Shown here: in pieces, positions 1 through 64,000 of the stretch
Position numbering within the stretch: the stretch's first letter is position 1
Layout: every line of letters starts with the position of its first letter
Source of the DNA: Candidatus Faecousia faecigallinarum
GTDB lineage: Bacteria > Bacillota > Clostridia > Oscillospirales > Oscillospiraceae
DNA length: 64,000 bases
Assembly: GCA_018712145.1 (NCBI GenBank)
Contig: DVHJ01000081.1
Span: 1-64,000 of the forward strand
Direction of reading: 5' to 3'
The notes under the pieces: model-generated
What the model was told of the DNA's origin: nothing
Databases searched by the model: none
Seen by the model: only the letters and a program-made list of their open reading frames with translations
Position numbers and translations under genes: made by a program

Positions 1-667
1 GGAGGCGCTCCCGCTCCGCCTGGGATAGCCGCAGATAATGGGGGATTGCGCCGTCGGGGGCCTCCCCCCGGGCCATGGCCGCCATGGCCGCCAGCCCCAC
101 CCCGGAGGCCCGCTGCATCCGCCGGTGCTCCGGGGGCAGGCGGAGCATGTCCAGGGCCTGGCAGGCCAGCGCTGCTCCGTCTCCCACCGCTGTCACCGGC
201 GGAGCGTAGGGGGCCAGGCGGCTGCCCAGCTCCGCCAGGCTGATGGCGCAGTCTGGCATCAGGCGGGTGAGCTGCCCGTTCTCTGCCTGGAACAGGGCGG
301 TGTATACCTGATCCCGGCGGGCGTCCATCACCGGGCAGACCAGCCCCTCCATCAGGCCCAGACCCATGGCCATGGCCTCCAGGGTGGACACGCCGTACAG
401 AGGCAGCTCCCGCCCCCAGGCGAAGCCTTTGGCTGCCGCCACGCCGATGCGGATGCCGGTGAAGCTGCCCGGCCCGCTGGCCACCGCCACCGCCTCCACG
501 TCCCCGGCAGAGCGGGAACAATTGTCCAGCATGGCCTGCACCATGGCCAGCAGCGTCCGGCTATGGGTTAGGCCCGCATTCTGGTAGCTTTCCGCCAGCA
601 GGGTATTGCCGTCAAACAAAGCGGCGGAGGCCGCCTTGGCGGAGGTTTCAAGGGCCAAAAGCTTCAT
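1..667 (-). CDS. tsaB: tRNA threonylcarbamoyladenosine biosynthesis protein TsaB (3' end outside window)
   Basis: Reverse frame from ATG at 667 reads MKLLALETSAKAA...; continues to the window edge; overlaps tsaE as in many Firmicutes. Confidence 0.85.
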   Translation of the reverse strand, partial: MKLLALETSAKAASAALFDGNTLLAESYQNAGLTHSRTLLAMVQAMLDNCSRSAGDVEAVAVASGPGSFTGIRIGVAAAKGFAWGRELPLYGVSTLEAMAMGLGLMEGLVCPVMDARRDQVYTALFQAENGQLTRLMPDCAISLAELGSRLAPYAPPVTAVGDGAALACQALDMLRLPPEHRRMQRASGVGLAAMAAMARGEAPDGAIPHYLRLSQAERERL

Positions 668-1085
668 TCAAGTCCACCCCCTCAATGGTGATTTTTCGGG
701 TATCCCCGGGGCCGGGGTCAATGGTGACCACCACTGCCCCTGCCATGGCCTCCGGGGCGTTTTCGCTCCACTCCACTACGCACACTCCGCCCCGGTCCAG
801 GTAGTCTGCCCAGCCGATGTCCAGCAGCTCCTCCTCCCCCTGGAGGCGGTACAGATCGAAGTGGAGCAGGGGCATCTGCCTGCCGGCATACTCATTGACA
901 ATGGTGTACGTGGGGCTGGTTACCGGACCGGTGACGCCCATCCCCCGAGCAAGGCCCTGGGTGAAGGCGGTTTTTCCTGCCCCCAGGCCGCCCCGCAAGG
1001 CCACCACTTGCCCAGGGCGGAGATGTGGCGCCAGGGTTTCCCCCAGACGCTGGGTTTCCGCCGGGCTGTGGGTCCAAAATTCCAT
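648..1085 (-). CDS. tsaE: tRNA threonylcarbamoyladenosine biosynthesis ATPase TsaE
   Basis: Walker A GGLGAGKTAFTQGLARG, TSPTYTIVNEY, HFDLYRL motifs; 145 aa. Confidence 0.95.
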   Translation of the reverse strand: MEFWTHSPAETQRLGETLAPHLRPGQVVALRGGLGAGKTAFTQGLARGMGVTGPVTSPTYTIVNEYAGRQMPLLHFDLYRLQGEEELLDIGWADYLDRGGVCVVEWSENAPEAMAGAVVVTIDPGPGDTRKITIEGVDLNEAFGP

Positions 1086-1164
1086 GGGATTTTCCTCAGC
1101 TTTCCTCTGGTTTTGTTCATTTTAGCATAACCTTCCGTGTTTTGCAATCACTCCATCCCACAAA

Positions 1165-1839
1165 TTGCCCGTGGCTTTCGGATTGACAGAAAACCACGGG
1201 GGATGGTATAAACAGAGGAAAACGGCAGATGAGGTGGAACGGATGAAACAATCAGTGCATAACGCCTTTGCGGAGATGGAGAAAGCGGCGGTGGCCCGGC
1301 TGGCCGGGCGGCGTTGGCAGGATATTACGGAGAAGGCCAATGTAAAATTTGACATTCAGGCCGGCTGCTTCCGGGTGGCCAGCCTGGCCGGGGAAGTGGC
1401 GGTTTCCTACCCTAGCTTCCAGGTTGAGCAGGGGGTGGACCCCTGGCAGCGGCTGGTGATTTTGCACTACCTGGACCTGGCGGACGGCACGCCCCTGGCC
1501 CCGGGGGAGATCACCTTCGGCCAGCTGAAGGGGGGCCTGGCCCGGGGGGTGAATTTCGACCGGCAGGTAGAGGCGGCAATGGGCGCCTTTGGCTGCCGGC
1601 CGGTGGAGGAGATCCGCAGGGCCTGCCAAAGGCTGGGGGCGCGGTTTTGTCCCGCCAATGCGGATGTGTGCGCGGTGTTCCCATTTTTGCCAAACTATCC
1701 AATTACGTTGAAACTGTGGCTGCCGGATGAGGAGTTTGCCGCCTCTGGGCGGCTGCTGCTCAACGCCAGCGCGGAGCATTACCTGACCATTGAGGACGCG
1801 GTTGCCGCAGGGGAGGTGCTGCTGAAGGCGTTGGGGTAA
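1165..1839 (+). CDS. DUF3786 domain-containing protein
   Basis: 224 aa ORF; central region (QRLVILHYL, GEITFGQLKGG, FPFLPNYPITLKLWLPDEEF) resembles DUF3786 proteins. N-terminal start uncertain (ATG at 1243 possible). Confidence 0.7.
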   Translation: MPVAFGLTENHGGWYKQRKTADEVERMKQSVHNAFAEMEKAAVARLAGRRWQDITEKANVKFDIQAGCFRVASLAGEVAVSYPSFQVEQGVDPWQRLVILHYLDLADGTPLAPGEITFGQLKGGLARGVNFDRQVEAAMGAFGCRPVEEIRRACQRLGARFCPANADVCAVFPFLPNYPITLKLWLPDEEFAASGRLLLNASAEHYLTIEDAVAAGEVLLKALG

Positions 1840-1941
1840 ACCGGTACGGCGGATTTTACAGCGGCGAGCAATCCGCCGGCCTTACCGTTAATTTGCAGTG
1901 CTTGCGCAGAGCAATTCCCGGGATGCATTCCCGGCCTGGTT

Positions 1942-2196
1942 TTATCCCTGCCCCAGACCTGCCAGCCGCTTTTCCAGGGTGGCGGCGCTAAACTGGGTCA
2001 GATAGATCCGTCCGAAATCGCTGGTCAGGATAAAAGCCTTGGGCAGCTCGTCCCCGGCGCTCACCACCTGCCCCTGGGCCTCCGCCTGGCGGAGAAAAGC
2101 CCGGGTATGCCGGGCGGTGGTGGTATTGTCCAAGTCAAAAATGCCCACAATGGTCTCTGTCCGCACGGCCATGTCTCCGCCAATGGGTAAATACAT
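1942..2196 (-). CDS. remB: RemB-like extracellular matrix regulator (DUF370 family)
   Basis: MYLPIGGDMAVRTETIVGIFDLDNTTTARHTRAFLRQAE...; small RemB/YaaB-like protein. Confidence 0.75.
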   Translation of the reverse strand: MYLPIGGDMAVRTETIVGIFDLDNTTTARHTRAFLRQAEAQGQVVSAGDELPKAFILTSDFGRIYLTQFSAATLEKRLAGLGQG

Positions 2197-2316
2197 TGCG
2201 CTTCCCCCTTTCTACCCTATCCGGCCGGTTACGGCCATGGTGAAATTTCATCAAGTGTACCACAAACCGGAAATCCGGTCAACCGGCGCATTTCCCAAGA
2301 ATGCGCAACTGGGTTA

Positions 2317-2345
2317 TTGACAAAATTCCGGAATCCTGCTATCCT
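2317..2345 (+). promoter_or_regulatory. Putative sigma-A promoter for pit operon (TTGACA-17-TATCCT)
   Basis: TTGACA 2317-2322, 17 nt spacer, TATCCT 2340-2345. Confidence 0.65.
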
Positions 2346-2349
2346 ATAC

Positions 2350-2486
2350 CCACTGGGATAAGTGGTGGAGTCTGTCATAGGGCGCTGGCGCGTCTCTATT
2401 TATCCGCAGTGGCCGCAGCACTGGTGTATCCAAACACCAGCCATCCGGCAGTTGGCAGGACCGCAATCCGGAGTCCTGCATTTTTT
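2350..2486 (+). ncRNA. Structured 5' leader with intrinsic terminator upstream of phosphate transporter operon
   Basis: GGATAA/TTATCC closing stem (2356-2361/2400-2405), perfect CTGGTGT/ACACCAG hairpin (2421-2440), terminator GCAGGAC...GTCCTGC-A-TTTTTT (2455-2486) ~40 nt before the start codon. Confidence 0.55.
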
Positions 2487-2526
2487 GTATCCGGCGTGAT
2501 AAAGAGAGAAAAGGCGGTAACATCTT

Positions 2527-3579
2527 ATGGATCTGTCCCTATCCTATTTTCTCCAGCAAATGACCGGCAATCCCATGCTGGCCATTACCGTACTGCTGAC
2601 CCTGGGTGTCATCTTCGTCAACGGCTGGACCGATGCGCCCAACGCCATTGCCACTTGCATCGGCACCAGGAGTATGGGTGTCCGGTCGGCCATCATCACC
2701 AGCGCCATTTTCAATTTTTTGGGCGTTTTGATCATGACCCACCTAAATAGCGCTGTGGCTTCCACCATCAGCAACATGGTGGACTTTGGCGGCAACACCC
2801 ACGAGGCGCTGATTGCCCTGTGCGCGGCGCTGTTCTCCATTGTGGTCTACAGCGTCACTGCTTCTTTCTTCGGTATTCCCACCAGCGAGAGCCACAGCCT
2901 GATTGCCGGCCTCACCGGCGCGGCCATTGCCATCCAAAACGGCGTTGGCGGTGTAAATATGGACGAGTGGATAAAGGTGCTCTATGGTTTGGTGCTGAGC
3001 TTGGCCCTGGGTTTTGTGATCGGCTACCTGGTTTGCAAGCTGCTCACGGTGCTGTGCGCCAGAATGGACCGGCGGAAGACCAACGGCTTTTTCCAAGGGG
3101 CACAGATTTTTGGCGCGGCGGCCATGAGCTTTATGCACGGCGCCCAGGATGGCCAGAAATTCATTGGCGTCCTGTTTTTGGGCGTGGCCTTTTGCAACGG
3201 CCAGAGCAGCGTCCAGGGGATGATCATCCCTGTGTGGCTGATGATTCTGTGCAGCGTGGTCATGGGCCTGGGCACCAGCGTGGGCGGTGAGAAAATCATC
3301 AAGTCCGTAGGAATGGACATGGTGCGCCTGGAAAAATATCAAGGCTTTTCTGCCGACTTGGCGGCAGCCCTGTGCTTGCTGTTGTCCAGCCTGTTTGGCA
3401 TTCCGGTGTCCACTACCCACACCAAAACCAGTGCCATTATGGGCGTGGGGGCAGTGAAGCGCCTGTCCGCCATCAATTTCGGCATGGTCAAAGAGATGGT
3501 GCTAACCTGGGTATTTACCTTCCCCGGCTGTGGGTTGATCAGTTTTGTCATGGCAAAACTGTTCATGGCTATTTTTTAA
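2527..3579 (+). CDS. pit: Inorganic phosphate transporter, PiT family
   Basis: VNGWTDAPNAIATCIGTRSM signature and C-terminal PVSTTHTKTSAIMGVG repeat motif. Confidence 0.93.
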   Translation: MDLSLSYFLQQMTGNPMLAITVLLTLGVIFVNGWTDAPNAIATCIGTRSMGVRSAIITSAIFNFLGVLIMTHLNSAVASTISNMVDFGGNTHEALIALCAALFSIVVYSVTASFFGIPTSESHSLIAGLTGAAIAIQNGVGGVNMDEWIKVLYGLVLSLALGFVIGYLVCKLLTVLCARMDRRKTNGFFQGAQIFGAAAMSFMHGAQDGQKFIGVLFLGVAFCNGQSSVQGMIIPVWLMILCSVVMGLGTSVGGEKIIKSVGMDMVRLEKYQGFSADLAAALCLLLSSLFGIPVSTTHTKTSAIMGVGAVKRLSAINFGMVKEMVLTWVFTFPGCGLISFVMAKLFMAIF

Positions 3580-3603
3580 ATAGACTTACGGAGGAACGAT
3601 GTT

Positions 3604-4227
3604 ATGTCCAAAAAACAGGATGCATTTTATTTTGACAGTTTCCTGTCCTGCGCCGATTACGCCTGCCAAGCGGCCCATCTGCTGGAAAAAACCATGGGAA
3701 ACTATCAGCCCCAAAATATCAAGCAGAAGCTGGACGAAATGCACGCCGTGGAGCATGCCGCCGACCAGCGGAAGCATGAGCTGTTGAACGTGCTGGCCAA
3801 AGCGTTCATCACCCCCATCGAGCGGGAGGATATCATTCTGTTGAGCCAGAATATTGATGAAATTACGGATAAAATCGAAGACGTGCTCCTGCGGCTGTAC
3901 TGCAATAACATTCAGGCCATCCGGCCAGATGCTCTGAAACTGGTCAATGTGGTGATTCGTTGCTGCGATGAGGTTAAGACTTTGCTGGCGGAGTTTGCTG
4001 ACTTCAAGCGCTCCAAGACCCTGCATGAGCATATTGTCCAGATCAACACCCTGGAGGAAGAGGCTGACGAGCTGTTCATCTCCAGCATGCGCACCCTGCA
4101 TACCTCTTGTACTGATCCCATTGCCATCACGGTGTGGCGGGAGATTTATATCTATTTGGAGAAGTGTGTGGACGCCTGTGAGCATGCCGCTGACACGGTG
4201 GAAAGCGTTGTGATGAAGAATTCCTGA
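3604..4227 (+). CDS. DUF47 family (PhoU-like) protein, Pit accessory
   Basis: PhoU-like helical protein (ADYACQAAHLLEKTM, ITPIEREDIILLSQNIDEITDKIEDV); directly downstream of pit. Confidence 0.9.
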   Translation: MSKKQDAFYFDSFLSCADYACQAAHLLEKTMGNYQPQNIKQKLDEMHAVEHAADQRKHELLNVLAKAFITPIEREDIILLSQNIDEITDKIEDVLLRLYCNNIQAIRPDALKLVNVVIRCCDEVKTLLAEFADFKRSKTLHEHIVQINTLEEEADELFISSMRTLHTSCTDPIAITVWREIYIYLEKCVDACEHAADTVESVVMKNS

Positions 4228-4285
4228 CGGCTGGGTAGCCGGAAAGAGGAGGTAGTTGGCGTGGCCTGTCTCACGCCGGTACACC

Positions 4286-5590
4286 ATGAAACAAGTGATT
4301 TCCTATTTCAAGCGGCAGCCGCCGGGGCGGCTCATTGCCCTGGGCTTTGCCCTGGTGATTTTGCTGGGGGCGGGGCTGCTGATGCTGCCGGTTTCCGTTC
4401 GCCCGGGGGTTCAGGTCCGGTTTATTGACGCATTGTTCACCTCTACCAGCGCCGTGTGCGTCACCGGCCTGATCGCCATCGACACGGCGGATCACTTCAC
4501 CGTGTTCGGCCAGGCGGTGGTGGCCCTGCTCATTCAGGTGGGCGGCCTGGGGGTGACCTCCGTGGGCGTGGGCTTGATCCTGGCGGCAGGCCGCCGGGTG
4601 GGTCTCCGGGGCCGGGTGCTGGTCCAGGAAGCCCTAAACGTGGACAGCGCCAAGGGCATGGTCCGCCTGGTTCGGTCGATTCTCCTGCTGACCTTGTGCT
4701 TTGAAGCGGTTGGGGTTGTGCTAAGTTTCATCGTCTTTTCCCAGGATTATCCCCCGCTGAAAGCCCTGTGGATCAGCATATTCCATTCCATCGCAGCCTT
4801 TAATAACTCTGGCTTTGACATCCTGGGCGGGCTGCGGAACTTGACTCCCTACCAGACCGATGTGCTGCTGAACCTGACCACCTGCGGACTGATCATCTTC
4901 GGCGGTCTGGGCTTCTTGGTGATTTTGGACATTGGCAAAACCCGGTCCTTCCGGAAGCTGAGCCTTCACTCCAAGGCGGTGATCTCCACAACCGCAGTGT
5001 TGCTGATTGCCGGAACGCTCCTGCTGAAGGCCACGGAGGACATGTCCTGGCTAGGGGCCTTTTTCCACAGCGTGTCCGCCAGAACCGCCGGCTTCTCCAC
5101 CTATCCCATGGGCGAACTGACCAACGCCGGCCTGTTTGTGCTGGTGATTTTGATGTTCATCGGCGCTTCCCCCGGGTCTACCGGCGGCGGCATCAAAACC
5201 ACCACCTTCTTTGTGCTGATGCAGCAGGTGCGGGCCATTTTCTCCAAGCGGAACTTGGGGGCCTTCCGCCGGAGCATCTCCGGCAAGACGGTGCACAAGT
5301 CTTTTGTGATCACCCTGCTGTCGGTGCTGGTGGTGTGCCTGGGTACATTTTTGCTGTGCATTCTGGAGCCGGATTGCACTTTCATCCAGCTGCTGTTTGA
5401 GGAAGTGTCCGCCTTCGGCACCGTGGGCCTGTCCACCGGCATCACGCCGGGGCTGTCTGTGGCCAGTAAAATGGTGGTTATTCTGACTATGTATACTGGA
5501 CGGGTAGGGGCCTTCACCCTGCTGTCCATGTGGATCAACCGGCCGGAGTCCGGCGCCCGGTACACTGAGGAATCGATTACAATAGGATAG
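4286..5590 (+). CDS. ktrB: TrkH/KtrB family potassium uptake protein
   Basis: P-loop repeats TSTSAVCVTGLI, FHSIAAFNNSGFDILGG, ARTAGFSTYPMGEL, SAFGTVGLSTGITP. Start ambiguous (TTG 4256 or ATG 4286). Confidence 0.9.
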   Translation: MKQVISYFKRQPPGRLIALGFALVILLGAGLLMLPVSVRPGVQVRFIDALFTSTSAVCVTGLIAIDTADHFTVFGQAVVALLIQVGGLGVTSVGVGLILAAGRRVGLRGRVLVQEALNVDSAKGMVRLVRSILLLTLCFEAVGVVLSFIVFSQDYPPLKALWISIFHSIAAFNNSGFDILGGLRNLTPYQTDVLLNLTTCGLIIFGGLGFLVILDIGKTRSFRKLSLHSKAVISTTAVLLIAGTLLLKATEDMSWLGAFFHSVSARTAGFSTYPMGELTNAGLFVLVILMFIGASPGSTGGGIKTTTFFVLMQQVRAIFSKRNLGAFRRSISGKTVHKSFVITLLSVLVVCLGTFLLCILEPDCTFIQLLFEEVSAFGTVGLSTGITPGLSVASKMVVILTMYTGRVGAFTLLSMWINRPESGARYTEESITIG

Positions 5591-5598
5591 GTGAGGAA

Positions 5599-6264
5599 AT
5601 GAAAAAGCAAGTTTCTTCCTTCGGCGTCATTGGCCTGGGCCGGTTTGGCGCGGCGCTGGTGAAAACCCTGGCCTCTCCCGAGCGGGAAGTGATCGCCGTG
5701 GACCGGGATGAAGCCCGGGTGCGGGCAATTCGGAAATATACGGATTTAGCCTTTGTGGTGGACGATCTGAACCACGACACCCTGGAGGCCACCGGTATTC
5801 AGAACTGTGAGACGGTGGCGATCTGTATCGCGGAAAAAATGGACGTGAGCATCCTGACCACCATGACGGTGGTGAAAATGGGGGTGCCCAATGTCATCTC
5901 CAAAGCTGCCAGTGAGGAGCAGGGCGAGGTACTCAAGCGCCTAGGGGCTACAGTGGTTTACCCCGAGTCGGACATGGCGGTGCGGATTGGCAAGCGGCTG
6001 ATTTCCAACAATCTGCTGGACTATATCTCCCTGGATAACGGGGTGGAGGTACGGCGGATTCAGGCTGTGGGCAAGCTGCTGGGGGCCAGCATCCAGGAGG
6101 TGGATGTGCGCCGCCGGTATGGGGTGAACATTATCGCCATTGAGCGGAACCACCAGACCGATGTGGATTTCTCTGCCCAGTACCGCTTCCAGAAGGGGGA
6201 CGTGGTGGCGGTGATCGGAAAGGTGGACAAGATCGACCGCTTTGAAAACAGCATTCAGAATTAA
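5599..6264 (+). CDS. ktrA: TrkA/KtrA family potassium channel regulatory subunit
   Basis: Rossmann GLGRFGAALVKTLA motif, RCK-N and TrkA-C like domains; follows ktrB. Confidence 0.92.
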   Translation: MKKQVSSFGVIGLGRFGAALVKTLASPEREVIAVDRDEARVRAIRKYTDLAFVVDDLNHDTLEATGIQNCETVAICIAEKMDVSILTTMTVVKMGVPNVISKAASEEQGEVLKRLGATVVYPESDMAVRIGKRLISNNLLDYISLDNGVEVRRIQAVGKLLGASIQEVDVRRRYGVNIIAIERNHQTDVDFSAQYRFQKGDVVAVIGKVDKIDRFENSIQN

Positions 6265-6269
6265 ATGCC

Positions 6270-6311
6270 ATGGCCTGGAGTCAACGAAAGTTTGACCCCA
6301 GGCCATTTTTA
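6270..6311 (+). terminator. Rho-independent terminator after ktrA
   Basis: ATGGCCTGGaGTCAA...TTGACcCCAGGCCAT followed by TTTTT. Confidence 0.8.
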
Positions 6312-6390
6312 CATCGCTTTTCTCTTCATTGTGGAAATGCGCAAGAACGATAGGGGAGGTGGCAACTTCGGATTTTTCGGAGAAACCGTT

Positions 6391-6858
6391 CTAATTTTTT
6401 GTCATGCGGTAGAACATACCGGTGCCGATCCCGGTGGTAAGCGCATAGGGTTCGCCATCAATTTGGAAACCAGCTTTTTCGTAGCATTTTATTGCCCTGG
6501 TGTTCCATGTGCGGACTTCCAGATACAGAGGCTTGTTGGGGTAACGTTTTTTGGAAATCTCCGCAGCAAGCATAAGCATCCTGCGGCCGTAGTGTTTGTT
6601 GCAGAGATCAGGATTTACCCCGATACCAATGAAAACTTCGGTTTTTTCCGCTAAAATGTTGACAAAGCCCACCAACACATCCCCGTCCAGAAATGCCAGG
6701 TAATTCTTTTCCGACTTTGGGTTCATAAATCCCATTTGTTGTGCCTGCATTTCTTCGTAAGAAGGAAGATTATATATGGCATACTTTCCGTCATATTGCC
6801 ATGCGCAAATCTGCTGCTTATCTTTTTCAGATAAATTTCTGTACGACAATTCTTCCAC
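6391..6858 (-). CDS. GNAT family N-acetyltransferase
   Basis: EVFIGIGVNPDLCNKHYGRRMLMLAAE and RTWNTRAIKCYEKAGFQ motifs. Confidence 0.88.
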   Translation of the reverse strand: MEELSYRNLSEKDKQQICAWQYDGKYAIYNLPSYEEMQAQQMGFMNPKSEKNYLAFLDGDVLVGFVNILAEKTEVFIGIGVNPDLCNKHYGRRMLMLAAEISKKRYPNKPLYLEVRTWNTRAIKCYEKAGFQIDGEPYALTTGIGTGMFYRMTKN

Positions 6859-7003
6859 AATATTAACCCTTTCATATTAGCCGTGATGTACACATTATCG
6901 GTATGCATACCTGGTTTTCACCAGGGGCATACCGAAAGTGCTTGAGTGGGTCCGCCCACAGGGGGAATGTACCATGCTTCAGCCCCGCAGTGCCCCGGCG
7001 GCC

Positions 7004-7480
7004 CTACTCCGCCGGCACATACCGGCAGAACCGGTAAGCCACCCCATTTTCCCAGGCGGTTTGCCCAGCATCCGCGCAGCGCCACCGGGGGTCGGCGTCC
7101 AGGTTGGGGAAAAATACATCGCTTTGGGGGCAGGCATCGATTTTCGTCACGTATACCTGGGTGCACCAGGGCAGCATCTGCCGGTACACCGAGGCCCCGC
7201 CAATGACAAACGCCCGCCCCTGGGCCAGGGCTGCCGCCGCTTCCGGGGAATTGGCCACCTTCGCCCCGGGGATTTGCGCCACCGTCCGGGATAAAATAAT
7301 ATTCTCCCGCCCTGGCAGGGGCCGTCCACCAGGAAAATCACCTAAGGTGCGCCGGCCGCAGATTACCGCCGCGCCTTTGGTCATTTCCCGGAAGAATTTC
7401 CGGTCGGCAGTCAGCGCCAGGGGCTGGGTGCCTCCTGCGCCAATGCCCCAATCGGCGTACACCGCCACAATCGCTTCCAC
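7004..7480 (-). CDS. folA: Dihydrofolate reductase
   Basis: IVAVYADWGIGAGG, VICGRRTLGDFPGGRPLPGR, FVIGGASVYRQMLPW; adjacent to thyA. Confidence 0.92.
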   Translation of the reverse strand: MEAIVAVYADWGIGAGGTQPLALTADRKFFREMTKGAAVICGRRTLGDFPGGRPLPGRENIILSRTVAQIPGAKVANSPEAAAALAQGRAFVIGGASVYRQMLPWCTQVYVTKIDACPQSDVFFPNLDADPRWRCADAGQTAWENGVAYRFCRYVPAE

Positions 7481-7492
7481 AGGCCTCCCTCC

Positions 7493-8326
7493 CTAAATGG
7501 CCACGGGAATTTTCCCGGAAAATTCGCTGTACCGGTAGCCCTCCAGGTGGAAGCTGTCCGGGGTGAAGGCATAAAAATCCGTCACCGGGTCCATGGTAAA
7601 CTTGGGGGCGGGATAGGCCGGATTGTCCAGCAGCCGGCGCACCAGGGGAACGTGCCGGTCGTAGATGTGGCAGTCGGCAATGACGTGCACCAGCTCCCCG
7701 GCCTGCAGGCCCGACACCTGGGCGAACATGTGTACCAGCACGGCATACTGGCACACGTTCCAGTTGTTGGCGGTGAGCATATCCTGGGAGCGTTGGTTTA
7801 AAATGGCATTTAATGTATTACCGGAAACGTTAAAAGTCATGGAATAGGCGCAGGGGTATAGGTGCATCTCATGCAGATCCTGGAAATTATACAGGCTGGT
7901 GAGAATCCGCCGGGAGGTGGGATTGTGCTGTAGGTCGTAGAGCACCCGGTCTACCTGGTCAAACTCCCCCTCGGCAAACTGGTATTTGACCCCCAGCTGA
8001 TAGCCGTAGGCCTTGCCGATGGAGCCGGTTTCGTCAGCCCAGCTGTCCCACACGTGACTGGCCAGGTCCCGGACGTTGTTGGACTTTTTTTGCCAGATCC
8101 ACAGCAGTTCATCAATGCAGTTGCGGAAGGCGGTGCGCCGCAGGGTCATGATGGGAAATTCTGTCTGCAAATTGTACCGGTTCACTACCCCGAAGCGCTT
8201 GACGGTGTGGGCGGGGGCACCGTCGGCCCACCGGGGGCGCACCGTCCTATCCGTGTCCCACACTCCGTTTTCCAGAATATCCAGGCAGTTGGCCCGGTAG
8301 ATTTCATCGGCTCTGCTCATGGCCAT
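7493..8326 (-). CDS. thyA: Thymidylate synthase
   Basis: FPIMTLRRTAFRNCIDELLWIW, LHPCAYSMTF-like (LYPCAYSMTFNVSGNTLNAILNQRSQDM), DCHIYDRHV. Start placed at ATG 8326 (MAMSRADEIY) with SD; the longer ORF is an N-terminal over-extension. Confidence 0.9.
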   Translation of the reverse strand: MAMSRADEIYRANCLDILENGVWDTDRTVRPRWADGAPAHTVKRFGVVNRYNLQTEFPIMTLRRTAFRNCIDELLWIWQKKSNNVRDLASHVWDSWADETGSIGKAYGYQLGVKYQFAEGEFDQVDRVLYDLQHNPTSRRILTSLYNFQDLHEMHLYPCAYSMTFNVSGNTLNAILNQRSQDMLTANNWNVCQYAVLVHMFAQVSGLQAGELVHVIADCHIYDRHVPLVRRLLDNPAYPAPKFTMDPVTDFYAFTPDSFHLEGYRYSEFSGKIPVAI

Positions 8327-8498
8327 GTTCCTCCTTGCCGTAGGGAATCGCGCTGGGGTAAGTATAACACGGTCCAGCCGGGGATGCAAGAAGGCGCCGG
8401 TTTTTCCGATATTTTTGGGAAAATCTGGCGGTTTTGTCGAAGAAGAACAGGCTGGTTTTTCCCTTTTTTGTTTTTTTCGTGGGATTTGCAAAAAACCG

Positions 8499-8527
8499 TT
8501 GAGTCCCCCTTGAAAATGGTGTAAAAT
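8499..8527 (+). promoter_or_regulatory. Putative sigma-A promoter for gpmI (TTGAGT-17-TAAAAT)
   Basis: TTGAGT 8499-8504, TAAAAT 8522-8527. Confidence 0.5.
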
Positions 8528-8577
8528 AGTGTAGCTAGCTTGAATTAACCCCAACAATTTATTGGAGGCATGAAATA

Positions 8578-10143
8578 ATGAAGAAACCCATTGTTTTGGT
8601 GATTATGGACGGCGTGGGCCGGGGGGATGGCGGCCCCGGCGACGCGGTAAAGCAGGCCAACACCCCCACCCTGGATATGCTGCTGGACACCTGCCCCCAC
8701 ACCTGGATCAAGGCCCATGGTACTGCCGTCGGCCTGCCCACAGACGATGATATGGGCAACTCCGAGGTGGGCCACAATGCCCTGGGCTGCGGCCAGGTCT
8801 ATGCCCAGGGGGCTAAGCTGGTGGAGGAATCCATCGAATCCGGCAAGCTGTTTCAGTCCGCCGTGTGGCAGGATCTCACGGACAACTGCCTGTCCGGGGA
8901 GAAGGCCCTGCATTTTTTGGGTCTGCTGTCTGACGGCAACGTCCACTCCAACATTGCCCACCTGTTTGCCATGCTGAAGGCCGCCAAGGCCAAGGGAGTT
9001 AAGCGGGTGTACTGCCACATCCTGCTGGACGGCCGGGATGTACCGGCTACCTCTGCCCTGACTTACGTGGACCAGCTGGAGGATGTGCTTTCCAGCTTGC
9101 GGGAGCCGGGGTATGACTACGCCATTGCCTCCGGCGGCGGCCGGATGCAGATCACCATGGACCGCTATCAGGCCAACTGGCCCATGGTGGAGGCAGGCTG
9201 GCGCACCCATGTCCAGGGCCAGGGCCGGCAGTTCCCCTCCGCCCAGGCGGCCATTGAGACCTACCGGGCGGAACTGAACTGCATTGACCAGGATCTGCCC
9301 GCCTTCGTGGTGGCCCGGGACGGCCAGCCGGTGGCCAAGATTGCCAACGGCGACAGCGTGATTTTGTTTAATTTCCGGGGCGACCGGGCCCAGGAAATCT
9401 CCCTGGCCTTTGACGAGAAGGAATTTACCCACTTCGACCGGGGAGACTATACCGGGGTGAAGTTTGCCGGCATGCTGGAGTATGACGGCGACCTGAAAAT
9501 CCCTCAGCGCTACCTGGTGGATCCCCCGGTGATCCGCAACACCCTTACCGAGTTCCTCTGCGCCCACAATATCCGGGAGTACGCCCTGTCCGAGACCCAG
9601 AAGTATGGCCATGTCACCTATTTCTGGAACGGCAACCGCTCCGGCAAGGTAAACCCGGATCTGGAGGACTACGACGAAATTCCTTCTGACGTGATCCCTT
9701 TTGAGCAGGCGCCGGCTATGAAATCCGTGGAGATTACCGACCACATGGTGGCGGCCATGGCCTCCGGGAAATATGAATTCCTCCGGTGCAACTATCCCAA
9801 TGGGGATATGGTGGGCCACACCGGCGTGCTGGAGGCGGTGATCACCGCCATGGAATGCGTGGACGCCGGCCTGAAGCGGATCCTGGCGGCAGCCGACCAG
9901 TATGGCTACACCGTCATTGTCACTGCCGACCACGGCAATGCCGACCAGATGACCGAGACGAAAAAGGGCAAAACCACCGTCCGGACCGCGCACAGCTTGA
10001 ATCCGGTGCCGTTTATTATCTACGACCGGGATACGCCGTATGTCATCAAGGATGGCGCCTTTGGCCTGGCCAATGTGGCGCCCACCATTGTGAAGATGAT
10101 GGGCTTTGTTCCCCCGGAATGCTGGGCGGAAAGCATGATTTAA
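8578..10143 (+). CDS. gpmI: 2,3-bisphosphoglycerate-independent phosphoglycerate mutase
   Basis: VLVIMDGVGRGDGGPGDAV, MGNSEVGHNALGCGQVYAQG, HILLDGRDVPATSA, TADHGNADQM. Confidence 0.96.
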   Translation: MKKPIVLVIMDGVGRGDGGPGDAVKQANTPTLDMLLDTCPHTWIKAHGTAVGLPTDDDMGNSEVGHNALGCGQVYAQGAKLVEESIESGKLFQSAVWQDLTDNCLSGEKALHFLGLLSDGNVHSNIAHLFAMLKAAKAKGVKRVYCHILLDGRDVPATSALTYVDQLEDVLSSLREPGYDYAIASGGGRMQITMDRYQANWPMVEAGWRTHVQGQGRQFPSAQAAIETYRAELNCIDQDLPAFVVARDGQPVAKIANGDSVILFNFRGDRAQEISLAFDEKEFTHFDRGDYTGVKFAGMLEYDGDLKIPQRYLVDPPVIRNTLTEFLCAHNIREYALSETQKYGHVTYFWNGNRSGKVNPDLEDYDEIPSDVIPFEQAPAMKSVEITDHMVAAMASGKYEFLRCNYPNGDMVGHTGVLEAVITAMECVDAGLKRILAAADQYGYTVIVTADHGNADQMTETKKGKTTVRTAHSLNPVPFIIYDRDTPYVIKDGAFGLANVAPTIVKMMGFVPPECWAESMI

Positions 10144-10221
10144 ATCTTGTGCTTTCCCCGGAAATCAGGTACAATAGAAAGCACACAATCTGCCGGCTTG
10201 CCGGCAAAGGAGGTAGCTGTT

Positions 10222-10575
10222 ATGATTCGTCAGCATACGCAGAAGGGTGCCGTGGTCATCAGCAGCAACGTCTATACCAACATCGCCGGCGTGGCTGCTT
10301 CCAACTGCTTCGGCGTCAAGGGTATGGCGGTGCGCTCCATGACCGATGGGTTGGTTCACCTGCTGCGGAAGGAGTCCATGAGCAAGGGCGTGCGGGTGCA
10401 TTTCCATGAGGACAGCTCCATTTCCATCGACTTGCACATCATGGTGGATCATGGGGTGAATCTCACCGCCGTAGGGGCTTCGATTATTTCTGAGGTGCGC
10501 TATGTGGTGAACAAGTGTACCGGTACCAAGGTTCGCGCTGTCAATGTGTATATTGATTCCATGATGATTGGGTGA
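10222..10575 (+). CDS. Asp23/Gls24 family envelope stress response protein
   Basis: GAVVISSNVYTNIAGVAASNCFGVKGM...; precedes fakA-like gene. Confidence 0.88.
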   Translation: MIRQHTQKGAVVISSNVYTNIAGVAASNCFGVKGMAVRSMTDGLVHLLRKESMSKGVRVHFHEDSSISIDLHIMVDHGVNLTAVGASIISEVRYVVNKCTGTKVRAVNVYIDSMMIG

Positions 10576-10613
10576 CGCCCGGACGTGGAATGACTTCGGA
10601 GGTGTAAAATCCA

Positions 10614-12239
10614 TTGAGGCAAACCATTAACGGCGCCGATTTTCGCAGACTGATCATCAGCGCGGCCGCCTCTATTGAAATTCACAAGCAATCGATCAAC
10701 GAACTGAATGTGTTCCCGGTGCCGGACGGCGACACCGGCACCAACATGTCCATGACCATCAACGCCGCCGTGGCCGATCTGAAAAAGGCGGAGGATCCCA
10801 CCCTGGAAAAGGCGGCCGCCATTGCCGCCTCAGCCATGCTCCGGGGCGCCCGGGGCAACTCCGGCGTGATCCTGAGCCTGCTGTTCCGGGGGATCTCCAA
10901 AGTTCTGAAGGGGGCGGCGGAGTGTGACGGCGTGCTGTGGGCCAAGGCTCTGCAGGACGGGGTGGACGCTGCTTACAAGGCGGTGATGAAGCCGGCGGAG
11001 GGGACTATCCTCACCGTAGCCCGGCTGTCCGCCGCCAAGGCGGCCCATGCCGCTCAGGAGAACAGTTATTTCGAGTTTGTCCATCAGGCGGCCATTGCCG
11101 AGGCCAAGACCGCCCTGGCCAACACGGTGAACCAAAACCCGGTGCTGAAGAAGGCCGGGGTGGTGGACGCCGGCGGCAAGGGCTGGGTTTTGGCCCTGGA
11201 GGCCATGCTCCTGGCCCTGCGGGGGGAGGATGTGACTGTTCCGGAGGATCTGGCGGAGACAAAGCCCCAGGCGGATTTCTCCGACTTCTCCGATGAGGAT
11301 ATCACCTTCACTTATTGCACGGAGTTTATTGTCAACCGGGAGACGAACCGGGATCCGGAGGAGCTGCGGGCCTTCCTGCAAAACCTGGGGGACAGCCTGG
11401 TGCTGGTGGATGACGATGAGATCATCAAGGTCCATGTCCACACCAATCACCCAGGCACCGCCCTGGAGGAGGCGCTGACCTACGGCTCTTTCGTCACGGT
11501 GAAAATTGAAAATATGCGCCTGCAGCACACCGAAAAGGTGATGAGCGAACAGGAGCTGCAGCCGAAAATCGCCCCGCCGGAGAAGAAGCTGGGGGCGGTG
11601 GCGGTGTGCGCCGGGGACGGCATTGCCTCCGTGTTTAAAGACCTGGGGGTGGACGGGGTGATTGCCGGGGGCCAGACCATGAACCCCTCCACTCAGGACA
11701 TTCTCACGGTGGTGAACCAGGTGCCGGCAGAGGTGGTGTTCGTTTTCCCCAACAATAAGAATATTATCATGGCTGCCCAGCAGGTGGACCCCCTGACGGA
11801 AAAACGGGTGATTGTCATTCCCTCCAAAACCATCCCCCAGGGGATCACCGCCATGCTGTCCTACGATCCGGAAGGCTCGGTGGAGGCCAATCAGGAGAGC
11901 ATGACCCAGGCCCTGGGCAATGTGGATACCATGCAGGTCACCTATGCCGCCCGGGATTCCGACTTTGACGGCCATCAGATTCGCCAGGGGGACTATCTGG
12001 CCATGTTTGGCAACGCCCTGTTCACCACCTCCCGGGACTTGACCACCGTGCTCAAGCGTCTGGCGGAAAAGGTGCGGGACACCGGCCGGGAGTATATCAC
12101 CATTTTCTACGGCCAAGATATCACCCAAAAGCAAGCAGACAAGGCTGCGGATATTTTCGCCAAAACCTGCCCCAATGCGGATGTGAATCTGCTTTCCGGG
12201 GGGCAGCCGGTATATTATTATTTGATCTCTGCGGAATAA
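10614..12239 (+). CDS. fakA: DAK2 domain / fatty acid kinase FakA-like (YloV family)
   Basis: NVFPVPDGDTGTNMSMTINAAV, LRGARGNSGVILSLLFRG; TTG start with upstream GGAGG. Confidence 0.9.
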   Translation: MRQTINGADFRRLIISAAASIEIHKQSINELNVFPVPDGDTGTNMSMTINAAVADLKKAEDPTLEKAAAIAASAMLRGARGNSGVILSLLFRGISKVLKGAAECDGVLWAKALQDGVDAAYKAVMKPAEGTILTVARLSAAKAAHAAQENSYFEFVHQAAIAEAKTALANTVNQNPVLKKAGVVDAGGKGWVLALEAMLLALRGEDVTVPEDLAETKPQADFSDFSDEDITFTYCTEFIVNRETNRDPEELRAFLQNLGDSLVLVDDDEIIKVHVHTNHPGTALEEALTYGSFVTVKIENMRLQHTEKVMSEQELQPKIAPPEKKLGAVAVCAGDGIASVFKDLGVDGVIAGGQTMNPSTQDILTVVNQVPAEVVFVFPNNKNIIMAAQQVDPLTEKRVIVIPSKTIPQGITAMLSYDPEGSVEANQESMTQALGNVDTMQVTYAARDSDFDGHQIRQGDYLAMFGNALFTTSRDLTTVLKRLAEKVRDTGREYITIFYGQDITQKQADKAADIFAKTCPNADVNLLSGGQPVYYYLISAE

Positions 12240-12349
12240 GCCGGGGATTGCCAGAGGCCTTTGGCCAGAGGCATCGTGCGTTCTCCGGCAGCCATCCTCT
12301 GCGTTGCCAAGGGTCAAAACCGGACAACGCACAGGAAATGGAATAAAAC

Positions 12350-12387
12350 CGGTCCTGCTGCAAAATGCAAATTTTGCAGCAGGACCG
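12350..12387. repeat. Family-A hairpin element (perfect 17 bp stem, GCAA tetraloop)
   Basis: CGGTCCTGCTGCAAAAT-GCAA-ATTTTGCAGCAGGACCG in convergent gap between fakA-like and DUF4173 genes; related to 28125-28164 and to the arms at 43322-43428. Confidence 0.85.
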
Positions 12388-12392
12388 CATGT

Positions 12393-13892
12393 TTATTGGC
12401 TGGTGAGGGTGGATAGCTCCGGTTGCAATTGGGCGACCAGGGCTTGCAGCAGGACCGTAGCCCTGGCCTGGGCGTAATTCCATGCCCACAGGGTGGTTGC
12501 CTGGGGTGTGGCGGTGAGGCCGGCCAAGGTGAACCGGCCGGCAATCTTCTCTGCCAGGGCCTGGCGGGTTTCCTGCTGTACCTCCGGATCCGGGCAATCG
12601 ATCAAACGGCACAAGTGGGGCACCGCTCCGTCGGATAATGCCGCCAGGTAGGCTACATCCACCGTTTCCAAGCGACCGGACAGATAAGCCGACACATTGT
12701 AATTGGCCACCTGGGCATCCACGTCCATCCACCCGGCCAGGCAGATCACCGCCACTGCTGCCAGCACAATGATCCGCAGATACCGGAAACCGGGCCGGAG
12801 CAGCCGTACTCCGGCACACGCCAGGGCCGCTGCCGTGCACAGCATAAACAAGGCAGTAAGCACCCGCAGCCGGGTCAGGCCGTAGGCGGCCACGTACATT
12901 CCCATTTTTGCTCCGGCACAGGCCACCAGCACCAGGGAGAAGCCTAGGATAAACAGGCACAGCCCTTTGGTCAACCGGCGGATTGGCTGCCCTGCCAGCC
13001 TGATGCAGACAGCGGCCAGACCCAGGTTGATGGCGCACAGGGCGGCCATTTCAAAGAAGCCCCGCCGGGCGTACTCTGCCGGGGTATAGCCCTGGGGCAA
13101 AATCCCCTGAAAGGCGCTGAACAGGTAGGCCAACTGGGACAATAGATATACCCCATACACCAGGGACACCGCGAATAGGAACGTATTCAAGGGCGTGGGA
13201 TTTGCGCTGCGGGCAGGTTTTGCTGCCGACGGCGGGTTTTCCGCCGTCAGGCACAGGACCCGGGCATAGGCAGGAAGGAACAGGAGAAAGCCCAGGGCCA
13301 GGGGGATGATTCCGTCGCTGTTCACCGGCGCCACCGCCTGGATCAGACCGGCGAAAGCGGCGTCTGCCCGGATCAGCAGCGGCAGGATGATCAGCAGGGC
13401 AGGCACCGCCAGGGCCAGGCCCAATAGCACGCCCCCCAATTTTCGCCGCTCCGGCCCCTGGGGGGTCTGGCGCAGCAGAAGGCCGTGGAAGGCCGGACCG
13501 ATGTAGCCATAGGGTAGGCACCAGGCATGAAAGGCTCCCCGCAGTTCCCCTTGCCTGGGGTAGGCGGCGCTCCCCAGGCCTGCCAAATCGGATACGGCGA
13601 TGGGGAAAACCAGCCAAAATTTTCCGCCGTCGCTATAGGCCAGGGCGGCGGACATCACCATAGCGGCAGCCAGGCAAAGGATGGCATAGGGCCGCCAAGC
13701 GGTTTTGGTTAGGACATGCAGCCCGGTGGCCCCAATGATGATCATCAGGGCCAGGGCCAGGCCTAGGTTCAGACCGCCCCAATAGAGCCCGTTGGCCGCC
13801 AGCAGGCAGCCGGCCAGAAGCACCACTGCCAGCGCAAGCTCCCTCCGGCCTGCCGGGGCTGGCGGTTTTGGTGTAAAGACAGTATTGCTCAT
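12393..13892 (-). CDS. DUF4173/DUF4153-type multi-pass membrane protein
   Basis: Multiple TM helices; FPIAVSDLAGLG...RGFFEMAALCAINLGL pattern typical of DUF4173. Confidence 0.75.
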   Translation of the reverse strand: MSNTVFTPKPPAPAGRRELALAVVLLAGCLLAANGLYWGGLNLGLALALMIIIGATGLHVLTKTAWRPYAILCLAAAMVMSAALAYSDGGKFWLVFPIAVSDLAGLGSAAYPRQGELRGAFHAWCLPYGYIGPAFHGLLLRQTPQGPERRKLGGVLLGLALAVPALLIILPLLIRADAAFAGLIQAVAPVNSDGIIPLALGFLLFLPAYARVLCLTAENPPSAAKPARSANPTPLNTFLFAVSLVYGVYLLSQLAYLFSAFQGILPQGYTPAEYARRGFFEMAALCAINLGLAAVCIRLAGQPIRRLTKGLCLFILGFSLVLVACAGAKMGMYVAAYGLTRLRVLTALFMLCTAAALACAGVRLLRPGFRYLRIIVLAAVAVICLAGWMDVDAQVANYNVSAYLSGRLETVDVAYLAALSDGAVPHLCRLIDCPDPEVQQETRQALAEKIAGRFTLAGLTATPQATTLWAWNYAQARATVLLQALVAQLQPELSTLTSQ

Positions 13893-14104
13893 GGATTTTC
13901 CTCCTCACGGTATTCCAGAATGTCGCCGGGTTGGCAGTCTAGGACACGGCAAATGGCATCCAGTGTGCTGAAGCGGATGGCCTTGGCCTTTCCGGTTTTC
14001 AGAATGGACAGATTAGCCTGGGTGATACCGACCCGCCGGGCCAACTCCTGGGCGCTCATGCGGCGCTTGGCCAGCAGGAGGGTTAAATTGACTTGAATGG
14101 CCAT
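13889..14104 (-). CDS. Small XRE-family HTH transcriptional regulator (YozG-like)
   Basis: MSAQELARRVGITQANLSILKTGKAKAIRFSTLDAICRVLDCQPGDILEY. Confidence 0.92.
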   Translation of the reverse strand: MAIQVNLTLLLAKRRMSAQELARRVGITQANLSILKTGKAKAIRFSTLDAICRVLDCQPGDILEYREEENP

Positions 14105-14117
14105 GGCATGCCTCCTG

Positions 14118-14564
14118 TTAAATGGTCAGGTCATTTTCTTCCTGCAGGACGGTGGCAGCGCCCATGACGTTGCCCACCACCCCTATCACCAGGCATAGAA
14201 AGGCGGTAACTACCGTCACAAATACCAGGGGCGGGTACCACCAGGCGCAGGCCAGGGTAATGAGGCTTACCGTGGCGCAGTACCACACTAACCGGTGGAT
14301 TAGGCGGACGTTGGCCCATTGGAACACCTGCCCTTGGCGGATGCGGCCCAGGAGCCGGTCCATGTCCAGCATGGCCAGGGCCAGGGGAACGAGGCATAAG
14401 TAGTACCCCACCAACACCGCCCGTTGTCCGGCGGGGGCGAGCAGGCGCACCCGGCCGTACCACTGGACAAGGGTGGGCATGGCCACCGCCAGCACGGCCA
14501 GCAGCAGGAGAATGCTGCGCCCGGCCCACTGGCAGGCGGCAGCATTGAGATAGGGCTTTTTCAT
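14118..14564 (-). CDS. DUF2975 domain-containing membrane protein
   Basis: 148 aa, about four TM segments, paired with an XRE regulator as typical for DUF2975. Confidence 0.75.
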   Translation of the reverse strand: MKKPYLNAAACQWAGRSILLLLAVLAVAMPTLVQWYGRVRLLAPAGQRAVLVGYYLCLVPLALAMLDMDRLLGRIRQGQVFQWANVRLIHRLVWYCATVSLITLACAWWYPPLVFVTVVTAFLCLVIGVVGNVMGAATVLQEENDLTI

Positions 14565-14608
14565 GAAATCGCTCCTTTCCGGCAGGCAGAGACCTGCCCA
14601 ATGGCCAT

Positions 14609-14637
14609 AGAATACCTTACGAATTATCGTTTGTCAA
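14609..14637 (-). promoter_or_regulatory. Putative sigma-A promoter for DUF2975-XRE-DUF4173 operon (TTGACA-17-TATTCT)
   Basis: Reverse-strand TTGACA (14632-14637) and TATTCT (14609-14614); TCAATAAT repeats flank the -35. Confidence 0.6.
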
Positions 14638-14756
14638 TAATTATTTTTTGAATATCAATAATCAATAGCCCTGCGGGCAGATGCGCAGTGGCCCATGACT
14701 TTGTCATCGGTGCTGCATTTTACGATGTGCAGCCGCCGGGGATGGGAACTGCGCTG

Positions 14757-14787
14757 CAAAAAACCAGCCCGCACCTGTGCGGGCTGG
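14757..14787 (-). terminator. Rho-independent terminator of the ArsR-type regulator gene
   Basis: Minus strand CCAGCCCGCA-CAGG-TGCGGGCTGG followed by TTTTTT. Confidence 0.85.
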
Positions 14788-14806
14788 AAGGGGAGATGGT
14801 GCCGTC

Positions 14807-15868
14807 CTACAACAGGCAGTGCTCCAGCTCCTGCAAGAACCGACGCAGAGCCCCGGGGTTCAGGGTGTAGTAGGTACTGGTACCCCGCTTGGTGGTGGTG
14901 ACAAACCCTTCGTTGGTCAGCAGGTTCATGTGATGGGAGACGGTGGCCGGGGCAAGGCTCAGACGCTCGGCGATGTCCTGGCCGTTACAGTCTCCGTTTT
15001 TCAAAAACTTCAGAATCTCCAGCCGGTTTTTGTCCCCCATGGACTTGAGCCGGCTGACTAAACTGGCGGACTGGTCGGAGTACCGCTGGATCAAATCGGT
15101 CAACGCCTCATAATATATGCCGAAGTACAACCTGGCATCAGTAAAGTCCCACCGCAGGCCGTGAAAACCCATTAAGCAGGGATAGATATCAATGGACTCC
15201 GGCGGCGCTGTTACGTTCAGGTTGGAAAAAATCCGGCTAGGATCGTCTCCGATGCGGCGCTGGGCAAAAGTCTTGGCTTGACGGCACAGCTTGGTCACAT
15301 CCGGCAGGTGCTCCAAAAACAGTCCGGTGGCCTTCCGGAGGATCACGTCCAGCTCCTCCAAATAGTCGTCTGCCGCATAATACAGGGCGGTGCAAATCCA
15401 CTTCACATCTTCGGTACAGCCATTGTGCAAAAGGAATTGCATCAGCCCGTTGAGATCGGAAACCTGATCCAAGGCATCGCCAGGGATATCCAACAGTCCA
15501 CACAGAGTGGGGCCCATGGCTGCCATGCGCTCCGCCTCCGGCAGCCCGCCGTAGCGAACGCCGGATTTCAGGGCGTAGTACAGTGGCCAGGCCAGGGAAA
15601 GCAGGCCGCCGTTGCGGGCGGTGAAGAAAAACCGCAGCCGCTCCTCACTTACCGATAGGTTGGAGTTGACATAATTTTCAACCTCCTGCAGAGGCTGAAG
15701 CAGAGGCTCCAGTTCAAAGGCGGGGATATTGTATTTGTCGGACAGGTATTTTCTCACCTGCTCGATGTTGTGCTGGGCGTCGGCGCCGGGGAGGAACCGC
15801 CGTTCCAGTAGGAAAATACATTCTGCTTCCGGACAAATGCGGTCAAAAAATTGAATGTGCATGGCCAT
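14807..15868 (-). CDS. ArsR-type winged-helix transcriptional regulator with long N-terminal domain
   Basis: C-terminal MGDKNRLEILKFLKNGDCNGQDIAERLSLAPATVSHHMNLLTNEGFVTTTKRGTSTYYTLN HTH; ~260 aa N-terminal extension. Confidence 0.88.
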   Translation of the reverse strand: MAMHIQFFDRICPEAECIFLLERRFLPGADAQHNIEQVRKYLSDKYNIPAFELEPLLQPLQEVENYVNSNLSVSEERLRFFFTARNGGLLSLAWPLYYALKSGVRYGGLPEAERMAAMGPTLCGLLDIPGDALDQVSDLNGLMQFLLHNGCTEDVKWICTALYYAADDYLEELDVILRKATGLFLEHLPDVTKLCRQAKTFAQRRIGDDPSRIFSNLNVTAPPESIDIYPCLMGFHGLRWDFTDARLYFGIYYEALTDLIQRYSDQSASLVSRLKSMGDKNRLEILKFLKNGDCNGQDIAERLSLAPATVSHHMNLLTNEGFVTTTKRGTSTYYTLNPGALRRFLQELEHCLL

Positions 15869-15907
15869 CCTTCCCTCCTACTATTTCGACAAGAATAAAA
15901 CAATGCC

Positions 15908-15936
15908 ATTATACTGGCTTTTTTTTCCGGTGTCAA
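15908..15936 (-). promoter_or_regulatory. Consensus sigma-A promoter for ArsR-type gene (TTGACA-17-TATAAT)
   Basis: Minus strand TTGACA 15936-15931, TATAAT 15913-15908. Confidence 0.75.
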
Positions 15937-16140
15937 GGTTGATGCACTTGAATTCCATCGAAAGATAGCGGAAAAGCAGAGAGAATTGATTTAAAAAAAT
16001 ACGCCAAAAAGCAAAAATTTCTGAGGAGTTTTTAAGCCGGATTGGGAAACTAGAAATATTGCCCAAAAAATTTCGTAATATTTTGTGTATATTGCTGCTA
16101 TAAAAATCGAAAAAATTTTCGACAAAAATAAAAATACTAG

Positions 16141-16169
16141 TTGCATTTTTCGAGCTGCCGTGCTAGAAT
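16141..16169 (+). promoter_or_regulatory. Putative sigma-A promoter for S8 protease gene (TTGCAT-17-TAGAAT)
   Basis: TTGCAT 16141-16146, TAGAAT 16164-16169. Confidence 0.6.
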
Positions 16170-16228
16170 AACTTCACCGCGAATGGGTGTTCGCAACTAT
16201 TTTAACGAAACAGAAAGGAAGAAAGACG

Positions 16229-19200
16229 ATGAAAAAAAGACTATTGGCGTGCCTACTGATCCTGTCTCTGGTACTGGCCGGCTTTGTCCCCACCGCTTCG
16301 GCGGCGGAAGACGGGATTGTGGCCCAATGGACTGAGAAGGACGAGCTTTCCACCACCGGTCAGGAAGTTGCCCTTCAGCCGGAAAAGGGCCTGCTTTCCG
16401 ACGCTGGGGACGAGCCCCTGGCCGTGGAAAGCGCCAAGTTTAGCGACAGCGATGTGGTTACGGTAATCGTTGAGCTGGAAGACGAGCCGCTGCTGGATGT
16501 GTCTGCCGGCGACATTACGGCCTTTGCTGCCTCTACTCGCGGCCAGACCATGGAGCAGGATATCCGCCGGAGCCAGGCGGAGATCAAGGCGCAGATTCAA
16601 GCCATTAGCGGCGTGGTTTCCACCCAGTCGGTCAACGGCGCTTCCGATCTGGAGTATACTTACACCACGGTGCTCAATGGGTTTTCCATGAAAATGCCCT
16701 ATGGGGATATCCCGGAGGCCCGGCAGATTCCCGGGGTCAAGCGCATCTTTGTGGCCGAGCAGTACAGCCTGCCCACCACCTTTACCGAAGAGGAGTACAC
16801 CATTTCCATGAGCAGCTCCACCGGCATGGTGGGCGCGGACAAGGCCAACACCTTGGGCTATGACGGCACCGGCACCATTGTTGCCATTTTGGACACCGGT
16901 TTTGATGCCGACCACGAGGCATTTTCCGTGATGCCCACAGAGGGGAAATACAGCAAGTCCGACATTGCTGCCCTGTTGGATGGCAGTTTGGCCTGCGGTG
17001 TGACCAACGTAGACGATGTGTACATCAATGAAAAAGCCCCCTTTGGCTATGACTACGGCGACGGCGACACCAACGCAGAGGCGGTGGGCGAGTCCCACGG
17101 CGTTCACGTGGCCGGTACGGTGGCCGGCAACAACGGGGAGGATTTCTTCGGCGTTGCCCCCAACGCCCAGCTGATGATTATGAAAATCTTTTCCGACAAC
17201 TCCGGTTCCGTCAGCGATGACATTATCCTGGCGGGCCTGGATGACGCGGTAAAACTGGGGGCGGACGCCATTAACATGTCCCTGGGTTCGCCTGCCGGCT
17301 TTACCGAATACGGCGACGAGGACGAGGAGGAGACCGATGGATACCTGACCTACTACGGGGTGTATACCCGGGCGGAGGCGGCCGGCGTCAGCCTGATGGT
17401 GGCCGCCGGCAACGAGACCGCCTCCACCAACTATAACCCTGCCGGCAACAACCTCACCCTGGCCCAGTATCCGGACAGCGGCATTGTGGGTTCTCCCTCT
17501 ACTTTACCGGCGGCCATGAGCGTGGCCAGCGTGGACAACTCCGGCTATTTCCGGAATCACTTTGCCCTGGGGGAAGAAACCATTGCCTACAATGACGCGG
17601 TGGATTATGACTCTCAGGTCCAGACCAACATTCTGGAGACCTTGGAAGGGCAAACCGTGGAGTATGTACCCATTTCCGGTCTGGGCGCGGAGGAGGATTT
17701 TGCCGGCCTGGATCTCACCGGCAAAGTTGCCCTGGTGGCCCGGGGTGACCTGAATTTTGATGTAAAGGCAGCCAACGCCGCAGCGGTTGGCGCCATCGCT
17801 ATCATCATTTACAACAATACCGACGAGGGGCTGTACTACGCTTCCCTCCAGACCCATACCATCCCGGTGATCACCATCACCAAGGCTGACGCCCAGACTA
17901 TGCTGGACGCTCCGGAAAAGTCCATCACCTTCTCCGCCAGTTACTATGGCAAGGCGGATAACCCCAACGGCTATCAGATCAGTTCCTTCAGCAGCATCGG
18001 CCCGGCGCCTGATCTGTCCATCAAGCCGGAAATTACCGCCCCCGGCGGGGAAATTTATTCCTCTGTCATCGGCGGCGGCTATGCCTCCATGGGCGGCACC
18101 TCCATGGCCACCCCCCACGTGGCCGGTGAGGCTGCGGTGCTCCGCCAGTATCTTCAGGAGACTTACCCCGACCTGACTGCCTACCAGCTGGGCCAGCTGG
18201 CCAACAGCCTGCTCATGTCCACGGCTGTGCCTGCTCTGGACAACGCTACCGGAACCTATTTTGCGGTGCGCCGCCAGGGCGCCGGTGTGGCCAATGTGTA
18301 CAATGCCATTGTGTCCCAGGCATATCTGTCGGTAGAGGACTGCAACCGGCCCAAAGCTGAGGTGGGTTCCAATGCCGCCGGCAACTACAGCTATACCGTC
18401 ACTGTGCACAACCTGTCTGATGCTCCCAAAACTTACAGCCTGGACACCGCCGTTCTGGTGGAGACTGTGGTGGAGGAAAACGGCCTGAGCTACGCGGCCA
18501 GCGCCCAAAAGCGGCTGTCCGGCAGCGAGGTGAACGTGACCTACTCCAACGGCAGCCGGATCACGGTTCCCGCCAATGGCACCTCCACCTTTACGGTGAA
18601 TGTGGCGCTCACCGCGGCAGGCAGGGACTACATCACGGAAAATTTCCCCAACGGCACCTATGTGGAAGGCTTCACCTTCCTGAATGCGGAAGCGGAAGAT
18701 GGCGTGAATCTGAGCCTGCCCTTCCTGGGCTTCTGCGGCGATTGGGACAGCCTGACGGTGTTTGACGGCGACCCGGGGGAAGACCAGAACATGCTGGGCA
18801 CCGCTCTGGTGGACATGGACAACTCCGGCTACGGCTATTTCCTGGGGGTGAACACCGACACCGGCGAATATAACGAAGCCAAGCTGGCTTACGCCCCTCA
18901 GCGGTCCAACCGGCAGCTTAGCGCCCGGGTGAGCCTGCTGCGGAACGTCACCAGCTTTGCCCAGACCATCACCGATGAGGCAGGCAACGTGGTGTATACC
19001 ACCGGGGACCTGGGCATGGCCCGGAAAACCTACGCCGCCCTGGGCATGACCGGCATACAATATACCGCCATCCTCTGGACCCCGGGCTGGAACGGCCGCC
19101 TGATGGTGGATGGGGAGAACAACGTTGGCGATTGGGCGCCGGATAACCAGTGGTACACCTTCTCCATTGAAGCCACCCCGGTGGGGGTAGACGAACCGCA

Positions 19201-22200
19201 GGTCAAGTCGTTTAAGTTCTATCTGGACAACACCAAGCCGGTGATTGAAGACGTTCAGCTGTATGAAGAGAACGGCAATGTCTACCTTACTGGTTTGGCC
19301 TCCGACGATTTCTATCTCCGCCGCCTGCGGGTGATTGACAGCACCCAGGAATTCTGGTATCTAACCACCGGCGATGCGTTTGATGCCATCACGGAACCCG
19401 GCGCCGAATCCCGCTTTACCTTTGATGTCTCCGCCCTGGCCCAGGAGCTGGCTGCCGACGGGAAGAACCCCGGCCGGGTGGGCCTGCTGCTGGAGGACTC
19501 CGCCTACAATGAAACCCTGGTCTTTGTGGACATTGGCCCCCAGAGCATAACCCTGGAAAGCGTGTCTGTGGGCGTGGGGGAGAGCAAGCAAGTCCCGGTA
19601 TCCATCAAGCCTGAGCGCCTGACGGATTCTGCCCTCACCTGGGCGGTGGAGGATACCTCCGTTGCCACAGTGGACGGCCAAGGCGTGGTCACCGGCGTGT
19701 CCGACGGCACCACCATGGTCACCGCAACAGCGGTCTCCGGCCTGTCGGCCTATGCCGTGGTCACGGTGGGCAAGGGTGAACCGGTTTACCTCTCCTATGG
19801 CGAGGCGCCGGAACTGAACGACCGCTTCCAGACCGATGACGGCTTTAGCTGGAAGGTGATCGGCCCGGATACGGTGCAGCTGGTGGCCAAGCGGGCGAGC
19901 ACTTACGGCGCCAGCTACAGCGACATGTCCGGCGATATTGTCATTCCGTCCACGGTGGAATACAGCGGCAAGACCTTCCGGGTCACCTCCATTGGCGCAA
20001 ACGCGTTTTACATGAATATGGCCATCACTTCCGTTACCATTCCGGAGGGGGTGACCGACGTAGGCTACAGCGCTTTCTTCCTGTGCAATCAGTTGGCGAA
20101 AATCAGCCTGCCGGACAGCTTGGAATATGTGGATACCTATGCCTTTAACACCTTCATTGCCACGGAATTTGACAAAGTGCCTGCCGGTTTAGTGTGGATT
20201 GGCAACGAGTCTTTCTGCAAAGCCCAAATTACCGCCCTGGATCTGCCGGACAGCGTGGAGTACATCGGCGAAAAGGCCTTTATGGGCTCCACGGTGGAGA
20301 CTGCCTCCATTCCGGAGAGTGTGACCGAGTTTGGCGCCCACATCTTCTACAATTGTCCAAACCTGTCCTATGTGGAGCTGCCGTCCAACCTGAAGGAAAT
20401 CCCCGAGGGAATGTTCTGGAGCTGCACGTCCCTGAAGCGTATCTCCCTGCCCAACGGACTGGAGAAAATCGGCAATGCCGCCTTCTACGGCTCGGGCCTG
20501 GAACGGATCACCATTCCGGAAAGTGTCAAGGAAATTGATGCATGGGCCTTTGCCTGGCTTACCAACATGAAGACCATTGACATTCCGGACAATGTGGAGA
20601 CCATTGGCTTTAGCGCCTACATCTACTGCCAAGGGGTGGAAACGGTAAACATCGGCTCCGGCGTTACCACCATTGGCAAGGACGGCTTCCGCACCTGGAA
20701 CCTGACCCTGGGCGAAGAACCGGTGATGAATGTGAAGACCGAGGCCACGGCGGCTGCCCTGCGCCGCAGCGGCTACGGCCAGGAGATTCTGCTCAACGGC
20801 GTGCCCTACACCGGCTACAACGGCGTGAGCTTCAACGACGGCACCTTCTCCTACATGCCCACCTCGGACACCGAGGTGCAGGTGGTGGGCTTTAATTCCA
20901 CTGCGCCTGCTGGAGAGTATACCCTGCCTGCCGAAGTGTACTGCGAAGGCGACGACCGGACCTACACCGTCACCAGCGTCAACGAGCGGGTATTTTTCCA
21001 GAACCAGAACATCCACAAGCTGAACCTGCCGGACACCATTGAAGAGGTCGGGGAGCGGGCCTTTGACCAGATGTTCAACGTCACGGAATTCAACGTGCCC
21101 AAAAACCTGAAAACCGTGGGCTACCAAGGCATGGGCTACCTGGGCTGGGACGCCAAGTCCATCGGCCTGGAGGTCAATACCGACGCTGTGCTGGAAATTC
21201 CAGGAACCCTGGAAGTTTGGGAAGACTGCGGCTTTGCCGGTAACCTGCAAAAAACCGTGGTGGTTGGAGAAGGCGTGACGTATATCGGCGACTATGGCTT
21301 GAATGGCCTGACCAATGCCACCTCCATCACCTTGCCTTCTACCCTGAAAAAGATCGGTTTGGCCGCCCTCCAGGGATGCAGTTCTCTCACATCCATTGAC
21401 CTGCCGGATGGCTTGACCTTCATTGGCGACAGCGCCTTCAGCGGAGTTCCTCTGGAGTCGATTGACCTGCCGGATGGCCTGACTTACATTGGCCGCCAGG
21501 CCCTGGGCGCTTATGTCTACAACGCCGACTACACCGCCCAGTACTGGGTAGGTCCGGCATATGTGGAACTCAACGGCGCTCTGGAGCGGCTGGGTTACGA
21601 CGCCTTCCGTCCGGATGCAGAGATTGTGGCGGTGCTGAACAGCCAGCGGAACATGGTGGTGCAGTTCGGCGACATGGAAAAGCTTCCCACTGTGGTGTGG
21701 GACGGTAAGACCGACATTCCCTTTAACGACGGCTCCTATGTCCCTGCCGGCGAGGAACTGCATCTGACCCAAAATGTCACCATTGACGGCAAACTCACCG
21801 TGGACGGCAAAGTCTATGTGCCTTACAACGTGCACCTGGAAATCACGGATGATGCCCTGATTGTCAACCCCGAGAATATCATCTACGAAGGTTGCAAGCA
21901 TGAGAACACCACCACCATTACCCAGCCGGCCACCTGTACCGAAGATGGCCTGGTGACGGTCGTCTGCGACGACTGCGGCACTGTCCTGTCCGAAGAAGTC
22001 ATTCCCGCCAACTGCCCCTCTCAGGCCTTTACCGACTTGGATACCACCCGGTGGTATCACGAGTACACCGACTATGTGATTGGCAACGGTCTGATGAACG
22101 GGGTAGGGAATAACCGGTTTGCCCCCAACAACAATACCACCCGGGGCCAGCTGGTCACTGTCCTGTACCGCCTGGCCGGTTCCCCGGCGGTGGAAGAAGA

Positions 22201-22570
22201 GGCCACCTTTACCGACGTGGCCGGGGATATCTGGTACTCTACCGCCATTGCCTGGGCTGAGGACATGGGCATTGCCCAAGGTGTAACGGAAACCCGGTTT
22301 GCCCCGGGGAACACCGTGACCCGGGAGCAGGCCGCCACCTTCCTGTACCGGTTTGTCACCGGTTACCTGGCGGTTGAGCCGGTAGACGGGGCCGACCTGT
22401 CGGTGTACACCGATGCCGGAAACATCTCCGGCTATGCGGAAGAGGCCATTGCCTGGGCCACTGCCGAGGGCCTCTTCGAGGGCTTCCCGGATGGCAGGCT
22501 GCTGCCCCAGGGTACCCTGACCCGTGCCCAGATGGCCAAGCTGTTGGCCATCCTGGACCAGAAGTTCTGA
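16229..22570 (+). CDS. Large secreted S8 (subtilisin-like) serine peptidase with PA-like, Ig-like (Big_2), BspA-type LRR_5 and C-terminal SLH domains
   Basis: Signal peptide MKKRLLACLLILSLVLAGFVPTASA; catalytic motifs VAILDTGFDADH, SHGVHVAGTVAGN, GGTSMATPHVAG; repeated LRR_5 units (VTIPEGVTDVGYSAFFLCNQL...); C-terminal SLH-like repeats (FTDLDTTRWYHEYTDYVIGNGLMNGVGNNRFAPNNNTTRGQLVTVLYRLAG). Confidence 0.95.
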   Translation: MKKRLLACLLILSLVLAGFVPTASAAEDGIVAQWTEKDELSTTGQEVALQPEKGLLSDAGDEPLAVESAKFSDSDVVTVIVELEDEPLLDVSAGDITAFAASTRGQTMEQDIRRSQAEIKAQIQAISGVVSTQSVNGASDLEYTYTTVLNGFSMKMPYGDIPEARQIPGVKRIFVAEQYSLPTTFTEEEYTISMSSSTGMVGADKANTLGYDGTGTIVAILDTGFDADHEAFSVMPTEGKYSKSDIAALLDGSLACGVTNVDDVYINEKAPFGYDYGDGDTNAEAVGESHGVHVAGTVAGNNGEDFFGVAPNAQLMIMKIFSDNSGSVSDDIILAGLDDAVKLGADAINMSLGSPAGFTEYGDEDEEETDGYLTYYGVYTRAEAAGVSLMVAAGNETASTNYNPAGNNLTLAQYPDSGIVGSPSTLPAAMSVASVDNSGYFRNHFALGEETIAYNDAVDYDSQVQTNILETLEGQTVEYVPISGLGAEEDFAGLDLTGKVALVARGDLNFDVKAANAAAVGAIAIIIYNNTDEGLYYASLQTHTIPVITITKADAQTMLDAPEKSITFSASYYGKADNPNGYQISSFSSIGPAPDLSIKPEITAPGGEIYSSVIGGGYASMGGTSMATPHVAGEAAVLRQYLQETYPDLTAYQLGQLANSLLMSTAVPALDNATGTYFAVRRQGAGVANVYNAIVSQAYLSVEDCNRPKAEVGSNAAGNYSYTVTVHNLSDAPKTYSLDTAVLVETVVEENGLSYAASAQKRLSGSEVNVTYSNGSRITVPANGTSTFTVNVALTAAGRDYITENFPNGTYVEGFTFLNAEAEDGVNLSLPFLGFCGDWDSLTVFDGDPGEDQNMLGTALVDMDNSGYGYFLGVNTDTGEYNEAKLAYAPQRSNRQLSARVSLLRNVTSFAQTITDEAGNVVYTTGDLGMARKTYAALGMTGIQYTAILWTPGWNGRLMVDGENNVGDWAPDNQWYTFSIEATPVGVDEPQVKSFKFYLDNTKPVIEDVQLYEENGNVYLTGLASDDFYLRRLRVIDSTQEFWYLTTGDAFDAITEPGAESRFTFDVSALAQELAADGKNPGRVGLLLEDSAYNETLVFVDIGPQSITLESVSVGVGESKQVPVSIKPERLTDSALTWAVEDTSVATVDGQGVVTGVSDGTTMVTATAVSGLSAYAVVTVGKGEPVYLSYGEAPELNDRFQTDDGFSWKVIGPDTVQLVAKRASTYGASYSDMSGDIVIPSTVEYSGKTFRVTSIGANAFYMNMAITSVTIPEGVTDVGYSAFFLCNQLAKISLPDSLEYVDTYAFNTFIATEFDKVPAGLVWIGNESFCKAQITALDLPDSVEYIGEKAFMGSTVETASIPESVTEFGAHIFYNCPNLSYVELPSNLKEIPEGMFWSCTSLKRISLPNGLEKIGNAAFYGSGLERITIPESVKEIDAWAFAWLTNMKTIDIPDNVETIGFSAYIYCQGVETVNIGSGVTTIGKDGFRTWNLTLGEEPVMNVKTEATAAALRRSGYGQEILLNGVPYTGYNGVSFNDGTFSYMPTSDTEVQVVGFNSTAPAGEYTLPAEVYCEGDDRTYTVTSVNERVFFQNQNIHKLNLPDTIEEVGERAFDQMFNVTEFNVPKNLKTVGYQGMGYLGWDAKSIGLEVNTDAVLEIPGTLEVWEDCGFAGNLQKTVVVGEGVTYIGDYGLNGLTNATSITLPSTLKKIGLAALQGCSSLTSIDLPDGLTFIGDSAFSGVPLESIDLPDGLTYIGRQALGAYVYNADYTAQYWVGPAYVELNGALERLGYDAFRPDAEIVAVLNSQRNMVVQFGDMEKLPTVVWDGKTDIPFNDGSYVPAGEELHLTQNVTIDGKLTVDGKVYVPYNVHLEITDDALIVNPENIIYEGCKHENTTTITQPATCTEDGLVTVVCDDCGTVLSEEVIPANCPSQAFTDLDTTRWYHEYTDYVIGNGLMNGVGNNRFAPNNNTTRGQLVTVLYRLAGSPAVEEEATFTDVAGDIWYSTAIAWAEDMGIAQGVTETRFAPGNTVTREQAATFLYRFVTGYLAVEPVDGADLSVYTDAGNISGYAEEAIAWATAEGLFEGFPDGRLLPQGTLTRAQMAKLLAILDQKF

Positions 22571-22604
22571 TTTTTCTCTTCGTTTTCTCCTTTCTCCACG
22601 GGAG

Positions 22605-22632
22605 CGCCCCGCAGGCAATCGCCTGCGGGGCG
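22605..22632 (+). terminator. Strong GC hairpin after S8 gene (likely terminator)
   Basis: CGCCCCGCAGGC-AATC-GCCTGCGGGGCG, 12 bp perfect stem; weak T-tract. Confidence 0.6.
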
Positions 22633-22747
22633 TTCAAATGCGCAGAAAGATGGAAGCGGGGTAATGGGCTGCCGTGGGCAGATGTGCTTAAGCACATCAA
22701 GTTTGACCAAAAGCACCTGTTTATACAAATTCGCACACTTTACGGAT

Positions 22748-22812
22748 TGATATGCTCCCCATCGTGTAGCCTCGAATTTTTTGCGAGTGTCTACTCCATG
22801 GGGAGCATATCA
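22748..22812. repeat. Family-B palindromic element, copy 1 (65 bp)
   Basis: TGATATGCTCCCCATCGTGTAGCCTCGAATTTTTTGCGAGTGTCTACTCCATGGGGAGCATATCA; 15 bp perfect terminal inverted arms. Confidence 0.92.
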
Positions 22813-22880
22813 GATTTTGCCACAAGTCCGTGATTTTTGCAGAATGCTGTAACGCTTTTGTCCGTAAGATTTGCCGGTCA

Positions 22881-23294
22881 CTATACGGTGCCGTCAACGG
22901 TGATGAGAATACCCAGTGTGCCTTCCCCTTGGGCAATGCTTAAGGTCACATTTTCCTTTTGCAGCATGGTGCCGATAGATACAGAATTTCCGTCAGAAAT
23001 TGCCTGCACATAACCTTGACTGGTTAATGTATTGAGATAGGCGGATGTTTCCGCCAAAGAGATATCCTTCAAGAAAATGCCATAGTGCCCGCTGTCCGAG
23101 CAATCCAGCACATAATCTACCGTCCCGCTTTCCGGCTGGGGAATTTGGGCGGTGAACCCATTTTCTGGCCACTGGGTCACCGGTTCCGGCGTGGCAGTGA
23201 CGGTCCAATTTGCGGATTCCGCCATGGGAGCCGTAGCGCAGCCGGCAAGCCCAGCCAGCGCCAAGAGCAGCAAAGCACAGAAGAATTTTCGCAT
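22881..23294 (-). CDS. Small putative lipoprotein of unknown function
   Basis: MRKFFCALLLLALAGLAGCATAPMAES: signal peptide with LAGC lipobox. Confidence 0.75.
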   Translation of the reverse strand: MRKFFCALLLLALAGLAGCATAPMAESANWTVTATPEPVTQWPENGFTAQIPQPESGTVDYVLDCSDSGHYGIFLKDISLAETSAYLNTLTSQGYVQAISDGNSVSIGTMLQKENVTLSIAQGEGTLGILITVDGTV

Positions 23295-23345
23295 GATAAA
23301 ATCCTTCAACAATTTTGACACCATATATTCGATGCATTTAAAACG

Positions 23346-24005
23346 TTATTTAGGATTTCTACTGAAATTATATAAAAAATATCTAAATACATAAATATAT
23401 CTCAAAACACAAAATCTCTTAGAACGCGATAAAAATACAAAAAATAAAACCAAAGACAAAGCAGACCACAAAATATAAATAGTGCTTTTTTCTGAAATTG
23501 CCACAAACAATATGTAAAAAAACAAAAATAAAAAGTATATTGACAAACTTCTGCTCATTGCAGCAATAGATTGGTCTTTATCAATTTTTGCTGTATTCCC
23601 AGTAGATATTAGATAAAATTTACAATAGTTGTAAAGGATTTCTATATTCGCTTCCTCTTCTAAACATAACTCGGCTCGGACAATCTGATGAACAGCCTCT
23701 TTCTCTTCTTTTGTCAACAATTGATGGGATGATTTTTTTGATGTATCAAGTGCATTTAATAAAATCCGATTCTTTTTGTTAATAAATTTCCGGTAGAAGA
23801 GAGAACCAATTTCTTGAAAAAGCAAGCCAATAAAATAGCTAATTACAAAAAATGAAATGGCATTGTCTGTACTTAATAAGGACGAAAAACGTGAGCCAAA
23901 AAGAAGTTGATCAACTGCAAGCGAAAAAGTGCAGATACAAATTCCTGATAGCAAAACGGCAACAATATCATATATACCGAATTTTTCAAGAACATTATTT
24001 ATCAT
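23346..24005 (-). CDS. Hypothetical multi-pass membrane protein in AT-rich segment
   Basis: 219 aa ORF with two N-terminal and two C-terminal hydrophobic segments and a cytoplasmic-like middle; strongly AT-rich relative to flanks. Confidence 0.7.
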   Translation of the reverse strand: MINNVLEKFGIYDIVAVLLSGICICTFSLAVDQLLFGSRFSSLLSTDNAISFFVISYFIGLLFQEIGSLFYRKFINKKNRILLNALDTSKKSSHQLLTKEEKEAVHQIVRAELCLEEEANIEILYNYCKFYLISTGNTAKIDKDQSIAAMSRSLSIYFLFLFFYILFVAISEKSTIYILWSALSLVLFFVFLSRSKRFCVLRYIYVFRYFLYNFSRNPK

Positions 24006-24140
24006 GTAATCACCAATTATATATATATTATTAATATCAAATTGTCAAAAAATAATTTTGGATTATGCCTAATATCTGATGCATCAATCCAGTATAAATA
24101 ATAAAAATACATCTATTGAGATTTACAACATGGTATTACT

Positions 24141-25073
24141 CTAGTCATGGAGGAGCACCTCCCGGGCCAGGTAAACCGGCCGGTGTTTGGATTGTTCAAA
24201 AATTTTCCCCACATACTCCCCGATCAGGCCCAGGCAGAACAGCTGCATGCCCCCCAGGAACAAAATCAGCACAATGATGGTGGCGTAGCCCGGCACGGCA
24301 ATGCCCCAGATCAGCTTTTGCAGCAGGACAACAATCAGATAAACAAGGGCGGCGGCGGCAGACAGCAGCCCCATGTAAGTGGCCAGCCGCAGGGGCGCGG
24401 TGGAGAAACCGATGATGCCGTCAATGGCATAGCGGAACAACTTCCGAAATGACCACTTGGTGGTTCCCGCCGCCCGGGGGCAAGCCACATAGGGGATAAA
24501 GCAGGTGGGGTAGCCCACCCAGGCAAAAATTCCCTTGGAAAACCGGTGGTATTCCGGCATGCGTAAAATGCTCTCCGCCACGCACCGGCGGAAAGTGCGG
24601 AAATCGCTGGCGTCTGCCCGGAGTTTTACCGAGGACATGCGGTTAATCAGACGGTAAAACCCTTCCTTGAAAAAGGTGAGCACTTTCCCGTCCCCCCGCT
24701 TGTCCTGATAGGCGGCCACCATGTCAAACTCCGGTTGATTGTCCAGAATTTCCACCATCTGCCGCACCAACTCCGGCCGCTGCTGCAAATCCGCGTCAAT
24801 TAAGCTGATGTATTCCCCCTTGGCGTGCTCCAGCCCGGCATACAGCCCGGATTCCTTGCCGAAATTCCGGGAGAAGCTCACCACGCTCACCGGGCAGGCC
24901 TGCTGGGCATACAGGCGCTTCAGCTCGCCCAAGGTGCCGTCCCGGCTGCCGTCATCCACAAATACGATTTCATAGGCATAGCCGCACCCGGCAAAAGCGT
25001 CCATCACCGCCTGCTGAAAGGCCGCTACGTTTTCCACTTCATTATAGCAGGGGACCACCAGGGAGAGCTTCAT
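24141..25073 (-). CDS. Glycosyltransferase family 2 (polyprenyl-phosphate hexose transferase, GtrB/DPM1-like)
   Basis: LSLVVPCYNEVENV, FVDDGSRDGT, SFSRNFGKESGLYAGLEHAKGEYISLIDADLQQRPE; C-terminal TM pair. Start at ATG 25073. Confidence 0.93.
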   Translation of the reverse strand: MKLSLVVPCYNEVENVAAFQQAVMDAFAGCGYAYEIVFVDDGSRDGTLGELKRLYAQQACPVSVVSFSRNFGKESGLYAGLEHAKGEYISLIDADLQQRPELVRQMVEILDNQPEFDMVAAYQDKRGDGKVLTFFKEGFYRLINRMSSVKLRADASDFRTFRRCVAESILRMPEYHRFSKGIFAWVGYPTCFIPYVACPRAAGTTKWSFRKLFRYAIDGIIGFSTAPLRLATYMGLLSAAAALVYLIVVLLQKLIWGIAVPGYATIIVLILFLGGMQLFCLGLIGEYVGKIFEQSKHRPVYLAREVLLHD

Positions 25074-25194
25074 GGGAAACACCACGCTTTCGTTAGATGG
25101 CCCCATTATATCCCCATTTGGGGGGAAAATCAAGGATAGCCCCTGGCGGGAAATAAAAATTTAACATTGACACCGGCGGGTTTTCCGCTATAAT

Positions 25195-25438
25195 AAAAGA
25201 GAAAACAGCAGGGATGAGGAGTTTCTCCCAAACAGCCAGGCAGAGAGGGCGCGGTTGGTGCAAGCGCCTGTGGATTTGGCGGGATTGTCGCCTCGGAGCT
25301 GCCGGGCTGAAGGGTGTAAGTAGGTCCGGCCGGGTTGCTCCCGTTACCGAGCCAAGAGCGCCCGGCTTGCCGGGAATTCAGGTGGTACCGCGGAACAGTA
25401 TTGTTGCGTCCTGAGGTGAACTCAGGGCGCAATTTTTT
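25195..25438 (+). ncRNA. T-box leader (valyl-tRNA responsive) with terminator
   Basis: T-box sequence AGGTGGTACCGCGG (25380-25393); terminator TTGCGTCCTGAG-GTGAA-CTCAGGGCGCAA-TTTTTT (25404-25438); candidate Val specifier GTC at 25287-25289 before CTCGGAGCTGC; upstream of valS. Confidence 0.92.
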
Positions 25439-25470
25439 GTCCGGAAAACAGAAATGGAGGAGAAAAAACA

Positions 25471-28110
25471 ATGGCCAAAGCATTGTCAAAGGTCTACGAG
25501 CCCAAAGAAGTGGAGGGCCGCATTTACGCCATGTGGGAACAGGGCGGCTATTTCCGGGCCAGGCCCGGCATCGGGAAAAAGCCCTTCACCATCGTCATGC
25601 CGCCCCCCAACGTCACCGGCCAGCTTCACATGGGCCACGCCATGGACGCTACGCTCCAGGACATTCTCATTCGCTTCAAGCGGATGCAGGGCTATGAAGC
25701 CCTGTGGGTGCCTGGGGTGGATCACGCCGGCATTGCTACCCAGATCAAGGTGGAGGAAGAACTGCGGAAGGAAGATCTCACCCGCTATGATCTGGGCCGG
25801 GAGAAATTCCTGGAGCGGGTGTGGGATTGGAAGCGGAAGTTTGGCAACCGCATTGTGGAGCAGCAGAAGAAGCTGGGGGCCTCTTGCGACTGGGACCGGG
25901 CCCGGTTTACTATGGACGAAGGCTGCTCCAAAGCCGTGCGGGAGGTGTTTGTCTCCCTGTACGAAAAAGGACTGATTTATAAAGGCAGCCGGATCATCAA
26001 CTGGTGCCCCCACTGCGTCACGGCCCTGTCGGATGCGGAGGTGGAGTATGTGGATAAGCCCGGCCACCTGTGGCACATCCGCTACCCCTTGGCAGACGGC
26101 TCCGGGGAAGTGGTGGTGGCCACCACCCGGCCGGAGACCATGCTGGGGGATACCGGCGTGTGCGTGAATCCGGAGGACAGCCGTTATGCCGGTTTGGTGG
26201 GCAAGAAGGTGATTCTCCCCCTGGTGAACCGGGAGATTCCGGTGGTAGCCGACGGCTATGCGGAGATGGAGTTCGGCACCGGCTGCGTAAAAATGACCCC
26301 GGCCCATGACCCCAACGACTTTGAAGTGGGCCTGCGCCACAACCTGGAGGTGATCCGGGTGCTGGACGACAACGGCAAAGTCAATGAAAACGGCGGCAAA
26401 TACCAGGGCCTGGACCGGTACGCCGCCCGGAAGGCCATTGTGGCCGACCTGGAGGCCCAGGGGTACCTGGTGAAGGTAGAGGATTACAATCACAATGTGG
26501 GCACCTGCTACCGCTGCCACAGCGATGTGGAGCCAATCATTTCCGCCCAGTGGTTTGTGAAAATGAAGCCCCTGGCCCAGGAGGCCATCCGGGTGGTGAA
26601 GGAGGGCCAGACCAAGTTCGTCCCGGACCGGTTCAGCAAAACCTACCTTAACTGGATGGAAAACGTGCGGGATTGGTGCATTTCCCGGCAGCTGTGGTGG
26701 GGCCACCAGATTCCCGCCTGGACCTGCCAGCACTGCGGCCACATCACTGTCTCCCGCCAGGACCCAACGGCCTGCGAACAGTGCGGCAGCCCGGATATCC
26801 AGCGGGACCCGGACGTGCTGGATACCTGGTTTTCCTCCGCCCTGTGGCCATTTGAGACCTTGGGCTGGCCGGACAAGACCCCGGAGCTGGACTACTTCTA
26901 TCCCACGGACGTGCTGGTCACCGGCTACGACATCATCTTCTTCTGGGTGGCCCGGATGATCTTCTCCGGCTGCGCCCACACCGGACAGCCCCCCTTCCAC
27001 ACGGTGCTGATCCACGGCCTGGTGCGGGACGACAAGGGCAGGAAAATGTCCAAGTCCCTGGGCAACGGCATCGATCCCCTGGACATGATCGACCGGTACG
27101 GCTGCGACGCCCTGCGGATGAACATGATCACCGGAAACTCCCCCGGCAACGACATGCGCTTTTACGTGGACCGCTGCGAGGCCATGCGGAACTTTGCCAA
27201 TAAGCTCTGGAACGCCAGCCGTTATGTGCTGATGAACGTGCCGGAGGGGATGCAGCCCGGCCTGCCGGATACGTTGGAAATTGCGGACAAGTGGATTCTG
27301 TCCAAGCTGAACACCCTGATTGCCCAGGTGACGGACAATCTGGAGCGGTATGAACTGGGCATTGCCGTGCAGAAGGTGTACGACTTCTTCTGGGACGACT
27401 ACTGCGACTGGTATATTGAGCTGACCAAGGCCCGGCTGTATGGCGAAGAGGCCCAGAGTAAGCAGACGGCGATTCAGGTGCTGGTGTATGTGCTGGACCA
27501 GACCCTGCGGCTATTGCATCCCTTTATCCCCTTTATCACCGAGGAAATCTGGCAGTCCATCCCCCATCAGGGGCAGGCGCTGATTGTGGCCCCTTGGCCG
27601 AAAACCGACGCCGCCCTGGCTTTCCCCCAGGAGGAGACCCAGATGGAGGCGGTGACTCAGGCCATCCGGGCCGTTCGGGCCCGCCGGGCGGAGATGAACG
27701 TTCCCCCGTCCAAGAAGGCTACCCTCTATGTAGTTACGGAAAAAACGGCTGTCTTTACCCAGGGCATTCCGTTTATCCAGCGCCTGGCCTATGCCGGGGA
27801 AGTGGTGGTTTCCTCCGCCGACCCTGACGGTGCCGGGGATATGGTCAGCGCCGTCACCGCTGACGCCCGGCTGTATATTCCCCTGGATCAGCTGGTGGAT
27901 GTGGCAGGGGAACTGACCCGGGTCAATCGGGAGCTGGAAAAGGCGGAAAAGAATCTGGCCGCCACGGAAGGAAAGCTGGCCAACGAGAAATTTACCGCCC
28001 GGGCGCCGGAGGCGGTGGTCAACGCCGAGCGGGAGAAGGCGGAAAAATTCCGGGCGCTCATTGCCCAGCTAACCGATAGCAAGCAAAAGCTGGAAAAGCT
28101 GCAGCAATAA
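25471..28110 (+). CDS. valS: Valyl-tRNA synthetase
   Basis: PPNVTGQLHMGHAMDATLQD (HIGH) and KMSKSLGNGIDP (KMSKS); C-terminal coiled coil. Confidence 0.98.
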   Translation: MAKALSKVYEPKEVEGRIYAMWEQGGYFRARPGIGKKPFTIVMPPPNVTGQLHMGHAMDATLQDILIRFKRMQGYEALWVPGVDHAGIATQIKVEEELRKEDLTRYDLGREKFLERVWDWKRKFGNRIVEQQKKLGASCDWDRARFTMDEGCSKAVREVFVSLYEKGLIYKGSRIINWCPHCVTALSDAEVEYVDKPGHLWHIRYPLADGSGEVVVATTRPETMLGDTGVCVNPEDSRYAGLVGKKVILPLVNREIPVVADGYAEMEFGTGCVKMTPAHDPNDFEVGLRHNLEVIRVLDDNGKVNENGGKYQGLDRYAARKAIVADLEAQGYLVKVEDYNHNVGTCYRCHSDVEPIISAQWFVKMKPLAQEAIRVVKEGQTKFVPDRFSKTYLNWMENVRDWCISRQLWWGHQIPAWTCQHCGHITVSRQDPTACEQCGSPDIQRDPDVLDTWFSSALWPFETLGWPDKTPELDYFYPTDVLVTGYDIIFFWVARMIFSGCAHTGQPPFHTVLIHGLVRDDKGRKMSKSLGNGIDPLDMIDRYGCDALRMNMITGNSPGNDMRFYVDRCEAMRNFANKLWNASRYVLMNVPEGMQPGLPDTLEIADKWILSKLNTLIAQVTDNLERYELGIAVQKVYDFFWDDYCDWYIELTKARLYGEEAQSKQTAIQVLVYVLDQTLRLLHPFIPFITEEIWQSIPHQGQALIVAPWPKTDAALAFPQEETQMEAVTQAIRAVRARRAEMNVPPSKKATLYVVTEKTAVFTQGIPFIQRLAYAGEVVVSSADPDGAGDMVSAVTADARLYIPLDQLVDVAGELTRVNRELEKAEKNLAATEGKLANEKFTARAPEAVVNAEREKAEKFRALIAQLTDSKQKLEKLQQ

Positions 28111-28124
28111 TCAGAATCGGCAAG

Positions 28125-28164
28125 GCGGGTCTGTTGCAAAATTGACATTTTGCAACAGACCCGC
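28125..28164. repeat. Family-A hairpin element (perfect 18 bp stem, TGAC loop)
   Basis: GCGGGTCTGTTGCAAAAT-TGAC-ATTTTGCAACAGACCCGC between convergent valS and MBL genes; covaries with 12350-12387. Confidence 0.9.
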
Positions 28165-28199
28165 TGTTTTGGCGTTTTCTGTGGGCATAAACTGGCTGC

Positions 28200-28961
28200 T
28201 TATAGCTGCACGGACCAATCGCCGTAGTCATATGTGCCGCTTCCGTGGCACAGAGTTCCCTCGGCTTTGCGCTGCCGGAAGGCATCCTGCATCCGGAGGA
28301 TGATCTCCGGCTGGATATCCAGGGCGTGGTGGCCGGGCAGCACCCGCCGAACCGGCAGGGCCGCCACAGTCTCCAGGGAATGGAGGTAGGCTTCCGGATC
28401 GGTGGAGGGGAACCAGGCGGCCAGGGTGCCTTTGTAGACCAGGTCGCCGGTGAACAGGTAGCCCCGGGATTCTTCCCAGAAGCACATATGGCCGGGGGAG
28501 TGGCCCGGGGTGTGGAGAACGGCAACGCGCCTGCCCCCAAGGTCTAGAATTTCCCCGCCGGCCAGCACCTTTTCCGGCGTCCCCTGAAACAGCCGGTAGG
28601 CGCTCACGTCGTAGCCTTCCGGCAGATCGCACCGGTGGGTCACAAACTGCCGGACCGCCTCCAGGGGCTGGGGAAACTGGCCGGTTAACCAGGGGAGCTC
28701 TGCTTGGTGGGCATAAAACCGGGGGAAATACCAATGCCCGCCAATGTGATCCCAATGGACATGGGTGGCCACGGCGGTGACGGGTTTGTCCGTTAAGTTG
28801 CGGATTTCCCCCTGAATATTGCCAATGCCCAGGCCGGTGTCAATCAGCAGGCTTCGCCGTGTGCCGTTGAGCAGGTAGCAGTGGGTTTCCTCCCAATGCC
28901 GGTATTCGCTGATGATGTAACTATCTTCATCCAGCTGTTCAATGGTAAACCAAGGTTTCAT
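28200..28961 (-). CDS. MBL fold metallo-hydrolase
   Basis: THVHWDHIGGHWYFPRFYAH, HTPGHSPGHMCFW motifs. Confidence 0.92.
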   Translation of the reverse strand: MKPWFTIEQLDEDSYIISEYRHWEETHCYLLNGTRRSLLIDTGLGIGNIQGEIRNLTDKPVTAVATHVHWDHIGGHWYFPRFYAHQAELPWLTGQFPQPLEAVRQFVTHRCDLPEGYDVSAYRLFQGTPEKVLAGGEILDLGGRRVAVLHTPGHSPGHMCFWEESRGYLFTGDLVYKGTLAAWFPSTDPEAYLHSLETVAALPVRRVLPGHHALDIQPEIILRMQDAFRQRKAEGTLCHGSGTYDYGDWSVQL

Positions 28962-30019
28962 GTCTTATCCTCCCGGTCAATTTCGGTTAGCCGGGCCAGC
29001 AATTCTTCCGGCGGGAAGGCAACCAATTGACATTGTCCCCAGGTCAGGGGGAGCACCATGGTGACGGCCCGGCTGCCGGCGTTTTTCTTGTCCAGTTCCA
29101 TCAGGGGCACCAACATTTGCCACGGGTATGCCGGGGAAACCGGCAGACCGTATTTCTCCAGGCACCGGGAAAGACGTGGGGACATTCCGGCGCAAAGTCC
29201 GGTTTGCTCTGCCAATTTTGTGGCATACACCATGCCCACTGCCACAGCGGCGCCGTGGCCAAGGGTATAACCGCTGGCTTTTTCCAAAGCGTGGCCGATG
29301 GTGTGGCCGAAGTTCAGCAGCCGCCGGACCCCCACATCCCGCTCGTCGGCCTCCACCAGATCCCGCTTAATGGCCACACACCGGGCAATCAGCCGGGGCA
29401 GGCCGGTTGCCCCCCTTTCTGCGGCGGAGAGAATCTCCGGGTCCCGGATGACGCCATACTTAATGACCTCTGCCATCCCGTTGGCAAATTCCCCAGGCGG
29501 CAGGGTGTCCAAGGCGGTACAGTCGCACAGCACGCAGGCCGGCTGCCAGAACGCCCCGGCCAGATTTTTCCCCCCGGGCAGATCCACGGCGGTTTTCCCG
29601 CCCACGGAGGCATCCACGGCGGAAAGCAGGGTGGTGGGCATCTGCACGTAGGGGATGCCCCGCATATACAGGGCGGCGGCCAAACCGGCAAGATCCCCCA
29701 CCACGCCGCCGCCCAAAGCCACAATCCCATCCTGCCGGCGCAGCCCATGGCCGGCGGCGGCGTTCAGCAGCTTAGCCAGGGTTTCCATGGACTTGGCGCC
29801 CTCCCCCGGCTCTATCACAAAGGGACTGACGGAAAATCCCGCCATGGCCTGGGTCACGGCAGCGCCGTAGCGCCGGTAGACGTTGCGGTCGGAGACCAGC
29901 AATACCCGCTGGGCGGCGGTGCAGCTGCGGAGGTAAGCGCCGGCCTGCCCCAGCAAACCGGCGCCAATCACCACATCATAGGTTGTGGAGGTTCGTACGG
30001 TAACCGTATACTGATCCAT
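28958..30019 (-). CDS. aroB: 3-dehydroquinate synthase
   Basis: GGGVVGDLAGLAAALYMRGIPYVQMPTTLLSAVDASVGGKTAVD, NFGHTIGHALE. Confidence 0.96.
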   Translation of the reverse strand: MDQYTVTVRTSTTYDVVIGAGLLGQAGAYLRSCTAAQRVLLVSDRNVYRRYGAAVTQAMAGFSVSPFVIEPGEGAKSMETLAKLLNAAAGHGLRRQDGIVALGGGVVGDLAGLAAALYMRGIPYVQMPTTLLSAVDASVGGKTAVDLPGGKNLAGAFWQPACVLCDCTALDTLPPGEFANGMAEVIKYGVIRDPEILSAAERGATGLPRLIARCVAIKRDLVEADERDVGVRRLLNFGHTIGHALEKASGYTLGHGAAVAVGMVYATKLAEQTGLCAGMSPRLSRCLEKYGLPVSPAYPWQMLVPLMELDKKNAGSRAVTMVLPLTWGQCQLVAFPPEELLARLTEIDREDKT

Positions 30020-30833
30020 TTTCCAACGCCTTTCTCCAGACGAGCACCTGCCGGACTTTGCCCATTAGCCCCTGGAATTGGGCCGGGGTGAGTTGCTGGC
30101 CGGGGTCGCTCAGGGCTTCCTGGGGGGCCGGGTGTACTTCAATTTCCATGCCGTCACAGCCAGCCCAGATGGCGCTCAAGGCCATGGGGGCCACCAGCTC
30201 CGCCCGCCCGGTACCGTGGGAGGGGTCGGCAAGCACCGGCAGATGGGTAAGCTGCTTCAGAGCGGCAATGGCGCCGATATCCATGGTATTGCGGGTGTAG
30301 GTCTCAAAGGTGCGGATGCCCCGTTCACAGAGCATCACCTGGGGGTTGCCGGCGTTCATGATGTATTCTGCGCTGGCCAGCCATTCGGCTAAGGTGGAGG
30401 ACAAGCCCCGCTTGAGAATCACCGGTTTATGGGTGCGGCCGGCCTCCACCAGCAGGGGGAAGTTCTGCATGTTCCTAGCCCCGATCTGCAACACGTCTGC
30501 AGATTGGATAATCCAGTCCATGTCCCGGGGATCCAGCACTTCCGTGACCACCGGCAGGCCAACCGCCCTTCCGGCGGCGCTTAAATAGGCCAGGCCCTGG
30601 CGGCCCAGGCCCCGGAAGGCGTAGGGGGAGGTGCGGGGCTTTTCCACCCCGCCCCGGAGCATGTTGGCCCCGGCGGCCTTCACCGCAGCGGCGGTTTGCA
30701 TCATTTGCTCTTCCGATTCAATGGCGCATGGCCCGGCAATCACCAGAAAGTCCCGGCCAATGGTCAGGTTACCCACCGGAATCAGGGTGGGGTTCCCACC
30801 GGCATGGGCTGCGGTTAGGGGTAGATGTTCCAC
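29976..30833 (-). CDS. aroF: 3-deoxy-7-phosphoheptulonate synthase (AroF/KDO8P synthase-like fold)
   Basis: VIAGPCAIESEEQM, GGVEKPRTSPYAFRGLG, LPVLADPSHGTGR, MEIEVHPAPQEALSD. Confidence 0.95.
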   Translation of the reverse strand: MEHLPLTAAHAGGNPTLIPVGNLTIGRDFLVIAGPCAIESEEQMMQTAAAVKAAGANMLRGGVEKPRTSPYAFRGLGRQGLAYLSAAGRAVGLPVVTEVLDPRDMDWIIQSADVLQIGARNMQNFPLLVEAGRTHKPVILKRGLSSTLAEWLASAEYIMNAGNPQVMLCERGIRTFETYTRNTMDIGAIAALKQLTHLPVLADPSHGTGRAELVAPMALSAIWAGCDGMEIEVHPAPQEALSDPGQQLTPAQFQGLMGKVRQVLVWRKALENGSVYGYRTNLHNL

Positions 30834-30964
30834 TGGGTGATCGCCTCCGGCAAATGCTGCCCAGGATGGCCCCCAGGCGCAGCATGGTTATTTTCTTATT
30901 GTAGCAAAAAAATCCCATCTGTCAAATGCCGGGGAACCGGCGCGGCGCCGTGGTGAAGGATCTC

Positions 30965-32683
30965 CTAGTCCCGCACGCAGGCCACAATGGCTTTGATGGC
31001 TTCTCCCGCCGGGGAAACCAGTTGGTATTCTCCGGCGGCCTGGGGAATGATGCAGGTTTCGGCGTAGTGGAGGGGAAAATCGGGAAAGGCCCCGGTGGGG
31101 CTGACCAGGACCGCCTGGCTGCCCTGCACCAGATTCATCACCTGCACGCTGCCGTTGCGCTTTACTGTGATCCGGCTGCTGGTGGAAAACCGGAAGGTGT
31201 CGATGAATTCCCGCTCATGCAGGCCGGTGCGTTCCACCAGATTGTCCCCTTGGGCATAAACTTGGGTGACGGCATTCACCAGATTTTCCCGGACAAATTC
31301 CGTGTTCCGGTCCCATTGGATGTTGGCCAACCCCCGGTCAATGTGGATGGGTCTGGGTTTGCCGTCCAGATCCACCCGGCCCCAGTCCCACAGCTTGAAG
31401 GTAAAAATGTAAGGCGTGGCGCTGATTTCCAGCACCATGGTATTTGCGCCGGAGCAGTGGACGGTTCCGGCGGGAATGAGCAGATGATCATGGGGCTTCA
31501 CCGGGATGCGATTGACATAACGTTCGGCGGGGAAGGGTCCATCCCCCCGCTGAGCCGCCCGCAGATCCTCCGCCATGGCCTGGGGATCGGCGCCGGTCTT
31601 GATGCCCAGGTAGACGCAGGGATCCTCCCCCTGGGCGTCCAAGATGTAGTAACTCTCATCCTGGGTATAGCGCATGTTGAACTGCTCCTGGATGTATTCC
31701 GTCAGGGGATGCACCTGGAGGGAGAGATTTTGGCCGTTCATGGTGTCCAGCATGTCGAAGCGGATGGGAAATTCCTTGCCGAACCGGGCGTGGACCCGCT
31801 GGCCCAGTAGGCGCTGGGGCTGGGCATAGACCAGGTTTAGCGCCGGGGTTTGAATGCATTTGCCGCCAAAATCCAGCAGCAGGCTGTTTTCCTCCGGCAC
31901 GCCGTCAAAGCTCCAGGCGTAGTTGCTGCCATTTTCCGGCAGATCGAAATGGGTTTTCATCCAGTTGCCACCCCACACCCCCGGGTCAAAGTAGGGTACC
32001 ATCCGGAAGGGCCGGCCGGAAACGGCATTCAGCGCAGTCCGGTAGGCCGCCCCTTCCACCATGCCGGTCTGGCTGGTCATGTCCAGGTAGAAGTCCATGG
32101 TGGGCAGCAGCTGGTTTTTCACTTTGTCCGCCCACCGCCATTCGGCAAAATAACCCCGCTTGTACTTTTCCAGCTTGGGCAGATTCTGCCGGGCAGTACG
32201 CCAGTTGTCCATCCCCCGGCGGTAGCGGAGTTGGATTTCCCACCGGGTGATGTCGGCGTAAATTTGGATATCTCCTGGGTGAACCAAGCTGGCGCCTACG
32301 CCGTAGACCAGAACCACGCCCTCAGGCGTTCCGGCAATTTGCCGCTGGGCTGCGGCAATTTTCTCCGGGTAGAAGTAGTCCGCCAACCGCCGGACGGTCA
32401 TGATACCAAATACCGGGTCGCTGGTCATATCCTGGGCCAGTAGGCGGTCCATCTTTTCCGGTTCAAAGGCCAGATCGTCGCTGTGGAGCACGGCGGAAAA
32501 TCCCAGCGGGGAGAGGCCCTCCAGCACAGCCTCCTGGTCAACGCCGGGGTAGCATTCCACGGTGATGACGGTTTTTTGCCGGATCAGCCGGCGCAGCCGT
32601 TCACAAATGGCGGGGAAACCCAAGGATACGGCTTCACTGCTGCCGGATACGGAAATTTTGGGGAACGGATCGTAGTGATGCAT
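30965..32683 (-). CDS. Class I mannose-6-phosphate isomerase with N-terminal kinase-like domain
   Basis: C-terminal MPI features (VWGGNWM, LSLQVHPLTEYIQEQF, HDHLLIPAGTVHCSGANTMVLEIS); ~170 aa N-terminal P-loop-like domain without a clear Walker A. Confidence 0.82.
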   Translation of the reverse strand: MHHYDPFPKISVSGSSEAVSLGFPAICERLRRLIRQKTVITVECYPGVDQEAVLEGLSPLGFSAVLHSDDLAFEPEKMDRLLAQDMTSDPVFGIMTVRRLADYFYPEKIAAAQRQIAGTPEGVVLVYGVGASLVHPGDIQIYADITRWEIQLRYRRGMDNWRTARQNLPKLEKYKRGYFAEWRWADKVKNQLLPTMDFYLDMTSQTGMVEGAAYRTALNAVSGRPFRMVPYFDPGVWGGNWMKTHFDLPENGSNYAWSFDGVPEENSLLLDFGGKCIQTPALNLVYAQPQRLLGQRVHARFGKEFPIRFDMLDTMNGQNLSLQVHPLTEYIQEQFNMRYTQDESYYILDAQGEDPCVYLGIKTGADPQAMAEDLRAAQRGDGPFPAERYVNRIPVKPHDHLLIPAGTVHCSGANTMVLEISATPYIFTFKLWDWGRVDLDGKPRPIHIDRGLANIQWDRNTEFVRENLVNAVTQVYAQGDNLVERTGLHEREFIDTFRFSTSSRITVKRNGSVQVMNLVQGSQAVLVSPTGAFPDFPLHYAETCIIPQAAGEYQLVSPAGEAIKAIVACVRD

Positions 32684-32685
32684 TG

Positions 32686-32810
32686 CCCTTACCTCCCAAT
32701 GTAGACTGGGATTAGCATAGTAGATCTCCAGAAATTTGTCAATACATATATCCGAAAAATCGGAAAAATCAAAAATATGTATTTACAAATAAGCGGGACC
32801 GTGCTATACT
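32686..32810. promoter_or_regulatory. Divergent promoters of MPI (-) and ROK (+) genes
   Basis: Minus TTGACA-17-TATGCT (32742-32714); plus TTTACA-17-TATACT (32782-32810); inverted repeat AATACATAT...ATATGTATT (32741-32783) between them. Confidence 0.6.
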
Positions 32811-32869
32811 TACCCTACGCAAGCCCGGCTCCTGGCAAGGGGCAGCACCGGCAGAAAGGATGAGTCTCC

Positions 32870-33748
32870 ATGAAGGCAGGATATGTGTGCCTGGACGTGG
32901 GCGGAACAGAAATCAAAAGTGCGGCCGTTACCCCGGCTGGGGAGGTGGTGGAACCGGTGGCATATGCCCCGGCCAGGGCCAGTGAGGCGGCGCAGGCCGT
33001 CATTGCCCACCTGGCCGGCATCCTCCAAACTGCAGGCAAATCCTTAACCAGGGTGTTGGGGGCGGGCCTGGCTTTCCCCGGCCCCTTTGATTATGCAGGA
33101 GGAATTTGCCTGCTGAAGGGGCTGGACAAGTTTGACCGTCTGTATGGCGTGAATCTCCGCCAGGCTCTGGCGGAGGCCACCGGAATTACCCCGGCGGATA
33201 TTCGCTTCTGCAATGACGTGGGGGCCTTTGCTTTGGGGGAGATGGGGTTTGGCCCAGCGGCAGGGGCAGAGCGGGCCATGTTTTTGTGCATTGGCACCGG
33301 CTGCGGCAGCGCATTTGGGGTACATGGCCAACTGGCGCCGGAGGGCTATCCCGGTGTTCCGTTCCAGGGCTATGTGTATGACCGGCCATTCTTAGAGGGC
33401 CGGGTGGACGATTACCTGTCCAAGCGGGGGTTGATGGCTTTGACCCAAGCCCGGCTGGGTAGGTCCTTGGCGGGAAAAGAACTGGCTGCCCTGTGCCAAG
33501 CCGGGGACAAGGCGGCGTTAGACTGTTTTGCTCAGTTCGGCCAGTGGTTGAGGGCGGCGGCGGAGCCGAATCTGCAGGCTTTCCGGCCGGATTGCCTGTG
33601 TATCGGCGGGCAAATCACCAAAAGCGCCGGCTATTTTCTGGAGCCGTTGGCGGCACTGTGCCAGGCACTGGGCATTTCTCTGTATGTCACGGCGGATACC
33701 TCCCGCCGGGCTTTGCAAGGGTTGACCAGGTGTTTTCCCGGGGGATAA
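32870..33748 (+). CDS. ROK family protein (sugar kinase-like)
   Basis: CLDVGGTEIKSAAV, NDVGAFALGEMGFG, CIGTGCGSAFGVHG. Confidence 0.92.
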   Translation: MKAGYVCLDVGGTEIKSAAVTPAGEVVEPVAYAPARASEAAQAVIAHLAGILQTAGKSLTRVLGAGLAFPGPFDYAGGICLLKGLDKFDRLYGVNLRQALAEATGITPADIRFCNDVGAFALGEMGFGPAAGAERAMFLCIGTGCGSAFGVHGQLAPEGYPGVPFQGYVYDRPFLEGRVDDYLSKRGLMALTQARLGRSLAGKELAALCQAGDKAALDCFAQFGQWLRAAAEPNLQAFRPDCLCIGGQITKSAGYFLEPLAALCQALGISLYVTADTSRRALQGLTRCFPGG

Positions 33749-33752
33749 TGGA

Positions 33753-33787
33753 AAGGGGCTGTCTCTGCGTGAGTGAGACAGCCCCTT
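33753..33787. terminator. Bidirectional hairpin terminator between ROK and phosphatase genes
   Basis: AAGGGGCTGTCTC...GAGACAGCCCCTT, 13 bp perfect stem. Confidence 0.7.
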
Positions 33788-33790
33788 GGG

Positions 33791-34357
33791 TTAGGGGATA
33801 GGACGGATATCCACCGGCTTTCCCGCCAGACAGGTAATTTGGAAACCGTGCCCCGGTTGGGGCGTCCAGTCATACCGGCTCCCCTGAGGGAACCACTGAG
33901 CCAGCACCCCGCCGATGACCCCGCCATGGGTGATGCAGACCGCGTCTTCCTCTGCCGTGAGAAGTGGCGCCAGGGCGGCCAATGCCCGCCAGGTAACCTG
34001 AACGCCGCTCTCCCCGCCGGGGCACACGTTGGCCTCATTGTCCCCGGTGATCCAGGCTTGGAAGCCGGGGAGGTTGCATAACTCCGGATAGGATTTCATC
34101 TCAAATTCGCCGAAGTCAATTTCCCGGAGGCCGGGGAGCACGGTATAGGCAACCGGACCATATAAGGCCGCCAAGGTCTGATTGGCCCGGCGCATGCCGC
34201 TGGTGTAGAACCGGCCGGCCTGGGGATAGGAACCGGATTGCCGCAGCTGCTCCAGCGCCGCCAATCCCTCCGGCAGCAGAGGCAGGTCGGTACTGCCGTA
34301 GAAAAGGCGCTGCACATTCCCGGCGGTGAGGCCGTGGCGGATTAAGGTCAGCTGCAT
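33791..34357 (-). CDS. cobC: Histidine phosphatase family protein (CobC-like alpha-ribazole phosphatase candidate)
   Basis: MQLTLIRHGLTAGNVQRLFYGSTDLPL; lies in the cobTUS cluster. Start at ATG 34357; the longer ORF is an over-extension. Confidence 0.8.
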   Translation of the reverse strand: MQLTLIRHGLTAGNVQRLFYGSTDLPLLPEGLAALEQLRQSGSYPQAGRFYTSGMRRANQTLAALYGPVAYTVLPGLREIDFGEFEMKSYPELCNLPGFQAWITGDNEANVCPGGESGVQVTWRALAALAPLLTAEEDAVCITHGGVIGGVLAQWFPQGSRYDWTPQPGHGFQITCLAGKPVDIRPIP

Positions 34358-34728
34358 TTCCACACCTCCGGGATTCCGCAAAATATCCGGATCACTGTAC
34401 CGGCCTGCCGGGCAAGGGCCTGGAGTACCTGGCCGTGGAGTTCCCGCCACTGCCGCTGATCCTTGTCCATGGGCACCACGCCGGAGCCGATTTCCCGGGA
34501 AATGACAATGCTGCCGGAAAACAGAGGAGTGACCCGGGCCAGCAGCTGCCCGGCGGTTTCCCCGGCCTGGACGGCTTGCCAGGTCAGGGCTTCCAGGTGG
34601 GTATAGCAGGCTGCCGGCTGCTCCGGCAGGCCACCGGCCAAATCCCAAATGTCTTCCCGGGCCAGGGCGTACCGGTCAACGGCCCAGGTGAGCTTCCCTT
34701 GATATGCGCCGCCAAAAATCAGTATCAT
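34348..34728 (-). CDS. CobU-like small protein (second adenosylcobinamide kinase/guanylyltransferase paralog)
   Basis: MILIFGGAYQGKLTWAVDRY N-terminus and SGSIVISREIGSGVVPMDKDQRQWRE resemble CobU; only 126 aa. Confidence 0.75.
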   Translation of the reverse strand: MILIFGGAYQGKLTWAVDRYALAREDIWDLAGGLPEQPAACYTHLEALTWQAVQAGETAGQLLARVTPLFSGSIVISREIGSGVVPMDKDQRQWRELHGQVLQALARQAGTVIRIFCGIPEVWKCS

Positions 34729-34731
34729 ATT

Positions 34732-35466
34732 TTACCTCGTCAAAATTAATACGGCCACGCCGGTAAATTCCCCCAAGGTCAGGGCAAAGCCGGAGATATC
34801 TCCGGAAATGCCCCCCAGCTGCTTACAGCCGTACCAGGCGGCTGCCCAGTAGCCCAGGCAGCCTACCAGGGGGGCAAGACCCTGGGGGCCCATCCACAGG
34901 GTGGAGCAAGATGCGGCTAGGGCCATCGCCGCCAGGGCAATTTTTTTGCCCCGGTTACCGGCGGCCAGCCCGGCGTACTGGCTGGACGCCAGGGGGCGGA
35001 GGGACAGCACGGCAAACCCGGCGCAGGCCCGAACCGCCACGGGAATCAGGGCCAGGGGCAGCAGGGGAATCTCCCCGGCGGAGAAAAACAGGCACCACTG
35101 GGCCAGGAGCAGCAGGCCAAGGCAGATCACCGCAAAGGCGCCGCAGTGAGAGTCCTTCAAAATCTTCCGCCGGGTTTCCAGATCCCGGCGGGACAGCACC
35201 GCGTCGCACACGTCCATAAAGCCGTCCAGGTGGAGAAAACCGGTGGCCAGCCAGGGCACCGCCGCCAGCACCAGGGCGTATACAGCAGGGGGCAGGCCGG
35301 GCAATGCCCAGGCCGCCAGGGCCCACAGGCCCCCAACGATTCCCCCAACCAGGGGCAGGCATACCATCATCTTCGGCCTGGCCTTCTCGTCCCACCGGCG
35401 GAAGGGGCAGGGAATGGCCAGAAACATCCCCCAGGTCATGAAAAAGGCAGATATCCACTGGTTCAA
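34732..35466 (-). CDS. cobS: Adenosylcobinamide-GDP ribazoletransferase (cobalamin synthase)
   Basis: RRWDEKARPKMMVCLPLVGGIVGG, TGFLHLDGFMDVCDAVLSRRDLETRRKILKDSHCGAFAV. TTG 35466 has SD GGGAGG upstream; TTG 35490 also possible. Confidence 0.92.
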   Translation of the reverse strand: MNQWISAFFMTWGMFLAIPCPFRRWDEKARPKMMVCLPLVGGIVGGLWALAAWALPGLPPAVYALVLAAVPWLATGFLHLDGFMDVCDAVLSRRDLETRRKILKDSHCGAFAVICLGLLLLAQWCLFFSAGEIPLLPLALIPVAVRACAGFAVLSLRPLASSQYAGLAAGNRGKKIALAAMALAASCSTLWMGPQGLAPLVGCLGYWAAAWYGCKQLGGISGDISGFALTLGEFTGVAVLILTR

Positions 35467-35490
35467 CCCAAACCGCCTCCCACTGTCCAA

Positions 35491-35507
35491 CCGGCAGGCA
35501 GCCGGCC
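35491..35507. repeat. 17 bp direct repeat, left copy (candidate target-site duplication)
   Basis: CCGGCAGGCAGCCGGCC; identical to 35714-35730. Confidence 0.9.
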
Positions 35508-35713
35508 CAGCTTGTCAAAAAAGTCTCGCTTAAGTTCGCCGCTGCGGCGGCGAAACAAGTGAAAATCATTTTCTGCCGGGGCGTGTACCTGGCAGAAAAT
35601 ACATCTCAGGTTGCGAAGTGTGGGAATTGTGGGCCTACGGCCCACAATTCCTGCGCGTAGCAGACTGCAAACTTCTGTCGGAAAACCCCAAAGGGTTTTT
35701 TTGACAGTCTAAG
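35508..35713. mobile_element. Family-C MITE-like multi-hairpin insertion between cobU and cobS (~206 bp)
   Basis: Flanked by perfect 17 bp direct repeats; near-terminal inverted repeats AGCTTGTCAAAAAA / AGACTGTCAAAAAA (12/14); internal stems ATTTTCTGCC/GGCAGAAAAT and GGAATTGTGGGCC/GGCCCACAATTCC; no transposase. Confidence 0.75.
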
Positions 35714-36243
35714 CCGGCAGGCAGCCGGCCTTTGTGTACCCGCAGCATCCCCGCCTGGGCCTCGCAGACCAGGTCAAATTCCCCGGCCAGTCCCCGGCAG
35801 ATCCGGGCCAGCCCAGCCCGGTAGTCTTCCGTCCAGCCGGTGTACCGGCCGGCGTCCCGGAAAATATCGTCGGCAACGCACAGCACATGGCGGCAATGCC
35901 GGCCGAGGACCAGCAACGCCCGGAGCGCCTTTTCCGGGGCGGCGGGATTAAACGGAGAAAACATCTCATTGGCCAGCAGCGCGGTGACGCTGTCCAGCAG
36001 CACGGTGCCCTGGGCCGGCACCTGAGGCAGGGCCTGGATCAGGTCCCGTCCGGCTTCCACCGTTTGGAAGCCCAACCCTGCCCGGTCTGCCAGGTGCCGG
36101 GCGATCCGCTGCCGGTCTTCCCCGTCTGCCGGTTCCATGGTGGCCCAGTAATACAGCGGGCCATTCCCGGCCAGGGTGCAGGCTAAGGCCTGGGCCAGGC
36201 CGCTTTTCCCGCTTTTGCTCCCCCCAAGCACCAGCGCCCTCAT
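35635..36243 (-). CDS. cobU: Bifunctional adenosylcobinamide kinase / adenosylcobinamide-phosphate guanylyltransferase; C-terminus altered by insertion
   Basis: MRALVLGGSKSGKSGLAQALA; YWATMEP; TVLLDSVTALLANEMF; last ~25 codons lie within the family-C element. Confidence 0.9.
   Translation of the reverse strand: MRALVLGGSKSGKSGLAQALACTLAGNGPLYYWATMEPADGEDRQRIARHLADRAGLGFQTVEAGRDLIQALPQVPAQGTVLLDSVTALLANEMFSPFNPAAPEKALRALLVLGRHCRHVLCVADDIFRDAGRYTGWTEDYRAGLARICRGLAGEFDLVCEAQAGMLRVHKGRLPAGLDCQKNPLGFSDRSLQSATRRNCGP
35714..35730. repeat. 17 bp direct repeat, right copy
   Basis: CCGGCAGGCAGCCGGCC within cobU coding sequence (GRLPAG). Confidence 0.9.
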
Positions 36244-37313
36244 GGGTTGGTCAATTGGGCCAGGTAGCTGTCGTCAATGGCGGCTTCCTGGAAGGTGGCC
36301 ATGTTGGACATCACGGCGCAGGCGGCTTTCAGGATTTGAAAGGCCAGGGGACAGCCGCTGCCCTCTCCCAGCCCCATGTCCAGCATCAGGCAAGGGGACA
36401 GCCCCAGCAGGGCCTGGGCCAGAGTGTAGCCGGGCTCTCGGGAGACGTGGGACAGAAACAGGTAATCCCGAACTGCCGGCTGCAGCCGCACGGCGCACAG
36501 CGCCGCCACAATGGAGATAAATCCGTCCACCACGGCGGGGAGCTTTGCCGCGGCGCACCCTAGATATGCGCCGGTCATGGCGGCCAGATCCAGCCCTCCC
36601 ACCTTGGACAATACGTCAATGGGATCCTGGGCGTTGGGCCGGTGGAGCCTCAGGGCGCCGTCAATCACCGCTTTTTTCCGGGCAAAGGCGGCGTCGGTCA
36701 GGCCCGCGCCCCGGCCGGTGACGGCGCTGGCCGGGGCGCCGGTGAGGGCGGCCAGCACCGCCGCCGAGGAGGTGGTGTTGCCTACCCCCATCTCTCCAAT
36801 CCCCAGCAGCTGTATCCCCTCCGCTTTGGCCTGAGCGGCCAGATCCAGCCCCACGGCAATGGCGTCCAGGGCCTCCTGCCGGGTCATGGCCGGGACTTTG
36901 GCAAAATTTCCGGTGCCCAGGCGAATTTTCCGGTTCAGGATGCCGGGATACTCTCCGGAATTGCGGATGCCCACATCCACCACCACCACAGAGTCCCCAA
37001 AATACTGGGCCAGGGCGGACATGCCGGTCAGATGCTTGGTCATGTTGATGGACTGGGTGAGGGTGACAATTTCCGGGGTGGAGGCCACGCCCTCGGCGAT
37101 TACGCCGTTGTCGGCGGCAAATACCACCACCCGGCACCGGTCCGGGGCATTGCAGACCTGGCCGGTGATCCCCGCCATGCGGATGGACATTTCTTCCAGG
37201 CGGCCAAGGCTCCCAGGGGGTTTGGCCAGTTGGGCTTGGCGGCGGGCGGCGGCGTCCATGGCAGCCTGATCTGCCGGGGAAATGGGCAGTTGGCCTAGGT
37301 CTTGCTCAGTCAT
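36240..37313 (-). CDS. cobT: Nicotinate-nucleotide--dimethylbenzimidazole phosphoribosyltransferase
   Basis: KPPGSLGRLEEMSIRMAGI, VVVDVGIRNSGEYPGI, GEMGVGNTTSSAAVLAALTG, LGLGEGSGCPLAF. Start at ATG 37313. Confidence 0.96.
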   Translation of the reverse strand: MTEQDLGQLPISPADQAAMDAAARRQAQLAKPPGSLGRLEEMSIRMAGITGQVCNAPDRCRVVVFAADNGVIAEGVASTPEIVTLTQSINMTKHLTGMSALAQYFGDSVVVVDVGIRNSGEYPGILNRKIRLGTGNFAKVPAMTRQEALDAIAVGLDLAAQAKAEGIQLLGIGEMGVGNTTSSAAVLAALTGAPASAVTGRGAGLTDAAFARKKAVIDGALRLHRPNAQDPIDVLSKVGGLDLAAMTGAYLGCAAAKLPAVVDGFISIVAALCAVRLQPAVRDYLFLSHVSREPGYTLAQALLGLSPCLMLDMGLGEGSGCPLAFQILKAACAVMSNMATFQEAAIDDSYLAQLTNP

Positions 37314-38088
37314 GGGGATTCTCCTTTCTGCCGGGCAGGAAGCCCTGGCGGCACAGCCAGTCCAGGGAAGGCCCGCAGCATAAGTTTTCAATGGTAAAGG
37401 TAACCGCTTGGGGAATCAACTCTTCCAGCAGCCTGGCCATGGGGATGGTGCCTTCCCCTAGGGGCTGGTGGGTGTCCTGGCTGCCATGGTTGTTGTGGAG
37501 GTGAACGTGCCGGAGCCAGGGCAGCATGGGCCCAATCCAATCCTGGGGCGGATACCGGGACAGGGTGGTGTTGGCGTGGCCCAGGTCCAGGCAGAGCCCC
37601 AGCCGGGGGTCGTTTACCTGGCCCACAATGTCCACCAGCATGTCCGGGCCCGGGTCCATCACGTTTTCCAGGGCGATGGTCAATTCCCCAGGCATGTCCT
37701 GGAGGAATTCCTGCCAAAAGCGAACCGACTGAGGGACAAACCACTGGGGGAAATATACCCAAGGGATATAACCGCTGTGGATGACCAGACGGCAAATGCC
37801 CAGTGACTGGGCAGCGGCAACGGCCTGCCGGTAGCGTTCCATGGTCACCTGGCGCACCTTTGGGTCGATGGCTGCCGGGCACAGCTCGGCAAAGGGGGCA
37901 TGAAACCAGAACCGGTCAATGCCGGCCATCTGAACCAACGCCTTCGCCCGGCGCTGGGGATAGTCCTGATCCAGGTTGCTGGCGGTGCAGAATTCCGCCA
38001 TTTCCAGGCCCAGGCCGTAGGCCAGGGCCTGGCTGCGGCAGTCCTGGGCAATGGTAGATATGTATAGCCGTTGGGCAAAATCGTTCAT
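37306..38088 (-). CDS. Sugar phosphate isomerase/epimerase family TIM-barrel protein
   Basis: LALENVMD-like (ELTIALENVMDPGPDMLVDIV), LGLCLDLGHANTTLSR, HVHLHNNHGSQDTHQPLGEGTIP. Confidence 0.87.
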   Translation of the reverse strand: MNDFAQRLYISTIAQDCRSQALAYGLGLEMAEFCTASNLDQDYPQRRAKALVQMAGIDRFWFHAPFAELCPAAIDPKVRQVTMERYRQAVAAAQSLGICRLVIHSGYIPWVYFPQWFVPQSVRFWQEFLQDMPGELTIALENVMDPGPDMLVDIVGQVNDPRLGLCLDLGHANTTLSRYPPQDWIGPMLPWLRHVHLHNNHGSQDTHQPLGEGTIPMARLLEELIPQAVTFTIENLCCGPSLDWLCRQGFLPGRKENPHD

Positions 38089-38207
38089 GGGTCCCGCCTC
38101 AATACCCGGCGGTTTCCGCTGCCGGGGGAATTTTATCTGTATCATAGCACAAATTGCCACCGGTGTAAACACAGGGCCTACCGGGAGAATTTCGTCGCTT
38201 TTGCCTC

Positions 38208-38236
38208 TTTACGCCGGGGAGAAAATGGAATACAAT
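38208..38236 (+). promoter_or_regulatory. Putative sigma-A promoter for helicase gene (TTTACG-17-TACAAT)
   Basis: TTTACG 38208-38213, TACAAT 38231-38236. Confidence 0.5.
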
Positions 38237-38253
38237 AGGGGCATCACGGGAGG

Positions 38254-40614
38254 ATGGGAAACGATATGACCTTTGAAACGGAATTTGCCGCCGCCCGGCG
38301 GAAGTACATTGCCTCTAATTTTCCAAATCTAAATGACATGCAGCGGCAAGCGGTGCTGACAACCCAAGGGCCGCTGCTTTTGCTGGCTGGAGCCGGCAGC
38401 GGGAAGACCACGGTGCTTATCCACCGGATTGCCAACCTGATCCGCTACGGCTGCGGCAGCGACAGCGCTGAGGTGCCGGAGGGGGTCACCCAGGCCGATC
38501 TGGACTTTTTGCAGAGCCTGCCGGAGAATCTGGACCCTGCCCAGCGGGAGCGGGCGGACCGGCTCTGCGCCCTGCATCCGGCGGCGCCCTGGAGCGTATT
38601 GGCCATCACCTTCACCAACAAAGCCGCCGGGGAGCTGAAAACCCGGCTGGAGGCGGCCATCGGCCCCCAGGCTCTGGACGTTTGGGCCATGACCTTCCAC
38701 TCCGCCTGCTGCCGGATCCTCCGCCGGGAGATCGACCGGCTGGGCTATGACCGGAGCTTTACCATTTATGACACGGCGGATTCTGAGCGGATTGGAAAAG
38801 AAATCATAAAATCTATGCAGTTGGAGGAAAAGTCCTTCCCGGTGAAATCCGTGCTGAACCGCATCAGCCGGGCGAAGGACCAGCTGCAGCCGCCGGAGGT
38901 GTTTGCCCAAATGGCCCAGTCGGCAGGGGACTACCGCCTGGTGCAGATTGCCCGGGTTTATGCCGAATACCAGCGGCGGTTGAAGGCCAACAACGCAGTG
39001 GACTTTGACGATATTATCTACTTGACGGTGGAGCTGCTGGAGCAGTTCCCGGATGTACGGGAATACTACCAGCGAAAGTTCCGGTATGTGCTCATCGACG
39101 AGTATCAGGATACCAACCGCCTGCAGTACCGCCTGGCGGCGGCTCTGGCCGGCGGACAGAAAAACATCTGTGTGGTTGGGGATGACGACCAGAGCATCTA
39201 CCGGTTCCGGGGCGCCACTATTGAGAATATTTTGCACTTTGAGCAGGATTACCCCGGGACCAAAACCATCCGCCTGGAGCAAAACTACCGTTCCACCCAG
39301 TTCATCCTCAACGCGGCCAACGGGGTCATTGCCCACAACCAGGGGCGAAAAGGCAAAACCCTGTGGACGGCCAACGGCCAGGGCCAGCCGGTGCTGGTTT
39401 ATGAGGCGGCTACTGCGGAGGAGGAGTCCAACTTTGTGGCGGGTCAGATTTTGGCCAGCCGGCGGAGTTTCCAGGATTTTGCCATTTTGTACCGCACCAA
39501 TGCCCAGTCCAACGCGTTGGAATATGCCTTCAAACGCAACGGCATTCCCTACCGGGTGATCGGCGGGGTCCGGTATTTTGACCGGGCGGAAGTGAAGGAT
39601 ATGCTGGCTTACCTCTGCCTCATCAACAACCGGGCGGACGATCTGCGGCTGCAACGGATTGTGAACAACCCGCCCAGGGGACTGGGGGGAAAGACCATGG
39701 AAACTATCCAGCGCCTTGCCCAGGCCCAGGGCTGCCACCTGTATCAGGTGATGCAGGATCCCCCGAGCTACGCTCCCCTGGAGCGGAGCGCGGCCAAGCT
39801 CCAGGCCTTTACCGGCATGATTGAGGACCTGGCGGGATTGCTGGCGGCGGGAATGCCTCTGGACGAATTTTACGACCAACTGGTGCTGCGCACCGGCTAC
39901 GGGAAAATGCTGTCGGACAAACCCACCGAGGAAAACCGCACCCGGCTGGAAAACGTGGGGGAACTGAAGTCCAGCATCCTGAGCTATATGCACAACGCGG
40001 ACAGCCCCACCCTGGCAGGCTTCTTGGAGGAGATTGCCCTGTACACGGACATCGAGCAGTACGACGCCTCTGCCGATGCGGTGGTGATGATGACCATGCA
40101 CAGCGCCAAGGGTCTGGAGTTTCCCCAGGTGTTTTTGGTGGGGGCGGAGGAAGGGCTGTTCCCTGGCGTGCGGGCCATTGGCGAGCCGGAGGAAATGGAG
40201 GAGGAGCGCCGGCTCTGCTATGTGGCCATCACCCGGGCCAGGGAGCGGCTGGTGATCTCCTATGCCCGGCAGCGTATGCTCTATGGCCGGACCAACGCCT
40301 GCAGCCCCTCTCGGTTTTTGCAGGAAATTCCCCAAGACTGCATTGAGCGCCGGGGCGGCTACCACCGGCCAACCCCGGCAAAGCCGAAACCGGTCCCCCG
40401 CCGGGCGGAGCATTCCGACCTGGTGCAGGCCAATGTACCGGCGCCGGTCAACTTCAGCCAGGGGGATACCGTCCAGCACACTGCTTTCGGCAAGGGACTG
40501 GTTACCTCGGTGCGGCAAATGGGGGGCGATGCGCTGCTGGAAATTGCCTTTGACGGCGTGGGCACCAAGCGGCTGATGGCCAAATATGCCGCCGCTTACC
40601 TCACCAAGCTGTAA
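38254..40614 (+). CDS. pcrA: UvrD/PcrA-type ATP-dependent DNA helicase
   Basis: LLLLAGAGSGKTTVLIHRIANL, ITFTNKAAGELKTRL, LIDEYQDTN, VGDDDQSIYRFRGA, MTMHSAKGLEFPQVFLVG. Confidence 0.95.
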   Translation: MGNDMTFETEFAAARRKYIASNFPNLNDMQRQAVLTTQGPLLLLAGAGSGKTTVLIHRIANLIRYGCGSDSAEVPEGVTQADLDFLQSLPENLDPAQRERADRLCALHPAAPWSVLAITFTNKAAGELKTRLEAAIGPQALDVWAMTFHSACCRILRREIDRLGYDRSFTIYDTADSERIGKEIIKSMQLEEKSFPVKSVLNRISRAKDQLQPPEVFAQMAQSAGDYRLVQIARVYAEYQRRLKANNAVDFDDIIYLTVELLEQFPDVREYYQRKFRYVLIDEYQDTNRLQYRLAAALAGGQKNICVVGDDDQSIYRFRGATIENILHFEQDYPGTKTIRLEQNYRSTQFILNAANGVIAHNQGRKGKTLWTANGQGQPVLVYEAATAEEESNFVAGQILASRRSFQDFAILYRTNAQSNALEYAFKRNGIPYRVIGGVRYFDRAEVKDMLAYLCLINNRADDLRLQRIVNNPPRGLGGKTMETIQRLAQAQGCHLYQVMQDPPSYAPLERSAAKLQAFTGMIEDLAGLLAAGMPLDEFYDQLVLRTGYGKMLSDKPTEENRTRLENVGELKSSILSYMHNADSPTLAGFLEEIALYTDIEQYDASADAVVMMTMHSAKGLEFPQVFLVGAEEGLFPGVRAIGEPEEMEEERRLCYVAITRARERLVISYARQRMLYGRTNACSPSRFLQEIPQDCIERRGGYHRPTPAKPKPVPRRAEHSDLVQANVPAPVNFSQGDTVQHTAFGKGLVTSVRQMGGDALLEIAFDGVGTKRLMAKYAAAYLTKL

Positions 40615-40663
40615 GGCATAACCTGCCGGCCTGGGGCATAAGCTGTCCGGGAGGGGATAGCCT

Positions 40664-43310
<2,647 letters not shown>

Positions 43311-43321
43311 AAAAACAAACG

Positions 43322-43428
43322 GGGCCTGTTGCAACTTGAATGATATGCTCCCCATAGTGTAGTCTCGAATTTTTTGCTTTTTCGAGTGTCTACTCTATGG
43401 GGAGCATATCAAATTTTGCAGCAGGCCC
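43322..43428. repeat. Composite nested palindrome: family-A arms enclosing a family-B element
   Basis: GGGCCTGTTGCAA (43322-43334) pairs with TTGCAGCAGGCCC (43416-43428); family-B copy occupies the loop. Confidence 0.85.
43341..43411. repeat. Family-B palindromic element, copy 2 (71 bp)
   Basis: TGATATGCTCCCCATAGTGTAGTCTCGAATTTTTTGCTTTTTCGAGTGTCTACTCTATGGGGAGCATATCA; 17 bp perfect terminal arms plus CTCGAA/TTCGAG inner stem. Confidence 0.95.
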
Positions 43429-43496
43429 TGCTGTGGTTTACCTGATGCGCTTTCGCACCCCCTACACGGGATGCAGTGTACGCGGTTTCCAGAAGT

Positions 43497-43528
43497 AAAA
43501 AGCCGCCCCGCAAGTTTTGCGGGGCGGC
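43497..43528 (-). terminator. Rho-independent terminator of rpsU
   Basis: Minus strand GCCGCCCCGCAA-AAC-TTGCGGGGCGGC followed by TTTTT. Confidence 0.85.
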
Positions 43529-43559
43529 GGAACGAACCAAACGGAACACGGAGGGAAAA

Positions 43560-43742
43560 TTAATAGTACTTTCTCTTATTCTTCCGGGCTGCCTCAGACT
43601 TCTGCTTGCGCTTCAGGCTGGGACTCACGTAATGCTCTCTCTTCTTGACCTCAGCGATGACGCCTTCCTTGGCACAGCTCCGCTTAAATCTTCTCAGAGC
43701 GCTCTCCAGAGATTCATTCTCTTTTACGCGAATTTCAGACAT
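43560..43742 (-). CDS. rpsU: 30S ribosomal protein S21
   Basis: [60 protein letters not shown]. Confidence 0.97.
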
Positions 43743-43863
43743 TGGTTTCCCTCCCTCCAACACATCCGGCTAAATCCAGGATGCTTTCAGGGCCAAATTC
43801 ATGGCTTAACAAATTATAGCTGAATTCTCCCGAATTGTCAAGAAGTTTTTGTAAATTCTGCGC

Positions 43864-46278
43864 CTACCGGACGATCAAGTTCACCAGCTTGTTCTTCACC
43901 ACAATGGTCTTCACCACTTTGCCGCCCTGCTTAGCCAGGAAGCGGGCCACTTTCTCCTCGGTCTGGGCGGCGGCGATCACCGTCTCGTCGGGGGCGTCTG
44001 CCTCTACTCGCACCGTGCCCCGGAGCTTGCCGTTGACTTGGACGGCAATGTCCACCTCCGCGTCCCGGCACATGGCCTCGTCATAGGCCGGCCAGGGGGA
44101 GACGGAGCAAATGCCGGGGAAATCGTGCTGCTGCCAAATCTCGTCGCAGATGTGGGGGGCGAAGGGGCTGAGGAGCTGGAGGAATGTGCCCAGCTCCGCC
44201 CGGTTGCAGCCCTTTTCCCCGAACTGGTTCAGCAGGGTCATCAGGGCGGCGATGGCGGTGTTGGGTTTCAGATGGTCAATGTCCCAGGTGACCTTGCGGA
44301 TGGTCTTGTGGATGGCCGGGGCATTGGCGGCGCTGTAGGCGCTCTCCATATCTTGGACGCTCTCCCCCAGGGTCCAGACCCGGTCCAGGAAACGCTTGCA
44401 GCCCTTTACCGCGTTGGCCGACCAGGCCGCCGCCTTTTCAAAATCGCCGATGAACATGATATAGGTGCGCATGGTGTCGGCGCCATAGGTCTCAATCACG
44501 TCGGTGGGGTTGATCACATTGCCCAGGGACTTGGACATTTTTACCCCGCCTTCCCCCAAAATCATGCCGTGGCTGGTGCGCTTGGCATAGGGCTCCTTGT
44601 TGGGCACTACCCCAATATCGTACAGGAACTTGTACCAAAACCGGGAATACAGCAGGTGCAAGGTGGTGTGCTCCATGCCGCCGTTGTACCAGTCCACCGG
44701 CGCCCAGTAGCGGATGGCTTCCGGCGAGGCCAAGGCCTGGTCGTTGCGGGGGTCCATATACCGCAGGAAATACCAGGAGGAACCGGCCCACTGGGGCATG
44801 GTATCCGTCTCCCGTTTGGCCGGCCCGCCGCAGTGGGGGCAGGTAGTGTTAACCCAGTCGGTTATGGCGGACAGGGGGCTTTCTCCGTCGTCGGTGGGTT
44901 CGTAGCTCTCCACCTCCGGCAAAAGCAGGGGCAGCTGGCTTTCCGGCAGGGGGACCGGGCCGCACTTGGGGCAGTGGACGATGGGGATGGGCTCGCCCCA
45001 GTACCGCTGCCGGGAAAATACCCAGTCCCGGAGCTTGAAGTTGGTTTTGCCGTGGCCGATGCCACGCTCCTCCAGCCAGGCGGTGATGGCAGGAATGGCT
45101 TCCTTCACCGTCATGCCGTTGAGGAAATCGGAGTTCACCAAAATGCCGGTGTCGTCCTTGGCGGTAAAGGCCGCTTCTTCTACATTGCCGCCCTTGACCA
45201 CTTCCACAATTTCGCAGCCAAAGGCCTTGGCAAAGGCCCAGTCCCGGTCGTCGTGGGCGGGCACCGCCATAATGGCCCCGGTACCGTAGGTAGACAGCAC
45301 ATAGTCGGAGATAAAAATGGGAATCTGCTTGCCGTTTACCGGGTTAATGCCCTGGACCCCCTGGAGCTTCACGCCGGTCTTCTCCTTGCTCAGCTCCGTC
45401 CGCTCCAGGTCGCTCTTGGCGGCGGCGGCAGCCTGGTAGGCTTGCACTTCTTGGGCATTGGCCAGCTTGTCCATCCACTTGGCCACCAGGGCATGCTCCG
45501 GGGACAGCACCATATAGGTGGCGCCGAACAGGGTGTCCGGCCGGGTGGTGTACACCAGAATGTCATCTCCCAGGGTGGAGCGGAAGGTCACCTCCGCGCC
45601 GTGGCTCCGGCCGATCCAGTTGATCTGCTGGGCTTTTACCCGCTCCGGGTAGTCTACCTCCGCCAGGTCGTCCACCAGGCGGTCGGCGTACTTGGTGATG
45701 GCCAGCATCCACTGGCTCTTCTCCTTGCGCACCACCGGCGCGCCGCACCGTTCGCACACCCCTTCTACCACTTCTTCATTGGCCAGGACGCACTTGCAGC
45801 TGGTGCACCAGTTTACCGGCATTTTGGCCTTGTAGGCCAGGCCGTGCTTGAACATTTGCAGGAAAATCCACTGGGTCCACCGGAAATACTGGGGGTCTGT
45901 GGTGTCGATTTCCCGGTCCCAGTCGAAGCTGTAGCCCAGGGCCTTGAGCTGGCTGCGGAAGGTTTTGATGTTCTCCGCCGTGACAATCCGGGGATGGATG
46001 TGGTGCCGGATGGCATAGTTCTCCGTGGGCAGGCCGAAGGCGTCGTAGCCGATGGGGAACAAAACGTTTTTGCCCTCCATCCGCTTTTTCCGGGCGATGA
46101 TGTCCATGGCGGTGTAGGGCCGGCAGTGGCCCACGTGGAGGCCTGCGCCGGAGGGGTAGGGAAACTCAAACAGGGCGTAGAACTTCTCCTTCTCGCCGCC
46201 GTTTACCGTGGCGTACAGGTTCTGTTCGGCCCAGATTTTGTGCCACTTCTCTTCAATGGTCTTAAACGCATACTGCAT
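43864..46278 (-). CDS. leuS: Leucyl-tRNA synthetase
   Basis: FPYPSGAGLHVGHCRPYTAMDIIARKKRM, KMSKSLGNVINP. Start at ATG 46278. Confidence 0.97.
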   Translation of the reverse strand: MQYAFKTIEEKWHKIWAEQNLYATVNGGEKEKFYALFEFPYPSGAGLHVGHCRPYTAMDIIARKKRMEGKNVLFPIGYDAFGLPTENYAIRHHIHPRIVTAENIKTFRSQLKALGYSFDWDREIDTTDPQYFRWTQWIFLQMFKHGLAYKAKMPVNWCTSCKCVLANEEVVEGVCERCGAPVVRKEKSQWMLAITKYADRLVDDLAEVDYPERVKAQQINWIGRSHGAEVTFRSTLGDDILVYTTRPDTLFGATYMVLSPEHALVAKWMDKLANAQEVQAYQAAAAAKSDLERTELSKEKTGVKLQGVQGINPVNGKQIPIFISDYVLSTYGTGAIMAVPAHDDRDWAFAKAFGCEIVEVVKGGNVEEAAFTAKDDTGILVNSDFLNGMTVKEAIPAITAWLEERGIGHGKTNFKLRDWVFSRQRYWGEPIPIVHCPKCGPVPLPESQLPLLLPEVESYEPTDDGESPLSAITDWVNTTCPHCGGPAKRETDTMPQWAGSSWYFLRYMDPRNDQALASPEAIRYWAPVDWYNGGMEHTTLHLLYSRFWYKFLYDIGVVPNKEPYAKRTSHGMILGEGGVKMSKSLGNVINPTDVIETYGADTMRTYIMFIGDFEKAAAWSANAVKGCKRFLDRVWTLGESVQDMESAYSAANAPAIHKTIRKVTWDIDHLKPNTAIAALMTLLNQFGEKGCNRAELGTFLQLLSPFAPHICDEIWQQHDFPGICSVSPWPAYDEAMCRDAEVDIAVQVNGKLRGTVRVEADAPDETVIAAAQTEEKVARFLAKQGGKVVKTIVVKNKLVNLIVR

Positions 46279-46283
46279 TGTCT

Positions 46284-46658
46284 TCACTTCTCCTGTTGTT
46301 CCAGAATCTCCGATAAGGGGATCTGCTCCCCGTCGCCCCACAGCCGCTCCAAGTCGTAAAACTGCCGGGCCTCATTGGTAAACACGTGGATGACCACGCA
46401 GCCAAAATCCAAAAGCTCCCAGCTGTTGCCCCGGTGGCCTTCCCGGCCCAGCATGGGTTCCCCCAGCTCTTTCAGCTTTATTTCCACATAGTCGCACAGG
46501 GTCTTCACGTGGGTGTTAGAAGTACCGGTGCAGATGAGAAAATAATCTGCCAGGCTGGTGACATCTTCCACCCGGATGAGTTTGATGCCCACGCCCTTTT
46601 TGCTGTCCAGGGCCCGGGTGGCAACAGCGGCAACCTCTTTCGATGTTAACATAGACAT
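46284..46658 (-). CDS. rsfS: Ribosome silencing factor RsfS
   Basis: GIKLIRVEDVTSLADYFLICTGTSNTHVKTLCDYVE, GWELLDFGCVVIHVF-like motif. Start at ATG 46658 or 46652. Confidence 0.95.
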   Translation of the reverse strand: MSMLTSKEVAAVATRALDSKKGVGIKLIRVEDVTSLADYFLICTGTSNTHVKTLCDYVEIKLKELGEPMLGREGHRGNSWELLDFGCVVIHVFTNEARQFYDLERLWGDGEQIPLSEILEQQEK

Positions 46659-46728
46659 ATCCTTTCTGTGGTCTCCGGCGGTTTTCCGCCGCAATGGGTC
46701 AAGCGCCATGGCGTACTTTGCCATCCGC

Positions 46729-47913
46729 TTATTGTTTCAGCCAGGCAATGGCCTGGAGGGAATCCCGGGCCACCCGCCTGCCCTGCTGGCGGAGAGTGTC
46801 CACCGTCATTTCCAGGCCCATGCACACCGCCCGGTCCAAATCCGTCTGGGCCGCCTGGCGCAGCCGCTCTACTCCGGGGAAATCCCGGTTGGGCTCCATG
46901 TAGTCGGCGATGTAAATGATTTTTTGCAGGGTGTCCATCCCGGCGCAGCCGGTCGTATGGCTTTCAATGGCTCGGAATACCGCCTGATTTTCCCCGAAAA
47001 TCTCCCGGGCCACCCAGGCACCGGTGAGGGCATGGAGGGTTTTGGGGTTCTCCTGGCCGAAGGCGTCCAGGGGGATGCCATAGGCCCGGCACAGCTGCAA
47101 TTGCAGCTCCGGCGGCAGCGCCTTGGTAATGTCGTGGAGCAGCCCCGCCCGGGCGGCATCGGTCACATCCGCGCCGTACTGCCGGGCAAGTTTTGCGGCG
47201 GTGTCCCGGCAGCCCAACACATGGGGGATGCGCTTGGGGTCCAGCAGCGCCTTGACCTCCCGCTCCAGCTCCTCCATGGACAGGCCCCGGCGGTTCCGGT
47301 TCACGCCGTAAAGTCCCTCCCGCTGAATGATCTCCAGCACCGCCGGGGCCACCATCTGCCCCTGGGCCCGGAAAACCAGCATCCGGCGCACGTCGGTGGA
47401 GGACATGGGCAGGGCGTTGTTTTTCAGGAGCTTTACCTTGCCCCCCAGCTTCTTCCGGATAATCTGGGCCTGAGCCTGGAGGGTGTCCTGCACCTTGGGA
47501 TCTCGTTCCTCCCGCAGCAGCACCGCCAGGGTAGCCATAGCGCAGATCCCCGCCGGGTTGTGCCACTGGGGGAAGGACATGAGCATGTCCGTGCCCATGA
47601 TCAGGTAAAGATTATCCTCCGGATACCGGCGGTGAAGTGCTGCCAAGGTATCTGCCGTGTAGCTTTTCCCCGGGCGGATGGCTTCCACGTCCAGCACCTC
47701 CGCCTTGGCCAGACCGGTTGACGCCAGCCGCGTCAGTTCCAGGCGCAGCTCCGCCGGAGGCGTACCCTCCGGCATGTCCTTGTGGGGCGGTTGTCCGTCC
47801 GGGATAATGAGAAGCTTATCCAGCTTCAGCAGGCTGATGGCCTGCTGGGCCGCCGCCATATGTCCCGCGTGAGGCGGGTTAAAGGTCCCGCCGTAAATCC
47901 CAATCTTACCCAT
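46729..47913 (-). CDS. nadD: Nicotinate-nucleotide adenylyltransferase fused to HD-domain YqeK-like phosphohydrolase
   Basis: N-term GIYGGTFNPPHAGHMAAAQ, LIMGTDML, PMSSTDVR; C-term RAGLLHDITKAL, KTLHALTGAWVARE, IIYIADYMEPNRDFPGV typical of YqeK. Confidence 0.95.
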   Translation of the reverse strand: MGKIGIYGGTFNPPHAGHMAAAQQAISLLKLDKLLIIPDGQPPHKDMPEGTPPAELRLELTRLASTGLAKAEVLDVEAIRPGKSYTADTLAALHRRYPEDNLYLIMGTDMLMSFPQWHNPAGICAMATLAVLLREERDPKVQDTLQAQAQIIRKKLGGKVKLLKNNALPMSSTDVRRMLVFRAQGQMVAPAVLEIIQREGLYGVNRNRRGLSMEELEREVKALLDPKRIPHVLGCRDTAAKLARQYGADVTDAARAGLLHDITKALPPELQLQLCRAYGIPLDAFGQENPKTLHALTGAWVAREIFGENQAVFRAIESHTTGCAGMDTLQKIIYIADYMEPNRDFPGVERLRQAAQTDLDRAVCMGLEMTVDTLRQQGRRVARDSLQAIAWLKQ

Positions 47914-47922
47914 TGCCTCACC

Positions 47923-48390
47923 TCATTTTTCTTTCTTGGCCTTTTCCACCGCTTTGGCAATGGCCTGTTCAATGGCCGCCTGCCGGAAATAGGCGTTGCG
48001 CCGCTCCCGCCCTGCTCTGGCCGCCCTCCGCCTGGCCTGGGCGCCTTTGCGCACCGGGTTGGCTTTGGACGGGGGGACTTGGGCCAGCTTGGCCCGGCCG
48101 GTTTGGTTCCTGGCCTGGCGCAGTTTCTCCGACAGGCGGTAGAGGACAAACCTGGAGCCTACGGTACACACCGGCTCGGCTCCCGTAGCGGCGCACAGGG
48201 CCTCCAATGCTTCCCTGGGGGACATGAGCGCTGCCTCCAGCACCCGGCCCTTCACCAATTCCCGGGATTCCAGCTGATTGTCCGCTTCGGCAATCACCTG
48301 CTGGGTGACGCCCCCCTTGCCCACCATCAGGGTGGTTTCCAGGCCGTTGGCCTGAGCCCGGAGCTGTGCCCGCGCTTTACTGGTCAGCAT
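47923..48390 (-). CDS. YhbY/CRS1-type RNA-binding protein with basic C-terminal tail
   Basis: MLTSKARAQLRAQANGLETTLMVGKGGVTQQVIAEADNQLESRELVKGRV; C-terminal Ala/Arg/Lys-rich extension. Confidence 0.92.
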   Translation of the reverse strand: MLTSKARAQLRAQANGLETTLMVGKGGVTQQVIAEADNQLESRELVKGRVLEAALMSPREALEALCAATGAEPVCTVGSRFVLYRLSEKLRQARNQTGRAKLAQVPPSKANPVRKGAQARRRAARAGRERRNAYFRQAAIEQAIAKAVEKAKKEK

Positions 48391-48985
48391 ATTCTCTCTC
48401 CTCACTGAGTTTCTCCACCAGGCTGCGCAACGCTCTTGCCCGGTGGGAAACCTGATTTTTCTCCTCCGCCGTCAGCTGGGCAAAGGACTTGCCTGCCGGA
48501 GGATAGTAAAAAATGGGATCATAGCCAAAGCCGCCTTCTCCCACCGGCTGGCGCAGCAGCTCCCCGTGGACCTCCCCCTGGACGGCGATCTGCCGGCCGT
48601 CGGGATAGACCAGGGCAATGGCCGCCACGAATTTGGCCTGACGCTGGCCGTCGGGCACCTGTGCGGTGTTTTGCAGCAGCAGCTGGAGCCGTCCCCAGTC
48701 GTCCAGGGTAGGGTCGCCGCCATACCGGGCCGAGTAGATCCCCGGCGCACCGCCCAGGGCTTTTACGGCAATGCCGGAGTCGTCGGCCAGGGCCGGCAGG
48801 CCGGTGGCCTCCATCACGGCCTTGGCTTTGAGGTAGGCGTTTTCGGCAAAGGTGGTTCCGGTTTCTTCCACTTCCACCGCCACCCCAAGTTCGGACTCCA
48901 GCACCACGTCAATCCCCAGAGGCTGCAAAATTTCCCGAATCTCTACCAATTTGTGGGGATTGTGACTGGCCAATACAACTTTCAT
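48377..48985 (-). CDS. rdgB: XTP/dITP diphosphatase (RdgB/HAM1)
   Basis: VVLASHNPHKLVEIREIL, LPALADDSGIAVKALGGAPGIYSARYGG, GFGYDPIFYYP. Confidence 0.96.
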   Translation of the reverse strand: MKVVLASHNPHKLVEIREILQPLGIDVVLESELGVAVEVEETGTTFAENAYLKAKAVMEATGLPALADDSGIAVKALGGAPGIYSARYGGDPTLDDWGRLQLLLQNTAQVPDGQRQAKFVAAIALVYPDGRQIAVQGEVHGELLRQPVGEGGFGYDPIFYYPPAGKSFAQLTAEEKNQVSHRARALRSLVEKLSEEREYADQ

Positions 48986-49008
48986 TGTTTCTCCTCCTGA
49001 CCGCCTGC

Positions 49009-49914
49009 TTACAGCAGGGCATTGACAAAATCCCTGGCGTCAAAGGGCATCAGGTCATCCGCCTTTTCTCCCACGCCGATAAACTTCACCGGGATCTGCA
49101 ACGCATCGGCCACGGCGATGACAATGCCGCCTTTTGCCGTGCCGTCCAGCTTGGTCAGAGCAATGGCCGTCACCCCGGCAATCTCCTTAAACTCCTTGGC
49201 CTGGATCAGGCCGTTTTGTCCGGTGGTGGCATCCAGCACCAGCAGTACCTCTTTATCCGCCTCCGGCAGCTCCCGTTGAATAATCCGGGAAATTTTATTC
49301 AGCTCGTTCATCAGGTTGGCCTTGTTGTGGAGCCGGCCGGCAGTATCGCACAAAATCACGTCTGCTCCCCGGGCCTTGGCCGCCTGAATGCCGTCATAGA
49401 CCACCGCCGCCGGGTCGGCGCCCTCGTGCTGGCGGACAATGTCCGCCCCGGCCCGGCCTGCCCAGATCTCCAGCTGATCTGCCGCCGCCGCCCGGAAGGT
49501 ATCTCCGGCGCACAGCAGTACCTTTTTCTCCTGGCCGGTCAGCTGCTTGGCCAGCTTGCCGATGGTGGTGGTTTTGCCCACGCCGTTGACGCCGATGACC
49601 AGAATCACCGATGGCTTGGTCCCCAGGTTCAGCGCCGTGTCCCCTACGGTGAGCATCTCCACCAAAATGTCCTTCAGGGCCTGGCGGGCCTCCTCCGGCT
49701 CCTTCAGCCGGTTCTCCTTGGCCCGCTTCCGCAGGGCGGCCACCGCCTTGCCGGCGGTCTCCACCCCTAGGTCGGCCAAAATCAGGCTCTCCTCCAGTTC
49801 GTCGTAAAATTCATCGTCCAGGTTGGAAAAGCCGGAAAACACGCTGCCCAGGGTGGTGGCCATGGCCTTCCTGGTTTTGGACAGGCCTTCTTTAATTTTG
49901 TTGAAAAACCCCAT
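49009..49914 (-). CDS. ftsY: Signal recognition particle receptor FtsY
   Basis: VIGVNGVGKTTTIGKLAKQL, AGDTFRAAAADQLEIWAGR, DTAGRLHNKANLMNEL, TKLDGTAKGG. Confidence 0.97.
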   Translation of the reverse strand: MGFFNKIKEGLSKTRKAMATTLGSVFSGFSNLDDEFYDELEESLILADLGVETAGKAVAALRKRAKENRLKEPEEARQALKDILVEMLTVGDTALNLGTKPSVILVIGVNGVGKTTTIGKLAKQLTGQEKKVLLCAGDTFRAAAADQLEIWAGRAGADIVRQHEGADPAAVVYDGIQAAKARGADVILCDTAGRLHNKANLMNELNKISRIIQRELPEADKEVLLVLDATTGQNGLIQAKEFKEIAGVTAIALTKLDGTAKGGIVIAVADALQIPVKFIGVGEKADDLMPFDARDFVNALL

Positions 49915-49927
49915 TGCTTGACTCTCC

Positions 49928-52900
49928 TTATTCTTCTAGAATACCCAGTTCCCGCTCCATCTGATTCAGGTCCATGTGGAGAATTTTGGAAATGCCCTGC
50001 TCCTGCATGGTCACACCGTACAATACGTCCGCCGCCTCCATGGTACCCCGGCGGTGGGTGATGACAATAAACTGGGTTTTTTGGCACAGGTGCCGGAGGT
50101 ATCCGGCGTACCGCTCCACGTTCCGGTCGTCCAGGGCGGCGTCAATCTCGTCCAGCATACAGAAGGGGGTGGGCCGCACCTTCAAAATGGCAAAGTACAG
50201 GGCAATGGCCACAAAGGCCTTTTCCCCGCCGGACAGAAGGGTAATGGTCTTCAGCTGTTTGCCCGGGGGCTGCACCCGGATCTCAATGCCGCAGGTCAGG
50301 GGATTTTCCGGATCCTCCAGCAACAGGGCGCCTTTGCCGCCCCCGAACATCTCGGTAAAGGTCTGCTGAAAATACAGGTCGATTTTGTTGAACTCCGTGA
50401 CAAAAATCGAGGTCATCTCCGTGGTAATGTCCCGGATAATGCTCTCTAACTCCCGCTTGGCGGTGAGGACGTCGTCCCGCTGGTCCGCCAGGTAGGCGTA
50501 GCGTTCGCTTACCCGGGCGTATTCGTCAATGGCCCCCAAGTTGGGGGTGCCCAGGGCGGCAATCTTCCGTTTCAGCTCCCCGATGCGCCGGTTACCTGCC
50601 GCCACGGACTCCAGTTGTGCTCCTTCCGCGGCAGCGGTGGAGGGGGTCAAGCCGTAACTGTCCCACAGTTTATCCACCACCTGCCGCTCCTCCATGGCGG
50701 TGGTGAGCTTCTTCTGCTCCAGCAGGGCGCAGGCCCGCTCCATGGTGAGGATAGACTTGTTTTTCTCCTGGGCCTCCCGCTCTGCCTTGGTCTTCCTGGC
50801 CTCGGCCGCCGCCCGGGCTTCCTGAACTTTGGCCAGCTCCCCCTGCATTGCTCTCAGGGATTCTGCGTTTTTCTCTTTCTCTCCCTGGGCCTGGGCCAGT
50901 TCCCCCTGGAGCCGCCGGTTATCTGCGGCGTAGGTCTCCATCAGGGTTTGCTTCTGGGTTCGGTCGCCTTCCATGGCGTCCTGCAGCGCCGCCAGCCGCT
51001 CCACATTTTCCTGGGCGGTGCGGTTTTCCGCCTCCAAGGCGGCAATCTCCGTTTTCCGGGCGGTGACCTGGGCGGCCAGCGCCTCCGATTGCCGGGCGGT
51101 ATCCGATTGATCCTGGCTCAAATTGTCCAGGCTGTTTTCCACATCCTGCAGCTGATACCGCAGAGTCTCCAATTGTCCCCGGAGGGCAGCCGCCCGCTCC
51201 CGGTCCGACTGCAGCCGGGCGGTGAGGCTGTCCCGCTCCCGGGTGGCCCCGTCCGCTGCGTCCTGGAGGGCTTGCAGCAGCACCGCGTGCTGCTTTTCCT
51301 CTCCTTCCAGGCGGAGGGCCTCGTCCTGCCCGGCCCGGAGCTGTTCCCGGGCGGCGGTGAGTTCAAACTCCGCCTGATCCACTACCCGCTGGGCCTCGGC
51401 CAGCCGGTGGGCCAGCTCGTCTTTGGTTCCGGTCAGGTTTTTTTCCTCCGCCGCCAACCGCTTAAGCTCGTTGGCCCGGGAGAGGAACCCCGCCTCCTTG
51501 GCCACGGAGCCGCCGGTCATGGAGCCGCCGGGATTCATCACCTGACCGTCCAGGGTGACAATTTTAAACCGGCTGCGGTACTGCCGGGCCATGGCAATGG
51601 CGCTGTCCATGTCCTCCGCCACCACCACCCGGCCCAGCAGATTGTCCACAATGCCCCGGTAAATGTCCTGGCAGCGCACCAGGCGGCTGGCCACATCCAC
51701 AAACCCCGGGCAATCTGCCAGGCCGCTTTCCTGGAGCTGCCGGCCGGTGATGGCAGACAGGGGCAGGAAGGTGGCCCGTCCGCTGCCGGTGCGCTTCAAA
51801 AAGCCGATGGCGGCTTTGGCGTCTGCCTCGCTGTCCACCACAATTTGCTGCATGGCCGCCCCCAGAGCAATTTCCACGGCGGTGGTGTACCGGTCATCGG
51901 TTTGAATCAGCCGGGAAACCGGACCGTGAATGTGCTGCAGCCGGCCCCGGCGGCTCTCCTGCATGATGCTGCGCACGGACTTATGATAACTCTCGTAATC
52001 GGCTTCCATGGCCCGGTACATCCGTACCTTGGCCGATACCGCTTCCAGCTGTGCGGCTGTCTTCCGGTGGTCTTGCTCCAGACTGTCCCGCTGTTTCACC
52101 CGGCTGTCCTGGCGCAGGGCATAGCCGGAAATGGCATTTTGCAGGGCCTGCACCTGATCCCTGGCCTTGGCCAGGGCTTTCCGGCAGCTCTCCATGGCGG
52201 CCTGGGCCTGGCTGCGGCGCTGCTGCCCGGCAGACAGCTCCTGGGCCAGATCCGAAAGCCGGTTTTCCGCCTGCTGGGCGGAGGCCTCCAGCCCGGCTAG
52301 GTCTGCCTGCTTTCCGGCAATGTCCGCCATCAGCCCGGACTGTTTATTCCGCAAGTTCAGGTGCTGCTTGGTCAGTCCCTCGGCATTGGCCGACAGCCGC
52401 TGAATTTGGCCCATGGCCTCCCCCAGCCGGGTCTGCTGCTCCTCCAGTGCCTGGCCGATCTCCGCCATGCGGGCCTTGCTCTGGGCAATCTGCCCGGCAA
52501 TGCCGGAGCTTCTGCCGGCCTGCTGGGCCAGCTCCTCCTGGATCCGGGCAATGTTCTGATCGTTGTTGCGGATGCTCCCGGTGAGCACCGCCATCTGCCC
52601 CTCCAGCTGGCGGCCCACTGCTTCCAAGGCAGAGGCCTGGGTCCGGCCTGCCTCCAGGGCGGTGTCCTGGGAGTGCAGGGTGGCGGCAAGCTCCTCAGCC
52701 TGCTTGTACAGCCCCTCCAGGGCGATGTGCTCCTGCTCCAGGACAAAGGATGAGGAAGCGTAGTCCTCCTCCGCCTTTTTGGCAGCGGCGGCCAGGCGCT
52801 CCAGCTCCGCCAGCCACACGGCGACCTCCACCCCCCGCAGCTCCTGCTTATGGGCCAGGTAGGTTTTGGCTTTCTCCGACTGGGCTTTGAGGGGCTCCAG

Positions 52901-53503
52901 CTGAATCTCCAGTTCGGAAATCTTGTCGCCGATGCGCAGCAGGTTATCCTCGGTGCTGGCCAGTTTCCGCTCGGTCTCCTCTTTGCGGTGGCGGTATTTG
53001 GAAATGCCGGCAGCTTCCTCAAAAATCTCCCGGCGGTCCGTGCTTTTTAGGGACAGGATTTCATCAATCCGGCCCTGGCTGATATTCGAATATCCCTCCC
53101 GGCCCAGGCCCGTGTCCATGAACAGCTCGTGGATGTCCCGGAGCCTGGCCGACTGCTTATTGATGTAAAATTCGCTGTCCCCGGAGCGGTAATACCGCCG
53201 GGTGACCATGACCTCCTGGGCGTCATAAGGCAAAGCCCGGTCGCTGTTGTCCAGGGTCAGGGTGGCTTCCGCAAAGCCCACCGGCGGCCGCTTCTGGGTG
53301 CCGCCGAAGATGATATCCTCCATCTTGGCCCCCCGGAGGGTCTTGGTACTCTGCTCACCCATAACCCACAAAATGGCGTCGGAAAGATTGGATTTGCCGC
53401 TGCCGTTGGGGCCGACGATGGCGGTGATGTCGCTGCCGAATTGGAGAATGGTCTTATCGGGAAAGGACTTAAAGCCCTGGATTTCCAGTGATTTCAGATA
53501 CAC
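49928..53503 (-). CDS. smc: Chromosome segregation protein SMC
   Basis: YLKSLEIQGFKSFPDKTILQFGSDITAIVGPNGSGKSNLSDAI; LLSGGEKAFVAIALYFAILKVRPTPFCMLDEIDAALDD. GTG start at 53503. Confidence 0.97.
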   Translation of the reverse strand: MYLKSLEIQGFKSFPDKTILQFGSDITAIVGPNGSGKSNLSDAILWVMGEQSTKTLRGAKMEDIIFGGTQKRPPVGFAEATLTLDNSDRALPYDAQEVMVTRRYYRSGDSEFYINKQSARLRDIHELFMDTGLGREGYSNISQGRIDEILSLKSTDRREIFEEAAGISKYRHRKEETERKLASTEDNLLRIGDKISELEIQLEPLKAQSEKAKTYLAHKQELRGVEVAVWLAELERLAAAAKKAEEDYASSSFVLEQEHIALEGLYKQAEELAATLHSQDTALEAGRTQASALEAVGRQLEGQMAVLTGSIRNNDQNIARIQEELAQQAGRSSGIAGQIAQSKARMAEIGQALEEQQTRLGEAMGQIQRLSANAEGLTKQHLNLRNKQSGLMADIAGKQADLAGLEASAQQAENRLSDLAQELSAGQQRRSQAQAAMESCRKALAKARDQVQALQNAISGYALRQDSRVKQRDSLEQDHRKTAAQLEAVSAKVRMYRAMEADYESYHKSVRSIMQESRRGRLQHIHGPVSRLIQTDDRYTTAVEIALGAAMQQIVVDSEADAKAAIGFLKRTGSGRATFLPLSAITGRQLQESGLADCPGFVDVASRLVRCQDIYRGIVDNLLGRVVVAEDMDSAIAMARQYRSRFKIVTLDGQVMNPGGSMTGGSVAKEAGFLSRANELKRLAAEEKNLTGTKDELAHRLAEAQRVVDQAEFELTAAREQLRAGQDEALRLEGEEKQHAVLLQALQDAADGATRERDSLTARLQSDRERAAALRGQLETLRYQLQDVENSLDNLSQDQSDTARQSEALAAQVTARKTEIAALEAENRTAQENVERLAALQDAMEGDRTQKQTLMETYAADNRRLQGELAQAQGEKEKNAESLRAMQGELAKVQEARAAAEARKTKAEREAQEKNKSILTMERACALLEQKKLTTAMEERQVVDKLWDSYGLTPSTAAAEGAQLESVAAGNRRIGELKRKIAALGTPNLGAIDEYARVSERYAYLADQRDDVLTAKRELESIIRDITTEMTSIFVTEFNKIDLYFQQTFTEMFGGGKGALLLEDPENPLTCGIEIRVQPPGKQLKTITLLSGGEKAFVAIALYFAILKVRPTPFCMLDEIDAALDDRNVERYAGYLRHLCQKTQFIVITHRRGTMEAADVLYGVTMQEQGISKILHMDLNQMERELGILEE

Positions 53504-53542
53504 AGTGAAACCTCGCCGTCTCAATTTACTCAGAATTAGCTT

Positions 53543-53571
53543 ATTATACCAACGGAATAGGGCAATTGCAA
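53543..53571 (-). promoter_or_regulatory. Putative promoter of smc (TTGCAA-17-TATAAT)
   Basis: Minus strand TTGCAA 53571-53566, TATAAT 53548-53543. Confidence 0.55.
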
Positions 53572-53706
53572 GCATTTCCCCACCTTACCCAGGGAATGCA
53601 GGGCAATTTTTTCGCTGCCGCAGCCGGCAGGCCGGTTTGGCGGGGATGCCGGATTGGAAAAGCCACCGATTTGGTGGCAAATCTCCCGCTTTTGCGGGAA
53701 AGCCGC

Positions 53707-53735
53707 TTGATTCTGGTAAAGCGTTCTGCTATAAT
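53707..53735 (+). promoter_or_regulatory. Putative promoter of gdpP (TTGATT-17-TATAAT)
   Basis: TTGATT 53707-53712, TATAAT 53730-53735. Confidence 0.6.
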
Positions 53736-53841
53736 AGGCCCATTCATGAAAAAACGTGCTGCGCCTGGTCTACCGGGTGCGGCCCGGCGCAATCCCGGCT
53801 CTCCCGCGGCTGCGCCAAATGCAGTTGGGAGGAGGGATTGC

Positions 53842-55821
53842 GTGAAGAAGAATAAAATCGGACGGCTGACGGAGCCCACCATGGCGATGTACTTTATTGT
53901 GCTGTTGGCGTTTGCGGCAGCCTCTTTTCTGTTGGAGCAGCCGGTGTTGGCAGCGGTGGAGGCCGGCGCTACCACGCTGCTATTTGTGTTTTACCAGGTT
54001 CGCCGGGTTCACCGGCGGAAAGCGCTGATGGCTTACATTCAGTCGGCCACGGATAATTTGGAGACGGCGGCCCGGGGGGAGATCCCATTGCCCATGGCCT
54101 TGGTCCGTTTGGTGGGCGGGGAGATTGTGTGGAGTAACCGGCAGTTTGCCAAAATTACCGGGATGAAGGATAGTCTCTTTGAGCAGAAAATCAATACAGT
54201 GCTGCCGGGATTTACTACAGAATGGCTGGCGGCTGGGAAAACCGAATGCCCGGGGGAGCTGACCCTGCAGGGCCGCCGGTACCGGGTTTTCGGTTCCACT
54301 TTCCATGAGAAAGGGCCAACCGGTCCGCTGTTGGGTTCGATCTATCTGGTGGATCTTACGGAACTCTACCAGGTGCGGGATGAATATATCCGCTCCCGGC
54401 CGGTAGTATCTATCATTCTGGTGGATAACTATGATGAGCTTACCCGCAACCTGGCGGAAGGCGCAATTTCCACCCTGAACGCCGCCCTGGACGAGGTGAT
54501 TACCCGCTGCACCGAGGGTTACCACGGTATGCTCCGGCGGTTGGAGCGGAACCGGTATCTGTTTGTGTTTGAGGCCCGGGATCTGCAAAAATCCCTGGAG
54601 ACGAAATTCCGGCTGCTGGAGGAAATCCGTCAGGTGGTCAGCCCCACTGGGGTGGCGGCTACCATCTCCCTGGGTATTGGTAAAGAGGCGGCAACCTTTG
54701 AAGAGGGGTATAATTTTGCGGCGCTGAGCATTGAAATGGCCCTATCCCGGGGCGGTGACCAAGTGGTCATCAAGGACAGGTACAATTTCTCCTTTTATGG
54801 GGGACATACCAAGGAGACGGATCACCGCTCCAAGGTGCGCTCCCGGGTGACCGCCAACTCCCTGTCGGAGCTGGTGTCCCAGAGCAGCCATGTTTTCGTC
54901 ATGGGTCACAAAAATGCGGATTTAGACGCGGTGGGCGCTGCCGTGGGCATTTGCTGCCTATGCCGGAAACGGGGAAAGCAGGCGAAGATTGTCATCGATT
55001 TGGAAAAGAATGCAGCGGAAAAGCTGCTGGAGCAGCTCCAGGCAACCCCGGAATACAGTGGTTGTTTCCTGTCCGGACAGGATGCCCTGCTGCTGGCGGA
55101 CCCTAAGAGCTTACTGGTGGTGGTGGATACTAACCGGCCAGATCAGGTGGAGTGTAAACCTCTGTTGGACGCCATTTCCAAGGTTTGTGTGGTGGATCAT
55201 CACCGCCGGGCAGCGGATTATATCAACCCGGTGGTGGTAAACCTCCATGAGCCATACGCTTCTTCCGCCTCGGAGCTGGCTACGGAGCTATTGCAGTACG
55301 CCGTAGAGGGGACGGATATCCTGCCCATTGAGGCTCGGGCCTTGCTGGCAGGCATTGTGCTGGACACCAAGAATTTCAATGTCCGCACCGGTGAACGCAC
55401 GTTTGAGGCAGCTGCGTTTCTCCGTCGTATCGGCGCCGATACGGTGGAAGTGAAAAAACTGTTGCAAAATGATTTCCAGGCCACCTTGGCCAGGTATCAG
55501 GTGATCAAATCCGCCCGGCTATACCGGAATCAGATCGCCATTGCAGCGCTGAATTCCACCACCTCCCGCACCATTGCCGCCCAGGCGGCTGACGAACTGC
55601 TGAGTATCCAGGGGATACTCACCTCATTTGTACTGTATCCTGAGGATAACCGGGTGATCATTTCTGCCCGGTCCATTGGCGACACCAATGTGCAGGTGAT
55701 TTTGGAGCCCCTGGGGGGCGGGGGCAACGCGGCCACCGCCGGGGCCCAGGTGCCGGACTGCGATGTGAAAACTGCTTTGGACCGGCTGGTGGCCTCCATC
55801 GATCAGTATTACCAGGAATAA
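53842..55821 (+). CDS. gdpP: GdpP-type cyclic-di-AMP phosphodiesterase (PAS, degenerate GGDEF, DHH-DHHA1)
   Basis: VMGHKNADLDAVGAAVGI, VVDTNRPDQVE, VVDHHRRAADYI; GTG start 53842 preceded by GGAGG. The ORF-track start at 53566 is over-extended. Confidence 0.93.
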   Translation: MKKNKIGRLTEPTMAMYFIVLLAFAAASFLLEQPVLAAVEAGATTLLFVFYQVRRVHRRKALMAYIQSATDNLETAARGEIPLPMALVRLVGGEIVWSNRQFAKITGMKDSLFEQKINTVLPGFTTEWLAAGKTECPGELTLQGRRYRVFGSTFHEKGPTGPLLGSIYLVDLTELYQVRDEYIRSRPVVSIILVDNYDELTRNLAEGAISTLNAALDEVITRCTEGYHGMLRRLERNRYLFVFEARDLQKSLETKFRLLEEIRQVVSPTGVAATISLGIGKEAATFEEGYNFAALSIEMALSRGGDQVVIKDRYNFSFYGGHTKETDHRSKVRSRVTANSLSELVSQSSHVFVMGHKNADLDAVGAAVGICCLCRKRGKQAKIVIDLEKNAAEKLLEQLQATPEYSGCFLSGQDALLLADPKSLLVVVDTNRPDQVECKPLLDAISKVCVVDHHRRAADYINPVVVNLHEPYASSASELATELLQYAVEGTDILPIEARALLAGIVLDTKNFNVRTGERTFEAAAFLRRIGADTVEVKKLLQNDFQATLARYQVIKSARLYRNQIAIAALNSTTSRTIAAQAADELLSIQGILTSFVLYPEDNRVIISARSIGDTNVQVILEPLGGGGNAATAGAQVPDCDVKTALDRLVASIDQYYQE

Positions 55822-56060
55822 TTTGCAAATCCGCCGGAAACTGCGCTTGAAAACGCAGAAACGTCACTGTTTTCTGCATATCCATCGCGGCCCACGTTTT
55901 GCAACCGTAGCCGCGTATCTGCCCTCAGCATGCCATCCCAAACCACGCCCTTGCAACCGCAGACATGCTACCGTTCTTTGCGTGTGCAACCACGCCATAC
56001 CAAGCAAACCTGCTGACGGGCAAACATTTGTTACCCGATGGAAAAGGAGTATGATTAACC

Positions 56061-56507
56061 ATGAAAGTGATTTTACTACAAGACGTTCGGGGGAAGGGGA
56101 AGAAGGGCCAGCTGTTGGAAGTCTCCGACGGCTATGCCCGGAACTATATGCTCCCCAGGAAAATCGCCATGGAGGCGACACCTGACGCCATCAACACCAT
56201 GCGCATGAATGACAAGGCCCAGCAGGAGCGCCAGACCCGGGAGCGGGCCGAGGCGGTGGAGTTGGCCAAGAAGATGAAGACCATGACCCTTACCGTGCTG
56301 GCCAAAGGGGGCGGCGCCGGCCGGCTGTTCGGCTCGGTGACCAACCAGGAAATCGCCGATGCGCTGCAGGCCCAGGGCATCACCTTGGACAAGCGGAAGA
56401 TCGTTATCGACGAGCCTATCAAAACCGTGGGCACCTATACCGTCCGGTGCAAGCTGGGCTATGAAATCGTGGGCGAGCTGACGGTACAGATTCAGGAGAA
56501 GCCCTAA
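56061..56507 (+). CDS. rplI: 50S ribosomal protein L9
   Basis: MKVILLQDVRGKGKKGQLLEVSDGYARNYMLPRKIA. Confidence 0.97.
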   Translation: MKVILLQDVRGKGKKGQLLEVSDGYARNYMLPRKIAMEATPDAINTMRMNDKAQQERQTRERAEAVELAKKMKTMTLTVLAKGGGAGRLFGSVTNQEIADALQAQGITLDKRKIVIDEPIKTVGTYTVRCKLGYEIVGELTVQIQEKP

Positions 56508-56521
56508 AGGAGGTTCACCCC

Positions 56522-57862
56522 ATGGCCGACGGCGAGGAGCTGCTGGGCCGGCAGGCCCCCCAGTCTTTGGAGGCGGAGCAGTCCGTCCTGGGGGCCATGC
56601 TCATCGATAGCCGGTGCGTCCCGGACGTCATCGGCATTCTCAAGCCGGAGGATTTCTTCCTCCGGCAGAACCGGGAAATTTACGAAACCATCTACACCAT
56701 GTTCAACTTTTCCCAGGTCATCGACCCGGTGACGGTGCTCACTGCCATGCAGGAGCGGGGGGTGGATGCCTCCACGGACTACCTCAAACAGCTCATGGAG
56801 ATTACGCCCACCGCCGCCAACGTGGTGCGGTACGCCAACATTGTCCGGGACAAGGCCATGCTCCGGGCCCTGGCTACCGCCGCTGGGGAGATCGCCGAGA
56901 CAGTCTACCAGGGGGTGGGCACCCCGGCGGAAATTCTGGAATCGGCGGAAAAAAAGATCTATGCCCTGCGGAAAGGGGAGCGGGGAGACAGTATGGAGCA
57001 CATTGGTACGGTGCTCCATAAGGTCTTTGACCGGCTGGCGGAGCTGGCCCAGTCGGACAGCGACATCCCCGGCCTGTCCACCGGCCTGGTGGATCTGGAC
57101 CGGAAGATCAATGGCCTGAACCGGTCGGATTTGCTGCTCATCGCTGCCCGGCCTGCCATGGGCAAGACCTCCTTTGCCTTGAATATCGCCTTGAACGTGG
57201 CCAAGAAATACGGCCAAACTGTGGCCTTTTTCTCCCTGGAGATGTCCCGGGAACAGCTGGCCATGCGCCTGCTGTCCGGGGAGAGCTTTGTGGACAGCCA
57301 GAAAATGGCCACCGGTAAGCTCAGCGACGAGGAGTGGAGTAAGCTGGCCATGGCCTCGGCGGCCCTGAGCCAGACGGATATCCGGGTGGACGACAACCCC
57401 TCCATCACCGTGGCGGAGATGAACGCCAAGTGCCGCCGGCTGGACAATCTGGGCCTGGTGCTCATCGACTATCTCCAGCTCATGACCGGCTCCGGCTATG
57501 GCCGCCAGGCGGAGAACCGGGTGAATGTGGTGTCCGACATTTCCCGGGCATTGAAAATCATGGCCAAGGAGCTAAACGTGCCGGTGATCTGCCTGAGCCA
57601 GCTGTCCCGGGGACCGGAGAGCCGCCAGGATAAGCGGCCGATTTTGTCCGACCTCCGGGAATCCGGCGCCATTGAGCAGGATGCGGACGAGGTGCTGTTT
57701 TTGTACCGGGACGACTACTACCACGAAAATTCCGAGGAGAAAAATGTGGCCGAATGTATCGTGGCCAAAAACCGCCACGGGGAGACCGGCACGGTGAAGC
57801 TCCAGTGGCTGCCTCAATATACCACCTTTGCCAGCCAGACCTGGCGGCAGGAACCGGGTTGA
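56522..57862 (+). CDS. dnaB: Replicative DNA helicase DnaB (DnaC in Bacillus nomenclature)
   Basis: [65 protein letters not shown]. Confidence 0.97.
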
Positions 57863-57867
57863 CCGCC

Positions 57868-59181
57868 ATGGAAAATCAAGTGCTTGCTTTTTGCCGGGCC
57901 AACCGGCTGATTGCCCCGGGGGACCAGGTGGTCTGCGCCCTGTCCGGGGGCAAGGATTCGGTGGCCCTGCTGTGGTGCCTGTACCTGCTCCGGGAAAAGC
58001 TGGGGTTTACCCTATCTGCGGCCCACGTGAACCACGGCCTGCGGCCGGGGGAGGCGGACCGGGACGAGGCTTTCGTCCGGCAGCTGTGCCAGGGCTATGG
58101 CATCCCCCTGGCGGTGGGCCGGGTTCAGGTCCAGGCCCGGGGCCGGGGGGTGGAGGACGCCGCCCGCCGGGCCAGGTATACCTTTTTGGAAACCCTGCCG
58201 GGGAAAATCGCCACCGCTCACACCGCGGACGACAACGCCGAAACGGTGCTGATGCACCTGCTCCGGGGGACAGGACTGGCAGGGCTGGGGGGTATCGCCC
58301 CAGCTCGGGGCCGGATCATCCGGCCCATGCTCTTGATTACCGCCCAGGAGGTGGAGGGGTTTTTGCACCAGTGGAACCTGCCCCATGTGGAGGACAGCAC
58401 CAATGCCCAGGGCCGCTTCCTGCGCAACCGGCTCCGGCAGCAGGTGCTGCCGGTACTGTGCCGGGAGAACCCCAGATTTCCCCAGGGGTGCAGCCGGATG
58501 GCCATGACCCTGCGCCAGGACGGGGCCCTGCTGGACCGGCTGGCCCGGCAGGCCGGGGAACGGCTCACCGATTCCGCCGGGGCCCTAGACTGCGCCGGGG
58601 TGATGGCTCTGGACCCCGCCCTGCGCCGCCGGGTGCTGGGGTCGTTTCTGCGCCAGGCGGGGACGGCGGAGCCGGAAGCCGTCCACATCGCCCAGGCGGA
58701 GGCCCTGGCCGGGTCAAACAGCCCCTCGGCCTGGGGGGAATTCCCTAGCGGTGTTGTGCTGATGCGGCAGTATGGAAAACTAGTGAACTACCATCCTGGC
58801 CCCCCGCTGGCGGAGACGGCCCTGCCGGTGCCGGGGGAGGTCCGGGCCGGCGGCTGGCTGGCCCGATGCAAAATTTCGCCGCCGGGGGAGAAACGGGAAA
58901 ATTCCCCGTTCACATTTGCCCTGGCCTGTGATACAATACGGCAAACCCCGCTGGTTCTGCGGCCCCGGCGCCCGGGGGACAGGCTGTGCCTGCCTGGCGG
59001 GACCAAGACGGTGAAGAAACTGTTCATCGACCGGAAAATTCCCGCCGCCTGGCGGGATACCCTGCCGGTGCTGGCGGCAGGGGAGCGGGTGCTGGCGGTG
59101 GCGGGGATCGGCGGGGACGTCCGTTTCCTCCCCCAGCCCGGCGCTCCGGCGGTGACGGTATCCCTGGTGAAAATCAAATAA
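57868..59181 (+). CDS. tilS: tRNA(Ile)-lysidine synthetase
   Basis: VVCALSGGKDSVALLWCLYLL (PP-loop SGGxDS), AHVNHGLRPGEADRDEAFV, TAHTADDNAETVLMHLLRG. Start at ATG 57868. Confidence 0.95.
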   Translation: MENQVLAFCRANRLIAPGDQVVCALSGGKDSVALLWCLYLLREKLGFTLSAAHVNHGLRPGEADRDEAFVRQLCQGYGIPLAVGRVQVQARGRGVEDAARRARYTFLETLPGKIATAHTADDNAETVLMHLLRGTGLAGLGGIAPARGRIIRPMLLITAQEVEGFLHQWNLPHVEDSTNAQGRFLRNRLRQQVLPVLCRENPRFPQGCSRMAMTLRQDGALLDRLARQAGERLTDSAGALDCAGVMALDPALRRRVLGSFLRQAGTAEPEAVHIAQAEALAGSNSPSAWGEFPSGVVLMRQYGKLVNYHPGPPLAETALPVPGEVRAGGWLARCKISPPGEKRENSPFTFALACDTIRQTPLVLRPRRPGDRLCLPGGTKTVKKLFIDRKIPAAWRDTLPVLAAGERVLAVAGIGGDVRFLPQPGAPAVTVSLVKIK

Positions 59182-59204
59182 AAGAGAGAAAGAGGTAGCC
59201 TGCC

Positions 59205-59741
59205 ATGCACAATTCTATTGAGCGCGTCCTGCTGACGGAAGAGCAGATCAAGGCCCGGGTCGCCCAGCTTGGCCAAGCTTTGGCGGCGGATTATCGGGAC
59301 AAAACCCCAATTTTTGTGGGTATTCTCAAAGGCGTCGTGGTGTTTTTCGCCGACATGATCCGGGCGGTACAGATTCCTTGCCAGATTGACTTTATGGCGG
59401 TGTCCTCCTACAGCGGCACGGCCTCTACCGGGAAAATCCAGCTGCTGAAGGACTTGTCAGTGGACATCACCGGCCGCCATGTGGTGATTTTGGAGGATAT
59501 TTTGGACTCCGGCTTAACTTTGCAACATACGGTGGAGTACTTGCAATCCAAACACCCGGCCTCAGTGAAGATCTGTACATTTCTGGACAAGCCGGAAGGC
59601 CGGAAGGCGGACATTCAGGCGGACTACGTGGGCTTTTCCGTGCCTAATCTTTTTGTGGTGGGCTACGGACTGGACTATGACGAGGCATACCGGAACCTGC
59701 CCTATGTGGGGGTGCTGAAGCCGGAAGCGTATTCTAAGTAG
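59205..59741 (+). CDS. hpt: Hypoxanthine phosphoribosyltransferase
   Basis: VILEDILDSGLTLQHTVEYLQSKHPASVKICTFLDKPEGR. Confidence 0.96.
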   Translation: MHNSIERVLLTEEQIKARVAQLGQALAADYRDKTPIFVGILKGVVVFFADMIRAVQIPCQIDFMAVSSYSGTASTGKIQLLKDLSVDITGRHVVILEDILDSGLTLQHTVEYLQSKHPASVKICTFLDKPEGRKADIQADYVGFSVPNLFVVGYGLDYDEAYRNLPYVGVLKPEAYSK

Positions 59742-59758
59742 GCAAAGGAGATATCTGA

Positions 59759-61594
59759 TTGAAACCGAGTAAATCCAAGAATATTTTTCTGTATATTGCA
59801 GTGCTGCTTCTGTTATTCTCCCTGATCAACTGGATGCTCCAGGCACTGCGGCCCCAGGGCCTGGCCTACTCCCAGGTGATTACCCTGTTCCAGGAGGAGC
59901 GGGTCCGGTCTTTTGCCGTGGAGGATGGGATCTTGACCATGGAACTGTGGGAGCCGGTGGATGGGCAGACCCAGTATGTGGCCTACCTATCCAGCACAGA
60001 GGATTTCCGGGCGGAGTTGGGGGAGCTGTTCCGGCAGCAGTTAAACAGCGGTGTGTTAGAGGGCTACACTTTCCTGCCGGAGAGCAGCCCGTCGGTGCTC
60101 TATCAGGCTTTGCCCTATCTCATTGCCGGGCTAGTCTTGCTGCTGGTGTGGGCTCTGCTCAGCAGCCGGTCTGGCGGCGGTGTGGCTAGCTTTACCCGGG
60201 CCAGGGCAAACCTGGGGCCGTCGGGTAAGCCGGTGGATTTCTCCGATGTGGCTGGCGCTGACGAAGAGAAGGCAGAACTCCAGGAGGTGGTGGGCTTCCT
60301 TCGGGAGCCGGAGAAGTTCCGGGCCATGGGTGCCAAGGTACCCAAGGGCATTCTGCTCATCGGCCCGCCGGGTACCGGCAAAACTCTTCTAGCCAGGGCC
60401 GTGGCCGGGGAGGCCAAGGTGAACTTTTTGTCCATTTCCGGCTCGGACTTTGTGGAGCTGTATGTGGGCGTAGGCGCAGGCCGTGTCCGGGATCTGTTTG
60501 ACCAGGCCAAGCGGGTGGCTCCGGCCATTATCTTCATTGACGAAATTGACGCGGTAGGCCGCCGCCGGGGTGCCGGATTAGGCGGCGGACACGACGAGCG
60601 GGAGCAGACCCTGAACCAGCTGCTGGTGGAGATGGACGGCTTCCAGAAAAACGAGGGGGTCATCGTCCTGGCCGCCACCAACCGGCAGGATATTTTGGAC
60701 CCCGCCCTGCTGCGCCCCGGCCGGTTTGACCGGCAGATTTACGTGGGCGCCCCGGACGCCAAAGGCCGTGGGGAGATTCTGCAGATCCACGCCAAGAACA
60801 AGCGGCTGGACGGGGAGGTGGACCTAAAGCAGGTGGCCCTGGCCACAGCGGGATTCACCGGTGCGGACTTGGAAAACCTGCTCAATGAGGCGGCAATTCT
60901 GGCGGTGCGGGACGGCCACCCGGCCATCACCCGGGCCGACCTGGACGAGGCCATGATGAAGGTCATTGCCGGCCCCCAGAAGCGGAGCCGGAAGCAGCTC
61001 CAGCGGGATTTGCGGATCACCGCCATTCATGAGGCGGGCCACGCCGTGGCCATGTACCACCTGCCCACCCACGATCCGGTGCATCAGGTGACCATCATCC
61101 CTCGGGGCAATGCCCTGGGCCTGACGGTGAGCCTGCCCCGGGAAGATACGGTCCACCATACCCGCAATGAGATGTACGAGCAGATCGTCTCCCTGCTGGG
61201 TGGCCGGGTAGCGGAGGCTCTGTTCTGTCAGGACATTTCCACCGGCGCTTCCAACGATATCCAGCGGGCCACCCGGTTGGCCAGGGATATGGTGGCCCGG
61301 TATGGCATGAGCGAGAAAATCGGCGCGATATCTTATGAAAGTGGAGAAGAGGTGTTCATTGGCCGGGATTATGAGAAAACCAAGTCCTACTCCGAGGAAG
61401 TGGCAGGCCTGCTGGACGGGGAAGTGAAGCGGCTGGTGGACCGGGCCTACGCCCACTGCACCCAAATCCTGGAGGAAAACCGGGAAAAGCTGATGCAGGT
61501 GGCGGACTATCTGATGGCCCATGAGACCATGACTGGCGAGGCCTTTTCTGCCTGCATGGCCGGTCAGACCATCGACGCCGGTCCGGCCGAATAG
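59759..61594 (+). CDS. ftsH: ATP-dependent zinc metalloprotease FtsH
   Basis: [68 protein letters not shown] zinc site. Confidence 0.97.
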
Positions 61595-61647
61595 AGCGGC
61601 CCGTGTCCTGCCGGCCAGGGATGCGCATGAAAGGGCCTGTTGCAAAG

Positions 61648-61718
61648 TGATATGCTCCCCATAGTGTAGTCTCGAATTTTTCGTTTTTTCGAGTGTCTAC
61701 TCTATGGGGAGCATATCA
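61648..61718. repeat. Family-B palindromic element, copy 3 (71 bp)
   Basis: 69/71 identical by eye to copy 2; preceded by family-A left arm GGGCCTGTTGCAAA (61633-61646). Confidence 0.95.
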
Positions 61719-61845
61719 CATTTGCTGGAAGTACTGTGCTTTACACCAGTGGCGGGCAGGTAGGCACCAGGTTCTGTTCCATTGCAACGCTTTTGTCCCG
61801 GGCTGTGCAGTGGCAATCTGCACTGCTGCCGGGGGGATTGGTTTT

Positions 61846-63240
61846 CTAGCCTTTCTTCTTTTGCAGCAGGGCTTCCCCGGCCTTATAAATATCCCCGGCG
61901 CCTACGGTGAGAATTACGTCATCGGGCTGGGCGATCCGCCGGAGATAGGTGGTCACCTCCGGTAGGGTCTCAAAAAATGCGGCCCCGGGAATCTTGTTGG
62001 CCAAATCCCGGGCGGATATGCCCACGGTATTCCGCTCTCGTGCGGCGTAAATTTCCGCCAGCACCACCTGATCCACCGTGCGCAGCTCCCGAACAAAATC
62101 GTCAAACAGAGCTGCCGTCCGGCTATAGGTGTGGGGCTGGAAGGCCATAATGATCCGCCGGTAGCCCATGGCCCGCACTGCAGCGATGGTGGCGTGGAGC
62201 TCTCCGGGATGGTGGGCATAATCATCGTACACATCGGCGCCATTGTAGTTGCCCTTGTACTCCATCCGGCGGCCGGCGCCGTGAAACGATTCCAGCCCCG
62301 CTGTCACCGCTGCACCGTCGATGCCCAACGTCCAGGCCACCGCAGCGGCGGCGATGGCGTTAAGGGCATTGTGCCGGCCGTAGACATTCAGCTTTACTGT
62401 GCAGTACTTCTCCCCGGCGCAGATCACCTGGAAATCCCGCCAGTCGGCAGAATAATCCTGACCATGCACCAGGTTGTCCGGTCCCAGGCCGAAAGTTGTA
62501 TACGAAAGGTCTTTTAGGGCGGCTCTGGTATTGGCGTCGTCTCCGTTGGCCAGAATTTTTCCATCCCGTCGGGGCACCAACTGGGCAAACCGCCGGAACG
62601 ACTGCTCAATGGCAGCAAGATCCCGGAAATAGTCCAGGTGATCCGCCTCAATATTCAAAATTACCGCCATGGTAGGGAAGAAGTTTAGAAATGAATCGCA
62701 ATACTCGCAGCTTTCCATGACGATGGAGTCCCCTTTCCCCACCCGGTGGCCGGCGTGGAGAATGGGCAGGTAGCCGCCAATCATCACCGTGGGGTCCTGC
62801 TGGGCCGCCAGAAGAATATGGGTCACCATGGAGGTGGCTGTGGTTTTCCCATGGGTGCCGGAGATGCAAATGGCATTCCGGTAACCCCGCATCAGCACGC
62901 CCCAGGCCTGGGCACGCTCAAACACCGGTATCCCCAATGCGCGGGCCGCGGCAATTTCCGGGTTGTCATTGTGGGCCGCAGCGGTGCGGATAATGCAGTC
63001 CGCCCCTCGAATATTTTCCGCGCTGTGGCCAATGTACACCCGGATACCATGGGCCCGAAGCTCATCGGTAGACACTGAGGCGTTCATATCTGAGCCGGTC
63101 ACCTGCACCCCAAGGCCCTGAAGCACCAGGCCCAAGGGGCGCATAGACACTCCCCCAATGCCAACCAGATGCACCCGGCGGCCAGGCTGAAGGTATGATT
63201 TCATTCTATTCACTTGATATGCAGACATCGCCATGCGCAA
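61846..63240 (-). CDS. murC: UDP-N-acetylmuramate--L-alanine ligase
   Basis: VHLVGIGGVSMRPLGLVLQGLGVQVTGSD, ISGTHGKTTATSMVTHIL, YDDYAHHPGELHATI. Confidence 0.96.
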   Translation of the reverse strand: MRMAMSAYQVNRMKSYLQPGRRVHLVGIGGVSMRPLGLVLQGLGVQVTGSDMNASVSTDELRAHGIRVYIGHSAENIRGADCIIRTAAAHNDNPEIAAARALGIPVFERAQAWGVLMRGYRNAICISGTHGKTTATSMVTHILLAAQQDPTVMIGGYLPILHAGHRVGKGDSIVMESCEYCDSFLNFFPTMAVILNIEADHLDYFRDLAAIEQSFRRFAQLVPRRDGKILANGDDANTRAALKDLSYTTFGLGPDNLVHGQDYSADWRDFQVICAGEKYCTVKLNVYGRHNALNAIAAAAVAWTLGIDGAAVTAGLESFHGAGRRMEYKGNYNGADVYDDYAHHPGELHATIAAVRAMGYRRIIMAFQPHTYSRTAALFDDFVRELRTVDQVVLAEIYAARERNTVGISARDLANKIPGAAFFETLPEVTTYLRRIAQPDDVILTVGAGDIYKAGEALLQKKKG

Positions 63241-63371
63241 ACACCCTCACTACTACTTTTTTCGGCCTTCTATTATATCATGGCGTCAGACAGTTGACCA
63301 GTGGTTTTTTGCCCAAAATTTCCCCCGAAGCCGGTGGAAAATTGGCATTTTCCAGACGGCATTCCTTCTGC

Positions 63372-63401
63372 TTGACAAGCCGTTGCTCTCCATGGTACAA
63401 T
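63372..63401 (+). promoter_or_regulatory. Putative sigma-A promoter for mntP (TTGACA-18-TACAAT)
   Basis: TTGACA 63372-63377, TACAAT 63396-63401. Confidence 0.6.
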
Positions 63402-63425
63402 TAAATGCACTGTTTACCCATATTG

Positions 63426-63572
63426 AGACTGTCGGAAAAACCCTATGGGCTTTTCCGACAAACGGTTTGATGGGTTGCCTATTTTACCGGATACATGTCC
63501 CGGTGGAAAACCACCCGACAACATTCGCCGCCTGGTTGGGCGGCGAATGTTGTGCAATTTCTTTGGCATACC
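63426..63572 (+). repeat. Possible divergent family-C multi-hairpin element in the mntP leader
   Basis: AGACTGTCGGAAAAACCC-TAT-GGGCTTTTCCGACA resembles the end of the 35508-35713 element; followed by TTTTACCGG...CCGGTGGAAAA and a perfect 15 bp stem ACAACATTCGCCGCC/GGCGGCGAATGTTGT in the same order. Confidence 0.5.
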
Positions 63573-63603
63573 AATCTTTTCTGTTTTGTGGAGGAGTACA
63601 TCA

Positions 63604-64000
63604 ATGGGAATGGTTGAGCTGATTGCCCTGGCGGTAGGGCTATCCATGGATGCGTTTGCTGTGGCCATCTGCAAAGGGCTGGCCGTCCGGCAGGTAGGTG
63701 CAAAGCAGGCCTGCTGGGTAGGCCTTTGGTTTGGCGGCTTCCAAGCCATGATGCCCTTGTTGGGTTTTCTGCTGGCCAGCTCGTTTGCCCAGGCCATCTC
63801 TGCCTTTGACCACTGGATTGCGTTCATCCTCTTGGCCATCATTGGCGGCAACATGATCCGGGAGGCCGTAGGCCAGGAGGAAGAGCAGGTCTCCGGCGAT
63901 CTGTCCGCAAAGGCCATGCTCCTGCTGGCCATTGCCACCAGCATCGACGCTTTGGCGGCCGGTATTTCTTTGGTGGCAGTGGTGAGTCTGCCTCTGTTCT
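63604..64000 (+). CDS. mntP: Manganese efflux pump MntP (3' end outside window)
   Basis: MGMVELIALAVGLSMDAFAVAICKGLAVRQVGAKQACWVGLWFGGFQAMMPLLGF. Confidence 0.92.
   Translation, partial: MGMVELIALAVGLSMDAFAVAICKGLAVRQVGAKQACWVGLWFGGFQAMMPLLGFLLASSFAQAISAFDHWIAFILLAIIGGNMIREAVGQEEEQVSGDLSAKAMLLLAIATSIDALAAGISLVAVVSLPLF

What the first reader, a model, noticed from the sequence alone, without database searches (positions are those of the whole stretch)
35491..35730. Family C: ~206 bp MITE-like insertion between cobU and cobS, flanked by a perfect 17 bp direct repeat
CCGGCAGGCAGCCGGCC occurs at 35491-35507 and 35714-35730. The intervening 206 bp has near-terminal inverted repeats (AGCTTGTCAAAAAA versus AGACTGTCAAAAAA, 12/14) and several strong hairpins, with no ORF resembling a transposase. 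Deleting the element plus one repeat makes cobU read ...KGRLPAGWTVGGGLG-stop. Its TGA would then overlap the TTG start of cobS (35466) as TTGA, with SD GGGAGG upstream: a classic translationally coupled junction. This is strong internal evidence for insertion with a long target duplication or slippage-type repeat.
Basis: partly seen in the sequence, partly recalled or inferred. Interest (0 to 1): 0.75.

Follow-up and report, generated by a model that had tools for sequence, protein, structure and literature searches.

The report
Mobile element that duplicates target hairpins
The 206-base insert between two vitamin B12 genes is a small non-autonomous transposon that lands on short palindromes, copies the whole palindrome to both of its sides, and carries a conserved RNA-like structured core found in many related gut bacteria.

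Summary
A 206-bp insert (35508-35713) lies between two perfect 17-bp copies of CCGGCAGGCAGCCGGCC at the cobU/cobS junction. The repeat is itself a stem-loop.

The host genome holds four copies of the element, and close to 80 were examined in about a dozen species of the genus. Of 79 copies, 59 share 10 or more nt of flank on both sides (0.26% in mis-paired controls). Almost always this is a locus-specific hairpin, often a terminator, present whole on each side.

IS1182-family insertion sequences in the same genus have the same ends (CAGCTTGTCAAAAAA...) and make the same duplications, of 25, 27, 34, 37 and even 64 bp (a perfect palindrome). Duplication length therefore follows hairpin length.

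The cobU-cobS site is uninterrupted in all 29 relatives examined, most with cobU's TGA overlapping cobS's start. Joining the flanks restores a TTGA overlap here.

The interior is a structured core with strong covariation (27 of 33 pairs changed on both sides). It is in 31 of 297 genomes sampled from the order, almost absent outside it, and not in Rfam.

Best reading: a non-autonomous IS1182-type element with hairpin-duplicating insertion that carries a structured RNA-like core. The RNA role is unproven.

The parts
35491..35507 (.). Left copy of the duplicated target hairpin (CCGGC-AGGCA-GCCGG-CC)
35508..35713 (+). The mobile element, 206 bp, no transposase ORF; element orientation (+) is opposite to the cob operon
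35508..35522 (+). Left terminal inverted repeat CAGCTTGTCAAAAAA; the element's first 19 nt are identical to the left end of the IS1182-family IS in L129
35523..35668 (+). Structured core (covariance model R1, E 8e-38 here), read 5'-3' on the + strand
35535..35554 (+). Core hairpin 0
35568..35600 (+). Core helix 1 (ATTTTCTGCCGGG...CCTGGCAGAAAAT)
35607..35667 (+). Core helices 2-4, a long interrupted hairpin
35675..35707 (+). Helix 5, which contains most of the right terminal repeat
35697..35710 (-). Right terminal inverted repeat AGACTGTCAAAAAA
35714..35730 (.). Right copy of the duplicated target hairpin
35635..36243 (-). cobU (Pfam CobU), now ending inside the element with a foreign C-terminal tail; conserved domain intact
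34732..35466 (-). cobS (Pfam CobS); start TTG at 35466 by comparison with relatives

Best explanation
The insert is a non-autonomous element (MITE) moved by an IS1182-family transposase acting on its CAG..TGTCAAAAA ends. The transposase picks a palindromic target, probably as an extruded hairpin or cruciform, and joins the element ends at the two outer feet of the hairpin on opposite strands. Gap repair then copies the whole hairpin, so each side keeps one and the duplication length equals the hairpin length (about 16-33 bp for the element, up to 64 bp for an IS). Here the target was a small palindrome in the last codons of cobU. The insertion separated a translationally overlapping cobU-cobS junction and gave CobU a foreign tail. 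Shown: the duplications, their palindromic nature, the shared ends with IS1182-family IS, and the uninterrupted site in relatives. Inferred: which transposase moved this copy, the cleavage geometry, and the effect on cobS.
For: Four copies in the own genome at 93-100% identity and copies in 13 other genomes of the genus. 59 of 79 copies share >=10 nt of flank (49 share >=14), versus 0.26% of mis-paired flanks. Stems >=7 bp lie on both sides in 59 of 79, versus 5.8% of random 38-mers having one. 27 copies have exact end-to-end duplications of 16-33 bp, with mean self-complementarity 0.69 against 0.26 background. Intact IS1182-family IS in the genus with the same ends have whole-hairpin duplications: L130 25 bp, L131 64 bp perfect palindrome, L201 34, L205 37, L210 27. 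NF033551 E 1e-115 for the L131 transposase. The cobU-cobS junction is uninterrupted in 29 relatives, and flank joining restores TTGA.
Against: No IS1182 transposase gene was found in the own genome, a 97-contig assembly, so the mobilising enzyme is inferred from relatives. About a quarter of copies lack a shared flank >=10 nt, and a few have short duplications outside hairpins (L004 AACTAT) or different hairpins on the two sides (L077). The best-studied family member, IS1272, is reported to delete or replace the hairpin, not duplicate it (PMC4923244, PMC5678879).
Confidence: 0.87

Rival explanations
1. Same MITE and same hairpin duplication, but moved by an IS30-family transposase like IS1630 of Mycoplasma fermentans, which is known to target and duplicate inverted repeats.
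For: IS1630's reported behaviour is the closest published match (title cited in PMC3317919, which also lists 16-26 bp duplications).
Against: IS30-family transposases are in only 9 of 61 genus genomes sampled, not in the own genome, and none of the loci has ends like the element. IS1182-family IS have the same ends and the same duplications.
Confidence: 0.04
2. An addition to the best explanation more than an alternative: the structured core is a functional RNA of the host or of the element (small RNA or mRNA-stability element), kept by selection, and the IS1182-type ends only spread it.
For: Order-wide covariation: 27 of 33 pairs with two-sided changes, 273 cells versus 80 in shuffles, 0/500. 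G-U pairs are kept on the element's + strand but A-C is rare (22 versus 9 in Watson-Crick-majority pairs). Core copies exist with no recognisable ends. In one orthologous pair the core is 94.4% identical versus 83.8% for adjacent intergenic DNA.
Against: Orientation relative to neighbouring genes looks random (7/7/5/5). Copies were found with the core model, so copies with a decayed core are missed. Structure could instead serve transposition. No expression data.
Confidence: 0.4
3. The 17-bp repeats arose by slippage or recombination and the insert is not a transposon.
For: A GC-rich 17-mer with a near palindrome could in principle duplicate; eight matches with up to 3 mismatches exist in the window.
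Against: The same insert recurs at many unrelated loci, each with its own duplicated hairpin.
Confidence: 0.01
4. Assembly artefact joining repeat copies.
For: The genomes are draft assemblies; some copies sit at contig ends (L061, L063, L103, L104).
Against: Flanking cob genes are in conserved order, the flanks re-join in frame to the overlap seen in relatives, and the broken copies pair up by matching hairpins.
Confidence: 0.02

Closest known systems
IS1182 family, in particular IS1272 / TnSha1 of staphylococci
   Same: Targets hairpins and terminators by shape, not sequence. The relatives that share this element's ends are IS1182-family by NF033551.
   Different: IS1272/TnSha1 are reported to delete or replace the target hairpin with no duplication (PMC4923244, PMC5678879). 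Here the whole hairpin is duplicated, the outcome that PMC5678879 only drew as a hypothetical pathway b.
IS1630 of Mycoplasma fermentans (IS30 family)
   Same: [quoted passage not shown] details from memory).
   Different: A different transposase family; no IS30-family element with these ends was found here.
Bacterial MITEs and small structured repeats (BOX, RUP, SPRITE, QMITE)
   Same: Short, multicopy, intergenic, transcripts predicted to fold; review PMC10969869.
   Different: In the passages read, that review describes no whole-hairpin target duplication, and it does not mention IS1182.
Rfam families
   Same: None.
   Different: No family reached its gathering score in the element or in 20 diverse loci.

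Membership tests
MITE (non-autonomous miniature element) | Short, no transposase gene, terminal inverted repeats | tested here: met
   206 bp, 12/14 TIR, no transposase ORF
MITE (non-autonomous miniature element) | Multiple dispersed copies with target-site duplications | tested here: met
MITE (non-autonomous miniature element) | Shares ends with an autonomous element | tested here: met
   First 19 nt identical to L129 IS left end; right end TTTTTCGACAG-CTG as in L201
IS1182-family derivative | Related IS encode an IS1182-family DDE transposase | tested here: met
   NF033551 387 bits, PF13751 and PF05598
IS1182-family derivative | Palindromic or hairpin target | tested here: met
IS1182-family derivative | Transposase present in the same genome | tested here: not met
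   None found in G000, a draft of 98% estimated completeness; not required for a MITE
IS1182-family derivative | Moved by that transposase in an assay | not testable with these tools
   needs an experiment
IS1272-type hairpin-replacing transposition | Target hairpin deleted, no duplication | tested here: not met
   hairpin duplicated in most copies
IS30 family (IS1630-like) | IS30 transposase element with these ends | tested here: not met
   it works like IS1630 but is not filed there
Any Rfam RNA family | Match above gathering score | tested here: not met

The most novel reading that the evidence does not exclude
The core is a previously undescribed structured RNA family of this bacterial order, with its own function. 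It has been repeatedly captured between IS1182-type ends and spread into transcription terminators by a transposition that duplicates the terminator, leaving neighbouring genes with their hairpin.
Probability: 0.4. Interest if true: 0.87.

Novelty: new variant of a known kind. Interest (0 to 1): 0.72.

Why it matters
It gives dozens of natural cases in which target duplication length tracks hairpin length, from about 16 to 64 bp. That points to a transposase that reads DNA shape and cuts at the foot of the hairpin. It fills in, for the IS1182 family, an outcome that the papers read here only proposed. Because the target terminator is duplicated and not destroyed, such insertions may be nearly harmless, which could explain high copy numbers. 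The conserved core looks like an unlisted RNA family spread by this route, and both claims are testable in the laboratory.

Tried and rejected
IS30 as the partner: searched in the own genome and the genus; ends do not match. Rfam for the element and 20 diverse core loci: nothing above gathering score. Pattern search for end motifs to find long elements: pairs found were only short elements, list truncated. Orientation bias relative to neighbouring genes: none seen with crude ORF calls. An impression that end-less core copies abut the stop codon of the right-hand gene was not confirmed by the ORF calls. Literature search for IS1182-derived MITEs or a structured repeat in this order gave nothing on point, within an open-access library only. 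Slippage and assembly-artefact readings rejected (see rivals).

Full report
1. Observation. The two 17-bp copies, the 206-bp insert and the imperfect terminal repeats are at the stated coordinates, and the insert folds much better than shuffled sequence. The 17-bp repeat is itself a small palindrome (CCGGC-AGGCA-GCCGG).

2. It is a dispersed element. The host genome (G000, 1.9 Mb draft) holds four copies. Records with an exact core stretch are Oscillospiraceae metagenome assemblies.

3. Each copy sits between two copies of a local hairpin. I aligned the flanks of 79 copies. A shared flank of 10 nt or more is present in 59 and of 14 nt or more in 49; deliberately mis-paired flanks reach 10 nt in 0.26%. 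A stem of 7 bp or more is on both sides in 59; one is found in 5.8% of random 38-mers from the same loci. The 27 copies with exact end-to-end duplications have lengths of 16-33 bp, begin with A in 24 cases, and are strongly self-complementary (0.69 against 0.26). Many are terminator-like (A-run, GC stem, T-run). In the host genome: the window copy has 17 bp; L002 has 23 bp (AGAACAGGGAGGCAATCCCTGTT); L003 has two related, diverged hairpins; L004 has only AACTAT.

4. Autonomous partner. IS30-family elements in the genus do not have these ends. IS1182-family elements do. Examples: L129 left end CAGCTTGTCAAAAAAGTCT, identical to the window element over 19 nt; L201 right end ...TTTTTCGACAGTCTG. Intact IS of about 1.5-1.75 kb carry whole-hairpin duplications: 25 bp (L130), 27 (L210), 34 (L201), 37 (L205) and a 64-bp perfect palindrome (L131). 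The L131 transposase scores 387 bits for NF033551 (cut-off 270). So duplication length follows hairpin length, as expected if the ends are joined at the outer feet of the hairpin. No such transposase was found in the host genome itself, so the link is by shared ends and shared behaviour.

5. Uninterrupted site. In 29 relatives with cobU next to cobS none has an insert, and in most the cobU TGA overlaps the cobS start. Joining the window's flanks gives CobU ...KGRLPAGWTVGGGLG-stop with TGA 35463-35465 overlapping the cobS TTG 35464-35466. These relatives are other species (cobU 36-52% identical), so this is not a same-species empty site. With the element, CobU keeps its whole conserved domain and gains a foreign tail, and the annotated-frame cobS begins about 144 nt after the new stop. 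Effects on cobS expression are not tested.

6. The interior. Within the genus the three main hairpin regions covary: 16 of 48 pairs with changes on both sides, 56 such cells against 10 in shuffles, and slid structures collapse from 98.5% to under 50% paired. A covariance model of the core finds it in 31 of 297 genomes of the order (18 genera in five families, often ten or more copies), and only three weak hits outside the order in a class-wide sample. On the order-wide alignment 27 of 33 pairs have two-sided changes (273 cells against 80); that alignment was fitted to the model, so it leans towards the structure. G-U pairs, including near-invariant ones, are standard only on the + strand, and A-C is rarer, which favours an RNA read in the element's own orientation. 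In an orthologous pair between two species the core is 94.4% identical, adjacent intergenic DNA 83.8%. Rfam has no match.

7. Relation of core and ends. In other genera some copies have IS1182-type ends and hairpin duplications with different spacer lengths (L276 26 bp, L282 25, L283 28, L284 30, L297 32), and G026 has a longer right end with duplications. Others show only decayed ends (for example L265, L259) or none. Either old copies lose their ends while the core stays, or the core also spreads by another route. Because copies were found through the core, this cannot be decided here.

8. Oddities. In four copies (L059, L094, L112, L115) the loop of one hairpin is the reverse complement of the other, as if a hairpin had flipped. 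A few copies (L075, L077, L108, L123) have unrelated hairpins on the two sides, perhaps from recombination between copies.

9. Known versus new. Hairpin targeting by IS1182-family IS1272/TnSha1 is published, but with deletion of the hairpin (PMC4923244, PMC5678879); [quoted passage not shown] IS1630 (IS30 family) is the published case of duplicating inverted repeats (cited in PMC3317919). I found no report of a MITE doing this with IS1182-type ends, nor of the core, in the open-access library searched; subscription papers and ISfinder were not available.

Noticed in passing
window 22745-22829, 43338-43428, 61645-61735: Three copies of a 76-90 bp palindromic repeat with ends TGATATGCTCCCCAT...ATGGGGAGCATATCA, likely another MITE family.
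   Followed up: no
L059, L094, L112, L115: The loop of the duplicated hairpin is inverted between the two sides (TTTTT versus AAAAA in L059), suggesting hairpin flipping at or after insertion.
   Followed up: partly
L075, L077, L108, L123: Copies flanked by two unrelated hairpins, possible products of recombination between element copies.
   Followed up: no
L260-L264, L268-L272, L277-L281, L286-L295: Structured core copies in other genera without clear IS1182-type ends or hairpin duplications; several lie just after a terminator-like hairpin on the left.
   Followed up: partly
L262 and L263: Orthologous core copy between lon-like and engB-like genes in two species; core more conserved than adjacent intergenic DNA. 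Gene names are from my reading of the translated ends.
   Followed up: partly
L061/L103 and L063/L104 (G019): Contig ends inside the element whose flanking hairpins match pairwise, so the element breaks the assembly and the hairpins show which contigs join.
   Followed up: no
L226 and other G026 loci: Variant elements with a different 3' module (AACTTTCGTTTTTGACAGCCT) and the same hairpin duplications.
   Followed up: partly
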